A stretch of 64,000 bases of DNA from assembly GCF_001705235.1 (NCBI RefSeq), contig NZ_MCGV01000001.1, positions 2,356,001-2,420,000 on the forward strand, given 5' to 3'. The notes beneath the pieces were generated by a model. That model was not told the origin of the DNA. It worked only from the letters and a program-made list of their open reading frames with translations, and did no database searches. Origin of the DNA: Clostridium pasteurianum (lineage in GTDB: Bacteria; Bacillota; Clostridia; Clostridiales; Clostridiaceae). Shown in pieces: positions 1 through 64,000 of the stretch. How positions within the stretch are numbered: the first letter of the stretch is position 1; every line of letters starts with the position of its first letter. Made by a program: the position numbers and the translations under genes.

Positions 1-497
1 ATTTCAGAATTGAAATTAATATTAGGTGTATCACCATTAAACATCCAATCCATACTTACATTGAAGTATTTACAAATCTTTAAAAGATCAAAGGCACAAA
101 CATTTTTTCCCATGATTATTTCTCTAAAGGTGTCTTTTTGAATGTTTAACTTTAAGCATAGATTATCCACGCTTTCATGTGAATATTTTATAACGAACAT
201 TAATCTCTTTGAAAAATCAACTTTAGCAGTAATATTATCAGAGTAGCTATTACTAGTGTCAGAGCAATTTACTTCATTAATAGATTTAGGAATAGCCCCA
301 GTACCATAAACTATCCAATCATAACTTGTTTTAAAAAAGTTAGCAAAGGATATTAATGCCACTTTTGATGGCAGAAAATTATTTCTTTCATAATGACTTA
401 TGTTACCTCTTTGCACTCCTGTCTTATCGGCAACTTGTTTTTGAGTAAGCCTATTGAGCTTTCGCAAATACTTTAGCCTTTCCCCAATTGAATTCAT
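1..497 (-). CDS. XRE-family regulator with two HTH domains (partial)
   Basis: The reading frame is open from an ATG at 497 to the window edge (about 165 residues visible) and continues outside. The N-terminal half begins MNSIGERLKYLRKLNRLTQK and is a clear Cro/CI-type helix-turn-helix (QKQVADKTGVQRGNISHYER) ending in YDWIVYGTG. The second half repeats the same plan without the canonical HTH consensus (DNLCLKLNIQKDTFREIIMG) and ends in MDWMFNGDT, so the protein looks like an internal duplication. An AGGAGG-like RBS (GGAGG) lies about 8 bases before the ATG. Two GCGTT-N3-AACGC palindromes upstream suggest autoregulation; this is inferred. The target process is unknown. Confidence 0.8.
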   Translation of the reverse strand, partial: MNSIGERLKYLRKLNRLTQKQVADKTGVQRGNISHYERNNFLPSKVALISFANFFKTSYDWIVYGTGAIPKSINEVNCSDTSNSYSDNITAKVDFSKRLMFVIKYSHESVDNLCLKLNIQKDTFREIIMGKNVCAFDLLKICKYFNVSMDWMFNGDTPNINFNSE

Positions 498-517
498 AAT
501 AAAAACCTCCAAAAAAA

Positions 518-530
518 GCGTTTATTACGC
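518..530. promoter_or_regulatory. Candidate XRE operator 1
   Basis: The sequence GCGTTTATTACGC has arms GCGTT and (T)ACGC around a 3-base centre, with one mismatch. It lies 21 bases upstream of the start of the minus-strand XRE gene. A perfect version occurs at 613-625. That it binds the neighbouring regulator is inferred from position. Confidence 0.5.
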
Positions 531-612
531 AGGATTTTAAAGATAATTGACCTTTTCTTAATAAAAATGCAATAAAAACGCAGAAAACATAGCATATTTA
601 TATTTGTAAAAA

Positions 613-625
613 GCGTTTATAACGC
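613..625. promoter_or_regulatory. Candidate XRE operator 2
   Basis: GCGTTTATAACGC is a perfect 5-3-5 palindrome. Its centre is 95 bases from that of the first copy, about nine helical turns, so the two sites could be bridged by a dimeric repressor. The rest of 498-861 is AT-rich and holds nothing else I recognise. Confidence 0.5.
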
Positions 626-861
626 ATACAATAAAAAGGTGTTTGATAGATATATACATCAATTTAACAGTTTAATAAAAAACAATGGTATTTTTTATTA
701 ATAATGAAATTTATTGAAATTTTAAGTTTTAATAATTAAGCAGTATATATTTTATTTTAACAAAAATTTCTTGTAAATTCGATAGTTTATTGAAAAAATA
801 ATGATTTTTTTTAATATTTATGCAGATTCTCTTTTAAATATTGAAATCAGGGGGGATTTTT

Positions 862-1080
862 ATGGGAGAAAAAAGATGCCTTACTTCGCTCGGTATAGCA
901 TGCAAAAAAAGAATGGTTGAGAAAAGTATATCGCAGACAGAATTAGCACAAAAAGTAGGAACAAGCAGTAAGTATTTAGATTTAATATTTCATGGAGAGC
1001 GAGCAGGTAAAAAGTATATATCCAGAATTGTCAAAGAATTAGGTATAAATCCTGATAATATAAATAAAAATATAGCTTGA
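862..1080 (+). CDS. Small helix-turn-helix protein
   Basis: A 72-residue protein. I place the start at ATG 862, preceded by a GGGGGG-type RBS (849-855); the upstream in-frame TTG at 841 has no RBS. Residues about 18-50 (KSISQTELAQKVGTSSKYLD) form a Cro/CI-like HTH, and the protein ends soon after, so it is a single DNA-binding domain. It is divergent from the larger XRE gene and upstream of the first opp operon, but 115 bases separate it from oppB, so regulation of opp is only a possibility. Confidence 0.7.
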   Translation: MGEKRCLTSLGIACKKRMVEKSISQTELAQKVGTSSKYLDLIFHGERAGKKYISRIVKELGINPDNINKNIA

Positions 1081-1195
1081 AAGTTTATAAATAAATAGAA
1101 TATGATTTCAATTTATATGTATTAATATACAAAGTTAAGTTGAATTTTAAAAATAAAAAAAACACTAAAGCGTATCAAACGAGAGGAGAAACAAG

Positions 1196-2116
1196 ATGGC
1201 TAAGTATATAATAAAGAGATTTATTGCAAGTATATTTACCTTGTGGTTAGTTGTAACATTAACCTTTTTTTTAGCTCATGCAATACCAGGAGGTCCATTT
1301 ACTAGTGAAAAAAAATTGCCTCCAGCAATTGAACAAAATTTAAAAGCAGAATATGGACTAGATAAGCCAATTAGTCAACAATATACATCTTATATTAAAA
1401 ATGCCTTACATGGTAACTTTGGAATGTCCATGCAGTATGAAGGAAGAATGGTTAGTGATATAATATCTTACTCATTCCCTAATTCAGCAAAATTAGGTGG
1501 AGTAGCTATGTTATTTGCAATCATAGTAGGAATATATTTAGGAGCTGTAGGAGCTCTTCATCAAAATAAGTGGCAGGATGGTATTAGTACTGTAGTTTCA
1601 ACATTTGGAGTAACTGTTCCTAATTTTGTTTTAGCAACATTGTTAATTTATATATTTTCATTAAAACTTCAGATTTTACCTGCAGTAGGATTTACGACAC
1701 CAGCTAATTATGTTATGCCAGCTCTTGCACTTGGCATATTTCCAATGGCTTTTATAACAAGATATACACGTTCAATGCTTGTAGATGTTTTAAATCAGGA
1801 TTATATTAGAACAGCAAAAGCTAAGGGATTGTCACAAACTATAGTAACGTATAAACATGCACTCAAAAACTCTTTAATACCAGTAGTAACATATTTAGGA
1901 CCAATAGTAGCAGGTATTTTAACTGGAAGTTTCGTTGTTGAGGCCATATTTGGTATACCAGGGCTTGGAAGAGAATTTGTATTAAGCATTGATAATAGAG
2001 ATTATACAACCATACTTGGTGTTACTGTTTTCTTTAGTGCTATTCTCATACTATGTAATTTAATAGTGGATATATTATATGTAATAATAGATCCTAGAAT
2101 TAAATTACAAAACTAG
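1196..2116 (+). CDS. oppB: Oligopeptide ABC transporter permease OppB
   Basis: A 306-residue inner permease subunit of a peptide importer (OppB/DppB family). It has an N-terminal membrane segment (residues about 9-29) followed by the family signature with HAIPGGPF, then five further membrane segments. The EAA loop that contacts the ATPases is visible around DYIRTAKAKGLSQTIVTYKH, and the C-terminus ends in the typical YVIIDPRIKL. The RBS is GAGGAGA. It is the first gene of oppBCDFA, with oppC 19 bases downstream. Confidence 0.93.
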   Translation: MAKYIIKRFIASIFTLWLVVTLTFFLAHAIPGGPFTSEKKLPPAIEQNLKAEYGLDKPISQQYTSYIKNALHGNFGMSMQYEGRMVSDIISYSFPNSAKLGGVAMLFAIIVGIYLGAVGALHQNKWQDGISTVVSTFGVTVPNFVLATLLIYIFSLKLQILPAVGFTTPANYVMPALALGIFPMAFITRYTRSMLVDVLNQDYIRTAKAKGLSQTIVTYKHALKNSLIPVVTYLGPIVAGILTGSFVVEAIFGIPGLGREFVLSIDNRDYTTILGVTVFFSAILILCNLIVDILYVIIDPRIKLQN

Positions 2117-2135
2117 ACTTATAGAGGTGTAAAAT

Positions 2136-3062
2136 ATGGAAAATACAAATAAAATAGATAAAGCGTTATTTAAACCTGTAAGTGAAGATAGGAAGAAAAC
2201 ACATGAAAAAGCAAGACCTAGCGTAACATATTGGCAGGACGTTTGGAGAAGATTTAAAGCAAATAAACTTGCTATGGTTGGTCTCATCATTATAATATGT
2301 GTTGCAATTTTCTCTATTTTCGGACCGATGGTGTCAAAGTATAATTATTATACTAATGATTATACTATAGAAAACTTATCACCAAGTTCTGCACATATTT
2401 TTGGCACAGATAATCTTGGAAGGGATATTCTTACAAGAGTTATGTACGGAGGAAGAATATCTCTTTCTATAGCACTTGTTGCAAGTCTAATAAGTATTGT
2501 AGTTGGAATTATTTACGGTGGAATATCAGGATACTGCGGTGGAAATGTTGATAATATAATGATGAGAATAGTTGAAGGAATTTCATCACTTCCACTTATG
2601 ATTTATATGATTTTAATTATGGTAGTTTTGGGTGCAGGTATGAAAAGTCTTATAATTGCTATAGCATTTACTTACTGGGTTGATATGGCCCGTACAGTAA
2701 GAGGCCAAATTTTGCAGTTAAAGCAGGAAGAGTTTGTACTTGCAGCTAGGACTTTAGGAGCATCATCTAGAAGGATACTTTTAAAACACTTACTTCCAAA
2801 TGCTATGGGACCGATTATAGTTAATATGACTTTGAATATACCTAATGCTATTTTTACAGAAGCATTTTTAAGTTTTGTTGGTCTTGGAATTCCAGCACCA
2901 CAGGCTTCATGGGGAACACTTTGTTCTAATGCACTTGGTTCGTATCAAATGTTTCCATATCAATTATTATTCCCTGCTTTAGCACTATGTATTACTATGT
3001 TTGGTTTTAACTTCTTAGGAGACGGTTTAAGTACTGCCCTTGATCCTAAAATGAAAAAGTAG
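2136..3062 (+). CDS. oppC: Oligopeptide ABC transporter permease OppC
   Basis: A 308-residue second permease of the importer. It has the long cytoplasmic N-terminus with YWQDVWRRFKANKLA typical of OppC, a first membrane segment at about 45-67, the external HIFGTDNLGRDILTRV motif and the EAA loop around EEFVLAARTLGASSRRILLK. It is 11 bases upstream of oppD and partners OppB in the membrane channel. Confidence 0.93.
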   Translation: MENTNKIDKALFKPVSEDRKKTHEKARPSVTYWQDVWRRFKANKLAMVGLIIIICVAIFSIFGPMVSKYNYYTNDYTIENLSPSSAHIFGTDNLGRDILTRVMYGGRISLSIALVASLISIVVGIIYGGISGYCGGNVDNIMMRIVEGISSLPLMIYMILIMVVLGAGMKSLIIAIAFTYWVDMARTVRGQILQLKQEEFVLAARTLGASSRRILLKHLLPNAMGPIIVNMTLNIPNAIFTEAFLSFVGLGIPAPQASWGTLCSNALGSYQMFPYQLLFPALALCITMFGFNFLGDGLSTALDPKMKK

Positions 3063-3073
3063 GAGGATTCAAT

Positions 3074-4096
3074 ATGGAAAAATTACTTGAAATAAATAAT
3101 TTAAATACTTCTTTTTTTACTCATCTTGGAGAAGTAAAGTCTGTAAGAGGAATTTCTTTTGAACTCAACAAAGGTGAAGCTTTAGGAATTGTTGGAGAAT
3201 CAGGCAGCGGAAAAAGTGTAACCATGATGTCTGTTATGGGATTACTTGATGAAAATGGTAAAATAGTTGATGGTGAAGTTATATTTAATGGCAAAGATTT
3301 AGTAAAAGCTTCTGAAAAAGAAATGGAAATAATAAGGGGAAACAAAATAGGAATGATATTTCAGGATCCTATGACATCCTTAAATCCAGTGTTAACTGTA
3401 GGTGACCAATTAACTGAAGGCATAAAAAAGCATCTCAAGATGGATAAAAGTGCTGCGTATAAGCATGCAATTGAAATGTTAAAATTAGTTGGTATACCTA
3501 GCCCGGAAAAAAGAATGAAACAATATCCTCATGAGTTTTCAGGTGGTATGAGACAAAGAGTTATGATAGCTATGGCTATTTCGTGTAAACCAGAGTTATT
3601 AATTGCAGATGAACCTACTACTGCACTTGATGTAACAATACAGGCTCAAATACTTGAACTTATGAAGGAATTAAAGGATAAAACTAATACAGCAATTATA
3701 CTTATAACTCATGATTTGGGAGTTGTTGCTAATTTGTGCAGTAAAATAAATGTTATGTATGGAGGACTAATTGTAGAAAAAGGCTCAGCAAGAGACATTT
3801 TTTATAATGCTAAACATCCATATACATGGGGACTTTTAAAGAGTATTCCAGATCCTACAAAGGATACGAAAGAAAAATTAGTTCCGATTGAAGGATATCC
3901 ACCAGATCTTTTAAATCCACCAAAGGGATGTCCATTTGCAGCAAGATGTCCATATACAATGGAAGTATGTATGCAAAAACCAGTTCCTGCTTTTAAAATA
4001 GGTGAAGGGCATGAAGCTGCATGTTGGTTGAATCACCCAGATGCACCTAAAGTTGATGCGCCCATAGGAAGGAGTAAGGATAATGCCACAAGATAA
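3074..4096 (+). CDS. oppD: Oligopeptide ABC transporter ATPase OppD
   Basis: A 340-residue ABC ATPase with Walker [10 protein letters not shown]-loop [10 protein letters not shown], signature FSGGMRQR, Walker [13 protein letters not shown] and the switch His in ITHDLG. The C-terminal oligopeptide/dipeptide extension carries the Cys motif [14 protein letters not shown], which binds an Fe-S cluster in some DppD proteins. It pairs with OppF to drive import. Its 3' end overlaps oppF by 14 bases, indicating translational coupling. Confidence 0.94.
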
Positions 4097-5063
4097 TGTA
4101 CTACTTGAAATAAAAAATCTAAAAAAATGGTTCCCAGTTAAAAAAGGTTTTTTCGGAGGAAAAGTTAGCAACGTTAAGGCAGTAGATGATGTTTCCTTTT
4201 ATATAAAAAAGGGTGAAACATTAGGTCTTGTCGGAGAATCAGGCTGTGGTAAAACTACTACTGGAAGAACAATATTAAAACTTTATGAGCCAACTTCAGG
4301 TCAAATTATATATAGAGGAAAAGATATTTCTAAATTAACTCCTAAAGAGATGCTTCCTTACAGAAGAAAAATGCAAATGATTTTCCAGGATCCATATGCA
4401 TCACTTAATTCTAGAATGACTGTAGGAGACATAATTGGAGAATCAATTGACATTCATAATTTGTTAAAAGGAAATGAAAGAAAAGAGAGGATTGAATATC
4501 TTCTTAACAGAGTTGGATTAAATGGAGATCATATAAATAGATATCCTCATGAATTTTCTGGCGGTCAAAGACAAAGAATAGGTATAGCTAGAGCTTTAGC
4601 TGTAGAACCTGAATTCATAGTGTGCGATGAACCTATTTCAGCACTTGACGTATCAATACAGGCACAGGTTGTAAATATGCTTGAGGAGCTTCAAGATGAG
4701 CTTGGACTAACATATTTATTTATTGCACATGATTTATCTATGGTTAAGCATATTTCAACAAGAATAGGAGTTATGTATTTGGGAAGTCTTATAGAAGTAG
4801 GAGAAAGTTCAGAACTTTACAATAATCCGCTTCACCCTTACACAAAAGCTCTTTTATCAGCAGTACCAGTTCCAGATCCTGATGAGGCTGCCTCAAGACA
4901 GAGAATAATACTAGAAGGAGAAATACCTTCTCCTATAGATCCTCCAGCAGGCTGTAAATTTAGAGGAAGATGCAAGTATGCTAAACCTGAATGTGCAGAA
5001 GCTGCACCAAAGATGAAGGATTTAGGCGCCAATCATTTTGTAGCTTGCTACTTATATAAATAA
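4083..5063 (+). CDS. oppF: Oligopeptide ABC transporter ATPase OppF
   Basis: A 326-residue ABC ATPase with Walker A GESGCGKT, signature FSGGQRQR, Walker [13 protein letters not shown] and switch IAHDLS. The [13 protein letters not shown] stretch is typical of the OppF/DppF branch. The C-terminal extension has [14 protein letters not shown]. It starts inside the end of oppD with RBS AAGGAG. It probably forms the OppD/F heterodimer. Confidence 0.94.
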
Positions 5064-5136
5064 CATTTAAATTATTTGATATTTAGTGGTATTAAAACTG
5101 CTAATTATATAAAAATTATTCGGGGAGGAATAAAGA

Positions 5137-6786
5137 ATGTTAAAAAGAAAATTAACAAAACTAAGTGCTGTTATATTATCAGCAGCTTTAGTTGGAACTC
5201 TTTTAGCTGGTTGCGGTTCATCAAGTAGTTCAACTACTACAGAACAAAAAGTAAGCTACAACCTAGGAGCTGATCCACAAACAATAGATCCAGGTCTAAA
5301 CAACTCAACTGAGGGCGGTATTGTTATAGAAAACGCTTTTGAAGGTCTTGTTGACTTAGACAAAAATGAAAAAGTTATACCAGGTGTAGCTAAATCATGG
5401 GATGTTTCAGCAGATAAGCTTACTTATACTTTCCATTTAAGAAAAGATGCTAAATGGTCAGATGGTAAACCTGTAAAAGCAAAAGATTTTGAATTTGCAT
5501 GGAAGAGAGCATTAGCTCCTGACACTGCTTCAGATTATGCTTATCAGCTTTTCTATCTTAAGAATGGTGAAGCATACAACGGCGGAAAAGCAAGCAAAGA
5601 CGATGTAGGAGTTAAAGCAGTAGATGATAATACTCTTAAAGTTGAATTACAGTCACCTACTCCATATTTCTTAGCACTAACTGCATTCCCAACTTACATG
5701 CCTTTAAGAGAAGACATCGTTAGTAAAGATAACAAAGGCTGGGCTACTAAAAAAGCTAACTATGTAAGTAATGGACCTTTCTACATGACAGATTGGAAAC
5801 AAAAATCAACTATGACATTTAAGAAAAATCCAAATTACTGGAATAAGAGTACTGTAAAATTAGATACGCTTACTTATTACATGCTTTCACAAGAAACTAG
5901 TGCTACAGCAGCATTTACAAGCGGTCAGGTTGATCTTAACGAGATAATACCTGCTGTTCAGAAACAATCTTTAATAAAGAAAGGTACTGCAAAAGTATAT
6001 CCTTATTATGGAACTTACTACTTCTGCTTTAATGTAGGAGATAAAGACAGTGCTAATGGAGCTGAAGTAACTAAAGCTCTTAAGAATGAAAAAGTTAGAG
6101 AAGCTTTAAATCTTGCTATTGATAGAGAATCAATAGTAAAGGATGTAACAAAAGGTGGAGAAAAGCCTGCAACTTCATTTGTACCAAGTTCAATAACTAC
6201 AGCTAATGATTCAAAGAAATTTAAGAATAAAGATTACTTACCAAAGAAAGCTGATGTTAAAAAAGCTAAACAGTTATTAGCTGAAGCTGGATATCCAGAT
6301 GGAAAGGGATTCCCTACACTTCAGATTATGTACAATGAAGGTCAAAACCATCAAGATATAGTTCAGGCAATGCAGGATATGTATAAGAAGAACTTAGGAA
6401 TAAACGTTACTTTACAGAGTGTTGAAAGAAAAGTTCAACTTGATGATTTAACTAAACAACAATATCAATTCTGCAGAACTGCATGGATAGCAGATTACAA
6501 TGATCCTATGACATTCTTAGATATGTTTGTAACAGGTGGTGGAAACAATAATCCTGGTTACAGCAATCCTCAGTATGATGCTTTAATCGCAGATGCTAAA
6601 GCAACTGCTGATGGAACAAAGAGAACTAAGGATTTACATGATGCTGAAGATTTACTTATGAAGGATTTACCTATAGTTCCTGTTTACGAATATGATTTAG
6701 TTGTTGAACAGAAGCCAGAAGTAAAAGGACTTCATGTATCACCACTTGGATATTTGTACTTCAACAGTGTTTATATTCAAAAATAG
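5137..6786 (+). CDS. oppA: Oligopeptide-binding lipoprotein OppA
   Basis: A 549-residue extracytoplasmic peptide-binding protein of SBP family 5. The N-terminus is a lipoprotein signal with lipobox LLAGC (lipidated Cys26). It then shows the family pattern AKSWDVSADKLTYTFHLR, followed by WSDGKPVKAKDFEFAW. It is the last gene of oppBCDFA and is followed by a strong terminator. Codon use is rich in favoured codons compared with the second oppA, suggesting high expression. The exact peptide preference cannot be read from the sequence. Confidence 0.93.
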   Translation: MLKRKLTKLSAVILSAALVGTLLAGCGSSSSSTTTEQKVSYNLGADPQTIDPGLNNSTEGGIVIENAFEGLVDLDKNEKVIPGVAKSWDVSADKLTYTFHLRKDAKWSDGKPVKAKDFEFAWKRALAPDTASDYAYQLFYLKNGEAYNGGKASKDDVGVKAVDDNTLKVELQSPTPYFLALTAFPTYMPLREDIVSKDNKGWATKKANYVSNGPFYMTDWKQKSTMTFKKNPNYWNKSTVKLDTLTYYMLSQETSATAAFTSGQVDLNEIIPAVQKQSLIKKGTAKVYPYYGTYYFCFNVGDKDSANGAEVTKALKNEKVREALNLAIDRESIVKDVTKGGEKPATSFVPSSITTANDSKKFKNKDYLPKKADVKKAKQLLAEAGYPDGKGFPTLQIMYNEGQNHQDIVQAMQDMYKKNLGINVTLQSVERKVQLDDLTKQQYQFCRTAWIADYNDPMTFLDMFVTGGGNNNPGYSNPQYDALIADAKATADGTKRTKDLHDAEDLLMKDLPIVPVYEYDLVVEQKPEVKGLHVSPLGYLYFNSVYIQK

Positions 6787-6796
6787 TTAGAGTTTA

Positions 6797-6828
6797 AAAA
6801 CTGCTTCTTAGGAAGCAGTTTTTTTTAT
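6797..6828 (+). terminator. Terminator after oppA
   Basis: An 11-base stem (AAAACTGCTTC with GAAGCAGTTTT) with a short loop is followed by a T-run. It ends the first opp operon. Confidence 0.9.
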
Positions 6829-7150
6829 TTTATAATGGATTTATAGTGAAAATAAAATTTTATAAATTAAGTTAAATATATTCATAATATCAAAAAACAT
6901 CATTTTCTTAAAAAATAAAGATAATAAATGATTTATTACTTAAAACTCAAGAATGACAATAATAACATATTAATCTGGCATTTGCAATCGAAAACAAATG
7001 TTAATATAATAAAAATATGTTTGGGATAATTAATGTGAAAATGTTTTTAATAAATTTTAAAAATTAATTGGAAGTAATTGTTGCAGCTAGTAATAATATA
7101 AGTATTCTATTTATATATTATAAAAAGTCATACTATTTTACAGTTATTAT

Positions 7151-7179
7151 TTGACAATGCATGTAATTTTATGTATAAC
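7151..7179 (+). promoter_or_regulatory. Sigma-A promoter of second opp operon
   Basis: TTGACA (7151-7156), a 17-base spacer and TATAAC (7174-7179) lie 44 bases before the start of the second oppA. The preceding 6829-7150 is AT-rich with no recognisable gene. Confidence 0.75.
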
Positions 7180-7222
7180 TGATATATTATAAATAATAAA
7201 ATAATTTTTGGGGGAAGGCTTA

Positions 7223-8917
7223 ATGAAAAGTAAAAAAATATTATCATTATTATTAGTGTCAGCAGTTATTTCAACAATAACGTTGTCTGGCTGTGGAAGC
7301 TCAAGTACAACAGTTAGTTCAGGAGCAGTTGATAAGGAGCAGCATTTAAATATGGAGATTCCTGCATCTGATGTCAAAACTCTTGATCCATCAAAGGGCA
7401 CTGATGCATATTCTGCATATGTTTTGTCTGAGACCATGGAGGCACTTGCAAGGGAAGAAGTTAAAAATGGTAAGGATGTTTTAGCGCCAGCTGGTGCTAA
7501 GAGTTGGACAACATCATCAGATGGTCTTACATGGACTTTTCATTTGAGGGATAATAAATGGTCAGATGGAAAACCAGTTACTGCAGAACAATATGTATAT
7601 GGACTTAGAAGAAGTGTTGACTCAAAGACGGCTTCAGAATATGCTTATTTATTGATAAACTCAGGAATTAAAAATGCAGATGATATAAATAAGGGCAAAA
7701 TGTCATCTGATCAATTGGGAGTAAGCGCTCCAGATTCAAAGACTCTTGTAATAAATTTATCACATCCATGCGGGTATTTTGAAAAGTTACTTAATTTCAA
7801 GCTTTTTATACCACAGAGAGAGGATATAGTTAAAAAGTCGGGATCAAAATATGGTTCTACAGCAGATTCCTTGATTTATAATGGACCATTTAAAATGACC
7901 TCAATGGTTAGTGGCGGTAAAATAGAACTTACTAAAAATGATCAGTACTGGGACAAAAAGAGCGTAAAACTTGATAAGGTAACAATGTACTTTATGGATG
8001 ATACCAATACAATGTTAAATGCTCTTCAAAGTGGGCAAATTGACACTGCTGATACGCCTCGACCTGAGTGGGTTAAAAGACTTAATAAAACTAAAAAATT
8101 TGATGAAATAACTGGAGAAAGTTCAAGTACAGGATACTTATTATTCAATATAAAGGATTCAAATAAATTTATGACAAATGCTAAAATAAGAAAAGCTATC
8201 TCTCTGGCACTTAATAGAGAAGATTATCTTAAGACTATAGAATATGGCGTTGGAAAGACTGCATATAGTTGGGTACCAGATGCTGTTGATGTAGGACATA
8301 CTTCATATAGATCACAGGCAAATGTATCATTAAAAGAAAGTAAGGAAGATCCTAAAGAACTATTTAAAGAGGGATTAAAGGAACTTGGAATGAGCACTGA
8401 TTTAAGTAAAGTTGTTATTAATGATGAAGAAGCAGGAACGGATGAAAGACATAAAAAAGAGGGAGATTATTTAATAAATACCTTCAAGCAAAAACTTGGA
8501 ATCACAATAAAGGTTGATTATAAAGAGTGGAAACAATTTTTGCAGGATGAAGAAGATCTAAAATACGAGATGCAAAGTGGGGAGCTTTGGGGAGCAGATT
8601 ATAATGATCCTATGACATTTTTAGATATGTGGGAAACTGAGGCAGCAAAAACTACAGATGGATATTCAAATAAAGAATATGATAGTTTAATAGAAGCAGC
8701 AAAGGTTGAAAAAGATCAATCAAAGAGACTAGATGATTTTAAAAAGGCTGAAGAGATACTTATTAATAAAGATGCAGCGTTTGCTCCAACATTTAGTGAG
8801 GGACAAAGTATATTTGTTCGTAAATATGTTAAGGGATATCAAACACCTGTATTTGCACCAAGCAATCCAAGACTTCTTGAAATAAAATATGCTTATATTT
8901 CAGGAAAAAATAAATAA
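7223..8917 (+). CDS. oppA: Oligopeptide-binding lipoprotein OppA (second)
   Basis: A 564-residue SBP family 5 lipoprotein. I choose ATG 7223, 4 bases after a GGGGGAAGG RBS, rather than TTG 7208, because this gives a compact signal peptide with lipobox TLSGC (Cys24). The body shows the family pattern (GLTWTFHLRDNKWSDGKPVT) and is clearly paralogous to the first OppA but diverged, so a different peptide range is likely. It leads the operon oppA'B'C'D'F'. Confidence 0.92.
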   Translation: MKSKKILSLLLVSAVISTITLSGCGSSSTTVSSGAVDKEQHLNMEIPASDVKTLDPSKGTDAYSAYVLSETMEALAREEVKNGKDVLAPAGAKSWTTSSDGLTWTFHLRDNKWSDGKPVTAEQYVYGLRRSVDSKTASEYAYLLINSGIKNADDINKGKMSSDQLGVSAPDSKTLVINLSHPCGYFEKLLNFKLFIPQREDIVKKSGSKYGSTADSLIYNGPFKMTSMVSGGKIELTKNDQYWDKKSVKLDKVTMYFMDDTNTMLNALQSGQIDTADTPRPEWVKRLNKTKKFDEITGESSSTGYLLFNIKDSNKFMTNAKIRKAISLALNREDYLKTIEYGVGKTAYSWVPDAVDVGHTSYRSQANVSLKESKEDPKELFKEGLKELGMSTDLSKVVINDEEAGTDERHKKEGDYLINTFKQKLGITIKVDYKEWKQFLQDEEDLKYEMQSGELWGADYNDPMTFLDMWETEAAKTTDGYSNKEYDSLIEAAKVEKDQSKRLDDFKKAEEILINKDAAFAPTFSEGQSIFVRKYVKGYQTPVFAPSNPRLLEIKYAYISGKNK

Positions 8918-9004
8918 TTTAAGTTATATATAATTAGATCACTACTAAAATTAATTATTCATGCTTTAAAGTTATAATTTTAAGTGACCATCAATGAAAT
9001 GAAA

Positions 9005-9038
9005 ATACGGCAGAGAATATCTCATATCTCTGCCGTAT
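9005..9038 (+). other. Intercistronic stem-loop between oppA' and oppB'
   Basis: A perfect 12-base stem (ATACGGCAGAGA with its complement) has a 10-base loop and no T-run after it. It sits 14 bases before the RBS of oppB'. Such hairpins after binding-protein genes often protect the upstream mRNA and lower expression of the permease genes; that role is inferred here. Confidence 0.7.
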
Positions 9039-9064
9039 AAATATATAATTTAGGAGGAATGAAA

Positions 9065-9997
9065 ATGCTGAAATATACGCTCAAAAGGTTTATATATATG
9101 ATAATAACCATATGGATAATTATTACTGTAACCTTTGTAATGATGCACTCTATACCTGGCAATCCATTTTCAAGTGCAAAATCATTGCCTAAACAGACAA
9201 AAGCCAATTTGAATGCTAAATATGGATTAGATAAATCTTTGACTACACAATATAATTTATTTTTAAAGAATCTTGTTTTCCACGGAAGCTTGGGAGAATC
9301 GTATACTTATCCAGGAGTAACTGTTAATAGCATAATAAGAGAAAGAGCACCTGTTTCAGCGGCGCTAGGAGCTGAAGCATTAGTTATTGCTATAGCATTT
9401 GGTATAATTTTTGGAATTATAGCTGCATTTAAAAGGAATCATTGGCAGGATTATACTGTAATGATAATTGCAATTTTAGGTATAGCTATACCCTCATTTG
9501 TTTTAGCTGCTTTATTACAATATTTTTTGACAGTAAAGATAGAATTACTGCCAACGTCAGGATGGGGAGGAATAAATCATACTATACTTCCAGCTCTCTC
9601 ATTAAGCTTAGGTATAATGGCTGTTTATGCGAGATATATGAGAAGTAGTTGCATAGATGTTTTAGGACAAGATTATATTATAACAGCACAGGCCAAAGGC
9701 GTTTCAAAGGTTCCGCTTATATGGAGACATGTTATAAGAAATGCTATTTTGCCTGCTATTACTATATTAGGTCAGCAGATTGCTAGTGTTGTGACTGGAA
9801 CTTTTGTTATTGAATCAATCTTTTCTATACCTGGAATTGGGAGGTATTTTGTTACTTCAATATCTAATAGAGATTATTCTATAATACTTGGGACTACTAT
9901 TTTTTTCGCAATTGTGTACATAGTATCTGTTTATCTGGTGGATATACTATATTGTTTTGTAGATCCAAGAATAAGATTAAGCGGCAGCGGAAAATAG
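9065..9997 (+). CDS. oppB: Oligopeptide ABC transporter permease OppB (second)
   Basis: A 310-residue OppB permease. The RBS AGGAGG ends at 9057, leaving only 1 base before ATG 9059 but 7 before ATG 9065, so the latter is preferred. Motifs parallel the first OppB: HSIPGNPF, the EAA loop DYIITAQAKGVSKVPLIWRH and the terminal CFVDPRIRL. Confidence 0.92.
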   Translation: MLKYTLKRFIYMIITIWIIITVTFVMMHSIPGNPFSSAKSLPKQTKANLNAKYGLDKSLTTQYNLFLKNLVFHGSLGESYTYPGVTVNSIIRERAPVSAALGAEALVIAIAFGIIFGIIAAFKRNHWQDYTVMIIAILGIAIPSFVLAALLQYFLTVKIELLPTSGWGGINHTILPALSLSLGIMAVYARYMRSSCIDVLGQDYIITAQAKGVSKVPLIWRHVIRNAILPAITILGQQIASVVTGTFVIESIFSIPGIGRYFVTSISNRDYSIILGTTIFFAIVYIVSVYLVDILYCFVDPRIRLSGSGK

Positions 9998-10008
9998 GAG
10001 ATGAGAGT

Positions 10009-10929
10009 ATGACTAAAATTTCAAGTGAAAAATTTAAAATTATTGGATGTGAGGATAATGATTCTGAAGAGATAGTAAGAAAGAATGTTACATACTGGCA
10101 GGACGCGTGGAGACGACTAAAGAAAAATAAAGTTGCTATTGTTTCATTGGCATTACTAATATTAATTATAATTTTAGCTATAGTAGGACCAATTCTAAGG
10201 CCTTTTGGAACAAATGATGTAAATAATTCTATTAAAAATATGGATCCTAATTCAGTTCATTGGCTTGGAACAGATGATCTTGGAAGAGATTTATGGGTTA
10301 GGCTTTGGATTGGTACGAGAGCATCAATAATAATAGGGGTAATTGGAGCTTTTATAGAACTTATTATAGGGGCTATATATGGTGGGATTTCTGGCTACTT
10401 TGGTGGAGCCGTCGATGATATAATGATGCGAATTGTTGAAATATTAAATAGTGTACCATATTTAATATTAGTATTGATAGTTATTATTATATTAAATAGT
10501 ACAGGAATAATTCCTCTTATCATTGCTATGACGTTAACAGGGTGGGTTAACATGGCGAGAATTGTAAGAGGCCAGGTGCTTGCTGTAAAAGAGCAGGAAT
10601 ATGTACTTGCAGCACGTACCTTGGGTTCTAGTCCATGGACAATAATATCCAAGCACTTACTTCCCAATGTTATTGGTGTAATGATTGTTGATGTTACATT
10701 TGCTGTTCCAGGCTATATTTTTGCAGAGGCATTTTTAAGTTATATTGGTTTGGGCGTAAAACCGCCAAGTACTAGCCTTGGAGCTTTGTGTTCTAGCGGT
10801 CAAGAAAATCTAGCATTTTATCCATCACAATTGTTCTGGCCTTCACTCATTATATGTCTCATAATGCTTACATTTAATCTTTTAGGTGATGGTCTATCAG
10901 AAGCACTTGATCCTAAACAGAGACAGTAG
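10009..10929 (+). CDS. oppC: Oligopeptide ABC transporter permease OppC (second)
   Basis: A 306-residue OppC permease. The start at ATG 10009 follows TAGGAG by 8 bases. The longer in-frame extension back to 9952 would overlap oppB' by 46 bases without an RBS and was rejected. YWQDAWRRLKKNKVA, HWLGTDDLGRDLWVRL and EQEYVLAARTLGSS mark the family. Confidence 0.92.
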   Translation: MTKISSEKFKIIGCEDNDSEEIVRKNVTYWQDAWRRLKKNKVAIVSLALLILIIILAIVGPILRPFGTNDVNNSIKNMDPNSVHWLGTDDLGRDLWVRLWIGTRASIIIGVIGAFIELIIGAIYGGISGYFGGAVDDIMMRIVEILNSVPYLILVLIVIIILNSTGIIPLIIAMTLTGWVNMARIVRGQVLAVKEQEYVLAARTLGSSPWTIISKHLLPNVIGVMIVDVTFAVPGYIFAEAFLSYIGLGVKPPSTSLGALCSSGQENLAFYPSQLFWPSLIICLIMLTFNLLGDGLSEALDPKQRQ

Positions 10930-10944
10930 GAGGGAGAACTTATT

Positions 10945-11970
10945 ATGGAAAAAATATTAGAGGTTAAAAATTTAAGGGTATCATACCATACTTATGCTGG
11001 AGAAGTTCAGTCTGTAAGAGGTGTGAATTTTCATTTAAATAAAGGTGAAACATTAGCAATAGTTGGTGAATCGGGATGCGGAAAATCTGTTACAGCGAAA
11101 TCAATAATGAAACTTATAAATTGTCCACCAGGAGAAATAAAAAAGGATTCGGAGATTTTTTTTAGCGGCAAAGAAGTCTTAAAAATGAATGATAAGGAAC
11201 TCCAGAAGCTTAGAGGTGGAGATATAAGCATGATTTTTCAAGACCCTATGACATCACTAAATCCAACAATGAAGATTGGTGCTCAGATTGCTGAAAGTAT
11301 TATGATTCATAGAGGATGGAAAAAGAAGCAGGCACTTGAAGAGGCTATAAGAATGCTCAAAATTGTTAATATACCAAATGCCGATAAAAGGGCAAATCAA
11401 TATCCACATCAATTTTCAGGCGGAATGAGACAAAGAGCTATGATTGCAATAGCTTTATCCTGTAATCCTAAAATTTTAATTGCTGATGAGCCCACAACAG
11501 CATTGGATGTTACTATTCAAGCTCAGATAATGGATCTCATGCATGATCTTCAAAAGAAACTTGGGACATCAATAATACTTATAACTCATGATTTGGGAAT
11601 AGTTGCCGGTTCGGCTCATAGAATTCAGGTAATGTATTCGGGACTAATTGTTGAAAGAGGAACTACTGATGAGATTTTTGAAAATCCAGAGCATCCATAT
11701 ACTTGGGCGCTTCTTCAATCAGTACCTAGATTAGACACTCTAAATAAAAAAGAATTATATTCATTAAATGGAACACCACCAGATTTGCTTAAGCCACCGA
11801 TAGGATGCCCTTTTGCTGCAAGATGCATTTACTGTATGCAAATTTGTAAGGAAGAAATGCCTGAGGAAACAGAAATAAGTAAGACACATTCGGTTAGCTG
11901 TTGGTTAAAGCATCCTATGGCTCCAAAAGTGGAATCACCAATAAAAAGTGAGGTGTATGGCAATGAATGA
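10945..11970 (+). CDS. oppD: Oligopeptide ABC transporter ATPase OppD (second)
   Basis: A 341-residue ABC ATPase with Walker A GESGCGKS, signature FSGGMRQR, Walker [13 protein letters not shown] and ITHDLG. The C-terminal Cys motif is CPFAARCIYCMQIC, with one more Cys than the first copy. It overlaps the next gene by 8 bases. Confidence 0.93.
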   Translation: MEKILEVKNLRVSYHTYAGEVQSVRGVNFHLNKGETLAIVGESGCGKSVTAKSIMKLINCPPGEIKKDSEIFFSGKEVLKMNDKELQKLRGGDISMIFQDPMTSLNPTMKIGAQIAESIMIHRGWKKKQALEEAIRMLKIVNIPNADKRANQYPHQFSGGMRQRAMIAIALSCNPKILIADEPTTALDVTIQAQIMDLMHDLQKKLGTSIILITHDLGIVAGSAHRIQVMYSGLIVERGTTDEIFENPEHPYTWALLQSVPRLDTLNKKELYSLNGTPPDLLKPPIGCPFAARCIYCMQICKEEMPEETEISKTHSVSCWLKHPMAPKVESPIKSEVYGNE

Positions 11971-12922
11971 AGGCGATGTGTTAGTTGAAGTTAAGCATTT
12001 AAAAAAGTATTTTAATGTTGGTCATGGAGCTATATTAAAAGCAGTAGATGATGTTAGTTTTAATATTAGAAAAGGTGAGACTTTGGGACTTGTTGGTGAG
12101 TCGGGATGTGGTAAAACCACCTGTGGAAGAACCATTTTAGGTTTATATACGGCAACTTCGGGAGAAGTAAACTATAAAGGTAAAAATATATATAGTTTCC
12201 GTGGTAAAGATAAAAAAACTTTTTCTAAAGAGGCACAGATGATATTTCAAGACCCTTATGCATCACTAAATCCAAGAATGACTGTAGGAGATATAATTGC
12301 AGAGGGCATTGATGCGCATAATTTGTATAAAGGTAAAGATAGAACTAAAAGGATATATGAAATGCTAGATCGTGTTGGGCTTAATAGAGAACATGCATCT
12401 AGGTTCCCTCATGAATTTTCAGGAGGACAGAGGCAGAGAATTGGTATAGCAAGAGCTCTTGCTATAAAACCGGAATTTATAGTATGTGATGAGCCTATAT
12501 CTGCTCTTGATGTTTCAATACAAGCTCAGATAATAAATTTGCTTATAAAATTGCAGAAGGAAATGGGATTTACTTATCTATTTATTGCACATGATCTTGC
12601 AATGGTAAAGCATATTTCTGACAGAGTTGGTGTAATGTATTTAGGCACAATGGTTGAATTTGCTAACAGTGGTGATTTATATAGTAAACCTCTGCATCCA
12701 TATACAAAAGCTTTAATGTCAGCTATACCAATACCAAATCCTAAGCTAGAAAGAAGAAGAAATAGAATAGAGCTTGAAGGGGAGGTACCAAGTCCAATTA
12801 ATCCTAAACCGGGTTGTAGATTTGCTAGTAGATGTAAAAATGCAAAAGATATTTGCTTTGAAAAACAGCCTGAATTCAAGGAAATTGAAAAAGACCATTT
12901 TGTTAGCTGCCACCTTTATTAA
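11963..12922 (+). CDS. oppF: Oligopeptide ABC transporter ATPase OppF (second)
   Basis: A 319-residue OppF-type ATPase. ATG 11963 is 8 bases after GAGGT and is preferred to GTG 11948 and ATG 11957. It has Walker A GESGCGKT, signature FSGGQRQR, Walker [13 protein letters not shown], and a C-terminal CRFASRCKNAKDIC. It is the last gene of the second opp operon; a palindromic repeat begins 4 bases after its stop codon and may serve as its terminator. Confidence 0.93.
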   Translation: MNEGDVLVEVKHLKKYFNVGHGAILKAVDDVSFNIRKGETLGLVGESGCGKTTCGRTILGLYTATSGEVNYKGKNIYSFRGKDKKTFSKEAQMIFQDPYASLNPRMTVGDIIAEGIDAHNLYKGKDRTKRIYEMLDRVGLNREHASRFPHEFSGGQRQRIGIARALAIKPEFIVCDEPISALDVSIQAQIINLLIKLQKEMGFTYLFIAHDLAMVKHISDRVGVMYLGTMVEFANSGDLYSKPLHPYTKALMSAIPIPNPKLERRRNRIELEGEVPSPINPKPGCRFASRCKNAKDICFEKQPEFKEIEKDHFVSCHLY

Positions 12923-12926
12923 AAAT

Positions 12927-13210
12927 AAAGCGAACTAACATTGATTCGTAACATTAAAAAAATTCTATAAATCTTATCCTAACTGAGGTTCGGGTCATAG
13001 ACCCGTTATCCTCCTTAATTATCAATAGGCATTTTCTATATTATTACTAACAACTTCATATTAGCACTTTGTAAATCGCCCAAGCCTCGTATAATATGGA
13101 GAGTGCCCATATTAAGTAAAGAAGGATAATGGGCAAAGTCCAAACCTCGTGTATGATAACATTTATTAGAATTTTTTTAAATTGTTACTTCATCAATGTT
13201 AATTTGCTTT
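12927..13210. repeat. Palindromic intergenic repeat, copy 1 (A frame, C core)
   Basis: Terminal inverted repeats of about 45 bases (outer AAAGCGAACTAACATTG; inner AAAAAAATTCT) enclose an inner pair of inverted segments containing GAGGTTCGGGTC and CCCATTATCCTTCTT. Copies occur at 51108-51380 (same core) and 37602-37795 (different core). A short conserved tail continues to about 13255. It lies between the convergent oppF' and queC. It encodes no protein; the rest of 13211-13475 has no gene, only a small hairpin at 13375-13386. Confidence 0.8.
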
Positions 13211-13475
13211 TGAAGTAAAACATGGATACCTTTCCTTCGTTTCACTATGGAAAGCTTTTAATTTTAATTTCTTAGATTTTCGGTAGCGTTATCTTAAGAA
13301 AATCATCCATAACTTTTGCCACAGGCGAACCCTTCACCTATTAACGAGCCAAGCAAAGTTAATACCCCGCACTTCGGCTTTAGCCGATTATAACTTTTTT
13401 CATCTCGTTAGATGACGAAAAACCCCAAACTTGTTTCGCAATATTTATATTTAGTACAAGAGTTATATTTTCATA

Positions 13476-14144
13476 TTATTTGTATAGTTTTTCAAATTCC
13501 AAGTATCCATGTTTTCTAAGTTTGCAGGCAGGACATTCTCCGCAGCCATCGCCTTTTATGCCATTATAGCAGGTTAAAGTTTCATTTTTTATTATATCTA
13601 AAACTTCCAAATCATCTGCCAATTTCCAAGTTTCAGCTTTGTTTATCCACATTAGAGGTGTTATTAGTACAAACTGATAATCCATAGCTAAGTTTAAAGT
13701 TACATTTAGTGATTTTATAAAAACATCCCTACAATCTGGGTAGCCACTAAAATCACTTTGAGATACTCCTGTTATTATATTGTTTATACCCCTTTGTTTT
13801 GCAAAAACCGCAGCGAAACTTAAAAATAAAAGATTTCTACCATCAACAAAGGTATTTGGGGTACCCTCTTTTGGAGCATCTTTATCTACTTTTATGTCTG
13901 CCCTTGTAAGAGAATTAGGCGCTAGTTGATTTAAGAGTTTTAAGTCAAGTATGTGATGTTCAACCCCGTGTTTTTTGCATATTTCCTTGGCACATTCAAG
14001 TTCAAGCTTATGTTTTTGATTGTAATCAAAAGACACAGCTAATACTTCTTTGTATCTTTTTTTTGCCCAGAAAAGACAAGTTGTGCTGTCTTGTCCTCCA
14101 CTTAATACTACAAGAGCTTTTTCTTTATTTACGCTTATTTCCAT
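13476..14144 (-). CDS. queC: 7-cyano-7-deazaguanine synthase QueC
   Basis: A 222-residue protein that converts 7-carboxy-7-deazaguanine to preQ0 with ATP and ammonia. The PP-loop LSGGQDSTT is at residues 15-23 and the C-terminal zinc site [17 protein letters not shown] supplies four Cys. It is the last gene of the preQ1-controlled operon, 17 bases after folE. Confidence 0.96.
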
Positions 14145-14161
14145 ATAAAATCATCCTTTCA

Positions 14162-14749
14162 TTATGCTTTATATAAAGCCATAAGTTTATTTACAAGTGA
14201 ATCATCAGTTTTAAATCTTCCTTTAAGAGTCATAGTGGTAGTTTGTGCTCCTGGCTTTCTAATGCCTCTTGAGGTCATGCAGCCATGTTCACCTTTTATA
14301 ATTACTGCAATGTCTCCTGAGTTGGTTATCTTTTCCATTATTTCAGCAATATCTTTCCCGATTCGTTCTTGAAGCTGAAGTCTTTTTGAAACCATATCTG
14401 CTATTCTAGCTATTTTGCTTAGACCTATAAGCCTTTTATCTGGTATATAAGCTACTGCAACATTCATGTTGTACATAAGAGTCATATGGTGCTCACAGTG
14501 GCTGAATATTTCAATGTCTTTTACAAGGACTATATTATCTTCTTCATCTTCTTTTAGGTCTTCTTCAAAGGTTTTATTAAACATATCGGCTATTTCATCG
14601 TTAGAGTAGTTCATTCCTTCAAATACTTCTGCATACATTTTAGCTACTCGTTTTGGAGTATCTTTAAGGCCTTCTCTATCAGGGTTATCTCCTAAAGCTA
14701 TTAGAATTCCTCTTACATGTTTTTCAATTGCTTTTGTATCGATAGACAT
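14162..14749 (-). CDS. folE: GTP cyclohydrolase I FolE
   Basis: A 195-residue FolE that makes 7,8-dihydroneopterin triphosphate from GTP, the first step of queuosine (and folate) synthesis. Zinc and active-site residues are in [10 protein letters not shown] and [13 protein letters not shown] 14749 follows an AGAGGTG RBS; the in-frame GTG at 14761 lies inside that RBS and was rejected. It lies just after the queE stop codon. Placement in this operon suggests its product feeds QueD. Confidence 0.95.
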
Positions 14750-14753
14750 AAAT

Positions 14754-15419
14754 TTATACACCTCTTTTATTTGAATCCCATATAATTTTGTGGATTTGTA
14801 TTTGTAAAGTTACATCATTTAGTTTGTTATCCTTCATAAAATTAACTATTGTTTCTGGAGAAATCTTGTGAAAAACAGGACTTAAGTATATATTAGTTTT
14901 TCTCAAAAGGCTAAATTTATCTATTATATTTTTTGCATTCTTAAGATCATCTAATGAACTTACTACAAATTTTACAACATCTTTTTTAGTTAAATATTTA
15001 AAGTTTGAGGTTTCCATAAAGTTTTCCATGCCGCTCTCTGGAAGCTTATAATCCATGTTAAAGGAAGGTCTGTTTTCATTTAATAGAAAGTTATTAAGAC
15101 ATATGCTGCCGTTGGTTTCTATTTCTACATTCAAAGTGTTATCACTAGCAATAAGTTCTAAAAGTTCATGCATTCCTTTTTGAAGAAGTGGTTCTCCTCC
15201 TGTAAGAGTGACATTTTTAATTCCAGTTCCCTTTATATATGAATATATTTCTTCTTGTGTCATGATTTCATACTTTACATTTTCATTATTTGCCCATTTT
15301 GTATCACAGTATATGCAGTCTAAATTGCAATGAGCAAATCTTATAAATACTGATAATTGACCTGAACGAAGACCTTCACCGTTTATACTTATAAATTTTT
15401 CAACCACTTTGTAATTCAT
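14754..15419 (-). CDS. queE: 7-carboxy-7-deazaguanine synthase QueE
   Basis: A 221-residue radical SAM enzyme that rearranges 6-carboxytetrahydropterin to 7-carboxy-7-deazaguanine. The cluster motif CNLDCIYC (Cx3Cx2C) and [10 protein letters not shown] are clear. Its N-terminus [11 protein letters not shown] is the usual QueE substrate loop. It sits 3 bases after queD. Confidence 0.95.
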
Positions 15420-15422
15420 TTT

Positions 15423-15833
15423 TTATACCTCTTTTGTGTATGAAGCACAGTTATTTGGTGTTTCATATACTGTTACTTTTTTTACATTATAATTAAGCTT
15501 AGATATCTCATCATAAAATAATTTTGAAAAGTTTTCTGCTGTTGGTCTAAAATCAAGTTCGATAATTCTAAAACCATCTTCCTTAAGGCAATTAAAAGTA
15601 AGAGATCTAAGACTACCTTTTTCTATTATTAAAGCATGATCGTAAAATCTAATAATATCTTTGATACTCATTTTTAAGACTGTGAAATCTTCTACCATGC
15701 CATCAATTAATTGACTGGATTGTATTTCAACTTGAACTTTCCATCTGTGACCGTGAATATTTGCACATTTACCTTTATACCCCCTAAGAAAATGTGCACT
15801 ATCAAAATTGTCTTCTATTTTTAATATATACAT
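15423..15833 (-). CDS. queD: 6-carboxytetrahydropterin synthase QueD
   Basis: A 136-residue protein of the PTPS fold. Zinc ligands are His14, His27 and His29 (AHF, HGH) and the catalytic Cys is Cys23. It makes 6-carboxy-5,6,7,8-tetrahydropterin from the FolE product. It lies 18 bases after the activase gene in the same operon. Confidence 0.95.
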   Translation of the reverse strand: MYILKIEDNFDSAHFLRGYKGKCANIHGHRWKVQVEIQSSQLIDGMVEDFTVLKMSIKDIIRFYDHALIIEKGSLRSLTFNCLKEDGFRIIELDFRPTAENFSKLFYDEISKLNYNVKKVTVYETPNNCASYTKEV

Positions 15834-15851
15834 AACATTACCCCCATCAAG

Positions 15852-16628
15852 TTATTCTTTGAACATAGTTTTTAATTTACTGCCGTAAAAACAGCAACCA
15901 AGTGCTCCATTAAATTGTGGATTCTTGGGAACAATAATGCTGTCATAATCGTGAGATAAGTATTTTTTTATAGCATAGTTATTTGCAACCCCTCCTGTTA
16001 AGATTAAATTTTTTGCCCTAAATTTTGCTAAAAGGGGCTTCATTTTATTGTACATTGAGTAATTTACACCAGCACATAGTCTATCCATTGGAGTTCCCTC
16101 GGCTATTTTCCCTATAAGTTCAGATTCAGAAAAGACTGCACATGTTGAATTTAATTTAACTGGATTTTTATAAAATGAACTCATTTCATCAAGTGGAACT
16201 TCTAAAACAGTTGCCATATTTTCAAGGTATCTACCGCATGAAGCAGCACATTTTTCGTTTAATTCTAGATCCTTTATAAATTTATTTTCAACACGGGCTA
16301 CCTTGACATCTTGCCCACCTATATCAAGAAGTACGAAATCATAGAGTTTTGTTTGATACATAGCTCCATAAACGTGAGCCTTAATTTCATTTATGGGTTT
16401 AAACATTGATAGGTTAGTATTGTTTTTACCATAACCTGTTGAAACGGCTCTATCAATATCACTTATGTTAAGCTTGCCTAAATCTACTTCAATTTTGTTA
16501 TTTTTATATGAGCAGTAATTTTTATAAAAATTTATTGTACTTATTTTAAAGTAATCACAAATTTTATTATCTTCCATAAGTGCAAGTTTTACTTCTCTAC
16601 TTCCAAGATCAATACCTAAAATTCTCAA
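15852..16628 (-). CDS. HgdC-like ATP-dependent Fe-S activase (BcrAD/BadFG family)
   Basis: A 258-residue member of the ASKHA-fold activases that use ATP hydrolysis to push an electron into a partner dehydratase or reductase. The N-terminal phosphate loop is GIDLGSREVK, the second is LLDIGGQDVK, and the cluster-binding Cys127 and Cys163 lie in NEKCAASCGRYLE and STCAVFSES, at the spacing expected for a [4Fe-4S] cluster shared across a dimer. Its ATG overlaps the stop of the HgdB-like gene by 4 bases, so the two are translationally coupled. Family assignment is firm; the substrate of the pair is unknown. Its location in a queuosine operon is the clue. Confidence 0.88.
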   Translation of the reverse strand: MRILGIDLGSREVKLALMEDNKICDYFKISTINFYKNYCSYKNNKIEVDLGKLNISDIDRAVSTGYGKNNTNLSMFKPINEIKAHVYGAMYQTKLYDFVLLDIGGQDVKVARVENKFIKDLELNEKCAASCGRYLENMATVLEVPLDEMSSFYKNPVKLNSTCAVFSESELIGKIAEGTPMDRLCAGVNYSMYNKMKPLLAKFRAKNLILTGGVANNYAIKKYLSHDYDSIIVPKNPQFNGALGCCFYGSKLKTMFKE

Positions 16629-17626
16629 AAGATTCCCTCCTTAGCATCAAGAAGCATGTCCAAGAAAGCTTCAATTCTTAATTTGGTTCTAGCATCAAGA
16701 TGGTTTAATTTATCGCCTTCTATGTTTAGTACAGGTATTTTTAAATTTTTCTTTATTACTATGTCTTGAATACCTCTGTAACAAAAGGCTTGTGTATAAT
16801 GTATGATTCCATCCAGTTTTCTTTCATCAATCTGCTTTTGTATTTCCGTTATCCTAAAATAAACATCATAAGGATAAGTGTAGTCCCAATATTGCTCATA
16901 TATATTTTGAGCTTTATAAGCTCTTGGAAAGGCAAATTCTCTTTGGACTTCGTTATAAACGATGTGGGCACTAAAGTTTTCAACAAATTCATATATATCA
17001 GATGTCATAGGAGGCACACCAATATAGCCGAGACGAAGTACAGAAGGACTTGACTGCCTCTTAGATATAATATGTATTGTTTCATTTATATCATGCTTAA
17101 AAAGGCTCATATCATGATTTAAATCACTAAAGGATATTTGCCATATATGATTTTCAAGTGCAGTGGCTTTGTTATCCTTATAAGTTAAGTTATCTATTTT
17201 TATTCCGAGTTTGCGTATTTCATTTAATTCGGCTCTTACTTTCTCCACTTCACTCAAGGTAACTCCAAATAAATTCATAAAATTATCAAGTTCACGCCTT
17301 ACATCAGTTATATTGTGGCTTGATGGATATGAAAATGGATATACTTTTATTCCTTTCATGGAGAGGACTTCTGTCAGAGCTTTTGTATTTGAGCAGTCGC
17401 CATCATGTACACCAACTATTTCAGTTATGTTGTTACTAATACAAGCTCCATATATACCTTTTATCCATGCACAAAGACTTCTTGGAAATCCATCTTTTTC
17501 AGCTTCATCTATATATTTAGAATAATTTTTAGATCCTACAAATAAGTTATTTAAATCAACAGGAGTGTATCCTGCAGCCAGTAACACTTCAATAGGAACA
17601 GTAGTGGTTAAACCTATTTTTTTCAT
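16625..17626 (-). CDS. HgdB-like 2-hydroxyacyl-CoA dehydratase family protein
   Basis: A 333-residue protein of the HgdB/BcrC/FldBC-like family (COG1775 type). The start is ATG 17626 after a GGAGG RBS; the TTG at 17638 overlaps the RBS. It has only four Cys (52, 62, 78, 282). Those in PRSLCAWIKG, HDGDCSNT and QAFCYRG fit ligands of one [4Fe-4S] cluster, while the six Cys needed for a double-cubane cluster are absent. There is no second, HgdA-like subunit. It is the first gene after the preQ1 riboswitch and partners the activase downstream. A role in 7-deazaguanine or queuosine chemistry is inferred from context only. Confidence 0.82.
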   Translation of the reverse strand: MKKIGLTTTVPIEVLLAAGYTPVDLNNLFVGSKNYSKYIDEAEKDGFPRSLCAWIKGIYGACISNNITEIVGVHDGDCSNTKALTEVLSMKGIKVYPFSYPSSHNITDVRRELDNFMNLFGVTLSEVEKVRAELNEIRKLGIKIDNLTYKDNKATALENHIWQISFSDLNHDMSLFKHDINETIHIISKRQSSPSVLRLGYIGVPPMTSDIYEFVENFSAHIVYNEVQREFAFPRAYKAQNIYEQYWDYTYPYDVYFRITEIQKQIDERKLDGIIHYTQAFCYRGIQDIVIKKNLKIPVLNIEGDKLNHLDARTKLRIEAFLDMLLDAKEGIF

Positions 17627-17650
17627 ATTTGCCTCCAAATTTTTGTAAAA

Positions 17651-17676
17651 TAAAAAGGGACATAATCCGTCCCCCT
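17651..17676 (-). other. Second hairpin in riboswitch leader
   Basis: GGGAC and GTCCC pair around a 7-base loop and are followed by TTTTTATTTT, so this is a weak terminator-like stem between the preQ1 terminator and the RBS of the HgdB-like gene. Confidence 0.5.
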
Positions 17677-17681
17677 AAAAC

Positions 17682-17707
17682 AAAAAAATCTACCTCACCC
17701 GGTAGAT
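17682..17707 (-). terminator. preQ1 riboswitch expression platform (terminator)
   Basis: ATCTACC pairs with GGTAGAT around a 6-base loop, followed by a T-run. The 5' arm region (ACCGGG, 17703-17698) can instead pair with CCAGGT (17718-17713) of the aptamer 3' tail, a plausible antiterminator. Confidence 0.8.
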
Positions 17708-17713
17708 ATGTAA

Positions 17714-17753
17714 CCTGGTTTTGTTTATAGACAGGATGGATTTCGAACTGTCT
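17714..17753 (-). promoter_or_regulatory. preQ1-I riboswitch aptamer
   Basis: On the minus strand P1 is AGACAG with CTGTCT, the loop begins TTCGAAATCC, and the tail is A-rich ATAAACAAAACCAGG, closely matching the class I preQ1 aptamer plan (P1, pyrimidine-rich loop, A-rich tail that folds into P2). It precedes an intrinsic terminator and an operon containing queD, queE, folE and queC, which supports the call. Confidence 0.87.
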
Positions 17754-17774
17754 TATTAATTTTTTATCATAGTA

Positions 17775-17803
17775 ATTTTAATCTTAAATTCTTTAGCAGT
17801 CAA
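17775..17803 (-). promoter_or_regulatory. Promoter of the preQ1-controlled operon
   Basis: TTGACT (17803-17798), a 17-base spacer and TAAAAT (17780-17775) place transcription start near 17768, about 15 bases before the aptamer. Confidence 0.75.
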
Positions 17804-17813
17804 GTGTAAAATT

Positions 17814-18002
17814 TTATCTAACGTTAATTGCATCTACAGGACATGAACTTGCTGCTTCTCTAGCTGACGCCTTTAATTCAAGTGCAATTTCTGCATCAGT
17901 AGCAACTGCCTTACCATCGTCATCCATTTTAAATATATCAGGACATACTGCTGGACATGTACCACAGCCGATGCACGTTTCTTTGTCTACATGTGCTTTC
18001 AT
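17814..18002 (-). CDS. Small ferredoxin
   Basis: A 62-residue ferredoxin with Cys10, 13 and 16 in CIGCGTCPAVCP and Cys54 in SSCPVDAI, a set for one [4Fe-4S] cluster; the second cluster motif is missing and Cys20 is left over. It is acidic, as electron carriers usually are. It has its own RBS (GAGGTG) and stops just before the promoter of the queuosine operon. It may supply electrons to the HgdC-like activase, but that is only suggested by position. Confidence 0.9.
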   Translation of the reverse strand: MKAHVDKETCIGCGTCPAVCPDIFKMDDDGKAVATDAEIALELKASAREAASSCPVDAINVR

Positions 18003-18210
18003 AAATAATCACCTCTAGTTTTATAATAACCAAACAACTTTTTTTCATGCCAGATCTAAAAAAAATTTTTTTGTATAAATATTTATTAGATTGTAATTCG
18101 GTCTAATATGTGTTAACATATTGTTAATAAAAACGCGATTATATTAAACAATTGTTTGATATTTAACAATATTGATAATAAAACGATACAAGTCCATTAA
18201 TATTTATGCA

Positions 18211-18239
18211 TTGACAAATAAAAAAAATTAAAATAAAAT
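18211..18239 (+). promoter_or_regulatory. Promoter of amino-acid ABC operon
   Basis: TTGACA (18211-18216), a 17-base spacer and TAAAAT (18234-18239) precede the binding-protein gene by 27 bases. Confidence 0.75.
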
Positions 18240-18266
18240 TCTATTAATAAGGCAGAGGTGTTTTTT

Positions 18267-19073
18267 ATGTTAAAAAAGGTTTTTTCACTATCAATTGTAC
18301 TATGCCTAACGGCTTCCATTTTCACAGGATGTGGTTCAGCAGCTTCTACGTCTAATAAGGATGATTCCCTTGATAGGGTTAAAAAGGCAGGCCAAATCGT
18401 AATTGGAATAGACGATACTTATCCACCAATGGAATTTAAGGACAAGGCTACAGGTAAAGTTTCTGGCTTTGATATAGATATGGCAAATGCTATAGCTAAG
18501 AAACTTGGTGTAAAAACTAAATTTGTTCCTAATTCGTTTGACGGTATTTTTCTTGCTTTAAATTCAAAAAAATTTGATATTGTGCATTCATCTATAAGTA
18601 TAACGGATGAGAGAAAGAAGACTATGATATTTTCAGACCCATATATATATGGGGGAAATGCAATATTTGTAAAGAAAGATGATAATACAATTAAAAGTGA
18701 AAAAGATTTTACAGGTAAAACTATAGGTTGTGAAGTTGGAACTACAGCTCAAGATGTTTTATCTAAGATTTCAGGAATAAAAGAAATTAAAAAATACAAT
18801 GCTATGACTGATGCATATTTGGATTTACAGAATGGAAGGATAGCAGCGGTTGTAAGTGACCCTATGGTTGGAGATTATTACAATGTTACGGATCCTGGGA
18901 AATTTAAGAAACTAAAATCATCTCTTACTAAAGAACCTATAGGTGTTGCATTTAGAAAAAAAGACAAGGCTTTAAGAGATGCTTATAATAAAGCAATAAA
19001 GGAACTTAAAGCAGATGGAACATTGTCAAAGTTATCTAAGAAATGGTTTGGCGAAGATGTTTATGCTGAATAA
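18267..19073 (+). CDS. Amino-acid ABC transporter binding lipoprotein
   Basis: A 268-residue SBP family 3 protein. ATG 18267 lies 6 bases after AGAGGTG; GTG 18258 is inside the RBS. Lipobox FTGC gives Cys22. VIGIDDTYPPMEFKDKATG, then GFDIDMANAIAKKLG is the family signature for polar amino acids. It is the first gene of a three-gene operon. The substrate could be cystine, glutamine or another polar amino acid; the sequence alone does not decide. Confidence 0.9.
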   Translation: MLKKVFSLSIVLCLTASIFTGCGSAASTSNKDDSLDRVKKAGQIVIGIDDTYPPMEFKDKATGKVSGFDIDMANAIAKKLGVKTKFVPNSFDGIFLALNSKKFDIVHSSISITDERKKTMIFSDPYIYGGNAIFVKKDDNTIKSEKDFTGKTIGCEVGTTAQDVLSKISGIKEIKKYNAMTDAYLDLQNGRIAAVVSDPMVGDYYNVTDPGKFKKLKSSLTKEPIGVAFRKKDKALRDAYNKAIKELKADGTLSKLSKKWFGEDVYAE

Positions 19074-19118
19074 TAAAAACTAGCTTGATTAAGCAGCGTT
19101 AATTGGAGGAATTTTTTA

Positions 19119-19766
19119 ATGGATATAAGCTCTTTAAATAAAGTAATTCCAGTACTTATTGATGGTACACGTATTACTTTGCTTCTTACTTGTTTTTCAA
19201 TAGTTATTGGATGTATTATAGGAACTATTATAGCTATGTTTAAAACTTCATCATTTAAAGTGTTAAGGCTAATAGGTAAGTTTTATACATGGATTTTAAG
19301 AGGAACACCACTTTTGTTACAATTATATGTTTTTTATTATGGACTTCCAGCTTTAGGCGTTACCCTTACTCCTACACAGGCAGCGATATTGGGGTTAAGC
19401 TTAAATTCAGGAGCATATATTGCAGAAATAATAAGAGGAGGAATACTAGCTATTGATAAGGGGCAATTTGAAGCCTCAAAAGCATTAGGGTTAACATATG
19501 GTCAGACTATGAGACGAATTATATTACCTCAAGCTATTAGAGTAGTAATTCCACCTTGTGGTAATGAATTCATAGCTATGATAAAAGATACTTCCCTAGT
19601 TTCAGTAATTACTATGGAAGAACTTTTAAGAAAGGCTCAACTCTTAGTTTCGGCTTCTGGTGATGCGGTTACTCCATATTTATTTGCAGGAATAATGTAT
19701 CTTCTAATGACTACTGTATTTACTGGACTATTTTCAAAATTAGAGAAAAAATTATCTGTATACTAA
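19119..19766 (+). CDS. Amino-acid ABC transporter permease
   Basis: A 215-residue HisM/GlnP-type permease with an N-terminal membrane segment, the RGTPLLLQLYVFYYGLP motif, and the EAA loop FEASKALGLTYGQTMRRIIL. There is only one permease gene, so a homodimer is expected. It is 12 bases upstream of the ATPase gene. Confidence 0.93.
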   Translation: MDISSLNKVIPVLIDGTRITLLLTCFSIVIGCIIGTIIAMFKTSSFKVLRLIGKFYTWILRGTPLLLQLYVFYYGLPALGVTLTPTQAAILGLSLNSGAYIAEIIRGGILAIDKGQFEASKALGLTYGQTMRRIILPQAIRVVIPPCGNEFIAMIKDTSLVSVITMEELLRKAQLLVSASGDAVTPYLFAGIMYLLMTTVFTGLFSKLEKKLSVY

Positions 19767-19778
19767 GGAGTGTTTTAT

Positions 19779-20510
19779 ATGTTAATGGTAGAAGCCAAAA
19801 ATTTAACCAAATCTTTTGGTAAGCTGACAGTTTTTAAGGATTTGAATGTTAGCATTTCTAAAGGGGAAGTACTTGTTATAATAGGACCATCTGGTTCAGG
19901 TAAGAGTACTCTTTTAAGATGTTTAAATCACCTTGAAGAGCCAGACGGCGGTGAAGTTATTATCGAAGGACAGCCTTTAGATAATAAAAATAGAAAACAG
20001 TATAGGGAAACAATAGAAAAGATGGGCATGGTTTTTCAAAATTACAACCTATTCCCACATATGACTGTGCTTCAAAATGTAATGGAAGCCCCAATAACAG
20101 TTAAAAAGGAAAACAAAGAAGAAGTACGTAAAAGAGCTGAAAAGTTAATTGAAAAAGTTGGACTTAGTGATAAGCTTGATGTATATCCTTCAAAATTATC
20201 AGGAGGTCAAAAGCAGAGGGTTGCTATAGCTAGAGCACTTTGTATGCAACCAGATATAATGCTATTTGACGAACCAACGTCTGCATTAGATCCAGAACTT
20301 GTAGGTGAGGTATTAAACGTAATGAAAGAGCTTGCTGAAGAAGGAATGACAATGGCGGTTGTAACTCATGAGATGGGCTTTGCACGTGAAGTTGCTGATA
20401 GAGTAATATTCATGGATGGCGGAAAAATAGTGGAGGAGAGTACTCCTGAAGAGATATTCTCTAATCCAAAAGAAGAGAGAACTAAAGCGTTTTTGAATAA
20501 AATATTATAG
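19779..20510 (+). CDS. Amino-acid ABC transporter ATPase
   Basis: A 243-residue GlnQ/ArtP-type ATPase with Walker [11 protein letters not shown]-loop [11 protein letters not shown], signature LSGGQKQR, Walker [14 protein letters not shown] and VTHEMG. ATG 19779 is 8 bases after AAGGAG. A terminator follows the stop codon. This ATPase could also serve the ATPase-less system at 45539-47013. Confidence 0.94.
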
Positions 20511-20515
20511 AAAGT

Positions 20516-20566
20516 ATACCCATAGCACATACACCAAGAGTGTTGTACTATGGGTATTATATTTTA
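20516..20566 (+). terminator. Terminator of amino-acid ABC operon
   Basis: ATACCCATAG pairs with CTATGGGTAT around a 22-base loop, followed by a T-rich tract. It may also act on trpP transcripts coming from the other side. Confidence 0.75.
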
Positions 20567-20591
20567 TATAATCATAATAAAATTTGTTAAT

Positions 20592-21107
20592 TCATTTGGT
20601 AGTATGAAACACTACTGCTTTACCACGCTGTACAGCTAAAAATATTATTACAGCTACTATTGTATTTATAATTGTTGCAGGAAGTACGACTGCCATAAAT
20701 AATGCTTTAAAACTGGCAGGTAATCCTACAATTATCAGTGCTGAGCCTAAAAATACTCCTCCACTTATAACAGTTCCAATTAAAGTTGTTCCTATTATTT
20801 GTATTTTATTATTTAATTTATTTCTTAAAGGTTTTAATGCTATAAATATTACGGTTGTAGTAACAATTCTGTCTATTATATTAGGTAATTGCCCTCCTGG
20901 GAATGTAGTGGTTGCAGCTGCAAGTAGTCCTGCTATAATACCTGAGCTTATGCATGTTTTGTAGTCATCATTGATTATTATAATTATAAATAACATTGCT
21001 AGTGAGAAGTCAGGCTTCATGCCTAAAAATATAGGCGGTGTAATTTGATGTAAAACAACACCTATGGCTAAAAATAAAGAATTAATAACTAGTTTTCTTA
21101 AATTCAT
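20592..21107 (-). CDS. trpP: Tryptophan transporter TrpP
   Basis: A 171-residue integral membrane protein with about five hydrophobic segments. Stretches such as IGVVLHQITPPIFLGMKPD and AATTTFPGGQLPNIID match my memory of Bacillus TrpP (YhaG), a tryptophan permease. A tryptophan T-box leader upstream agrees. RBS AGGAG precedes ATG 21107. Confidence 0.85.
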   Translation of the reverse strand: MNLRKLVINSLFLAIGVVLHQITPPIFLGMKPDFSLAMLFIIIIINDDYKTCISSGIIAGLLAAATTTFPGGQLPNIIDRIVTTTVIFIALKPLRNKLNNKIQIIGTTLIGTVISGGVFLGSALIIVGLPASFKALFMAVVLPATIINTIVAVIIFLAVQRGKAVVFHTTK

Positions 21108-21237
21108 AATAATGCACTCCTTTTTATAATAAAATCACTGTATTCTTAGTATTCAGATATTTCAGAAAATATATGTTTTAGGTAAATAAATAATTTTACG
21201 TTAATTTTAAATGTTGTTTAAGATAAAAAATTATAAA

Positions 21238-21276
21238 TAAAAAAACTCCGCCCTAATTGATAAGATTAGGACGGAG
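21238..21276 (-). terminator. T-box terminator before trpP
   Basis: On the minus strand, CTCCGTCCTAAT pairs with ATTAGGGCGGAG and a T-run follows. It is the off state of the T-box. Confidence 0.9.
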
Positions 21277-21512
21277 ATACTTTCCGTGGTACCACCTAAA
21301 TTATGTTTAAAAAACATCGCTCTTTTCAAGTACTAGCATACTTTATCCGTTGTAACGTACGGCAAACGTTAACCACTACTCTCCATTTGGATTTCGATTT
21401 ACTCCTCGAAGGTCCATTCACCACCAATTATTGTACTAGGATCACACCATCCCCAGCTCTCTTAAACTAAATTTTATGGCTACTCTTCCTCGTCAAAGGA
21501 TTTAATTGAATT
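21240..21512 (-). promoter_or_regulatory. T-box leader (tryptophan specifier) of trpP
   Basis: The minus strand carries the T-box core AGGTGGTACCACGG (21297-21284), a terminator and, upstream, a Stem I with AGAGAGCTGGGG and GGTGTGATCC elements. The specifier loop reads GAA-TGG-ACC, giving the codon UGG (Trp). Uncharged tRNA-Trp should favour antitermination and raise trpP expression. Confidence 0.9.
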
Positions 21513-21518
21513 ATATTT

Positions 21519-21547
21519 ATTGTAACAGTATAATTTTAACTTGTCAA
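21519..21547 (-). promoter_or_regulatory. Promoter of trpP T-box leader
   Basis: TTGACA (21547-21542), a 17-base spacer and TACAAT (21524-21519) on the minus strand. Confidence 0.8.
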
Positions 21548-21575
21548 TATAGTTTTATAAAATTTTGATACTTTA

Positions 21576-22784
21576 TTATTTATTACAATTTGAAAGGGAA
21601 TTTTTCTTATTGTATATTGCAAAACATAAAATTCCAAATACTAGCATTAAGGCACTGAAGTTAAAGACCCATTTATATCCAAGTGAAGAAGCAACAACTC
21701 CACCAATTAAAGGACCTACACCTTGACCAACATTAGCACCAATAAAAAACGTGCTTGAAGCCAATCCTCTCTTTTCACTTCCCATTATATGAAAACATTC
21801 TGCTTGTAGTGCAGGCTGAGCAAATCCTTGTCCAAATGCTTTAAAAATTGCAGCCAAGATTATCATCCAAAGAACATTTCCATGACCTAGAAATAAGGCC
21901 TCCATAATGCCGCATAGTAAGGCTGGATATAAAACAGTTGCAAGTCCTTTTTTATCATACAGTTTTCCAGATATGGGTCTTGTAAAAATAAGAAACAATG
22001 CATTTACTACAAAATACATTCCAACTCCAGCTATCTTACGCTGTTCACCCATTAAAACCAAAAATGAGGTAACAAGACCATTTCCCATAAAAAAGAGACC
22101 GCCGAAAAATGACAATGGTAATACTTCAAATGCTATAATATCTTTTAAATGAATAGAAGGTTTTTTGGTTACAGCATTCTTTTTAGCGACCTTACTCCTG
22201 TTAGGTAAAAAGTTCATAAAAATAGCAGCTACTATTATAAGTATTGCTGATACCATAAAGGTTTTAGAAATTCCAAATTTATTTGAAGCTTCTATTCCTA
22301 TTTCAGGTCCAAAGGCGGTTGCAATAATCTGGCTGATTCCAAGGTATCCTATGCCTTCGCCCATTCTTTCTTTTGGTATAAACTCTATTGCCCAGGCAAC
22401 GCTAGTAGCACTGGTAATACTAAAACTGGCTCCATGAAGTATTCTAAAGAAAATTACGACTCCAATATTAGGTGCCAAACTATAGCCTAAGGTTGCTATA
22501 CCATTTATAAAAGTTCCTATTATCATTACATATTTTTTGCTTGTTCTATCAGTAAGTATTCCACCAAATGGTCCAATAAATAATGCGGTAATTGAAAATA
22601 GACCTACAATTACACCTGCCATACTTAAGGAAGCTCCCAGGCCTATGGAGTACTTTGACAGCAGCGGATAAACAAGATAAAAGGCTAAAAATGTAAGTGT
22701 ACTGATTCCTAATAAACTAATAAAATTAATATTCCATAATTTTTTTTCTGTTTTTGTCTCTGAATCTAACTCTATTTCCTTCAT
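21576..22784 (-). CDS. MFS transporter (drug-efflux type)
   Basis: A 402-residue major facilitator with 12 predicted membrane segments and the loop 2-3 motif GGILTDRTSKK. It is clearly paralogous to the divergent MFS at 23010 (shared KYSIGLGASLSMAG-like and IGEGIGYLG-like stretches). The promoter lies in the long palindrome 22840-22891. The substrate is unknown. It ends shortly before the trpP T-box promoter, without an obvious terminator. Confidence 0.88.
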   Translation of the reverse strand: MKEIELDSETKTEKKLWNINFISLLGISTLTFLAFYLVYPLLSKYSIGLGASLSMAGVIVGLFSITALFIGPFGGILTDRTSKKYVMIIGTFINGIATLGYSLAPNIGVVIFFRILHGASFSITSATSVAWAIEFIPKERMGEGIGYLGISQIIATAFGPEIGIEASNKFGISKTFMVSAILIIVAAIFMNFLPNRSKVAKKNAVTKKPSIHLKDIIAFEVLPLSFFGGLFFMGNGLVTSFLVLMGEQRKIAGVGMYFVVNALFLIFTRPISGKLYDKKGLATVLYPALLCGIMEALFLGHGNVLWMIILAAIFKAFGQGFAQPALQAECFHIMGSEKRGLASSTFFIGANVGQGVGPLIGGVVASSLGYKWVFNFSALMLVFGILCFAIYNKKNSLSNCNK

Positions 22785-22812
22785 TTATAATTTCTCCCAT
22801 CCTCCATAAATA

Positions 22813-22828
22813 TGTTAGAAGTCTAACA
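22813..22828. promoter_or_regulatory. Second inverted repeat in MFS intergenic region
   Basis: TGTTAGA-AG-TCTAACA is a perfect 7-2-7 inverted repeat between the long palindrome and the minus-strand MFS start. It is a possible additional operator. Confidence 0.45.
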
Positions 22829-22839
22829 ATTTTAACATC

Positions 22840-22891
22840 TATAGGATATCACAATATAGTTGAATGGTCAACTATATTGTGATATCCTATA
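22840..22891. promoter_or_regulatory. Divergent promoter-operator in a perfect 24-base palindrome
   Basis: Two perfect 24-base arms surround ATGG (22864-22867). Each strand offers a TTGACC or TTGAAT -35, a 17-base spacer and TATCCT -10, so the two promoters are mirror images. The core TAGTTGA-N4-TCAACTA is the kind of dyad bound by MarR proteins; the marR gene at 24249 is the natural candidate. Binding is inferred. Confidence 0.65.
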
Positions 22892-23009
22892 AATATATAA
22901 AGTTAAATTATGGTTAATTAAAACAATTGGAATGGTGCTATTATCTAAAGGATATTTAAGTGCAATTTAAGCACCAGTTCTGGCTAAATTAAGAAAGGAT
23001 GAAACTTTA

Positions 23010-24221
23010 ATGAAGGAATCAGAGGAAGTAGAAAAGTTGTGGAACTCTTCATATATTTTAATGCTAATAATAAATGCACTAATTTTTATTGGTTTTACTA
23101 TGATGACACCAGTATTGCCTAAATATGCAATTAGTTTAGGGGCAACTATGTCGCTTGCAGGTTTAATTGCAGGTGTATTTGCCATTACATCCATTGCTAT
23201 TCGTCCATTTGCAGGATTTTCAACGGATAAATTTAATAAGAAAAAGTTGTTAATTATTTCAACTATTTTTTTGTCTCTTTCTGCACTAGGTTTAAGAATA
23301 TCAAATAATATGTATGCACTTTTTTTCTTTAGAATTGTTCAAGGTATATCATTTTCTATGAGCGTTACAGTAAATAATGCCCTTGCTACTAAATATATAC
23401 CCAAGGATAAAATAGGTGAAGGAATAGGATTTTTAGGGTTAGGCTATATTTTCGCAACGGCAATAAGTCCAAATCTTGGTCTTAAAATTTCATCGGGGTT
23501 TGGATTTAAATATGTATTTTATGCATCATGTGTTATTATTATGATTGCAGTATTTCTTATAACTAGAATTCCATATAAGGAGCCAATTAAAGAAACTTCT
23601 AGTGCAAGTAAATTTCAGATTAAAATTGATGATTTTTTCGATAAAAGATTAATTATTTTTGCTGTTCTTGCTTGTCTATTTACCTTCATGAATGGGGCTA
23701 TAGGAAGCTTCTTAGCTTTAATAGGTGATGAGAGACATATATCGAACATTGGTTACTATTTCACAGTAAATGCTATTGTAATTCTCATTATTAGACCTAT
23801 TTCAGGTAAAGTACTTGATAAAAAGGGCCTAGGAATTATAGCATTTCCGGCCTTTATCTTGGCAATAGTAGCAGCAGTATTACTAGGAAGTTCTAAGTCA
23901 CTTTGGATGATACTTTTGGCAGCAATTTTTTATGGAATTGGACAGAGTTCACTTTCTCCAGCACTGCAAGCTACATGTGTTAAAAAACTGGGACCTAGCC
24001 GAGTAGGGGTCGCAACAAGTACTTATTTTATCGGCTATGACGCTGGACAGGGATTAGGACCGATTATAGGTGGGACAATAGCAGGTAAGTTTGGATTAGC
24101 GCCTCTTTTTTATAGCTGTGGAGCTGTACTATTTGCTGGAGTAGTTATATACTATTTGTATTCATTAGGGGCAAGGCATAAAACTTTAAAAAGTAATGAA
24201 AATATGAAGAATATTAGTTAG
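23010..24221 (+). CDS. MFS transporter (drug-efflux type, paralogue)
   Basis: A 403-residue 12-segment MFS protein with AGFSTDKFNKKKL in loop 2-3 and a conserved RIVQGISFSMSVT. It is divergent from its paralogue at 21576-22784 and is followed 27 bases later by a MarR regulator. The arrangement suggests two exporters of related substrates under one repressor. Confidence 0.88.
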   Translation: MKESEEVEKLWNSSYILMLIINALIFIGFTMMTPVLPKYAISLGATMSLAGLIAGVFAITSIAIRPFAGFSTDKFNKKKLLIISTIFLSLSALGLRISNNMYALFFFRIVQGISFSMSVTVNNALATKYIPKDKIGEGIGFLGLGYIFATAISPNLGLKISSGFGFKYVFYASCVIIMIAVFLITRIPYKEPIKETSSASKFQIKIDDFFDKRLIIFAVLACLFTFMNGAIGSFLALIGDERHISNIGYYFTVNAIVILIIRPISGKVLDKKGLGIIAFPAFILAIVAAVLLGSSKSLWMILLAAIFYGIGQSSLSPALQATCVKKLGPSRVGVATSTYFIGYDAGQGLGPIIGGTIAGKFGLAPLFYSCGAVLFAGVVIYYLYSLGARHKTLKSNENMKNIS

Positions 24222-24248
24222 TTTAATGAATGATTATAAGGAGAAATT

Positions 24249-24686
24249 ATGAATAATAAAGCAATAGATTTAATTGGATTAAACGGCTGTTTATATAGAT
24301 GTGCCCAAACTTATTTTGATAGAGAGCTTAAAAAATTTAATCTTTCAATGGCAACTTATCCATATGTACTTTCATTAAGCAAAAATGAAGGAATAAATCA
24401 AAATGAAATAAGTAGAAAGCTTTATGTAGATAAGTCTATGTCTGCTAAATCTATTAAAAAGTTAATAAGTCTTGGATATGTACACAAAAAAGAAGACAAA
24501 GAAGATGCGAGGGCATATAAGCTTTACTTAACAGATAAAGCAAAAGACATAATTCCGCAAATACTAGAAGTTAGAGATAGATGGATTGATATTCTGTCAC
24601 AAGGTAGTGATGATGAAAAAATAGAAACTTCTATAGATTTCTTGTGGAAGGCTTTGGAAAACGGGAAAGATGAGCTGTCAAACTAA
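24249..24686 (+). CDS. MarR-family transcriptional regulator
   Basis: A 145-residue winged-helix regulator. The HTH is around NQNEISRKLYVDKSMSAKSI and the wing KKEDKEDARAYKLYLT carries the DxR pattern of MarR. RBS AAGGAG. Co-transcribed with the upstream MFS gene and probably the repressor acting at the palindrome 22840-22891. Confidence 0.92.
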   Translation: MNNKAIDLIGLNGCLYRCAQTYFDRELKKFNLSMATYPYVLSLSKNEGINQNEISRKLYVDKSMSAKSIKKLISLGYVHKKEDKEDARAYKLYLTDKAKDIIPQILEVRDRWIDILSQGSDDEKIETSIDFLWKALENGKDELSN

Positions 24687-24769
24687 TAACTACTAAATCA
24701 TATGCGCTAATGCATATGGTTTAACAATTTCTGAAGAGTATTATAAATAAATTTTGGTATAATAAAAAA

Positions 24770-24809
24770 CGACCTTAAGAATCATTAAATTTCTTAAAGC
24801 CGATTTTTT
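24770..24809. terminator. Terminator downstream of marR
   Basis: A 12-base stem with two mismatches and an 8-base loop, followed by TTTTTTT. It separates marR from the convergent beta-helix gene. A small CATATGC hairpin without T-run lies just upstream at 24699-24718. Confidence 0.75.
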
Positions 24810-24877
24810 TATTGAACTATTTTAACTTAAGAAGTTAATTGTGTTTCACATTTCACTAGAAGTACAGTTATCTTCTT

Positions 24878-26656
24878 TTAATAACGTGGAGATACTTTAA
24901 AATTATCCCATCTTGATGCATAATTTGTATACATACCAACCCTGCCTGAACTTATGCTGCTATCAGTAGCACTTATAATAGTATTTCCATTAACAGAAAC
25001 TGATAAGCTGCTTCCGTTACAAGTTAAAGCTAAGTGATGCCAAGTAAGAGTTGGATTAATTTTAGATTGCCATCCAAGGGTAGTCCAATTGCCATTTACG
25101 ACCTTATAAAGTGCAACACTATTATTACCTAATACTGCTACATAATAATTTTTCATATCAGATGATGCTCTTGCTACCAATCCAACATTATAGTCCCCAT
25201 TTGTGCCACTAACCATTTTCACGTCAGATTCTACACAATAATTGCTCCAAGAACACTCCCCTGTAAGAGATTTCATGCCAGTTGAAGATTGTCCATATTG
25301 TTCATAAGCAGTTTCACCATCTTGAACTTTTTCCCATAAACCTCCTTGAGTATCATAAGTATTATTAGCAAGTCCTTCAAAGTTATCGAATAGCAAATCA
25401 TAATCATAAGCTCCCATATCTTGATAAGGTGCCTCTCTTAATGTTCCTGAAAAATCATAAGTAGGTACATTGTTATCATTTGATCCAACTCCGGTTGTAT
25501 TACTATACCCATATACTCTAAAATTGCCTCCATTAGCATTTACGAATTGAGGATTTCCGTACACTCCATGAGCTTCTTCACCTCGGCTTCTAACATAAGA
25601 ATAAGTTAAACCACCTGTACCTATGTTACCATCTGTTTTCCAATAACAATTATAGTCAAATGAATTATTAAAATAGCTACTATTGGCTATTTCAACGGTT
25701 ATTATTGATCCGAATGAACCAAATATATTGTTTCTTAAAGTATTATTATATGAATTATCTATAAGATATACATCGCACTCATAGTTATTATAAAAAGTAT
25801 TATTATACACTTTATTGTCTGTAGCATAATATCCTAAAATAAGACCTTGTCTGTGACTGTTATAAAGTATATTATTATATATGTTACAATTTTTACCTCC
25901 GCTTGGTGCACCCCATAATTGTATACAACTTCCTGTTACATCATGAATTTTATTTGCTTCTATAGTCCAATCATGTGCGCCATATCCTATATATATTCCA
26001 TGATCATTATGGTTATCCTTTATAAGCCCTATGTTATAAATTTGGCAGTTTTTAACATCACAATTATATACATTACCGTTACCTAAAATACCCTCAGCCC
26101 CAGCAGTAGAAGCTTTACTATACTCAATGTCATGTGCTTTCAAATTAGTTAAATTAAAATTATGATCTACCGAAGAATTATTTACTCCATTTAACCATAC
26201 ACCTGCACCTTGATATGTGCTAAACTCTATACCGTCAATATTCCAAAAAGATGAATTTTGAAATTCAAATCCATGATCATATGGACTAGAACTGATACTA
26301 CCTCCACCTATCATAACAACTTTTTCATTATTATAATTTTTTATAGTGTAATAATTATTTGCAGATCCATTATATCCATTTATATTAACTTCTTCTTGAT
26401 ATGTACCTCCTCTTATGCATAGAGTATCTCCTGGATTCAATAGTTTAACACCTGCATTTATCGTTCTTAAAGGTTGATCTATAGTTCCAGAATTAAAATC
26501 TGAACCACTGGTTGAGACATAATAAGTTGTTCTTTGAGCTTTTACTGAGATACTTCCACTTAATATACCAATACCTGTTATAAGTAAAAACATAAAAAAA
26601 GTCATTGCTGTTTTTTTGAAAAAATTTTTCGTTATAATACTTTTTTTGAATTTCAT
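24878..26656 (-). CDS. Secreted right-handed beta-helix protein with C-terminal lectin-like domain
   Basis: A 592-residue exported protein. ATG 26656 follows a GGGGG RBS by 8 bases; TTG 26671 was rejected. Residues 1-40 are a signal peptide ending VKA. About residues 45-420 have many NN/N-rich turns (NKVYNNTFYNN, NCNIYNNILYN) typical of a parallel beta-helix as in pectate lyases or DUF1565-type proteins. About 430-592 resemble a concanavalin A-like jelly roll. It probably acts on or binds a cell-surface or plant polysaccharide; catalytic residues are not identified. Confidence 0.8.
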   Translation of the reverse strand: MKFKKSIITKNFFKKTAMTFFMFLLITGIGILSGSISVKAQRTTYYVSTSGSDFNSGTIDQPLRTINAGVKLLNPGDTLCIRGGTYQEEVNINGYNGSANNYYTIKNYNNEKVVMIGGGSISSSPYDHGFEFQNSSFWNIDGIEFSTYQGAGVWLNGVNNSSVDHNFNLTNLKAHDIEYSKASTAGAEGILGNGNVYNCDVKNCQIYNIGLIKDNHNDHGIYIGYGAHDWTIEANKIHDVTGSCIQLWGAPSGGKNCNIYNNILYNSHRQGLILGYYATDNKVYNNTFYNNYECDVYLIDNSYNNTLRNNIFGSFGSIITVEIANSSYFNNSFDYNCYWKTDGNIGTGGLTYSYVRSRGEEAHGVYGNPQFVNANGGNFRVYGYSNTTGVGSNDNNVPTYDFSGTLREAPYQDMGAYDYDLLFDNFEGLANNTYDTQGGLWEKVQDGETAYEQYGQSSTGMKSLTGECSWSNYCVESDVKMVSGTNGDYNVGLVARASSDMKNYYVAVLGNNSVALYKVVNGNWTTLGWQSKINPTLTWHHLALTCNGSSLSVSVNGNTIISATDSSISSGRVGMYTNYASRWDNFKVSPRY

Positions 26657-26871
26657 TTGCAAAACCCCCAATGTATTTTATATTAAAATCATTATACCAT
26701 ATAATACAATAATGTTAAAAAATGTATTAAAAACTATTTAATTCAAGATAATAGTTAACTTTCTCTTTAATTTTTTCATTTTGATACCATTATAGGAGCA
26801 CTTCTATAAGAATTATTGGTTCTTGAAAAACTATAATAAAATTAATATAAGGGTAATTTAAAAGATAAATA

Positions 26872-26901
26872 TTGATAAACGTCTAATAAATATGCGATAA
26901 T
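26872..26901 (+). promoter_or_regulatory. Promoter of aguA-aguB
   Basis: TTGATA (26872-26877), an 18-base spacer and GATAAT (26896-26901). The rest of 26657-26932 is AT-rich with nothing else recognised. Confidence 0.5.
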
Positions 26902-26932
26902 ATTATTATATTGTTAAATACAGGAGGCGATT

Positions 26933-28030
26933 ATTATAGAGATAATCAAAAGCACACCTAAAACTGATGGATATAGAATGCCGGCGGAATACGAACCTCA
27001 TGAGGGCTGCTTTATGTTATGGCCACAGCGCACAGATAATTGGAGATGTGGAGCAAAGTATGCGCAGAAAGCCTTTGTAGAGGTGGCAGCGGCTATAGCA
27101 AGATTTGAAAAAGTTACGGTTTGTGTAAATACGGATCAATATGAAAATGCGGTTAGTATGCTGCCAGAGGAAGTTAGAGTAGTAGAAATGTCAAGTAATG
27201 ACTCATGGATGAGAGACTGTGGTCCTACTTTTGTCATAAATGATAGGGGAGGCATAAGGGGGATTAATTGGCAGTTTAATGCATGGGGAGGATTGGTAGA
27301 TGGTTTATATTTTCCTTGGGATAAAGATAATTTGGTAGCCTCAAAAGTGTGCAGACTTGAAAGGATAGATAGTTATAAGTTAGAAAAATTTGTTCTAGAG
27401 GGTGGAGCTATTCATGTAGACGGGGAAGGGACTGCATTGGTAGTAGAAGAGTGTCTTTTAAGTAAAGGGCGAAATTCAGATATGACTAAAATAGAGATTG
27501 AAGAAAAATTAAAGGAATATCTAAATGTGCAGAAGGTTATATGGCTCCCTAGAGGTATATATTTAGATGAGACCAATGAACATGTTGATAATGTATGTGC
27601 TTTTGTTAGACCAGGAGTAGTGGTACTTGCATGGACTGATGATGAGAATGATCCACAATATGCTTTATCAAAGGCCTGCTATAAGGTATTGAGCAGTGAA
27701 GTAGATGCAAGAGGAAGACAGATTGAAATACATAAAATGTATTTGCCTAAGCCGATATACATTACTAGAGAAGAGGCAGAAGGAGTAGATAGCTTAACTA
27801 CAACAATTGAAAGAACTGAGGGAAATAGACTTGCAGCCTCTTATGTTAATTTTTATATTGCAAATGATGGAATTGTAATGCCTATTTTTGGTGATAAAAA
27901 TGATGAAAAAGCAATAAGTTTACTGGATAAGCTATTTCCTGATAGAGAAATTGTTCCAATATATGCAAGGGAAATATTGCTTGGTGGGGGAAACATACAT
28001 TGTATTACTCAGCAGCAGCCTAAAAGATAA
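26933..28030 (+). CDS. aguA: Agmatine deiminase AguA (apparent non-ATG start)
   Basis: Hydrolyses agmatine to N-carbamoylputrescine and ammonia. Catalytic elements are SSNDSWMRDCGPTF, ETNEHVDN and the C-terminal nucleophile Cys in LGGGNIHCIT. The first ATG (26978) has no RBS and would remove the family N-terminus. The frame is open upstream and reads KSTPKTDGYRMPAEYEPH, matching the normal family start, and a perfect AGGAGG (26922-26927) precedes codons ATT 26933 and ATA 26936. I therefore infer initiation at ATT or ATA, giving about 365 residues. It leads the operon with aguB. Confidence 0.9.
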   Translation: MIEIIKSTPKTDGYRMPAEYEPHEGCFMLWPQRTDNWRCGAKYAQKAFVEVAAAIARFEKVTVCVNTDQYENAVSMLPEEVRVVEMSSNDSWMRDCGPTFVINDRGGIRGINWQFNAWGGLVDGLYFPWDKDNLVASKVCRLERIDSYKLEKFVLEGGAIHVDGEGTALVVEECLLSKGRNSDMTKIEIEEKLKEYLNVQKVIWLPRGIYLDETNEHVDNVCAFVRPGVVVLAWTDDENDPQYALSKACYKVLSSEVDARGRQIEIHKMYLPKPIYITREEAEGVDSLTTTIERTEGNRLAASYVNFYIANDGIVMPIFGDKNDEKAISLLDKLFPDREIVPIYAREILLGGGNIHCITQQQPKR

Positions 28031-28054
28031 AGTATAAATATTTGGAGGTGTAAA

Positions 28055-28915
28055 ATGAGATTAGTAAAGGTAGCAGCTACTCAAATGGCTGCATCGTGGG
28101 ATTTGGAGGAGAATTTAAAAAAAGCTGAAGGTTTGGTAAGAGAGGCAGCAGCATGTGGAGCCAATATAGTGCTTCTTCAAGAATTATTTGAAACTCCTTA
28201 TTTTTGCCAGCAGGAGAGGTACGAATATCTTAAATTAGCAACAAAACTTGAAGACAATAAAGCTGTTAAGCTATTTAAAAAAGTTGCAAAAGAATTAAAG
28301 ATAGTATTACCAATAAGTTTTTTTGAAAGAGCAGGAAATGTAACTTTTAATACTGTAGCTATTATAGATGCAGATGGAACAATCCTTGGAAAATACAGAA
28401 AAACTCATATACCAGATGGACATTCCTACGAGGAAAAGTTTTATTTTTCACCTGGGGATACGGGATTTAAGGTTTGGGATACAGCTTATGGAAAGATAGG
28501 GGTAGGTATTTGCTGGGATCAATGGTTCTCAGAATCCGCTAGGTGTATGGCATTAATGGGTGCTGAAATATTATTTTATCCTACAGCTATAGGATCTGAA
28601 CCAGTACTTAAGTATGACAGTCAGCCGCACTGGCAAAGGGTAATGCAGGGACATGCAGCCTGTAATATAATGCCACTAGTAGCATCTAATAGAATTGGTA
28701 CAGAGGTAGATGATACATCTATGACATTTTATGGATCTTCATTTATAGCTGATCCTACTGGTGAAATAGTAGCTCAAGCTGATAGAGAAAGTGAAGGTGT
28801 ATTAGTGGCTGAGTTTGATTTAGATGCTATTCGTGAAAAAAGGTGGGGATGGGGAATTTTTAGAGACAGGCGACCAGAAATGTATGGGGCGATTATGAAA
28901 CTAGATGCTCTGTAG
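28055..28915 (+). CDS. aguB: N-carbamoylputrescine amidase AguB
   Basis: A 286-residue nitrilase-family amidohydrolase that completes the agmatine to putrescine route, releasing CO2 and ammonia. The Glu-Lys-Cys triad is visible: Glu43 in LLQELFE, Lys in YRKTHIPDG and Cys in GVGICWDQWF. It follows aguA by 24 bases with RBS GGAGG. It converges with the LuxR gene only 15 bases away, with no terminator seen. Confidence 0.95.
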   Translation: MRLVKVAATQMAASWDLEENLKKAEGLVREAAACGANIVLLQELFETPYFCQQERYEYLKLATKLEDNKAVKLFKKVAKELKIVLPISFFERAGNVTFNTVAIIDADGTILGKYRKTHIPDGHSYEEKFYFSPGDTGFKVWDTAYGKIGVGICWDQWFSESARCMALMGAEILFYPTAIGSEPVLKYDSQPHWQRVMQGHAACNIMPLVASNRIGTEVDDTSMTFYGSSFIADPTGEIVAQADRESEGVLVAEFDLDAIREKRWGWGIFRDRRPEMYGAIMKLDAL

Positions 28916-28930
28916 TATAACGAAATTCAC

Positions 28931-31513
28931 TTATTTCAGCCCTACTTTCTTTGCCTTTTCTACCGCCTGTACTCTATTTGAAACTTGAAGTTTAGAATAA
29001 ATATTAAGGATATGGGTTTTTACAGTTGCAAGGGATATATTTAAAATTTCCCCTATTTCCTTATTGGAATGACCCTCACAAAGTACACTTAAAACTTCTT
29101 TTTCCCTTTCACTTAAAAGCTCATCCTTCTTGGTTTCATTTGGCTCTTCTATATCAATTATTTTTTGAATAAATTCTTTTTCCTTACTTGTAAGCTCAAT
29201 ATTTTTATCATTTTTAAGTTTTTTAATAAGATTAAGCAGTGGTTTACCTTCAATTACATACACTCTTAAATATTCATTTTTTATGCTGTAATGAAGTGAT
29301 TCTCTAAGCAAATTATATATTTCTCTTTTTTTAAGCTCAAAATCCTCTTTAAGAAGCATTATTTTTACTATAATTCCATCTATAAGATTGGTTATTATAG
29401 AGTATTTTCTACAGAATTCTAAAACTTCATCTAGGGTTTTTATAGCTTCATGTTTTTCTGAAAGTAAGTATAGTACTCTTGAGTAAACTATTTTATCTTC
29501 TGGTCTTATATATTTTCCATAATTTTTTTCTTTTTCAAACATACTTTTAAATTGATGCAAATCTTCCTTTTGATAAAATTTCATTGGAAGCATGTATCTA
29601 AATTCAGCTGTACAAATTTGAAGAGGTATAAAGGAATCTACATATATTTTTGAAAGTCCGTCTACAATCTTTTTTCCTTCTTCAAATTCGTGTTTTATAA
29701 ATCTAAGCTCCATTTCATTATAAATAATTCCTGGCTTTGTAAATGCGTGTTTTTGACCTATTTTTTCGGCTGCTAACTTTAAACATTTTTCTGATTTGGC
29801 TATCTCATATCTTTTCATATATATTCCCGCAACCCCAAGATAATAGAGGCTTTTATATGCACCATTAAAACCACTTTTATCAGTTAGAATTTTAATATCT
29901 TTATATTTATCCATAACTTTAGAGTATTCGCCCATATCCTCAAGTATAATTGCTATTTGGCATTTGGCAAAAACACTTAAGAAAAACATATTATGCTTTT
30001 TAGCAATTTTATCAGCTTCTACTGCATATTTTATTACCTTTTCATACTCATTTTTACTCAAAAATATAGGTTGCATATTAAGATATATAACTGCCTTGGT
30101 AATTTCACTTAACTTAAGCTTTTCCACCAATTTTAAATCCTCTTCTTTAACTCCACTGCAATAATTGTAAACATATATTTTAGACATATTAGCAAGAGAC
30201 TTGGCTTCCCTCGAACCATTCTTCTCAATATAATTTATTATGTCTTTACACTCATCTACTTGAAGATTTGAAAAATGATAAAAAATTCGCTGTACAATAA
30301 GTTCATTACTAGTTATTAAGTTTTCAAGCGGTAGCTCTTTCATATGTATCCATGATTTTGGATCTGAAATATTTTTTTCTATAAGAGGTATGGCCTTTTC
30401 ATAAGCTTTTATAGAAAAAAGATGTCGTATACTTTCATTTACATCTCCATTTTCCTTTAAAAAATTATATGCTCTTAGGTGAAGCACCTTTTTTTCTTCC
30501 TCAGCCAATTTGTTAAAGCTTATATTCAAAAATTCATTGAAAAGATGATGGTACCTAAATACATTTTCCTCTTCATTAAGAGTTATTATAAACAAATTTT
30601 TATCAACCAAAGAATTTATTATATCTGTTGAATCAGTTATTTCTAACACATAGTCTGTTAAATCCGAATTAAAATACTTAAGTATAGAGGTTTTTATAAG
30701 AAACTTACTTTCACGTGAATTAAGTCCTTTTAATATTTCTTCTGTTAAATATTCAATGACATACTTATTTAAAACATTAATTTTTTCAATATGTCCTTTA
30801 TTTTTTAATGCTAAAGCTGTAAATTGAAGTCCACCTATCCAGCCTTCAGAAATATTAAAAATTTTATTCATGTCTTCTTCAGATATATCAAGCTTCAGCG
30901 TATTATGCATAAAATCTGAGCATTCCGCTTTTGAAAATCTAAGTTCAGTTTCATTAATTTCTAAAAGTTCATCTCTAACTCTAAGTTCGCCTAAATAGAT
31001 TGGGAATTCTTCACGTGTTAAAAATGCATAGTGAACATTTTGTGGTGAATATTTTATAAGATACTTTACTGTTAAGTTTAAGTTTTTATCTTTAATGTGA
31101 TGATAATCATCAAATACTATCAAAATATCTTCTTCAATACACAGTTTATTTATCATGTAAGATATTATTTCTAGGATTTCCTCACTGTTTGCCATTCCGT
31201 TTAGGTTATTAATAAGTTTTTCACTTTTTCCTGGTAAGTAATCTGAAATTGCTTCTATAAAATAATACCAGAATGAATAAATTTCATTATTCTCTGAGTC
31301 TAAATTTATCCACTTTACATGTTTAAGTTTTTTATCCTTTATAAAGGAAGAGAGCAGTGTCGATTTTCCGCTGCCTGCTGCTCCCTTAACTATTGTTATC
31401 TTATAATCAAATATATTCTTTAGCTCATTTATAATTCCTTCTCTTTTGATATAATTCTTTCTTGGAATTGGTGCTATAAGCTTTGTTCTTATCAAATTAA
31501 ATTCATTTTTCAT
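28931..31513 (-). CDS. LuxR-family MalT-like ATP-dependent regulator
   Basis: An 860-residue signal-transduction NTPase of the MalT/LAL type. The P-loop KGAAGSGKST is at residues about 43-52, Walker B is DILIVFDDYHH, the central part is made of TPR-like helices, and the C-terminus is a LuxR HTH (LSEREKEVLSVLCEGHSNKE to VKTHILNIYSKL). It normally activates transcription after ligand binding. It lies 59 bases downstream of the ABC-2 genes with its own promoter; the target is unknown. Confidence 0.9.
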   Translation of the reverse strand: MKNEFNLIRTKLIAPIPRKNYIKREGIINELKNIFDYKITIVKGAAGSGKSTLLSSFIKDKKLKHVKWINLDSENNEIYSFWYYFIEAISDYLPGKSEKLINNLNGMANSEEILEIISYMINKLCIEEDILIVFDDYHHIKDKNLNLTVKYLIKYSPQNVHYAFLTREEFPIYLGELRVRDELLEINETELRFSKAECSDFMHNTLKLDISEEDMNKIFNISEGWIGGLQFTALALKNKGHIEKINVLNKYVIEYLTEEILKGLNSRESKFLIKTSILKYFNSDLTDYVLEITDSTDIINSLVDKNLFIITLNEEENVFRYHHLFNEFLNISFNKLAEEEKKVLHLRAYNFLKENGDVNESIRHLFSIKAYEKAIPLIEKNISDPKSWIHMKELPLENLITSNELIVQRIFYHFSNLQVDECKDIINYIEKNGSREAKSLANMSKIYVYNYCSGVKEEDLKLVEKLKLSEITKAVIYLNMQPIFLSKNEYEKVIKYAVEADKIAKKHNMFFLSVFAKCQIAIILEDMGEYSKVMDKYKDIKILTDKSGFNGAYKSLYYLGVAGIYMKRYEIAKSEKCLKLAAEKIGQKHAFTKPGIIYNEMELRFIKHEFEEGKKIVDGLSKIYVDSFIPLQICTAEFRYMLPMKFYQKEDLHQFKSMFEKEKNYGKYIRPEDKIVYSRVLYLLSEKHEAIKTLDEVLEFCRKYSIITNLIDGIIVKIMLLKEDFELKKREIYNLLRESLHYSIKNEYLRVYVIEGKPLLNLIKKLKNDKNIELTSKEKEFIQKIIDIEEPNETKKDELLSEREKEVLSVLCEGHSNKEIGEILNISLATVKTHILNIYSKLQVSNRVQAVEKAKKVGLK

Positions 31514-31544
31514 ACAATCACCCTACATAGCTTTATAACTTAAT

Positions 31545-31572
31545 TCTATACCAACAAGCTATGATATATCAA
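31545..31572 (-). promoter_or_regulatory. Candidate promoter of the LuxR gene
   Basis: TTGATA (31572-31567), a 16-base spacer and TATAGA (31550-31545) on the minus strand. Confidence 0.5.
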
Positions 31573-32562
31573 TCAGTATTTTCCAGTTTTCAAATTTCTT
31601 TTTGTAATAAAAACTCCAAGCGTAAATAGTACTAAAGTTAAAGCTAAAATATAAGTTAGATGTCCAGAATAATTTGATAAACTATTACCATTTTCAATTC
31701 CTTGAACTAAAGTCAAATATCCTTTAAAGGGAATTGTTTTAACTATTGAATCTAAAATCTTATTGTCATCTGTAAAGGAATAAAAGCTTCCTGCTAAAAT
31801 TGATGTTATCATAACTATTGAATTTCCAAGCATCGCCGCATTGTCTACGTCATCTACACAAGAAGTGATTAAAAGTGCAAAAGCTGTACCAAATAACAAA
31901 AGTAATGCTAAAAGTCCTGCAAAGGTAATATAGCTAAAGCCAATATTCACATTAAGTATAGCATTAACTGCTATTACAGCAACATAAGTTGGTATAAAAG
32001 CTACTGTAAAAACAAAGACCCCCTGTGCAATTAGATACTTACTTCCGCTAACTGGTGATATTAATATTCTCCTAAAAGTGCCAAAGTCCCTATCCTCTGG
32101 GTAAAAGAGCATAAAATTAATTTGCATCATTAAAACTATCATTATTAAAAAGCCTATTATACTAGTTCCAACGCCTCTTTTATTTTGCGCATCTGAAGTC
32201 TTAACAGCTGAATTTGAATTTTTTAAAAAGTATTCAATTTGATTTTTTAATTTATCACTTTTAATTGTGGTTATTTTAAAATTACCTTTTCCATTATCCT
32301 TAATTACGGCATCATACTTATTAAGTACAAGGTCTGACATACTAGGCTCTTCCTTCACCACATTGAACTTAATATATTTATTACTCATATTTAATTTATG
32401 ATTATTTGAAACTATTGCTATATTTGCCTTAGTCTCCATTTTTGAATTAAAGTAAACTCCCCCTATTATCATAAGTGGAATAAATATAATTACATTTATA
32501 ATTAATATTTTTTTAGCCATTAACCTATAAAAATTATTTTTAAATATATTAAATACATTCAT
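31573..32562 (-). CDS. ABC-2 type permease
   Basis: A 329-residue ABC exporter membrane subunit. One N-terminal membrane segment, an extracytoplasmic region of about 120 residues, then five segments with EDRDFGTFRRILISPVSGSK, the conserved cytoplasmic loop of ABC-2 permeases. It starts immediately after the stop of the preceding permease gene. The cargo, perhaps a drug or peptide, is unknown. Confidence 0.87.
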   Translation of the reverse strand: MNVFNIFKNNFYRLMAKKILIINVIIFIPLMIIGGVYFNSKMETKANIAIVSNNHKLNMSNKYIKFNVVKEEPSMSDLVLNKYDAVIKDNGKGNFKITTIKSDKLKNQIEYFLKNSNSAVKTSDAQNKRGVGTSIIGFLIMIVLMMQINFMLFYPEDRDFGTFRRILISPVSGSKYLIAQGVFVFTVAFIPTYVAVIAVNAILNVNIGFSYITFAGLLALLLLFGTAFALLITSCVDDVDNAAMLGNSIVMITSILAGSFYSFTDDNKILDSIVKTIPFKGYLTLVQGIENGNSLSNYSGHLTYILALTLVLFTLGVFITKRNLKTGKY

Positions 32563-33303
32563 TTAAATATACGCCTCCGGTTTAAAAATTGCTTTACACA
32601 AAAGTACTAATATTATTGAACCTACTATTAATGTTGCCATTGTTGGTATAAACATAGAAAAATCTTTATCATAAATTATTTTTAAGATGCAGTCATTTAT
32701 CCATTTTAGTGGAGAGATATAAGACAATTTTTGAACTGCACTGCCAAGGCTATCTATAGGAAAAAACATTCCTCCAAAGATTCCAAGCACTGTAAGCACT
32801 GGTGAAACAATTTTATTTGTAGCTTCCTCACTTTTAAAAATACAACACATAAAGGCTCCAAAGCAGCACATAAAAAGTATAAAAAGCAGCATTAATATTA
32901 AGACATATATAAAATTTTCTCCTCCAAGATTTATATTAAAAACTTTATCTTCTACTATCATCAAAATTGTATAACATATTCCTGCAAATGCAGAACAGGA
33001 TAATATTTTAGATAAAAATATACTTGAAGTATGTGTTGGGGAATAAATAAGTCTAACATTTCCTGGCTTAATTTTCTTTTCCATAAAGGTATTAGATTCT
33101 GTAAGTGCTATATTAAATACGAAAAAAATTGTCATAGTAACTCCATAATAATCATAAGAAGTAACTTTAGTTCCATAACTTCCTTTGGTTATAAATCCCA
33201 TTATTAAAATAATAATTGCCGGAAATACTGTATTACAAAGAAAAAGTGTTGGATTTTTTGCAGTATTTATAAAGTCCATTTTAAACATTTTAAATAAATT
33301 CAC
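32563..33303 (-). CDS. ABC-2 type permease
   Basis: A 246-residue six-segment ABC-2 permease with a short external part, pairing with the 329-residue permease. Starts at GTG 33303 after AGGAGG. The loop MEKKIKPGNVRLIYSPTHTS is the equivalent conserved region. Confidence 0.87.
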   Translation of the reverse strand: MNLFKMFKMDFINTAKNPTLFLCNTVFPAIIILIMGFITKGSYGTKVTSYDYYGVTMTIFFVFNIALTESNTFMEKKIKPGNVRLIYSPTHTSSIFLSKILSCSAFAGICYTILMIVEDKVFNINLGGENFIYVLILMLLFILFMCCFGAFMCCIFKSEEATNKIVSPVLTVLGIFGGMFFPIDSLGSAVQKLSYISPLKWINDCILKIIYDKDFSMFIPTMATLIVGSIILVLLCKAIFKPEAYI

Positions 33304-33315
33304 TTGTATTACCTC

Positions 33316-34254
33316 CTAGTCCCTAAGGCTTCTTCCTGTAAGATTTAAAAACACTCTTTCAAGTGAAGCTGTATTGGTTGTTATATTATTTATTTTGCAG
33401 TGCTTATTCATCATGACCATAATTAACTTATCCAAGTTTTCAACTGTATTTAGGCATACTATTTCCACTCTGTTTTTTAAAATATTTACTTTCTTAACTC
33501 CTTCAACCTCAAAGAAATCATCATCTCTTAATTTTGCTACATTATCAGCTTCTATGGTATACACTTTTTCATCCTGAATATTTTCCTTAAGCTTTTCTTT
33601 TGTCCCTTCAGCAATAATAGTTCCGTGATCCATTATGATTATCCTGTCTGATATTTCTTCTACTTCTTCCATGTAGTGGGTTGTGTATATTATTGTTGCT
33701 CCTTTTTTTTGAAGCTTCTTTATGGAATCCAAAATATGATTTCTCGATTGAGGATCTATTCCAACAGTAGGCTCATCCATTATTATGAGCTTTGGATTAT
33801 GTGCTATAGCACAGGCTATATTAAGTCTTCTTTTCATACCACCTGAAAAAGTTTTTGGCTTGTCATTTTTTCTATCATATAAACCTACAAATTCAAGTGC
33901 TTCCTTGACTTTTTCTTTTAAATTTTCCCCTTTAAGACCGTATAAGCTTGCAAAGAATTTAACGTTTCTTTCTGCCGAGATGTCTTCATATATTGCTAAA
34001 TCCTGTGGAACTATTCCTATATTTTTTTTTACATAAAGTGTGTTCTCCTTAATATTTTGTCCATCGAATTTAATTTCTCCGCCGTCTGATTTTAAAGCTG
34101 TAGACAGTATATTTATGGTTGTGCTTTTTCCGGCACCATTAGGACCTAAAAATCCAAGTACTTCTCCTGCTATTACATTAAAGCTGATTCCATTTACTGC
34201 TTTTTTGTTCCTATATCCTTTTTCTAAGTTTTTAACTTCTATTATATTTTCCAA
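33316..34254 (-). CDS. ABC-2 exporter ATPase
   Basis: A 312-residue ATPase of the DrrA/CcmA type with Walker A GPNGAGKST, signature FSGGMKRR, Walker B LIIMDEPTVGIDP and TTHYMEE, plus a C-terminal DrrA-like extension. The start is TTG 34254, 8 bases after AGGGAG; the longer in-frame ATG at 34323 lacks an RBS and would run through the promoter. First gene of the exporter operon. Confidence 0.92.
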   Translation of the reverse strand: MENIIEVKNLEKGYRNKKAVNGISFNVIAGEVLGFLGPNGAGKSTTINILSTALKSDGGEIKFDGQNIKENTLYVKKNIGIVPQDLAIYEDISAERNVKFFASLYGLKGENLKEKVKEALEFVGLYDRKNDKPKTFSGGMKRRLNIACAIAHNPKLIIMDEPTVGIDPQSRNHILDSIKKLQKKGATIIYTTHYMEEVEEISDRIIIMDHGTIIAEGTKEKLKENIQDEKVYTIEADNVAKLRDDDFFEVEGVKKVNILKNRVEIVCLNTVENLDKLIMVMMNKHCKINNITTNTASLERVFLNLTGRSLRD

Positions 34255-34312
34255 GTTTATTTCTCCCTTCAATGTTTCCTTGATGCTATAGTAACAAAAA
34301 TGGAAAAAAAAC

Positions 34313-34347
34313 AAATCAACCAAAAGGATGATTATAAAGGTTGATTT
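34313..34347. promoter_or_regulatory. Operator around the -10 of the ABC-2 operon
   Basis: AAATCAACC and GGTTGATTT form a perfect 9-base inverted repeat with a 17-base spacer. A TATAAT for the minus strand lies in the spacer, so a bound dimer would cover the -10. The cognate regulator could be the nearby TetR or another protein. Confidence 0.55.
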
Positions 34348-34434
34348 TTAAAAAAGAAAAAAGTACAGCATAAGCCATACTTTTTTAGAGTATTAAAGTA
34401 TACTATGCGTAAACATATGTTTAAAAACCAACTA

Positions 34435-34463
34435 TTGACTTTGAAATTTTTTCCTCGTATAAT
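34435..34463 (+). promoter_or_regulatory. Promoter of reductase-tetR-MFS operon
   Basis: TTGACT (34435-34440), a 17-base spacer and a perfect TATAAT (34458-34463). Confidence 0.85.
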
Positions 34464-34482
34464 TAAACCAACAGTCGGTTTA
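34464..34482. promoter_or_regulatory. Candidate TetR operator
   Basis: TAAACC-N7-GGTTTA is a perfect 6-base inverted repeat immediately after the -10, over the expected start of transcription. The tetR gene in the same operon is the likely regulator. Confidence 0.6.
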
Positions 34483-34500
34483 TAAATGGGAGGAAAAAAT

Positions 34501-35427
34501 ATGAAAATATTAATATTAGGAACAGGTGTCATTGGCACACTTTATGGGCATGCACTTTCACATCATCATGAAGTTACTCACTTTGTCAGGAAAAACAAAC
34601 TTAAACTTATGAATGGCAAAACTATATCTTACGACATTATAGACGAGCGTAAGGATAAAAAACACATGAACACAACAGGTGAATATACATATAAATGTGC
34701 AGCAGAAATAACTGAAGACTACGATTTGATTATGATTCCAGTGAATACATATGAGTTGAATGATGCACTTAAAACTCTGGCATATAAAGCACCTAATGCT
34801 AAGTATTTAATTTTTACTTTAAATTGGAAAGGAACTTACGAAATAGATAAATATTTAAAGAAGGATCAATATATTATGGGGTACGCTGGTGGTGGCGGAA
34901 CCTTTAAAGGGGATTTGCTATGGGGGAATATAGGTAATGATATATCCCTTGGCACTGTATATGATGTTCAAAAAACATTGTTAGATGTGACAGTAAAAAC
35001 TTTTAAAATCTGCGGCATTGAGCCTGAAATCCCATCCAATATACTTCATTGGTTATGGGTACATAACGTTGGTGCAAGCCCATTTGGAGTTGGACTTTCA
35101 AAATATAGTAGTTTAAATGAAATGTTAAAAGATAAAAAACTAGTAAAAACATGCTTTGAAGCTATGCGTGAAGGTTACAAAATTTGTGAAAGGAGAGGTG
35201 TTAAATTAAAAGAATTTCCAGAAGTAAAAATGATGTCTATACCATTTTTTATACTTTATCCGATGTTTAAACGCAACTTTGAAAAGAACCCAATAATGCA
35301 GCGCTATACGGCGCATGCTTTTAAAGCAATTGATGAAATGAAATATAATTTTAGAGAGATACTTAGCTCAGGAATGGAGTTAAATATGAATATCCCGAGC
35401 ATGGAAAAGCTTAGTAAGTTACTTTAA
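34501..35427 (+). CDS. Ketopantoate reductase-like (ApbA/PanE family) oxidoreductase
   Basis: A 308-residue protein with an N-terminal dinucleotide-binding motif (ILGTGVIGTLYG) and the ApbA/PanE layout. ATG 34501 is 7 bases after GGGAGG; ATG 34486 precedes the RBS. The operon with a TetR regulator and a drug-type exporter makes a true role in pantothenate synthesis unlikely; it more probably reduces a small keto or aldehyde compound. That is inference. Confidence 0.8.
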   Translation: MKILILGTGVIGTLYGHALSHHHEVTHFVRKNKLKLMNGKTISYDIIDERKDKKHMNTTGEYTYKCAAEITEDYDLIMIPVNTYELNDALKTLAYKAPNAKYLIFTLNWKGTYEIDKYLKKDQYIMGYAGGGGTFKGDLLWGNIGNDISLGTVYDVQKTLLDVTVKTFKICGIEPEIPSNILHWLWVHNVGASPFGVGLSKYSSLNEMLKDKKLVKTCFEAMREGYKICERRGVKLKEFPEVKMMSIPFFILYPMFKRNFEKNPIMQRYTAHAFKAIDEMKYNFREILSSGMELNMNIPSMEKLSKLL

Positions 35428-35495
35428 TAATTGACGTTATACTTAATCTTTAATACAATTTAAGACAGATGGTTTGTGCAATGGAGGGTAAGTAT

Positions 35496-36116
35496 ATGTC
35501 AAGAACAAATATAAACTTTGATAATAAAAGAAATGAACTAGCAAATAGGCTGTGGGATATATTTATTGCGAAAGGGTATGAAAATACTACACTTTCACTT
35601 ATAATTAAGGAATTAGACATTTCTAAAGGTGCTTTTTATCATTATTTTTCTTCAAAAGAAGAATGTGCAGATGCAGCAATAGAAAATCGAGTTTCTTTTT
35701 GGATTAATGGAGTCTCAAGTGCAGTATCAGGAAAGCTAAATGCTATAGATAGATTAAAACAAATATTTTTGAAATGTATAAAAATAAATACAGGTAGCCA
35801 GCAAGATGAAAAGATTAATGATCCATCAAATAAAATATTTCATCAAAAATTAATGGTTGCACTTATTAAAGGATTTTCACCTATCTATGCAGATATAATT
35901 TCACAGGGTAATAATGAGGGCTTTTTTAAGGTTAGATATCCGTTAGAGACAGCAGAAATTATGCTTACCATTTCAAATTTTTATATGGATGAAGATTTAT
36001 TTAAATGGAAACCTGAAGCGATGTCTATAAAATTTGCTGCTTTTAAAGAAGTTCTCACAAATATTTTAGAGACAGATGAAAAAACGTTAAATTTTATGGA
36101 TGAATTAGTGGTTTAG
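35496..36116 (+). CDS. TetR-family transcriptional regulator
   Basis: A 206-residue regulator. The N-terminal HTH is ENTTLSLIIKELDISKGAFY, followed by HYFSSKEECADA, then a ligand-binding helical domain. ATG 35496 is 7 bases after GGAGGG; ATG 35469 lacks an RBS. Probably represses its own operon through 34464-34482. Confidence 0.92.
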   Translation: MSRTNINFDNKRNELANRLWDIFIAKGYENTTLSLIIKELDISKGAFYHYFSSKEECADAAIENRVSFWINGVSSAVSGKLNAIDRLKQIFLKCIKINTGSQQDEKINDPSNKIFHQKLMVALIKGFSPIYADIISQGNNEGFFKVRYPLETAEIMLTISNFYMDEDLFKWKPEAMSIKFAAFKEVLTNILETDEKTLNFMDELVV

Positions 36117-36152
36117 GGAAGACATTTAATAATAGAGATAAGGTGGTAATGT

Positions 36153-37613
36153 ATGAATTCAAAAAAGAAAAATATAGTTATTGCATTAATGGTTGCCATG
36201 TTTTTGGGGGCAGTAGAGGGAACTGTAGTAACTACTGCAATGCCTACAATTGTTAGGGAACTGCATGGGTTTAGTAAAATTAGTTTGGTATTTTCAGTTT
36301 ATCTTTTAACTGCTGCCATTACTACGCCAATTTATGGTAAGCTCGCGGATCTATATGGCAGAAGAAATATTTTATGTATTGGAATTATAATATTTTTAAT
36401 CGGAAGTGCACTTTGTGGAACATCCATGAATATATATATGTTAATAGTATTTAGGGGCATACAGGGGATGGGTGCAGGCTCCATTTTTACAGTATCCTTT
36501 ACTATTGTTGGAGATGTATTTCCGATAGAGGAAAGAGCTAAAGTGCAGGGATGGATAAGCTCTGTATGGGGAATTGCCAGCCTTGTTGGTCCCTTTATAG
36601 GAGGACTTTTAATAGATTATTTGTCCTGGCATTGGATTTTCTATGTGAATATACCCTTTGGAATTTTGTCGGTAATTCTTCTGCAAAAAAATATGGCAGA
36701 AACTATTAAAAAAGAAGAACATTCAGTGGATTATAAAGGAATAATAGTGTTATCAGCTGCTATTGTAATATTTTTGTTAGCTGTATTAGGTATAGGCACA
36801 AGTGGAACAATTCTTTCATTTAAGACTACAGTGCCAGTATTATGTACAATAATTTTACTTATTGTATTTTATTTAATAGAAACTAAGGCACCAGAGCCGC
36901 TCATACCTTTTGAGATATTTAATTTAAAAGTAAACGTAATAAATTTAATAAGCTTTCTTATTTGTGCAATATTAGTAGGTACAGATGTTTATTTGCCTAT
37001 ATACATTCAGAATATTTTAGGCTTTAATGCTACTATATCGGGATTATCATTAGCATCAATGTCAATCTCATGGCTTATGTCATCATTTATTTTATCGAAA
37101 TTACTGCCAAAGTATGGAGAAAAAATTATTATTTTTGCTTCTGCTTTAATAATATTTATGAGTTCTATTTGTTTATATACATTAAATACGGAGTCTTCCT
37201 TAATTTTTCTTATAGGGTATGCGTTTATCATGGGATTCGGATATGGAGGAATTCTTACAACAATGACTATAGTTATACAGGAATCTGTTGATGCTAAGAA
37301 TAGGGGCGCAGCAATGGCTTCAAACTCTTTACTAAGAACTATAGGGCAAACTATAGGTGTTTCAATATTTGGTGTTGTATTCAATTTAGGGATTACTAAA
37401 TATTTAAGTATGAAATCAATTAATAATGTAAATCCGGATAATTTATATGGCACAACAGCAGCGATTAAAAGTCTTATTTCTAGTGCCAATGTAAAAGCAT
37501 CTTTAAATTACGGATTTCATTCAATAATATTAATATTTATTGGAATATCAATATTATGCTGCGTATTTTCTGCTGTAATATCTAATTCGCTTAAGAAAAA
37601 TAAAGCGAGTTAA
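36153..37613 (+). CDS. MFS multidrug transporter, DHA2 (EmrB/QacA) family
   Basis: A 486-residue protein with 14 predicted membrane segments. The motif GKLADLYGRRN is loop 2-3, and GPFIGGLLIDYLSWHWIFYV is motif C of the drug:H+ antiporters. The last codons (Lys-Ala-Ser-stop) are formed by the left end of a palindromic repeat, so the C-terminus may have been changed by that element. Confidence 0.93.
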   Translation: MNSKKKNIVIALMVAMFLGAVEGTVVTTAMPTIVRELHGFSKISLVFSVYLLTAAITTPIYGKLADLYGRRNILCIGIIIFLIGSALCGTSMNIYMLIVFRGIQGMGAGSIFTVSFTIVGDVFPIEERAKVQGWISSVWGIASLVGPFIGGLLIDYLSWHWIFYVNIPFGILSVILLQKNMAETIKKEEHSVDYKGIIVLSAAIVIFLLAVLGIGTSGTILSFKTTVPVLCTIILLIVFYLIETKAPEPLIPFEIFNLKVNVINLISFLICAILVGTDVYLPIYIQNILGFNATISGLSLASMSISWLMSSFILSKLLPKYGEKIIIFASALIIFMSSICLYTLNTESSLIFLIGYAFIMGFGYGGILTTMTIVIQESVDAKNRGAAMASNSLLRTIGQTIGVSIFGVVFNLGITKYLSMKSINNVNPDNLYGTTAAIKSLISSANVKASLNYGFHSIILIFIGISILCCVFSAVISNSLKKNKAS

Positions 37614-37795
37614 CATTGATTTGTAACATTAAAAAAATTCTATAAATCTAAGATGAAAAAATCATAAAATCCTAAGATTTTTCAATAACTCACTAGCGTT
37701 CAGACAAATTGAAAAATCTAAGTATTTTATGATTTTTTTATCAAGATTTATTAGAATTTTTTTAAATCGTTACTTCATCAATGTTAACTCGCTTT
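37602..37795. repeat. Palindromic intergenic repeat, copy 2 (A frame, B core)
   Basis: The outer inverted repeats (AAAGCGAGTTAACATTGAT and complement) match copies 1 and 3, but the interior is a different hairpin (arms around CATAAAATCCTAAGATTTTT) that is related to the free-standing hairpin at 51584-51774. A tail with AAAATTCC and GGAATTTT follows to 37839. The left end supplies the stop codon of the MFS gene. Confidence 0.8.
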
Positions 37796-37869
37796 TGAAG
37801 TAAAACAAGGAAAAAATTCCTTCGTACCTACGGAATTTTGGGTGTAAATTTCTATAGTGCATTACTTAA

Positions 37870-38055
37870 ATAAAAACTTATCTAAATTTTTTATAAAGAG
37901 AGATTGCCTATTTGAAGTTAAGAAGGATAACGATTATATACGGGGTTTGGGTCAAAAACCCATTATCCTTCTTAACTATAAATAGGCACTTTTTACATTA
38001 TCACCAACAACTCCATATAAGCACTTCCTAAATTGCCCAAACCTCGTATATAATA
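37870..38055. repeat. Free-standing C-type repeat with 25-base arms
   Basis: GCCTATTTGAAGTTAAGAAG at 37906 begins a 25-base arm (37906-37930) pairing with 37963-37987 (2 mismatches). The segment matches the interior of copies 1 and 3 (GGGTC, CCCATTATCCTTCTT, CCCAAACCTCGT) but here lacks the A-type terminal repeats. It lies just after copy 2 and before the end of the APC permease gene. Confidence 0.75.
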
Positions 38056-38068
38056 ATATTGCCTAATT

Positions 38069-39460
38069 TTAAAGTATATCTTTTTTGGCTTTTCTAATCT
38101 TGCTATTCTTATATCCGTAAAACACATAAATTAACATTCCAATTAAAAGCCAAACAATAAATCTAATCCATGTAACAACAGGAAGACTGTATATTAAATA
38201 GCCACAGCAAAATATAGTTATTATTGGAGTAAATGGAACACCAGGGCATCTAAAATTTCTCTTTACCTCTGGCATAGTTACTCTTAAAACTATAATACCA
38301 ACAGAAACAAGTGCAAAAGCAAACAAAGTTCCTATATTACACAATTCCATTATCATATTAAGTGGCAAAAATCCAGCGAGAATAGCAGTAGCTACACCAG
38401 TTAAAATAGTACATAACCCTGGTGTACTATGTTTTTTATTTACCTTTGCAAAAATATTTGGAAGTAATCCATCTCTTGCCATAACCATAAATATTCTAAT
38501 TTGTCCATATAAAGTTCCAAGAAGTGTGGATATCATTCCAACTACAGCACCAATTCCAACTAAGGCAGAACCCCAATTTATTCCTATATGGGCAAGCGCT
38601 CCTGGAAGGGCATTATCTATACTAATATCTTTATATGAAATTATGCCTGTAAGCACTAATGAAACAGATATGTACATTATTATAACTACTATTAAGCATA
38701 AGGCAAGTCCACGTGGCACATCCCTTTCTGGATTTTTAGTTTCTTCTGAAGCTGTAGATACTGTATCAAATCCAATAAAAGCAAAAAATATAATTGACGC
38801 ACCTGATACTACTCCATTAACACCAAAGGGCATAAATGGATGATAATTTGCTGATTTTATATGAGTTATTCCTAATGCTATAAATATAATAATTATCAAT
38901 ATTTTTATTATAACTATAATATCATTTACTTTTGCACTTTCTGACACACCTATGTATAAAAGACATGTTACTATGGCTGTTATAATTACTGCTGGCAAGT
39001 CCACAATTCCTCCAGATACTGGTGCTTTAGTTAGCATAAGTGGTAATTTGATTCCGTAATCACTTAGTATTCCATTAAATGAACCTGACCACCCAGCTGC
39101 AACAGCCGCTGCTGAAACAAGATATTCAAGTATCAAATCCCAGCCTATTATCCATGCTACAATTTCACCAAAAGCAATATATGAATAAGAATATGTACTT
39201 CCTGATACAGGAAACATTGATGCAAGTTCAGAATATGTAAGAGCACAAAGAGCACTCGTTATAGCTGCAATTATAAATGATATAATGACTGCTGGACCTG
39301 CTATTTTGGCACCTTGACCAGTTGCAACAAAAATACCTGTACCAACTATTGAACCTATTCCAAGTGCAGCCAAATCAAAACTTGTAAGTTTCTTCTTTAA
39401 ACTACTTTTTGCATAATCATCATCAAAATTTTTTACTGTCTTCTTCTTAAATACGTCCAC
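38069..39460 (-). CDS. APC-family amino acid permease
   Basis: A 463-residue protein with 12 or more membrane segments. GIGSIVGTGIFVATGQGA is the conserved first-helix substrate motif and the family is that of cationic amino-acid transporters (YfnA/CAT-like). It starts at GTG 39460, 8 bases after AGGAGG; the overlapping ATG is out of frame. Single gene with a terminator-like hairpin upstream. Confidence 0.9.
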   Translation of the reverse strand: MDVFKKKTVKNFDDDYAKSSLKKKLTSFDLAALGIGSIVGTGIFVATGQGAKIAGPAVIISFIIAAITSALCALTYSELASMFPVSGSTYSYSYIAFGEIVAWIIGWDLILEYLVSAAAVAAGWSGSFNGILSDYGIKLPLMLTKAPVSGGIVDLPAVIITAIVTCLLYIGVSESAKVNDIIVIIKILIIIIFIALGITHIKSANYHPFMPFGVNGVVSGASIIFFAFIGFDTVSTASEETKNPERDVPRGLALCLIVVIIMYISVSLVLTGIISYKDISIDNALPGALAHIGINWGSALVGIGAVVGMISTLLGTLYGQIRIFMVMARDGLLPNIFAKVNKKHSTPGLCTILTGVATAILAGFLPLNMIMELCNIGTLFAFALVSVGIIVLRVTMPEVKRNFRCPGVPFTPIITIFCCGYLIYSLPVVTWIRFIVWLLIGMLIYVFYGYKNSKIRKAKKDIL

Positions 39461-39543
39461 ATTTTATTCCTCCTATAAGTTTGCGCTAATTAATAATTAT
39501 AAGTCACATCGAATTATTATACAACATGTATTTAAAATATAAT

Positions 39544-39603
39544 AAAGCTTAAAATTGGTATAACTTATATTTTAATAACACAGTTATACTAATTTTAAGC
39601 TTT
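39544..39603 (-). terminator. Long hairpin between membrane glycosyltransferase and APC genes
   Basis: A 22-base stem with one G-T pair and a 16-base loop. On the minus strand it is followed by a T-rich tract and is the likely terminator of the gene at 39638-40876. Confidence 0.75.
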
Positions 39604-39637
39604 ATATTTTTAAGCACTGTACAATTTTTATAAAGAA

Positions 39638-40876
39638 TTAGGAGTTTCCTAAATGCTTCTTTTTTATCCAATCTACAATATAGTTTGTTCCATTAACAGA
39701 GAAGCAAATTGCTATAAATATAACAGGGAAGGAGTATCTCGGCTGTCCCTCTGTAACAAAGTAAGTGCAGGTAACCATATAAAATATAATTAAATTATAT
39801 ATACTGAATTTATCCAATTCCCTTTTATTAATCAAGCTGTAAATTACCTTAAGGCTATACGCAATTATTGAAATTACTGCTATTGCAAATATAAAAATCT
39901 TAACGTCATTTGCTAAAATAGCTAAAAGCATTTGAACACTTGGATTTATACTACTTCCATAAAAACTATAGCTTATATCACTGCAGCTAAAATAAGTGTT
40001 AAATAATCTTTTAAAACCTAAAATAATGAATTGTCCTGGATGATTTACTATCCATTTTTTAGCGGCAGCAGATAGCATTTTATTTTTTTCTGTATCATTG
40101 GCTTTAATATAGCTTTTTTTAGTTACAATAGAATTTTCAACGTTTTTAGCATCCATCCAAAGTCCAGTATGATTTTGAGAATTGTTATTTATATAAAGCA
40201 CAATACCATTGTTATTTGATATAAATGTAAACTGTCCCATAAGTTTTGAATTTCTGTAAAGCCAGGGGGAAAGACATACCATACTAATAGCAAATATTAA
40301 AATACTATGTTTAATCACATCTAAGAATTTATTTTTAAGCAAAAGTTCTATTACAAATACTGCAAAGAAAAATAAAATGAAAAATGGTTTTATCATTGCA
40401 GCAGCTGCCGTGAGAGCTCCTAATATAATGTATTTATATTTACTGCTTCCAAGATATACAAGTGTCATTATAAGAAAAACTGTTACAAATAATATTTCTG
40501 TCCCTGTGATACTGTTATAAAAAATATTGTTAGGGAAAAGAACAAATATTCCGTAAATAATCTTCCTTTTTCTTTCGCTTATATTAATCTCTTCTAATAT
40601 CCAATAGACAATGAGATAATTAAAAGCTGTTAAACATATATTAAAAACTTTGGCAGTAATTAAGCTTGTTCCAAAAATTTTATATACAAAGCCAAGGACT
40701 ATTGAGTATCCTACAGACGTATAGGTATCTCCCCATGCACCGCCGCTTGCTATTTTTTTTGCAAGTTCGTTGTAATACTGAAAATCAGAATATGGCTGAG
40801 TATTTACTGCTATAATCCATACTATGCTTAGTAGAAGTCCAAGTATAGTTATATTTCTATAATAATTTTTCTTCAT
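39638..40876 (-). CDS. Membrane glycosyltransferase-like protein (GT39/GT83 type)
   Basis: A 412-residue protein with about ten membrane segments. Near the N-terminus TQPYSDFQYYNELAKKIASG has the acidic residue after the first segment typical of lipid-phosphate-sugar-dependent mannosyl or arabinosyl transferases. It is 12 bases after the BceB-like gene, possibly the last gene of that operon, where it might modify the cell envelope. Function is inferred from topology. Confidence 0.65.
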   Translation of the reverse strand: MKKNYYRNITILGLLLSIVWIIAVNTQPYSDFQYYNELAKKIASGGAWGDTYTSVGYSIVLGFVYKIFGTSLITAKVFNICLTAFNYLIVYWILEEINISERKRKIIYGIFVLFPNNIFYNSITGTEILFVTVFLIMTLVYLGSSKYKYIILGALTAAAAMIKPFFILFFFAVFVIELLLKNKFLDVIKHSILIFAISMVCLSPWLYRNSKLMGQFTFISNNNGIVLYINNNSQNHTGLWMDAKNVENSIVTKKSYIKANDTEKNKMLSAAAKKWIVNHPGQFIILGFKRLFNTYFSCSDISYSFYGSSINPSVQMLLAILANDVKIFIFAIAVISIIAYSLKVIYSLINKRELDKFSIYNLIIFYMVTCTYFVTEGQPRYSFPVIFIAICFSVNGTNYIVDWIKKKHLGNS

Positions 40877-40888
40877 AATCTTTTCTCC

Positions 40889-42925
40889 TTAATTCATAAT
40901 TTCCTTTAAGTATCTGCTTGTAGTAAGTAAAAAGAAGGTTATTTGAATTGCACCATAGATTGCAAAAACAACTAGGCTGTTAGCCCACATATATCTTCCA
41001 AATGGAATATCTATATATAATCTTGAAATGTAATAGCTAATAACAGATATTGCGATTAAAGGTGAAATTAAAAACACTGCTGCAATTTCCTTGATGATAA
41101 TTGCATTTATCTCCTTTTGGGTAAGTCCTATTCTAATTAATTGATTTACAAGGTTTCTATCATCCTCAATTGATGTAAAAACCTTAAAATATAAGGTTAC
41201 AGCACTTCCGATTAAAAGCATCATACCGAAAAATACAAAAGTAAATAATGTGAAATTAGTATTGCCAAGCTGTTCTTGAAGCTTTAATTCTTTTAAAGTC
41301 AAAGTATCTTTAAGCTTTTCTCCTCCTATTTTGTTTAACTTTTGTGACAAATTCTTTTCTATAACTTTACAATCATCATTATTGTATAAATTAACAAGAA
41401 CATCATAGTAAATTAATTTTGGGGAAGAATTTTCTTTAAGTTTAGCGTAATCTTCATCACTTAGTATTATTGAATTCCATCTCATAAATGGGATAAAAGA
41501 GGCATCTCCTGATGAATTAAAGGCATTACTAATGTTTCCCTGCTTATAAATTACATTGGGATAGGGAATATATAAAAATCCTTTATTGTTTTTAAATTTT
41601 ATATAGTCGTTAAGTGAGACTTTATTCCTATTGAATAGAGACATTACCTTACTTATTTTATAATCTTCTTCCTTAGAAAAATCCACAATTAACCCTCCAT
41701 GCGTATCCTTTAAATCAGCATAATAAAAAAGTGCATGATTTTGGGTCACATTTATATTTTGTTTATTTAATTTATTAAAGCAATTTTGGCTGGTTGCCAT
41801 AATAGGTATGCCCATCCAATTTATCTGATTACTATATTCACGTAAATTAAGCACATTTATCCCTTGAAGTGTATTAAAACTTTTAATATGAGCACCGGAT
41901 GTTTCAAGTACATCTTTTAAATCCAAATTATATAAATCCTTTTCTATTACGAAGCTTAAGTCATAAGGATACAATCTATCTATGGAATCTTTTGATGATT
42001 TGTAAATTGAATACGAAATTGAAATAAGTGCTATTCCACTTGCTATAAGAAGTATTGAAACATATAAAACTGACCTATACTCAATGAATCTGTGAGAAAG
42101 AGAGTTCAAACATAAAATATTGTTGTTATAAAAGCTTTTAAATCTTTTAGATATTTTTAATATTAATGTCATAATAGAACCTATTACAAAATACAGTGAA
42201 ATAATACAAGCCAAAATCGAACAAAGTATCATAGGTGCTACTGTACTTCGTCTGTAAATTCCCTGATTCATAGCTTTTTGAAAAGTAGACATGGCTATTA
42301 TTAAAATAACTATGCCCATGATTCCCCAAATGAAATTTGTCTTCCCTACATATTTTGTAGAATTAGATTTTAATATTTGTGAAATTGAAAGTCTTTTGAG
42401 AAATATTATCTGATATAAAATGTTAAATACAAAAATCAAAACTGCTATTAAAGTTATATATATATATGGTTTAAGGCTTATTTTTATATTAATATTAGTC
42501 ATATTTAAAGTTTTTAATATTGCCATATAGAATATTTTTGAAAATAAAGTTCCGAAAAAAGCTCCTAAAATAAAGGAAGAGGCGGCAATCACTAAGTTCT
42601 CATATGACAGGATTTTAATTATATTTTTGGAGGTTAACCCAATAGTAAAATAAACTCCAAATTCTTTTCCCCTATATTTAGTGAAGGATATTGTGGTGTA
42701 CAATATAAATACTACTGAAAAAGCCGCCATTAAAGTTATCATAGCTTCTAACATTTCTGAACTATCCTGATGGCTTCCTCCAATTACTTTCATAAACACA
42801 TTGCTTGATAAAAGACTGAAAAACATAAATAAAATAGCTATAATAAAAGTATTCCCTATAAGATAAGCAGTATAACTTTTAATATTATACTTAATATTTT
42901 TAAGTATAATTTGAGATAAATTCAT
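40889..42925 (-). CDS. BceB-type FtsX-family permease
   Basis: A 678-residue permease with about ten membrane segments and a large extracellular domain (residues about 310-530) between segments 7 and 8, as in BceB/VraG. These transporters protect against peptide antibiotics such as bacitracin and sense them with the partner kinase. Its ATG overlaps the last base of the ATPase stop codon. Confidence 0.9.
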   Translation of the reverse strand: MNLSQIILKNIKYNIKSYTAYLIGNTFIIAILFMFFSLLSSNVFMKVIGGSHQDSSEMLEAMITLMAAFSVVFILYTTISFTKYRGKEFGVYFTIGLTSKNIIKILSYENLVIAASSFILGAFFGTLFSKIFYMAILKTLNMTNINIKISLKPYIYITLIAVLIFVFNILYQIIFLKRLSISQILKSNSTKYVGKTNFIWGIMGIVILIIAMSTFQKAMNQGIYRRSTVAPMILCSILACIISLYFVIGSIMTLILKISKRFKSFYNNNILCLNSLSHRFIEYRSVLYVSILLIASGIALISISYSIYKSSKDSIDRLYPYDLSFVIEKDLYNLDLKDVLETSGAHIKSFNTLQGINVLNLREYSNQINWMGIPIMATSQNCFNKLNKQNINVTQNHALFYYADLKDTHGGLIVDFSKEEDYKISKVMSLFNRNKVSLNDYIKFKNNKGFLYIPYPNVIYKQGNISNAFNSSGDASFIPFMRWNSIILSDEDYAKLKENSSPKLIYYDVLVNLYNNDDCKVIEKNLSQKLNKIGGEKLKDTLTLKELKLQEQLGNTNFTLFTFVFFGMMLLIGSAVTLYFKVFTSIEDDRNLVNQLIRIGLTQKEINAIIIKEIAAVFLISPLIAISVISYYISRLYIDIPFGRYMWANSLVVFAIYGAIQITFFLLTTSRYLKEIMN

Positions 42926-43680
42926 TATAGGTCGCCTCCTACAATGCCCTCTGTTTCAATGATTTTATCAAAAAATTTCTTTTGATCACCGTTAGAATTT
43001 ATTTCAATTTTTATCTCGCCATCTTTTATAAATATAATTCTTTTACAAAATGAGGCCGCAAAGGGATCATGTGTTACCATAAGAATTGTGGTTTCTCTTT
43101 TTTCATTTATTTGCTTAAAATTTTCCATAATATTTCTGGATGATTTGGAATCTAAATTACCAGTAGGCTCATCTGCGAATAAAATTTTAGGCTCTGATAC
43201 AAGAGCTCTTGCTGCAGCAGTTTTCTGCTTTTGTCCACCAGAAATATTATATGGATAGCTGTTTTTTATATCTTCAATATTAAAAAATTTTAAAAGTTCA
43301 TTAACTTTGTCTTCAATTTTATTAGGCTTTATTTTATCCACTGTCATTGGAAATCCTATATTTTCTCTAACTGTTAAGCTGTCTAAAAGATTAAAATCTT
43401 GAAATATAAACCCTACATTTTTTCTTCTGAAAAGTGCAAGTTCATCCTTTTTCATATTAAGTATGTTTTTTTCGTTAATAAAAACTTCTCCATTAGTAGC
43501 ATTATCAATGCCTGAAAGTATGTTTAAAAGTGTTGTTTTACCACTACCACTTGGACCCATTATCCCCAAAAATTCACCTTGTTCGACATGGAATGATATG
43601 CCTTTTAATGCCCTTACACTTCCTGATTTTTTGTAAGCATCATAAACTTTTGTGAGTTTCGCGCACTCTAAAACCCTCAT
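42925..43680 (-). CDS. BceA-type ABC ATPase
   Basis: A 251-residue ATPase of the MacB/LolD/BceA group with Walker A GPSGSGKTT, signature ISGGQKQK, Walker B ILFADEPTGNLDS and VTHDPF. Starts 11 bases after a small possible ORF. Forms the transporter with the downstream permease. Confidence 0.93.
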   Translation of the reverse strand: MRVLECAKLTKVYDAYKKSGSVRALKGISFHVEQGEFLGIMGPSGSGKTTLLNILSGIDNATNGEVFINEKNILNMKKDELALFRRKNVGFIFQDFNLLDSLTVRENIGFPMTVDKIKPNKIEDKVNELLKFFNIEDIKNSYPYNISGGQKQKTAAARALVSEPKILFADEPTGNLDSKSSRNIMENFKQINEKRETTILMVTHDPFAASFCKRIIFIKDGEIKIEINSNGDQKKFFDKIIETEGIVGGDL

Positions 43681-43690
43681 ACTTGTCCTC

Positions 43691-43813
43691 CTATATCAAT
43701 CCACAATTACTTTGCCATATCTTTTCAAAACTTTTTATTACCTTCTTCATCTTTAGTATATCTTTTTCAAGTGCTGCTTCAAATCGCTTATCCTTACACA
43801 ACCTTACACGCAT
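43691..43813 (-). CDS. Possible 40-residue small protein between kinase and ATPase genes
   Basis: A frame from ATG 43813 overlaps the end of the kinase gene and ends at TAG 43691, just before the RBS of the ATPase. The peptide (MRVRLCKDKRFEAALEKDIL and then KMKKVIKSFEKIWQSN) is basic and strongly helical with amphipathic spacing. No good RBS is visible, so it could also be a decayed gene end or chance. Confidence 0.3.
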   Translation of the reverse strand: MRVRLCKDKRFEAALEKDILKMKKVIKSFEKIWQSNCGLI

Positions 43814-44798
43814 GAAAGGTTATGCTTACAATCGTTCCTTTCCCTTCCTCTGACTCTATACTTATATTACTATTTAGCATTTTACATATAGTTTTGCACA
43901 TATAAAGCCCTATGCCTGTAGATTTTTCCTTACGTCTTCCATTACTTCCTGTAAAAAATGGCTCAAAAACTCTGCTTAGTTCTTCTTTTTTTATGCCAAT
44001 GCCAGTATCTTTTATATGTAAGGTAATAACTTCTTCTTTTCTCTCACAGTAAAAGGTTATATATTTTGTGTTTTCAGCATACTTTATGGCATTATTAATA
44101 ACTTGGGAAATAACATAGCCTGCCCATTTTTTATCAGTATATATGTAATATTCATCTTCAATTTCAATTTTAGGGAACACTCGTCCATATATAAAATTTC
44201 TTTTTTTAGTGTTTACAATATCCGTTATTAATCTCTTTAAATTAATCTTTTCTGGAATATAATCCTTTGCAAATTCTTCAAGTCTAAATATATTCAAAGC
44301 ACTCTCTAGGTTTTCTTGAAGTTTAACATTTTCTTCATATATATCCTTAATTACATCCTCATTTCCATAAAGCTTTTTACCTTTTTCCGATGCAAGTTCT
44401 ATGATTGCTACAGAGGTTTTCATATTGTGAATCCATTCGCTTAAAAATTTTTCCTTTTCTTCGTGTCTTTCTTCCAGTAGATCAATTTTTGAAATATAGT
44501 TGCCGTGTAGTTCTCGCATTACATTAAGTATATCTTCAAAGACATATCCATTTTTCATCTTATATTTGGGACTAACCTTTCCTTCATCTAGATAAGTGTA
44601 GAGATTTTTATATACAAAAAACTTATAGATAAGATAGCATATTAGAAAGGTTGATGCTAAAATTATGGGATATGACATAGAATGTTTGCCATATAGAAAA
44701 AAGTAATAAAGTATAATAGATAATATACTAATAATATAAAGAAATATAGCTGATTTTTCTTTTTTAAAAGTATTAATTAAAGTTTTATTGAAGGACAT
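43794..44798 (-). CDS. BceS-type sensor histidine kinase
   Basis: A 334-residue intramembrane-sensing kinase. Two membrane segments close together (residues about 15-55) with almost no external loop, then the phospho-acceptor His in EWIHNMKTS and ATPase boxes NAIKYA, DTGIGI and STGIGLYM. ATG 44798 overlaps the regulator gene by 14 bases, with the RBS AGGGGG inside it. It likely senses antibiotic flux through the BceAB transporter. Confidence 0.92.
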   Translation of the reverse strand: MSFNKTLINTFKKEKSAIFLYIISILSIILYYFFLYGKHSMSYPIILASTFLICYLIYKFFVYKNLYTYLDEGKVSPKYKMKNGYVFEDILNVMRELHGNYISKIDLLEERHEEKEKFLSEWIHNMKTSVAIIELASEKGKKLYGNEDVIKDIYEENVKLQENLESALNIFRLEEFAKDYIPEKINLKRLITDIVNTKKRNFIYGRVFPKIEIEDEYYIYTDKKWAGYVISQVINNAIKYAENTKYITFYCERKEEVITLHIKDTGIGIKKEELSRVFEPFFTGSNGRRKEKSTGIGLYMCKTICKMLNSNISIESEEGKGTIVSITFHACKVV

Positions 44799-45450
44799 AT
44801 CCAATCCCCCTTTTGGTTACAATAGAGACGTTTGCTCCTATTTCTTTTAGCCGCTTCTTTAATCTTGTTATATTTACAGTTAGCGTATTATCGTCCACAA
44901 AAGAAGTTTCATCCCAAAGCTCCTCTAAGAGTTCTTCTCGTGAAACCACCTTACTATAATTTGTCATAAAAACTTTAAGAAGCTTATACTCATTTCTAGA
45001 AAGTTCTATGACTTTATCATTTATTTTAAGACTTATGCTGTCACACATAAGTTCTATATCTTTTAATTTTATAATATTACTTACACTAGAATCAATTCTC
45101 CTAAATATTGCATTTATCTTTGCAATAAGAAGTTCTATTCCAAAAGGCTTGGTTATGTAATCATCAGCGCCTAAGTCTATTCCTCTTATTTGCTCTTGCT
45201 CAGTATTCCTTGCCGAAATGATAATTACAGGAGTGGATATTTTTTTTCTTATATTTTTTAAGAAATAGAAACCATTGAATTTAGGTAAATTAATATCCAG
45301 CAATATCAAATCGGGAGAGGTACTTAAAACTTCTTCTTCAACGCTGTCAAAGTTTTCTATGAGTTTGACTTCATAATTATAGCTAATTAAAAAATCTTTT
45401 ATGTACTTTCTTAACTTTAGGTCATCCTCTATAATTAAAATTTTTTTCAT
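44785..45450 (-). CDS. BceR-type OmpR-family response regulator
   Basis: A 221-residue regulator. The receiver has Asp9/Asp10, the phospho-acceptor Asp52 (ILLDINLP) and Lys in ITKPFG; the C-terminus is a winged helix (VSREELLEELWD to VNITRLKKRL). ATG 45450 follows GGAGG; the ATG at 45462 overlaps the RBS. First gene of the resistance module. Confidence 0.94.
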   Translation of the reverse strand: MKKILIIEDDLKLRKYIKDFLISYNYEVKLIENFDSVEEEVLSTSPDLILLDINLPKFNGFYFLKNIRKKISTPVIIISARNTEQEQIRGIDLGADDYITKPFGIELLIAKINAIFRRIDSSVSNIIKLKDIELMCDSISLKINDKVIELSRNEYKLLKVFMTNYSKVVSREELLEELWDETSFVDDNTLTVNITRLKKRLKEIGANVSIVTKRGIGYVLQ

Positions 45451-45500
45451 GTTATCCTCCATAAGAAATATCTAATTATAGTTTTATTTTACAGCAAAAA

Positions 45501-45533
45501 ATAAAAAACGGAAGTCCATAATAAAACCTCCGC
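45501..45533 (-). terminator. Terminator of the second amino-acid ABC operon
   Basis: CGGAGG pairs with CTTCCG around a 12-base loop, followed on the minus strand by TTTTTT. It overlaps nothing coding and separates this operon from the Bce-type genes. Confidence 0.7.
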
Positions 45534-45538
45534 TTTTG

Positions 45539-46189
45539 TTACATAGAATAACTTTTTGATAATCTACTTTCAATACGTCCCAGAATAAATGAAAAAAATG
45601 TACTCATAATCCAGTATATAATTGCAACTGCTATATAAAAAGGCATAACTGTAAGATGTTTTGCTATTAAAAGTTGAGCTGCACGTAAAAGTTCTGTTAC
45701 CGTAATTATTGATACAAGTGAAGTATCTTTAAGCATTCCTATAAAAGTGTTGCCAATGGGAGCTATTGCAATTTTTGCAGCTTGAGGAAGTATGATTCTT
45801 GTCATGCTTTGAAAATAAGTCATGCCTAAAGCTTTTGCCGCTTCCATTTGTCCCTTAGGTACAGAAAGTATAGCTCCCCTTATTGTTTCTGATAAATATG
45901 CACCCACATTTATGCTTAAAGCCACAAAGGCAGCGGTGAGAGGAGAAAGAGTTATTCCCCAATCTGGCAAACCGTAGTATATAATAAATATTTGCACCAG
46001 TGCAGGTGTACCCCTAATAATTGAAACGTATATTCTAGAAATTGATGATATTACGTTATTTTTAGTCAGTCGTGCTATGGCGGCAATTAAACCAATTATT
46101 AATCCCAATCCAACAGAAACTACAGTTAGAATCACGGTATAATATGCGGCTTTAAGCAAATACGGAATTTCCGGTAAAACTATATCCAT
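45539..46189 (-). CDS. Amino-acid ABC transporter permease (orphan operon)
   Basis: A 216-residue HisM/GlnP-type permease with RGTPALVQIFIIYYGLP and EAA loop MEAAKALGMTYFQSMTRIIL. It resembles the permease at 19119. No ATPase gene follows; a terminator does. It may use the ATPase at 19779 or another one elsewhere. Confidence 0.92.
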   Translation of the reverse strand: MDIVLPEIPYLLKAAYYTVILTVVSVGLGLIIGLIAAIARLTKNNVISSISRIYVSIIRGTPALVQIFIIYYGLPDWGITLSPLTAAFVALSINVGAYLSETIRGAILSVPKGQMEAAKALGMTYFQSMTRIILPQAAKIAIAPIGNTFIGMLKDTSLVSIITVTELLRAAQLLIAKHLTVMPFYIAVAIIYWIMSTFFSFILGRIESRLSKSYSM

Positions 46190-46206
46190 AATTCAAGCCC
46201 CCAAGT

Positions 46207-47013
46207 TTATAGATTTGGGTTAACGCCAAACCATTTTACAAATATTTTTTTGTATGTTCCATCAGCTTTCATGTCCTTAAGAGCTTTGTTTAAGGCTTTT
46301 AAAAGCTCAGGATTACCCTTTTTAATAGCTATTCCAGCATAATCATCCTTAAGTGATTTACCAACTGTTTTGATTTTTAAATTATTTTTATCCGCTGTAG
46401 GTTTAACAGAAAAAATATTATTTATTGTAGCATCTATTCTTCCGCTGTTTAAATCTAATAATGCTGTAGAAACGTCGTTATAAGTGACAATTTCAAAGTT
46501 CCCCACTTTAGGAAGCACAGTCTCCCTTAAATAGGTTTCATCATTTGTTCCAAGCCCTACTCCAATCTTCTTACCTTTAAAATCATTAATGGATTTAATA
46601 CTGCTATTATTCTCTTTTACAATAATACTAACGGAATTTTTTATATATGGTGTTGAAAAATCCATTGATTTTTTTCTATCAGGTGTAATTGTCATCTGGC
46701 TTATAACGGCATCAAATTTGCCCTTTTGAAGGCCTGCAACCATTCCTGACCATTCATTAGTTACAAATTTAGTTTTAACTCCAAGTCTTTTAGCGACTTC
46801 CTTTGAAATATCAGCATCAAATCCGTCAACTTCGTTTTTGCTGTTCATGAAGTTATACGGAGGATATGTTCCCATTAGACCAACTTTTAAAGTCCCTGAC
46901 TTCTTTATTTGATTAAGCAAATCCTCATTTTTGGTTTGTTTATTTGCTGTGCATCCAACTAAAAGAATACTTAATAGTGTAATAAATGTTATTCCTTTAA
47001 ATAGTTTTTTCAT
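46207..47013 (-). CDS. Amino-acid ABC transporter binding lipoprotein
   Basis: A 268-residue SBP family 3 lipoprotein with lipobox LLVGC (Cys21) and the signature LKVGLMGTYPPYNF, then GFDADISKEVAKRLG. It lies 17 bases before the permease gene. The identity of the amino acid is not evident. Confidence 0.9.
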   Translation of the reverse strand: MKKLFKGITFITLLSILLVGCTANKQTKNEDLLNQIKKSGTLKVGLMGTYPPYNFMNSKNEVDGFDADISKEVAKRLGVKTKFVTNEWSGMVAGLQKGKFDAVISQMTITPDRKKSMDFSTPYIKNSVSIIVKENNSSIKSINDFKGKKIGVGLGTNDETYLRETVLPKVGNFEIVTYNDVSTALLDLNSGRIDATINNIFSVKPTADKNNLKIKTVGKSLKDDYAGIAIKKGNPELLKALNKALKDMKADGTYKKIFVKWFGVNPNL

Positions 47014-47098
47014 AGTGATAGTTCCCCCTTAATCTTTTGTATTAATATGCGATTAATTCATACTATTCTGATATGAATACTAAAATATTATGTAATTG

Positions 47099-47126
47099 AT
47101 TATAGCATCTTTTAAACTTATGTCAA
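47099..47126 (-). promoter_or_regulatory. Promoter of the orphan amino-acid ABC operon
   Basis: Perfect TTGACA (47126-47121) and TATAAT (47104-47099) with a 16-base spacer. Downstream, TTCATA-N9-TATGAA (near 47058-47078) is a possible operator. Confidence 0.8.
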
Positions 47127-47140
47127 TATTTTAAATAATA

Positions 47141-47180
47141 AAAAATCGCACTGTGAATTTAATTTCACAGTGCGATTTTT
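47141..47180 (-). terminator. Terminator after the HD-domain gene
   Basis: A stem of about 17 bases (AAAAATCGCACTGTGAA and its complement) has a T-run on the minus strand and an A-run on the other side. Confidence 0.85.
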
Positions 47181-47193
47181 ACAATTTCATGCA

Positions 47194-47685
47194 TTAAAGA
47201 TACATGTTTTCTATAAATTTTATACCTGCATTAGTTTTAAAATATTTTTCCTTAATTATTTTAATTTTGTCTTTACCTATAGAATCCTCAAATATATTTA
47301 CAATGAAATCTGCTTCTATTAGTATTTGATAATCTATATCATCAATTTTAGTGTAAGTATGATGATGTCCTATAAGATAGCAAACTCTATCTACAAAGGA
47401 GGTTTCAAAATTAAATTTTGCTAAAAGCTTTTTAGCTATAGGGGGACCTTCTAATTCTTGATAGTTTCCAGCAGAAGAATTGTATTTTTTTTCACTTTCT
47501 TTAATACCTATGTCGTGTAAAACAGCAGCGACTTCTAGGATTTTGAGCTTTTCATCACCTATGCTTTCAAGTTCGCCTATAGTTTTTGAAAAACTGTAAA
47601 CTTTTAAAGCATGATTTATACGTCTTACATCTCCATCAAAATACAGTATCATTTCTTTTACAATATCACTTATAATGTTATTCAT
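47194..47685 (-). CDS. HD-domain phosphohydrolase
   Basis: A 163-residue HD-superfamily protein with metal-binding residues in INHALKVYSF, VLHDIGI and GHHHTY. The substrate, a nucleotide or another phosphate ester, cannot be told. It is 9 bases after the NUDIX gene, so they form an operon. Confidence 0.85.
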   Translation of the reverse strand: MNNIISDIVKEMILYFDGDVRRINHALKVYSFSKTIGELESIGDEKLKILEVAAVLHDIGIKESEKKYNSSAGNYQELEGPPIAKKLLAKFNFETSFVDRVCYLIGHHHTYTKIDDIDYQILIEADFIVNIFEDSIGKDKIKIIKEKYFKTNAGIKFIENMYL

Positions 47686-47694
47686 ATAAACCTC

Positions 47695-48303
47695 CTAAAT
47701 AAATAACTTTTCGCCTAATTCAGCAAAAGCTTGAAGCATTATAAAGGCTCTCATATCCATTTTTACATTTTCTTTTAAAAGCTTTTTTACATCATCTTGC
47801 GAGAGCATCAATACTTCTATGTCTTCATCATCTTCTAAATATTTATCTGATAAATTGCCGCTGCAGGTACAAAATACTATTGCAGCAGATTCATCTGTCA
47901 TACCAGCAGAGGCGTAAACATTTTTTTTAGTTTTTTCGTGATTTATTTTTAGAAGATCAAGACCTGTTTCTTCTTTAAGTTCACGTTTGGCGGCTTCATC
48001 GAAGTTTTCTCCCTCATCAATTAAACCTGCTGGAAGTTCATATACATAGCTGTTTAATGGTACTCTAAATTGTTTTATACAAACTATTTTTTGTGTATCT
48101 TTATGAAAAGCTGCAATTATAGCTGCATCCATTTTTTCTTCTGCACCATCAAAATATTGTGATTTAAGAGTATTAAAATTTTTTCTTGAAGCTACAACCC
48201 AATGTTTTAAATCATGTTTTTTATTCGTATATTCAACATCATAAAGACTTAAAAATTTTGTCTCAGCAAGTGGAGTCAGTTTTTTTATTTTATTCTCTGT
48301 CAT
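47695..48303 (-). CDS. NUDIX hydrolase (ADP-ribose pyrophosphatase-like)
   Basis: A 202-residue protein with a complete NUDIX box: GLIDEGENFDEAAKREL then KEETGL. The preceding FRVPLNSYVYELPAG is typical of ADP-sugar pyrophosphatases. ATG 48303 follows AAGGTG by 7 bases; ATG 48318 is rejected as it precedes the RBS. Located 96 bases after dapA. Confidence 0.88.
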   Translation of the reverse strand: MTENKIKKLTPLAETKFLSLYDVEYTNKKHDLKHWVVASRKNFNTLKSQYFDGAEEKMDAAIIAAFHKDTQKIVCIKQFRVPLNSYVYELPAGLIDEGENFDEAAKRELKEETGLDLLKINHEKTKKNVYASAGMTDESAAIVFCTCSGNLSDKYLEDDEDIEVLMLSQDDVKKLLKENVKMDMRAFIMLQAFAELGEKLFI

Positions 48304-48399
48304 AATAATCACCTTCATTTAAAAAATATAAAGTTATACACTTTTATAAAAAATAATCCACATCTATGCCTTTTATTTTAGCACAAATGTGGATAACTA

Positions 48400-49266
48400 T
48401 TATAAAATTTTGTTTAATTTTTCTTGTAGAGTTTCAGATATTTTTACTAATGGAAGTCTTACATCATCAGAAGCTATCATTCCTGATTTAGATAAGCAGT
48501 ATTTTATTGGAGCAGGATTTGGTTCTTCAAACAGCAGTGGAATTATTGGAGCTATTTCCTTCCATATTTTAAAAGCACCTTCGTGGTCATTCTGTTTTGC
48601 TTTATTGTATATTTCAATATATTTTTCTGTGTTTATATGTGCAGATGCCATGATTCCTCCGTCTCCTCCAAGCATTAAAGTGCTGTAGAAGAAAGCATCT
48701 TCACCTGTTAATATTGAAAAATTATCATCAGCTGGACGGTTTAAAAGTAAATTTGTGGTTTGATTAAAGTCTCCACAGGCATCTTTTACTCCAACTATAT
48801 TTTTTAATTGGGAAAGTTTTCTTATAGTATCATTCTCAATATTCCTACCTGTTCTATAAGGTATATTGTAGATTATTATATCTAAAGGAGTAGCTTCAGA
48901 TATATTTTTAAAGTGTTCATATATTCCTCTTTGATCTGGTCTGTTGTAGTAAGGGCATACAGATAAGATACCTTTAATATCGTATTTTTCAAACATTTTT
49001 ACGTCTTTTACCATTTTGCTTGTGTTGTTACCGCCAAAACCAACATAAATAGGAAGCTTGGACTTATTGTATTCAACAGTTTTCTCTAGTACGTTTTGAT
49101 ATTCATAGTTTGATAATGTTGGAGTTTCACCTGTAGTTGCAAGAGGTAAAAAACCTGCTGCACCCTTTTTAGAGTAGTACTCTATCATATTTTTATAAGA
49201 AGCCAAATCAACTTCTCCATCCTTAAAAGGAGTAATTAGTGGTATTAAAACGCCTTGAATTTTCAT
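48400..49266 (-). CDS. dapA: 4-hydroxy-tetrahydrodipicolinate synthase DapA
   Basis: A 288-residue enzyme of the (beta/alpha)8 class I aldolases that condenses pyruvate with aspartate semialdehyde, the first committed step to lysine and diaminopimelate. Thr44, Thr45, Tyr133, Arg138 and the Schiff-base Lys161 fall at the canonical positions. A lysine riboswitch upstream supports DapA over related lyases. Confidence 0.95.
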   Translation of the reverse strand: MKIQGVLIPLITPFKDGEVDLASYKNMIEYYSKKGAAGFLPLATTGETPTLSNYEYQNVLEKTVEYNKSKLPIYVGFGGNNTSKMVKDVKMFEKYDIKGILSVCPYYNRPDQRGIYEHFKNISEATPLDIIIYNIPYRTGRNIENDTIRKLSQLKNIVGVKDACGDFNQTTNLLLNRPADDNFSILTGEDAFFYSTLMLGGDGGIMASAHINTEKYIEIYNKAKQNDHEGAFKIWKEIAPIIPLLFEEPNPAPIKYCLSKSGMIASDDVRLPLVKISETLQEKLNKIL

Positions 49267-49308
49267 TTAATTCCTCTTTCCCTTACCAGGGTGATTGATT
49301 TTGGGTAC

Positions 49309-49343
49309 AAAAAAATTAACAGTAAAGGAACACTTTACTGTTA
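49309..49343 (-). terminator. Lysine riboswitch terminator
   Basis: TAACAGTAAAG pairs with CTTTACTGTTA and is followed by a T-run on the minus strand, 43 bases before the dapA start. Confidence 0.85.
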
Positions 49344-49360
49344 TTATAAACATTATATGT

Positions 49361-49535
49361 GCACCTTGTAGCTCTCCACTATAAGAGAATAGTGACAGTT
49401 CTGCATATATTATATACAAAACCAGAAAGAGTCCTTGCCAGAAATCTTTCTTCGGCCGCAGTTCCTTTTTCTATTCTTCACAGCTTGCCAGCTAAGAATA
49501 AATACTAATAACCACAGCACCTCTACCCTAGGTAA
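49361..49535 (-). promoter_or_regulatory. Lysine riboswitch (L box)
   Basis: The minus strand has the conserved L-box elements GTAGAGGTGC, TTAGTA, GGAACTGCGGCCGAAG, TCTGGCAAGGA, ACTGTCA and TGGAGAGCTAC in order. With lysine the downstream terminator should form and reduce dapA expression. The region 49536-49740 is AT-rich with no gene seen. Confidence 0.92.
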
Positions 49536-49748
49536 GAATTTAATTTTATGATTAGTTTAACACATATTCATTTCCTTTTCAACTTGTATTTTCTTTTCAA
49601 TTTTAAAATTGTTGTTATTAGAATTTTTGTGTTAAAAGATTAGCACCTTTAGTTTTTTTTTGCCGATAATATCTTTTTATAGATGAAATTTAATTTCAAA
49701 TTATTTAAAAAAAATTCTGAAACTAAAAAAACTTTTTTTAAAAAACTA

Positions 49749-49777
49749 TTGCAAATTAATAATAATTATTATATAAT
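49749..49777 (+). promoter_or_regulatory. Rubrerythrin promoter with PerR-like box
   Basis: TTGCAA (49749-49754), a 17-base spacer and TATAAT (49772-49777). The spacer holds a perfect 7-1-7 palindrome TAATAAT-A-ATTATTA (49757-49771), two changes from the PerR consensus TTATAAT-N-ATTATAA. PerR repression of oxidative-stress genes is known in clostridia; binding here is inferred. Confidence 0.7.
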
Positions 49778-49865
49778 AAGAATTGTCAAAGAGAGTTAGC
49801 AAAAATATATGAAAGTAAGTTTAAATAAAAATATTAAAAAGATATTGATAGGGAGGATTTTTAAA

Positions 49866-50411
49866 ATGAAAAAATTTAAATGTGTTGTTTGTGGATATAT
49901 CTATACTGGTGAGGATGCTCCAGAAAAATGTCCTGTTTGTGGGGCTGGAGCTGATAAATTTGTTGAAGTTAAAGATGATACTGAAGGCTGGGCTGACGAG
50001 CACAAAATAGGAATTGCTAAAGATGTTGATAAAGAAGTCTTAGAAGGTTTAAGAGCTAATTTTACAGGAGAATGTACAGAAGTTGGAATGTACCTTGCAA
50101 TGGCAAGACAGGCAGATAGAGAAGGATATCCTGAAGTCGCTGAAGCTTACAAGAGAATAGCTTATGAAGAAGCTGATCATGCTTCAAAGTTTGCAGAACT
50201 TTTGGGTGAGGTTGTAACAGCCGACACTAAAACAAATCTTCAAATGAGAGTTGATGCTGAGAAGGGTGCCTGCGAAGGTAAAAAAGAGCTTGCTACTTTA
50301 GCTAAAAAACTTAACTATGATGCTATTCATGATACTGTTCATGAAATGTGCAAAGATGAAGCTAGACATGGTTCTGCTTTCAGAGGTTTATTAAATAGAT
50401 ATTTTAAATAG
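49866..50411 (+). CDS. Reverse rubrerythrin
   Basis: A 181-residue non-haem iron protein with the rubredoxin domain first ([20 protein letters not shown]) and the ferritin-like diiron domain second ([39 protein letters not shown]). Such proteins reduce hydrogen peroxide and oxygen with electrons from NADH via ferredoxin-type carriers. ATG 49866 is 9 bases after GGGAGG; ATG 49809 has no RBS. Confidence 0.93.
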
Positions 50412-50437
50412 ACTTCGCGAGTTAAATAAATTATAAT

Positions 50438-50508
50438 AGATTTCCTTAGGAAAGGCGTTTAATATGTTACTTAAATTGTTGCTTTTCCTAAGGAAATCTT
50501 TTTTATTT
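50438..50508. terminator. Bidirectional terminator between rubrerythrin and pgsA
   Basis: AGATTTCCTTAGGAAA and its complement form a 16-base stem with a 30-base loop, followed by a T-run. Each arm is itself nearly palindromic (CCTTAGG, CCTAAGG). The right flank overlaps the end of pgsA. Confidence 0.85.
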
Positions 50509-51027
50509 TGGTACATTTTGTTTTACTTTTGATAAAAATATGATGAAGTAATTTACATACGCAGTAATTGCACTAATGAGAGCTAGGTATAGTAAGTAAG
50601 TTCCTAAAGTTTTGTTAAAAACAAAAGCTAATATAGCAACGTAAAAAGTAACTGTTGATAATTTTCCCCAGATATTCGCAGGGATTATTATTTTTTTCCC
50701 ATAAAGAAATATACCAATAAAAATCATAGAAAATTCTTTTATAAGCATTATTATTAATATTATTAATGGTATATAACCTTTTATGGACAGACATGCCAAA
50801 ACTGTTAAAAGCATGAGCTTATCTGCTAATGGGTCAAGCACAATTCCATATTTAGTTACCATATTAAATCTTCTTGCAATAAATCCATCTAGTATATCTG
50901 TAAAACCAGCAGTAAAGAATATAACTGCTGAACTGATTAAACTATTATTAGATTGAGAGAAAAAGGCAAATATGAAACATGGAATCAAAAAAAGCCTAAA
51001 AAGAGTAAGTAAGTTTGGTATATTCAT
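50503..51027 (-). CDS. pgsA: CDP-diacylglycerol-glycerol-3-phosphate phosphatidyltransferase PgsA
   Basis: A 174-residue membrane enzyme of phosphatidylglycerol synthesis. The CDP-alcohol phosphatidyltransferase motif DG-x2-AR-x8-G-x3-D-x3-D is seen as DGFIARRFNMVTKYGIVLDP plus LAD. ATG 51027 follows GAGGTG by 6 bases; the GTG at 51036 is in the RBS. Confidence 0.9.
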   Translation of the reverse strand: MNIPNLLTLFRLFLIPCFIFAFFSQSNNSLISSAVIFFTAGFTDILDGFIARRFNMVTKYGIVLDPLADKLMLLTVLACLSIKGYIPLIILIIMLIKEFSMIFIGIFLYGKKIIIPANIWGKLSTVTFYVAILAFVFNKTLGTYLLYLALISAITAYVNYFIIFLSKVKQNVPK

Positions 51028-51107
51028 GTTCGCCACCTCTTTATAATATTTTCTAGAATATTATTTACACATACATATTAAAATATGAGGATAAATATTT
51101 TTTATCA

Positions 51108-51380
51108 CGAATTAACATTGACTTGTAACATTAAAAAAATTCTATAAATCTTATCCTAACTGGGGTTCGGGTCATAGACCCATTATCCTTCTTTATAAAA
51201 TATAGGCTATTTTAATGTTTACGATTAATAACCTTGATTTAAAGGCACATCTAAATCTTTTATAATATAGAGATTGCCCTTATTAAGTAAAGAAGGATAA
51301 TGGGCAAAGCCCAAACCTCGTGTATGATAACATTTATTAGAATTTTTTTAAATTGTTACTTCATCAATATTAATTCGCTT
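51108..51380. repeat. Palindromic intergenic repeat, copy 3 (A frame, C core)
   Basis: Same terminal inverted repeats and C-type interior as copy 1 (TTATCCTAACTGGGGTTCGG; CCCATTATCCTTCTTT; CCCAAACCTCGTGTATGATA). The outer bases differ from copy 2 in a paired way (GCGAATTAA here, GCGAGTTAA there). A tail with AAAATTCC and GGAATTTT continues to about 51424. It lies upstream of pgsA. Confidence 0.8.
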
Positions 51381-51583
51381 TTGGAGTAAAGCAAGGGGAA
51401 AATTCCTCCGTACCTACGGAATTTTAGGCATAAATTACATAGGTTAAATTAGTAAATCACTATTTAGACAAGTAAACTTTCAATAATTCTACGAAGCTTG
51501 CAAAATTTAAATAACTGATTTAGTTTAATATATATTATTTTTCGTAGGGAAGCGGAGAAAAATTTACCTTGCTTTTATTTTAA

Positions 51584-51774
51584 GCGAAGTAATAGTATTT
51601 TGGCAACGATTTAAATAAAAGTCAATAAGACTTGCTTCAAATCATAAAAAGACTTAGAAATTTTAATTTGTTTGAGCTTTTTTTCAGCGAGTTATTAAAA
51701 TTTCTTAGTATTTTTATAATTTGAAGCTTAGTCTTATGATTTTTATTTAATGTTTCAAAATACTATTACTTTGC
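51584..51774. repeat. Free-standing B-type hairpin repeat
   Basis: Imperfect arms of about 85 bases (GCGAAGTAATAGTATTTTG at the left, complement at the right) surround a loop of about 22 bases. The inner half (CATAAAAAGACTTAGAAATT, then AATTTGTTTGA) is related to the core of copy 2. No gene is seen in 51037-51891. Confidence 0.7.
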
Positions 51775-51820
51775 AGTATTTATAAATTATGAACTGAAGG
51801 TAAATAATAAAAAAGTTTAT

Positions 51821-51849
51821 TTGACTAGACTAAAAGGCTTTGTTAATAT
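51821..51849 (+). promoter_or_regulatory. Promoter of the FAD-dependent dehydrogenase gene
   Basis: TTGACT (51821-51826), a 17-base spacer and TAATAT (51844-51849). Confidence 0.65.
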
Positions 51850-51891
51850 GAAACTGCAAAAGGTATTTTGCATAGAAAGGGGATATTATTT

Positions 51892-53280
51892 ATGAAATAT
51901 GATGTAATTATTGTGGGAGCAGGAGCAAGTGGAATATTTACTTCTTATGAGTTAATAAAAAGTAATCCAGATGTGAAAATATTAATGATAGAGAAGGGAC
52001 ACAGTCTTGAAAAGAGAAAATGTCCTATTGATGGTGAAAAAATAAAATCATGTATAAATTGCAATGTTTGTAACATTATGAACGGTTATGGTGGAGCTGG
52101 AAGTTTATCTGATGGCAAATATAATATAACTAATAATTTTGGAGGAGAACTTTATAAGTACATAGGTGCTAAGGAAGCACTTGAGCTTATGAATTATGTA
52201 GACAGTGTACTATGCAGTATGGGAGGAGCAGAGGCTAAATTATATTCTACTCAAAATTCTGGTCTCAAAGCAAAGGCTCTTCAGTATGACTTACATTTAC
52301 TTGATGCAAAGGTAAGACATTTAGGAACAGACAGAAATGTAGTTATAATGGGAAATATCTATAATTTCTTAAAGGATAAAATGGATATAATCTTTGATAC
52401 TGAAGTTTTAAATGTATATAAAGAGAGCAGTGAATTCAAGGTTGAAACACGTGATAAAACTTTTGAATGCAATGATTTAATATTAGCGACAGGACGTTCT
52501 GGTTCTGGATGGATATCTAATATATGTAGTAAACTTGGAATAAAGACTAGGAGTAATAGAGTTGACATTGGAGTACGTGTAGAGCTTCCAGCAGAAGTTT
52601 TTGCACATATAACGGATGCTGTGTATGAAAGTAAAATAGTTTATAAGACAAAAAAGTATAATGATAGAGTAAGAACATTTTGTATGAATCCATATGGTGA
52701 AGTTGTAACGGAAAATACCAATGGAATAATAACGGTTAATGGGCACAGTTATGCTAACCCAGAACTACGTACACAAAATACTAATTTTGCACTTCTAGTA
52801 TCGAATAATTTTACGGAACCATTTGAAGATAGCAATGAATATGGAGCATCTATCGCAAGATTAAGCAATATGCTTGGAGGAGGAGTGCTTGTTCAGAGAT
52901 TTGGTGATTTAGTAAATGGAAGAAGAAGTAATGAGCATAGAATGGAAAAAAGCTTTACAATCCCAACACTTAAAGCTACTCCAGGTGATCTAGCTCTTGT
53001 AATACCTAAAAGGCAGCTGGACGATATAATTGAAATGATATATGCATTAAATAATATTGCACCTGGAACAGCAAATGAGGATACACTACTTTATGGAGTC
53101 GAGGTTAAATTCTATAACTCCAAAGTTGAGGTAGATGGGAATTTAGAGACTAAAATTAAGGGATTATATGTTTTGGGAGATGGTTCTGGAGTTACACATT
53201 CATTATCTCAAGCCGCAGCAAGTGGAATTTATACAGCAAGAACACTTAATAAAAAATATAAAAATAACAAAACATGCTAA
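51892..53280 (+). CDS. FAD-dependent dehydrogenase (COG2509 type)
   Basis: A 462-residue flavoprotein with an N-terminal FAD-binding motif VGAGASG, a Cys-containing insert (RKCPIDGEKIKSCINCNVC) and a C-terminal FAD motif GLYVLGDGSGVTHSLSQAAA. ATG 51892 is 9 bases after AAAGGGG. The four-Cys insert could bind a metal or form a redox centre. The physiological substrate is unknown. Confidence 0.85.
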   Translation: MKYDVIIVGAGASGIFTSYELIKSNPDVKILMIEKGHSLEKRKCPIDGEKIKSCINCNVCNIMNGYGGAGSLSDGKYNITNNFGGELYKYIGAKEALELMNYVDSVLCSMGGAEAKLYSTQNSGLKAKALQYDLHLLDAKVRHLGTDRNVVIMGNIYNFLKDKMDIIFDTEVLNVYKESSEFKVETRDKTFECNDLILATGRSGSGWISNICSKLGIKTRSNRVDIGVRVELPAEVFAHITDAVYESKIVYKTKKYNDRVRTFCMNPYGEVVTENTNGIITVNGHSYANPELRTQNTNFALLVSNNFTEPFEDSNEYGASIARLSNMLGGGVLVQRFGDLVNGRRSNEHRMEKSFTIPTLKATPGDLALVIPKRQLDDIIEMIYALNNIAPGTANEDTLLYGVEVKFYNSKVEVDGNLETKIKGLYVLGDGSGVTHSLSQAAASGIYTARTLNKKYKNNKTC

Positions 53281-53382
53281 TAATTTATAGAAAATAAGGA
53301 AAAAATAATAGGGAAGTAAGATATAAATATTTGATTATTAATATGTACCGCTTCATAATATTGAAATCAGTGGAGGGTAACA

Positions 53383-54579
53383 ATGAAAATTTTAATAACA
53401 ACAGACACTTACTACCCTATGATAAATGGTGTGGTGGTATCAACAAATAACCTCTATAGGCAATTAAAGAAAGAAGGTTATGATGTTAAGATACTCACCT
53501 TATCTTATAATGGAAATGAGTATATAGAAGGGGACGTGTATTATCTTAATTCCCGTTTTGCTAAAGTATATCCTGATGCTAGGATAATGAAGCCATTTGG
53601 AAATACAATAATAAGTAAAATAATAGAGTGGGGTCCTCAAATAATACATTCTCAAACAGAATTTTCTACGATGTTAGTGGCTAAATATATTAGGAGAAAA
53701 TTAGATATACCCCAGGTACATACATATCATACAATGTATGAAGATTACCTTAAGTATTTCTTGGGAGGTAAAGTTATAGGAAAGGCTGCAATGGCCAGGA
53801 TAATTAAAGTGCTATTTAATACATTTGATGAAATTATAGCACCAACAGAAAAGGTAAAAGATGCTCTTAGAAAATATGAGGTATATAAAGATATAAAAAT
53901 TATACCAACGGGAATAGAGATAGAAGAATTTCAAGAAGATTTCAAGAAAAACGAGAAAGAGGAAATCTTAGGTAAATACGGATTGACGGGCAAAGATAAT
54001 ATATTAGTATATGTTGGAAGAGCAGCAGAAGAAAAAAACATACAGGAAATAATACAGTTATTTAGTAAAGCCATAAAAGAAGTAGAGGACATTAAACTCT
54101 TAATAGTTGGAGGGGGACCGTATCTTCCAGAACTTAAAAAGTTAGCTTCTAAATATAAAGTCCAGGATTTTGTGAAATTTACAGGTATGGTTAAAAGGAG
54201 CGAAGTACATAAATATTATAAGTTAGGATTTGCATTTGTAACAGCATCTAAAAGTGAGACTCAAGGATTGACATATATTGAGGCACTTGCTAGCGGGTGT
54301 CCAGTAATATGCAAATGGGATTTATGCGTGAAAGATCTGATTATAAATGGAATTACAGGTTTTACATATACAAATGAAAGACAATTTGTAAGAGCTGTGA
54401 AAATGCTAAAAACCAATTTACATCTCAGAGAACAAATTGCTTTTAATGCAAGAAAAAAGTCTTATTTATATTCAGAAGAAAAGTTTGCAAGAAGTGCCAT
54501 GGAAGTTTATGAAGATTTACTTTTAAATAGAGTTGTACGGAGAAAAAATTTGGCCCAAATGATACGAACGATATTCTGA
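53383..54579 (+). CDS. Family 4 glycosyltransferase (diacylglycerol glucosyltransferase-like)
   Basis: A 398-residue GT-B enzyme. The N-terminus TDTYYPMINGVVVSTNNL and the donor-site SKSETQGLTYIEALASGCPV are typical of GT4 enzymes such as diacylglycerol glucosyltransferases. It probably makes a membrane glycolipid; the acceptor is inferred from family resemblance. RBS GGAGGG, single gene. Confidence 0.85.
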   Translation: MKILITTDTYYPMINGVVVSTNNLYRQLKKEGYDVKILTLSYNGNEYIEGDVYYLNSRFAKVYPDARIMKPFGNTIISKIIEWGPQIIHSQTEFSTMLVAKYIRRKLDIPQVHTYHTMYEDYLKYFLGGKVIGKAAMARIIKVLFNTFDEIIAPTEKVKDALRKYEVYKDIKIIPTGIEIEEFQEDFKKNEKEEILGKYGLTGKDNILVYVGRAAEEKNIQEIIQLFSKAIKEVEDIKLLIVGGGPYLPELKKLASKYKVQDFVKFTGMVKRSEVHKYYKLGFAFVTASKSETQGLTYIEALASGCPVICKWDLCVKDLIINGITGFTYTNERQFVRAVKMLKTNLHLREQIAFNARKKSYLYSEEKFARSAMEVYEDLLLNRVVRRKNLAQMIRTIF

Positions 54580-54696
54580 AAGTTAATAACAATATTCGAT
54601 TTTTTGTTCCAAAAATAAAGACAAATTGCTTTTTTTATGGTATATTAGTTTTGGTAATTTTCTATAGCAATCTTTAAATTAGGATTATGAAAGTGA

Positions 54697-55992
<1,296 letters not shown>

Positions 55993-56011
55993 AATAAAGA
56001 TATATTATTTA

Positions 56012-56055
56012 GGCTATGCTTTAAATAGGTGCTTATTTGAAGCATAGCTTTTTTA
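56012..56055 (+). terminator. Terminator of purA
   Basis: GCTATGCTT (56013-56021) pairs with AAGCATAGC (56040-56048), extended inside by AAAT/ATTT, followed by TTTTTT. Confidence 0.88.
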
Positions 56056-56077
56056 GTATTGTATGTTAAAAAATATT

Positions 56078-56105
56078 TTGACAACGATAAAAACTTAGGT
56101 ATAAT
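56078..56105 (+). promoter_or_regulatory. Promoter of the DUF1858 gene
   Basis: Perfect TTGACA (56078-56083) and TATAAT (56100-56105) with a 16-base spacer. Confidence 0.82.
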
Positions 56106-56185
56106 TAAAGCATAGGTAATTAATAATCATACTCAATTACCGATTACTTAACTATATCAATATTAAATGGAAAGAGGTAATGCAA

Positions 56186-56380
56186 GTGGTAACTAAGGAT
56201 ATGACTATTGGTGAAGTTGTAAGAAATAATCCTGGTTCAGCTGAAATATTAATGAGTTTCGGAATGGGATGCGTTTGTTGTCCATCAGCTCAAGGTGAAA
56301 CAATAGAAGAAGCTGCTATGGTTCATGGTTTAGATGCTGATGATCTTATTAAAGCTTTAAATAGTAATGAAGAAAAATAG
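56186..56380 (+). CDS. DUF1858 (hybrid-cluster-protein-associated) redox protein
   Basis: A 64-residue protein of the DUF1858 family. It has a short helical domain and the Cys motif GMGCVCCPSA (Cys29, 31, 32). Family members are often found beside hybrid cluster protein genes or fused to Fe-S proteins. I place the start at GTG 56186, 8 bases after AAGAGG; ATG 56180 leaves only 2 bases. It has its own promoter and terminator. The role is unknown. Confidence 0.8.
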   Translation: MVTKDMTIGEVVRNNPGSAEILMSFGMGCVCCPSAQGETIEEAAMVHGLDADDLIKALNSNEEK

Positions 56381-56400
56381 CAAGTAAAAGATATGAAAAG

Positions 56401-56436
56401 TACCATCATTATTTAATTATTGATGGTATTTTTTTA
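56401..56436 (+). terminator. Terminator of the DUF1858 gene
   Basis: TACCATCA pairs with TGATGGTA around a 12-base loop, followed by TTTTTTT. Confidence 0.88.
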
Positions 56437-56474
56437 CTTTGAAAAATTTGTACTAAGTAAATGAGGTGAGAATA

Positions 56475-57218
56475 TTGGACAAGATTGTTACTAAAAAAAA
56501 TTATGATATTCATATATACGAAGTTGATTCTCATGGTAAAGCTACTATTGCATCTATAATGAGTTACTTAGAGGATTTAGCTACTTATCAGACTGAAAAA
56601 TTGGGCATGAGTCTAAAATATTTTAGGGATAATAAAATTGCATGGGTAGTTTATAAATGGGAAGTACACATGGATAAATACCCTGAATATGGAGACAGGA
56701 TAGAAGTTTCAACTTTGCCATATTCCATAAGAAAGTTTTATGCATATAGAAAGTATGAAATTTTTAATAAAGGCGAGAGAATAGGATATGCTAATTCACT
56801 ATGGTTTCTTATAGATACTGAAAAGAGAAAGCCATGCAGAATAACCAATAACATATATAAAATGTACAACCTTACGGAGGAAGATAATGAGCAAATTCCT
56901 TTTGATAGACTTAGAAAATTAAAACAAGTTGATTATAAAAACAGTTTTAAGGTAAGATACAGTGATATAGATACCAATAAACATGTTAATAATGTAAAAT
57001 ACGTATCATGGGTATTAGAAAATGTTCCTATGGAAATTATAAGTGAACATGAAATTTCTGATTTGAAGGTTATGTATCAAAAAGAAACAGCTTATGGAGA
57101 GACAATTGAAGTAATGACTAATATGGAAGAAAAAGAGGGTAAGTATATTTTTAATCATTCAATAAACAATTCTGAAGGTGAAAGTTTAACTTTAGTAAAA
57201 ACCGAATTTCGCAAATAA
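56475..57218 (+). CDS. Acyl-ACP thioesterase
   Basis: A 247-residue double hot-dog enzyme that releases fatty acids from acyl carrier protein. The second domain has the active-site pattern RYSDIDTNKHVNNVKYVSWV. The start is TTG 56475, 8 bases after GAGG; the in-frame GTG 56466 lies in the RBS. Single gene. Confidence 0.88.
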   Translation: MDKIVTKKNYDIHIYEVDSHGKATIASIMSYLEDLATYQTEKLGMSLKYFRDNKIAWVVYKWEVHMDKYPEYGDRIEVSTLPYSIRKFYAYRKYEIFNKGERIGYANSLWFLIDTEKRKPCRITNNIYKMYNLTEEDNEQIPFDRLRKLKQVDYKNSFKVRYSDIDTNKHVNNVKYVSWVLENVPMEIISEHEISDLKVMYQKETAYGETIEVMTNMEEKEGKYIFNHSINNSEGESLTLVKTEFRK

Positions 57219-57281
57219 AATATATGCCTCATAACAGCCTTAATATTGCGATTATGAGGCATAAGCTATAAAGTGTATATG

Positions 57282-58499
57282 TCATAGGCATTTACCGGCT
57301 GTATAACCAGAGCTCCAGGCCCATTGAAGGTTAAAACCACCACAGTCACCATCCACATCTAGAATTTCACCGCAAAAATACAAACCAGGTATAAGTTTAG
57401 ATTCAAGAGTTATATTATTTACCTCATGCGTATCAATCCCGCCGGCAGTAACTTGTGAGTTTGAATAAGAATTTGTACCTGAAACTTTAAATGTCCAGCA
57501 CTTTAGAGTATTAAATATGTTTTCCTTCTCCTTAGAGGTTAAGTCAAAACAGCATTTGTGTATATTAGATACACCGCATTCTCTTAGAAGAATGGAAATC
57601 AATTTTTTGTTTATAATGCCTATGAGGGAATCATGTACACTTCTATAAGAAAACATGCCCCAGTGGTTTTCTAGATAAGTTTTAAGTTCTTTCATTGAAA
57701 TGTTTGGAAGCATATCAATTTTTATCTGTACATCCTTTTTCTCCTTAATTCCGTAAGAGGCAATTCGGCTTAGTTGAAGTATTGGAGGACCGGATATGCC
57801 GTAATCTGTAAATAGAATTTCTCCAAAATCACTTTTTTCTTCTTTTCCATTCAATAATATAGCAGCGTTACCATCAAATTTTATTCCGGATAATGCTTTT
57901 AAGCTTTTAAAGTCTAGTTTTAGCTGTACTAAGGCTGGAACGGTCTCTATTAATTTATGGCCTAAGGCGTGTGCTATAGACATTCCTGAGCCGTCAGAGC
58001 CAGTTTTAGGCGAAGACTTACCACCAGCAGCTAGAATTACTTTATCTGCTATATAGTAAGAGTCATCAGAACAAATTACTTTAAAAGATTTATGTTCTTT
58101 ATATATTTTAACTACTTTTGAATTCGTATGTACTGGAATTTCTCTTTCGCTTAAGGCAATTCTAAGTATATCTAAAACTGATGAAGCTTGAAGCGATAGA
58201 GGATACATTTTGCCACTTTCAAGAGATATTATTGGAAGTCCAAGCATTTCGAAAAAACTTAAAGTGTCATCTTTTGAAAATTCACTAATGACATGCTCAA
58301 AGAAACCTGGGTTAGTGCTGTGGTAATGTGAAAAGTTGATATTTTCATTTGTTATATTGCACCTGCCATTACCTGTGGCTAGTATTTTTTTGCCAATCCT
58401 ATCATTTCCCTCTAGGATTACAGGATTAAAGCCACAGTCCTTAGCAGTTATAGCGGCCATCATCCCAGAAGCTCCGCCTCCGATTATTATAATATCCAT
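57282..58499 (-). CDS. HI0933-family flavoprotein
   Basis: A 405-residue FAD-binding protein (YtfP/HI0933 family). FAD motif IGGGASGMMAA at the start, then GKKILATGNGRCNITN, and the C-terminal GLYFCGEILDVDGDCGGFN. ATG 58499 follows AGGAGAG; the ATG at 58529 lacks an RBS. The reaction is not established for the family. Confidence 0.9.
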   Translation of the reverse strand: MDIIIIGGGASGMMAAITAKDCGFNPVILEGNDRIGKKILATGNGRCNITNENINFSHYHSTNPGFFEHVISEFSKDDTLSFFEMLGLPIISLESGKMYPLSLQASSVLDILRIALSEREIPVHTNSKVVKIYKEHKSFKVICSDDSYYIADKVILAAGGKSSPKTGSDGSGMSIAHALGHKLIETVPALVQLKLDFKSLKALSGIKFDGNAAILLNGKEEKSDFGEILFTDYGISGPPILQLSRIASYGIKEKKDVQIKIDMLPNISMKELKTYLENHWGMFSYRSVHDSLIGIINKKLISILLRECGVSNIHKCCFDLTSKEKENIFNTLKCWTFKVSGTNSYSNSQVTAGGIDTHEVNNITLESKLIPGLYFCGEILDVDGDCGGFNLQWAWSSGYTAGKCL

Positions 58500-58583
58500 G
58501 AAATCTCTCCTTTTATGTAGAAAGTACAATATATATTATAATATAGTTTAACAAATAAATTATTATTTAACAATTTTAAATAT

Positions 58584-58630
58584 AAAAAAAGGTTTTAGAA
58601 GAGATTCACATCCAATCTAAAGCCTTTTTT
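58584..58630. terminator. Terminator between the YhgE and HI0933 genes
   Basis: GGTTTTAGA (58591-58599) pairs with TCTAAAGCC (58616-58624) with A- and T-runs on the two sides; on the minus strand it ends the YhgE-like gene. Confidence 0.82.
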
Positions 58631-58631
58631 A

Positions 58632-61622
58632 TTAAGCTGCAGCAGTATCATTTTTTTTATCAATATATTTTGCTTTTAAATTTTTGCCTAATTTACCTAT
58701 TAGAGTACCGCATACTAAAGTTATTACTGCAAATAACATTAGTATATTGAAATCTTGCAGATATACTTTTGAATTTATTCCGCTTATAACCATTCTTGTT
58801 GTATTTACAGTATAGGTCATTGGAATAAATTTTCCTACTATACGGTAGAATGGGTATGCTGTTTCTATAGGGAAGGTACCTGCACATGATGACAACTGTA
58901 CTATTAACAGTACAAAGCATATTGGTACCGATCCAATTCCAAAAGCTTGTGAAAGTCCAAACATAACACTATAGTAAACACATGCTGTAAATATATTATT
59001 TAAATATAATCCGGCTGGATTTACACTTGATGTAAGTCCTAATCCAACTCTTAAGAAAAGAGTCAACATGAAAGCTTGAATTGTTACTAGGATAATACCT
59101 AGAGTGTATTTTGCAATAGGACTGTTATTGAATCTTTTCTTAAACAAATCAAGCATGTCTGATATTGAAACTACAGCATTTACAAACAGTGCACCAAGCC
59201 ATAATGAAAGTGATGCGAAATAAGGGGCAAGACCTTCACCGTAGTTTTTAACAGGGTTTATAGAATTATCTTTTAAGTTTACAGGTGATGATAAAAATTT
59301 ACTGAATTTACTTGAAGAAAATTTCAAGTTTTTATTCATATCATTGTATGAACTATTTAAAGCATCATTGAATTTGTTATTACCATCGTTTAGTGTGCTT
59401 ATTCCATTATTTAATTGTGTTGAACCATCTGCAAGGGTATTTATACCTGAATTAAGACGGTTTGAACCATCGCTGAGTTTTACTATGCCTCCTGACAACT
59501 CATTGAACTTATCTACCATTGAAGGTACTTGAGCTATCAAATTGTTTGCCATGGTAACATTACCATCATTTAAATAATCTTTTGCAACTCCTAATAATTT
59601 TTGATTGTCGTTAACTTCACTTTTTAATTTCGAAAGTTTATCCAGAGTTTCAGGCGCATTTTTTAACTGAGACTGAACAGTTGGATTGTTAAGTGCAGCG
59701 CTCATTGAATCTATTGCACCTGCAGATGCTTTAGTGTCATTCTGAAGTTGAATGATTTTATTAGTATCCAAACCATTTTTAGCTACTAATGAGTTAATTT
59801 CAGCTAAATTGTTTTGATTATCATTAAGATCTTTTTGAAGTTTGGCAATAGATGATTGTGCACTTTGTATATTTGAATCTTTTAAAACTTGTTGAGCAGT
59901 AGCTATTTGGTCTAACATACCATTAGCGCTGTTAACAGCAGCACTAATATTATTAGAAGATAATTCTGCTTTAAGCTTTGCCATCTTAGTTTGAGTATCA
60001 GGTGAAGTCAAAGTTTTTAATAAAGCTATATTATTTGGTGAAAGAGCATTTTGAATACCTGAACTTGCAATAGTATTACTATCAGTATTTATAGTTTTTA
60101 CAGTATTAATCATTGAATCTGTTGTTTGATTCATTTTATCTGGTGTTAAACCAGCAGAGTTTAGTTGCTGCATTTTATTACTATATGGATCCATAACTTT
60201 AGATTGTATGTCAGCAATTTTTTGTTCAGGAGTCTCTCCTGAGGATAATATTTGATTAATACCTTGATATCCAGAAGCCATGATATTTTGAACACTTTTT
60301 TCTGTATTTAAAAAATTAACTAGATTTGTACCATTAGTGCCACTGAAAGTATTAGTATTACTTAGAAGATCATTTAATGCCATCATATCATTTGGATTAT
60401 TTAAAAATTTATTTAATGAGTTCATGGATTGTGGATCAACACTATTAATAACTGCACTTAATGCTTGTGAATCATTGGAAATATCATTTAAGTGTTTACG
60501 CAACTGATCTACCTTTATTCCTTGAACAGTGTTTGTCATTGGTTGTAACTTATTATAATCATTAGACAAAGATGCAATCATAGGATAAGCATTTTGAATA
60601 TCAGTTTTAAAAGTGTTAAGTTTTACAAAGTCAATTTTAGATAAACCATTTAAATCCATGGAATTAAAAGTATTTACTGTATTAGTGGCTGCTGTAATAT
60701 ACGATGGATTTATACCATTAAGTGTTCGTTTAATACCTAATAGATCAACAGCATTTGTACTATTATTAAGATTATTTGCATCATTAGCCATTGATTTTAA
60801 TGAATTCATATTTTGAACAGTTAATAAGCTAAATAGACCTTTATAGGAATTTAACTTAGGCTCTATTTGAGATACAGCACCTTGTGCTGATAAAACACCT
60901 GTTTTTGCATCATAAAGTCCATTGCTTATTTGTTTAGAACCATTTTGTAAACCTAGGGGCATTCCATCTACACCTATGTTATTATTCGTAATTCCATCTA
61001 ATATTTGTTTAGAACCATTTAAAAGTTTATTACTTCCATCAGCTAATTGTTTAGAAGAATCAGCTGCGGTTTTCGTGGACTTTTTTACATCATATAAGTC
61101 ATCAATTAGAACTTTTGATGTTTCTTCGGTTATACTTTGTTCAACTTTTGATTCTATAGCTTCAGCGCCTTTTTTTGTTAGTAAGGAGAATATATAGTTT
61201 CTTCCTGCGTTACCTTCATATATTAAATTAGGTTTTTTAAACTCGCCATCAACAATAGAATTTGATATTTTTTTAGAAAAATCTTTAGGGACAACTATCA
61301 TGGCATAGTAAGATGTATTTTCAACACCGTTTTTAGCTGTATTGTAGTCTACAAATTTCCATTTAAAGTCATTATTATCTTTTAACTTATCCTTTAATTG
61401 TTGTCCTACATTATATTCTTTACCATTCTTGTAAACGGGCTTATCCAAATTTACAAAAGCTATGGATGAAATTTTATTTAAACGTGCATATGGATCCCAG
61501 AAAGCTCCAAGGAAAGTAAAAGAATACAGAGTAGGAATAAAGATGACTGCTACTGTAAATATAGCTATTACTTTTAATAGAAATTTTTCGTCTTTCAATT
61601 TTTCTATTATTTTCATTCTCAT
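58632..61622 (-). CDS. YhgE/Pip-family membrane protein
   Basis: A 996-residue envelope protein. There is one N-terminal membrane segment (residues about 16-40), a large extracytoplasmic region of about 750 residues, and five or six C-terminal segments (about 800-980) as in ABC-2-like YhgE proteins. The external region is helical, with repeats such as LADGSNKLLNGSKQILDG near 195 and NRLNSGINTLADGSTQLNNG near 730 typical of the family. It is related to phage-infection protein Pip and to EsaA. A TetR-like dyad lies upstream. The cargo is unknown. Confidence 0.88.
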   Translation of the reverse strand: MRMKIIEKLKDEKFLLKVIAIFTVAVIFIPTLYSFTFLGAFWDPYARLNKISSIAFVNLDKPVYKNGKEYNVGQQLKDKLKDNNDFKWKFVDYNTAKNGVENTSYYAMIVVPKDFSKKISNSIVDGEFKKPNLIYEGNAGRNYIFSLLTKKGAEAIESKVEQSITEETSKVLIDDLYDVKKSTKTAADSSKQLADGSNKLLNGSKQILDGITNNNIGVDGMPLGLQNGSKQISNGLYDAKTGVLSAQGAVSQIEPKLNSYKGLFSLLTVQNMNSLKSMANDANNLNNSTNAVDLLGIKRTLNGINPSYITAATNTVNTFNSMDLNGLSKIDFVKLNTFKTDIQNAYPMIASLSNDYNKLQPMTNTVQGIKVDQLRKHLNDISNDSQALSAVINSVDPQSMNSLNKFLNNPNDMMALNDLLSNTNTFSGTNGTNLVNFLNTEKSVQNIMASGYQGINQILSSGETPEQKIADIQSKVMDPYSNKMQQLNSAGLTPDKMNQTTDSMINTVKTINTDSNTIASSGIQNALSPNNIALLKTLTSPDTQTKMAKLKAELSSNNISAAVNSANGMLDQIATAQQVLKDSNIQSAQSSIAKLQKDLNDNQNNLAEINSLVAKNGLDTNKIIQLQNDTKASAGAIDSMSAALNNPTVQSQLKNAPETLDKLSKLKSEVNDNQKLLGVAKDYLNDGNVTMANNLIAQVPSMVDKFNELSGGIVKLSDGSNRLNSGINTLADGSTQLNNGISTLNDGNNKFNDALNSSYNDMNKNLKFSSSKFSKFLSSPVNLKDNSINPVKNYGEGLAPYFASLSLWLGALFVNAVVSISDMLDLFKKRFNNSPIAKYTLGIILVTIQAFMLTLFLRVGLGLTSSVNPAGLYLNNIFTACVYYSVMFGLSQAFGIGSVPICFVLLIVQLSSCAGTFPIETAYPFYRIVGKFIPMTYTVNTTRMVISGINSKVYLQDFNILMLFAVITLVCGTLIGKLGKNLKAKYIDKKNDTAAA

Positions 61623-61655
61623 AGGCGTTCCTCCTTCTCTATTTTTTATTTTTGT

Positions 61656-61669
61656 ACTTACCGGTCAGT
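61656..61669. promoter_or_regulatory. Candidate TetR-type operator upstream of the YhgE gene
   Basis: ACTTACCGGTCAGT is a 14-base dyad with a single mismatched pair around ACCGGT, 34 bases before the start codon. YhgE genes are often paired with TetR regulators, but none is adjacent here. Confidence 0.5.
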
Positions 61670-61863
61670 ATAAAATATAGCATATTTATCCCAAATTTGC
61701 ACTGATTCAAAATTTACAAGAAAACGTTATCTTGACATAAAATCTAATTAAAGCTCGCCTTTACGTAGTAATTGCGTGTTTTGAAATTATTACATTATAT
61801 AGGAAAAAAATATTATATACAAATTTCTTTTAAAAAGATTTATAAAAAAAATAAAAAAATATG

Positions 61864-61892
61864 TTGACATGAACCGTTTTTTTTTGTATTAT
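61864..61892 (+). promoter_or_regulatory. Promoter of the tRNA cluster
   Basis: TTGACA (61864-61869), a 17-base spacer and TATTAT (61887-61892), 42 bases before the first tRNA. Confidence 0.85.
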
Positions 61893-61933
61893 ATTATTTG
61901 TCGGGTCGCACGGGAGTGTGATTCATAATATAA

Positions 61934-62008
61934 GGCCCGTTGGTCAAGCGGTTAAGACACCACCCTTTCACGGTGGTATCATGGGTTCAAATCCCGTACG
62001 GGTCACCA
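61934..62008 (+). tRNA. tRNA-Glu (TTC)
   Basis: Cloverleaf with acceptor GGCCCGT/ACGGGTC, anticodon loop CTTTCAC and encoded CCA. First gene of the cluster; identical to 62287-62361. Confidence 0.97.
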
Positions 62009-62018
62009 TTTAATTTGT

Positions 62019-62094
62019 GGGCGCTTAGCTCAGCTGGGAGAGCATCTGCCTTACAAGCAGGGGGTCACAGGTTCGAACCCTGTAGTGCCCACCA
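62019..62094 (+). tRNA. tRNA-Val (TAC)
   Basis: Acceptor GGGCGCT/AGTGCCC, anticodon TAC in CTGCCTTACAAGCAG, T-loop GTTCGAACC, encoded CCA. Confidence 0.97.
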
Positions 62095-62102
62095 CAAATT
62101 GC

Positions 62103-62179
62103 GGCTTGGTAGCTCAGCTGGTTAGAGTGCTGGCCTGTCACGCCAGAGGTCGAGGGTTCGATCCCCTTCCAAGTCGCCA
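62103..62179 (+). tRNA. tRNA-Asp (GTC)
   Basis: Acceptor GGCTTGG/CCAAGTC, anticodon GTC in GGCCTGTCACGCC, T-loop GTTCGATCC, encoded CCA. Confidence 0.97.
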
Positions 62180-62188
62180 ATATTATGG

Positions 62189-62264
<76 letters not shown>

Positions 62265-62286
62265 GATAAAATAAAATAAATAATAA

Positions 62287-62361
62287 GGCCCGTTGGTCAA
62301 GCGGTTAAGACACCACCCTTTCACGGTGGTATCATGGGTTCAAATCCCGTACGGGTCACCA
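62287..62361 (+). tRNA. tRNA-Glu (TTC), second copy
   Basis: Identical to 61934-62008. Begins the second unit of the tandem duplication. Confidence 0.97.
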
Positions 62362-62371
62362 TTTAATTTGT

Positions 62372-62447
62372 GGGCGCTTAGCTCAGCTGGGAGAGCATCT
62401 GCCTTACAAGCAGGGGGTCACAGGTTCGAACCCTGTAGTGCCCACCA
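62372..62447 (+). tRNA. tRNA-Val (TAC), second copy
   Basis: Identical to 62019-62094, including the spacer before it. Confidence 0.97.
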
Positions 62448-62455
62448 CAAATTGC

Positions 62456-62532
62456 GGCTTGGTAGCTCAGCTGGTTAGAGTGCTGGCCTGTCACGCCAGA
62501 GGTCGAGGGTTCGATCCCCTTCCAAGTCGCCA
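62456..62532 (+). tRNA. tRNA-Asp (GTC), second copy
   Basis: Identical to 62103-62179. Confidence 0.97.
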
Positions 62533-62543
62533 ATATTATATAA

Positions 62544-62619
<76 letters not shown>

Positions 62620-62621
62620 TA

Positions 62622-62655
62622 AAAAAACTGCTTCAATAATTTGAAGCAGTTTTTT
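62622..62655. terminator. Terminator of the tRNA cluster
   Basis: AAAAAACTGCTTCAA pairs with TTGAAGCAGTTTTTT around a 4-base loop. It works in both directions and touches the end of the dnaC-like gene. Confidence 0.92.
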
Positions 62656-63643
62656 ATATTCTCTTATTTTTTAAATTTTTATTTATTCGTATATCATCAC
62701 CATAAAATTTACATAAAGTAAAATCTCCAAATAATCTAGATGTAATTCTTTCAGAATATAATCTTGTTAAATCCTCTAAGTTGTAATTTGAGGATATAAG
62801 CATTTTCTTTTGTAGTAACAATTTCTTATTTATTAAATTAAATAGACATGTTTTGGAAAATGAACTTATTTGTTCTGTACCAAGATCATCAATTATAAGT
62901 AAATCACAATTCAAAATTAAATCTTCCAGAGCTGCATCAGGTTCAAACTGAAGTTTCTTAAGATCTTGAGATAAATCTGATGAAGTTTTATAAATTACTA
63001 AATAGCCTTTTTCTAGCAAATCCTTTGCAATACAGTGAGATAAAAATGTCTTTCCTGTACCTGAATTACCATAGAATAATAAATTTTCATTTAAATTGTC
63101 GAAATTCTTAATGTAGTTTAATGATAATGAAAATATTTTTTCTATATTTTTTCTAGGACTTCTAGGTTCTTCTTCTGACTTTCTGTTTGAAAAATAGTTT
63201 ATATTGAAATTATCAAAATTATTTTTAGTTAAAAGATATTTAAGGTCTGAGTTTTCATAGTAAAGTTTTGCTAAGTATCTTTTGTAGCAGGAGCATTTAT
63301 TTACACCAATATAACCTGTATCTTTACATTTACTGCATTTATAATGCATATGAAGATAATCCATATTATATCCATTTGATACTAAAAGTTCTGACCTTTC
63401 CATTCTTAAATTTGTTATATTTTCTTTTAAAGATTTTATATAGTCATCACGATTTTTTATATCTTTAAAAATATTTGTAGATAGCTTAAGACATAATTTA
63501 CTTATTTCATTGTCTATACTTATTATTTTAGGAATTTTAGCTTTAATTTCTTCTCTTCTTTTTTTTAGAGCTTCTTGTTCCTTTTTTCTTATTTTAGAAT
63601 ATAGTTTTTCTACTTTTTGAGCATATCCTTTAATCATTGTCAT
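62654..63643 (-). CDS. dnaC: DnaC/DnaI-like helicase loader
   Basis: A 329-residue AAA+ protein. Residues 1-95 are helical, residues about 100-120 carry a zinc-like CSKCKDTGYIGVNKCSC motif as in DnaI, then Walker A GNSGTGKT and Walker B LLIIDDLGTE. It loads the replicative helicase. Its ATG overlaps the end of the DnaD-like gene by 14 bases. Confidence 0.9.
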   Translation of the reverse strand: MTMIKGYAQKVEKLYSKIRKKEQEALKKRREEIKAKIPKIISIDNEISKLCLKLSTNIFKDIKNRDDYIKSLKENITNLRMERSELLVSNGYNMDYLHMHYKCSKCKDTGYIGVNKCSCYKRYLAKLYYENSDLKYLLTKNNFDNFNINYFSNRKSEEEPRSPRKNIEKIFSLSLNYIKNFDNLNENLLFYGNSGTGKTFLSHCIAKDLLEKGYLVIYKTSSDLSQDLKKLQFEPDAALEDLILNCDLLIIDDLGTEQISSFSKTCLFNLINKKLLLQKKMLISSNYNLEDLTRLYSERITSRLFGDFTLCKFYGDDIRINKNLKNKRI

Positions 63644-64000
63644 TATCCCATCCTAACAATTTTTTCTCTAAATCATCGTAATCATATTTTCGCTGGTTAT
63701 AGTTATTAAAATTATCCTTATTATTAAAATTGCCAGTTTTTTGTTTTTTATATGATGGCTTTTTAATATCTTTTGTATCTACATCAGTAAGCGTTTTAAT
63801 TCCAGATTTAAACCAATTAGTTAAAATTGCATCTATATATTTAAAATCAGTTTTACTTATTCTTTGAAAGCATATATCGGAAGCTCTGAAAATAACGTCA
63901 AGTGGAAAACCAAAAGATTCTAGCCATTTAGTTAATAGCTGCTCTTGTGGTTTCATTATTTCTGCATCTTTAATTCCAAGATAATCTAGAATTTTTCTTA
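63630..64000 (-). CDS. DnaD/DnaB-like replication initiation protein (C-terminal part)
   Basis: The frame is open to the window edge beyond the internal ATG at 63956, so about 123 residues of a longer protein are visible. The segment around WLESFGFPLDVIFRASD to YIDAILTNWFKSGI is the DnaB_2/DnaD C-terminal domain with the YxxxIxxxW pattern. The tail is Asn- and Lys-rich. With the DnaC-like loader it forms the usual replication-restart pair. Confidence 0.85.
   Translation of the reverse strand, partial: RKILDYLGIKDAEIMKPQEQLLTKWLESFGFPLDVIFRASDICFQRISKTDFKYIDAILTNWFKSGIKTLTDVDTKDIKKPSYKKQKTGNFNNKDNFNNYNQRKYDYDDLEKKLLGWDNDND

Follow-up and report, generated by a model that had tools for sequence, protein, structure and literature searches.

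Organization of the locus

The window, that is, the whole stretch of 64,000 nucleotides of Clostridium pasteurianum DNA that was analysed, carries on its minus strand a promoter-like site, an aptamer and two hairpins, followed by the genes of an HgdB-like protein and an HgdC-like activase (hereafter, the pair) and then by queD, queE, folE and queC. Open reading frames and profile scores bear out this arrangement as it had been described in the original prediction, including the overlap of the first two genes by 4 bases (16625-16628). The features are as follows:

17775..17803, minus strand: promoter-like site before the leader (consensus, 10/12 matches)
17709..17756, minus strand: preQ1-I-like aptamer with type I marks (RF00522, 17.6 bits, and conserved motif)
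17688..17707, minus strand: first terminator-like hairpin of the leader, with a T run after it (consensus match)
17654..17676, minus strand: second terminator-like hairpin of the leader (consensus match)
16625..17626, minus strand, ATG start: HgdB-like gene, proposed catalytic subunit and preQ0 reductase (PF06050, invariant cysteines, fold)
15852..16628, minus strand: HgdC-like ATP-dependent activase, proposed electron pump (PF01869, TIGR00241, invariant C127 and C163, fold)
15423..15833, minus strand: queD (PF01242 and TIGR03367, cut-offs reached)
14754..15419, minus strand: queE (TIGR03963, 337 bits, cut-off 260)
14162..14761, minus strand: folE (PF01227, 221 bits, cut-off reached)
13476..14144, minus strand: queC (PF06508, 289 bits, and TIGR00364, cut-offs reached)

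The HgdB-like gene likely starts at the ATG at 17626 rather than at the listed TTG at 17638, since a GGAGG lies just upstream of the former and homologues align from there. Between positions 13300 and 18300 there are 2 terminator-like sites, both within the leader (average of 1.6 in shuffled sequences), and 24 promoter-like sites (27.7 in shuffles); these numbers are no more than chance would give, and just the placement of the sites is suggestive.

Directly upstream of the leader, and separated from it by the promoter-like site, a gene for a single-cluster ferredoxin of 62 residues (17814-18002, minus strand; PF13370, 66 bits) was found. A ferredoxin-like open reading frame occupies the same site in one congener (G146). 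The protein is a possible electron donor of the pair, but as its gene did not recur in the other loci compared, no donor is claimed. Elsewhere, the window contains a T-box leader (123.5 bits; 20592-21505, minus strand) that precedes a membrane protein of 171 residues, which we take to resemble a tryptophan transporter, a lysine riboswitch (114.7 bits; 49361-49533, minus strand), and two successive sets of four tRNA genes, alike in order and with equal scores (61934-62616, plus strand), apparently a tandem duplication.

The HgdB-like protein and its activase

The HgdB-like protein matches PF06050 with 123.3 bits (cut-off 28.4) over residues 12-329, and both this whole-protein match and its fold are those of the HGD-D superfamily (PF06050; BCR/HAD/DCCP). 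The original prediction had counted four cysteines, enough for one [4Fe-4S] cluster; the count is right, but only three of them, C56, C82 and C286, are invariant among 20 aligned homologues, and it is these that probably bind the cluster. Fold and cysteine pattern agree with those of open-site [4Fe-4S] reductases and dehydratases, for which the comparison was drawn from a part of PMC11971306. Selenocysteine was also considered, as an in-frame TGA was flagged in five orthologues; four of these are a stop just before the start codon and one is the terminal stop, and the idea was dropped.

The protein differs from its best known relatives in several respects. The double-cubane cluster proteins (DCCP/DCCP-R; 6ENO, 7YYL) are described in that same part of PMC11971306 as having six cysteine ligands, versus four cysteines, three of them invariant, here, and the window protein reaches just 49.4 bits with the corresponding profile (NF040772, cut-off 350). 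Class I benzoyl-CoA reductases (BzdNO, MbdON) and the dehydratases HadBC and HgdAB, which work with HgdC-type activases, are made of two different subunits, whereas a single HgdB-like gene accompanies the activase gene in 33/33 loci, so that the lack of a partner subunit noticed at this one locus holds throughout. Finally, benzoyl-CoA reductases and 2-hydroxyacyl-CoA dehydratases act on CoA esters, while the pair stands in a queuosine context.

The second gene encodes an activase of the HgdC type, as judged from PF01869 (95.4 bits, cut-off 31.5), TIGR00241 (166.2 bits, cut-off 125.4) and fold evidence that agrees with both. Two of its cysteines, C127 and C163, are invariant in 20 homologues; these two residues per subunit are presumably the ligands of a bridging [4Fe-4S] cluster.

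A single missing step in queuosine synthesis

In the genome to which the window belongs (4.68 Mb, 99.99% complete by label), queA and tgt lie side by side, and queH is present. QueG gave no match in this genome, and QueF (PF14489) gave none either in the genome or in the proteins of the pair. Because queC, queA, tgt and queH are there and QueF is not, the conversion of preQ0 to preQ1 is, as judged from profile matches, the one step of the de novo queuosine pathway for which this organism has no known enzyme. The earlier reading of the locus did not name this step.

The pair and QueF exclude each other

We examined two overlapping collections, a family set (187 genomes with a completeness of 90% or more) and a class set (283 genomes), using cut-offs that were chosen after the scores had been seen, the gaps between scores being wide. 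In the family set, an orthologue of the HgdB-like protein was present in 51/187 genomes, always with E <=4.4e-82 and without any further match up to 1e-20, at which threshold there is one match per genome. QueF proper was found in 51/187 (E <=1.1e-32, next matches from 1.5e-7) and QueC proper in 95/187 (E <=9.8e-44, next match at 1.7e-10). The 95 genomes with QueC divide into 50 with the pair only and 45 with QueF only; none has both, and none has neither, a count from which a 44-residue QueC fragment in a genome lacking both enzymes (G072) was left out. The pair without QueC was met in one genome of this set (G076), where the match begins at a contig end, and QueF without QueC in 6 genomes of the family set and 10 of the class set.

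The class set gave a similar picture, with the pair in 21 genomes, QueF in 34 and QueC in 44, the latter comprising 19 with the pair, 24 with QueF, none with both and one with neither. Two genomes, G234 (near a contig end) and G427, have the pair without a QueC match. When the family is removed, 36 class-set genomes with QueC remain (15 pair, 20 QueF, 0 both, 1 neither), and together with the family set this makes 131 genomes: 65 with the pair, 65 with QueF, none with both and one with neither. In the sole exception (G449), QueC adjoins proteins that match phage families, including a phage-type TGT. Besides the QueC-like protein, this region (L173, 3016-9635) encodes a fragment resembling QueE and a protein in which a phage-type TGT match is accompanied by a long insert; it looks like a phage system for 7-deazaguanine DNA modification.

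Fisher tests of the exclusion gave p values of 3.5e-28 for the family set and 1.4e-11 for the class set, both of which ignore kinship. As the genomes are related, and a tree of QueC requires 7 changes of type, only 2 of them forced (see below), these values overstate the evidence. Weak QueF matches (E 1e-7 to 1e-3, covering profile positions 1 to 54-59) occurred as well, some of them in pair-bearing genomes; the three that were checked (G085, G097 and G123) are FolE, with PF01227 scores >250 bits, and we assumed the same for the remaining weak matches of the family set.

Since QueF is absent and the pair present in so many queuosine makers, the pair very probably carries out the QueF step in the many anaerobic queuosine-making bacteria that carry it and lack QueF. 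The original prediction had placed the pair at a low-potential step of queuosine or preQ1 metabolism. Membership in the pathway is supported by these counts, which extend the association of the pair with que genes to many genomes across clostridia, so that it is not limited to one strain, and low-potential chemistry is likely from the enzyme family. The two examples that had been offered fared less well. One was the reduction of epoxyqueuosine in tRNA in place of QueG or QueH, a role suggested by the operon context and by the low-potential family to which the pair belongs. It is exceedingly improbable, as the genome of the window already has queH, and 51/51 family-set genomes that bear the pair have exactly one of QueG (39 genomes) or QueH (12 genomes), which takes care of epoxyqueuosine reduction in all of them; moreover, the absence of QueF would be left unexplained. 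Among the 51 QueF genomes of the same set, 27 have QueG, 21 QueH, 1 both and 2 neither. The other example, a reduction needed for queuine salvage, fails to account for the lack of QueF wherever the pair occurs.

A preQ1-type leader precedes the pair

The aptamer of the window scores 17.6 bits against the preQ1-I family RF00522, below the gathering score of 39, and the leaders of two homologous loci that were searched singly gave 17.5 and 25.0 bits, also below it; the leader likewise went unreported when 13 and 17 homologous loci were searched against Rfam in bulk. We noticed the homologous leaders in the upstream sequences and then counted them by pattern. Upstream DNA was examined for 42 of the 51 family-set genomes that bear the pair, and 41 of these have the motif GACAGTT..TCCTGTC there, together with an A-rich tail; in the exception, the contig ends 132 bases upstream. 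Outside the family, the motif was seen in 9/17 pair-bearing class-set genomes and missing in the other 8/17 within the upstream DNA examined, which in one case amounted to only 173 bases; these 8 count against the role proposed for the pair below. The motif is present, too, in Ilyobacter and in two more named loci (L003 and L004).

In the alignment, the 5' strand of P1 is followed by UU and its 3' strand is preceded by UC, and the leader has an A-rich tail. In the portion of PMC11625349 used here, UU and UC are given as marks of the preQ1 class I type I riboswitch. The leader thus resembles this class in its UU/UC marks, its A-rich tail and its place before que genes, but in each of the three loci searched on their own its score (17.5-25.0 bits) stays below the gathering score of 39. 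The preQ1-I aptamer first claimed at this site therefore stands as regards the conserved motif and its type I marks, and finds no backing in the Rfam score. Because the RF00522 scores lie so far under the gathering score, Rfam-based annotation may overlook copies of this common clostridial leader.

Gene neighbourhoods and exchange between the pair and QueF

The pair lies within 6 kb of queC in 43/50 family-set genomes; for QueF, the distance to queC is at most 2 kb in 38/45. Both types coexist within five genera of the family set (labels g1, g3, g9, g20 and g22). In the congener G148, the same leader stands before queD-queE-folE-queC but the pair is absent, and a different contig carries QueF, preceded by a leader of its own and a gene of the QueT transporter family; G147 has a comparable organization, but queD and the greater part of queE gave no match there, and its QueT was recognized by eye only. 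Likewise, G084 and G099 have the leader followed by queD-queE-folE-queC and lack the pair, QueF being encoded on a separate contig. Conversely, in G134-G137 the pair has kept its leader although it is separated from queC by >60 kb or is found on a different contig.

A QueC tree of 90 rows (47 of pair type and 43 of QueF type), built by a quick method, requires 7 changes of type, but only 2 of these are imposed by starred branches. The tree thus makes two independent exchanges between the pair and QueF firm as a minimum, and more than two are likely. By label, the pair is present in seven families of the class set. Clostridium akagii and C. acidisoli are among its other carriers. The plasmid records searched gave one match, a 962 kb megaplasmid of Ilyobacter polytropus (Fusobacteriota), on which the gene order is the same. 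Viral contigs and phage records were searched for carriage of the pair by phages, and gave no match.

In 33 loci, we saw no recurrent family beside the pair beyond the que genes and QueT, except for neighbourhoods common to a few close relatives. In 9/33 loci, a gene for a QueT-like transporter comes after the pair or after the associated queC; one of these loci is that of G427, which has a leader and no QueC match. Of the 9 genes, 4 were scanned, and all 4 match PF06177.

These neighbourhoods bear on two other readings of the pair. It might supply electrons to, or repair, another queuosine enzyme such as QueE, with preQ0 reduced by some other protein. Indeed, HgdC-type activases are electron donors, and QueE is a radical SAM enzyme that requires reducing power. 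We consider this very unlikely, since 45/45 family-set genomes with QueF and QueC run the synthesis without the pair, no candidate for the other protein recurs at the 33 loci, and exclusion by QueF would be unexplained. Alternatively, the pair could be an acyl-CoA dehydratase that lies in the operon by coincidence, preQ1 being obtained by uptake. Annotation is indeed generic (2-hydroxyacyl-CoA dehydratase and acyl-CoA dehydratase activase for the Ilyobacter copies), and QueT genes occur at some loci. This is extremely unlikely in view of the strict exclusion of the pair and QueF in the 131 genomes with QueC, of the preQ1-type leader before unlinked pairs, and of the absence of a second dehydratase subunit beside the pair; a full set of de novo genes would, in addition, serve no purpose.

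A candidate ATP-driven preQ0 reductase

We propose a non-orthologous replacement of QueF by the pair, which would act as an ATP-driven reductase that converts the nitrile preQ0 to preQ1, and hold this to be highly likely. Comparative genomics gives strong support to the replacement itself; the chemistry is what we infer. In hand are the replacement of QueF across genomes and operons, the preQ1-type leader, the fold, the three invariant cysteines and the activase partner. The HgdB-like protein would form a homodimer in which each subunit binds one [4Fe-4S] cluster through C56, C82 and C286, leaving one iron site open. A dimer of the activase, probably fed by ferredoxin, would hydrolyse ATP and drive electrons singly onto this cluster. 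The nitrile nitrogen of preQ0 would bind at the open iron and be reduced, in four one-electron steps, through an imine to the aminomethyl group of preQ1. The product would then enter the steps of Tgt, QueA and QueH and would also lower expression of the operon by way of the leader.

The pair and QueF would thus be alike in reaction, operons and leader type, with mutually exclusive distributions, but they have no sequence relation (the pair gave no PF14489 match) and different folds. According to the part of PMC5372742 considered here, QueF uses NADPH and a covalent thioimide, whereas iron-sulfur chemistry and ATP are expected of the pair. An ATP-costly route to a reaction for which QueF needs NADPH is surprising, and counts against a preQ0 reductase.

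It is conceivable that QueF is replaced by an enzyme that is not strictly a nitrile reductase, making preQ1 from a precursor other than free preQ0, such as the amide ADG. Passages of PMC5372724 and PMC11971306 describe ADG as an intermediate of QueC and the substrates of the superfamily as carbonyl compounds, respectively. We find this unlikely, given that the pair exists without a QueC match in G427 and G234, and that the QueC proteins of the pair-bearing genomes score as the full-length nitrile-making family. Reduction of preQ0 is retained, and the pair is likely to be a second, evolutionarily independent biological nitrile-to-amine reductase. It would use ATP-driven electrons at one [4Fe-4S] cluster with an open site and give this superfamily a biosynthetic role that does not involve CoA.

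Significance

In 2017, QueF was called the only known biological nitrile reduction, in the part of PMC5372742 cited above. The preQ1 regulons described in PMC3766115 include iunH and folE. The word dehydratase is absent from PMC3766115, PMC11130926, PMC9495176 and PMC11625349; more generally, we found no link between the pair and queuosine in the open-access literature, so that absence from print stays unproven.

The pair is very probably a case of a known superfamily with a new reaction that replaces a known enzyme. If this is true, the radical dehydratase/benzoyl-CoA reductase superfamily would gain a reaction achieved by iron-sulfur chemistry unrelated to QueF, together with an easily assayed substrate that is small and soluble, and the pair may serve in biocatalytic nitrile reduction. 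A reconstruction whose signature table, in the portion of PMC6593275 consulted, requires QueF for de novo queuosine synthesis would score pair-bearing organisms as unable to make queuosine; with the pair as preQ0 reductase, the QueF gap of many clostridia would be closed.
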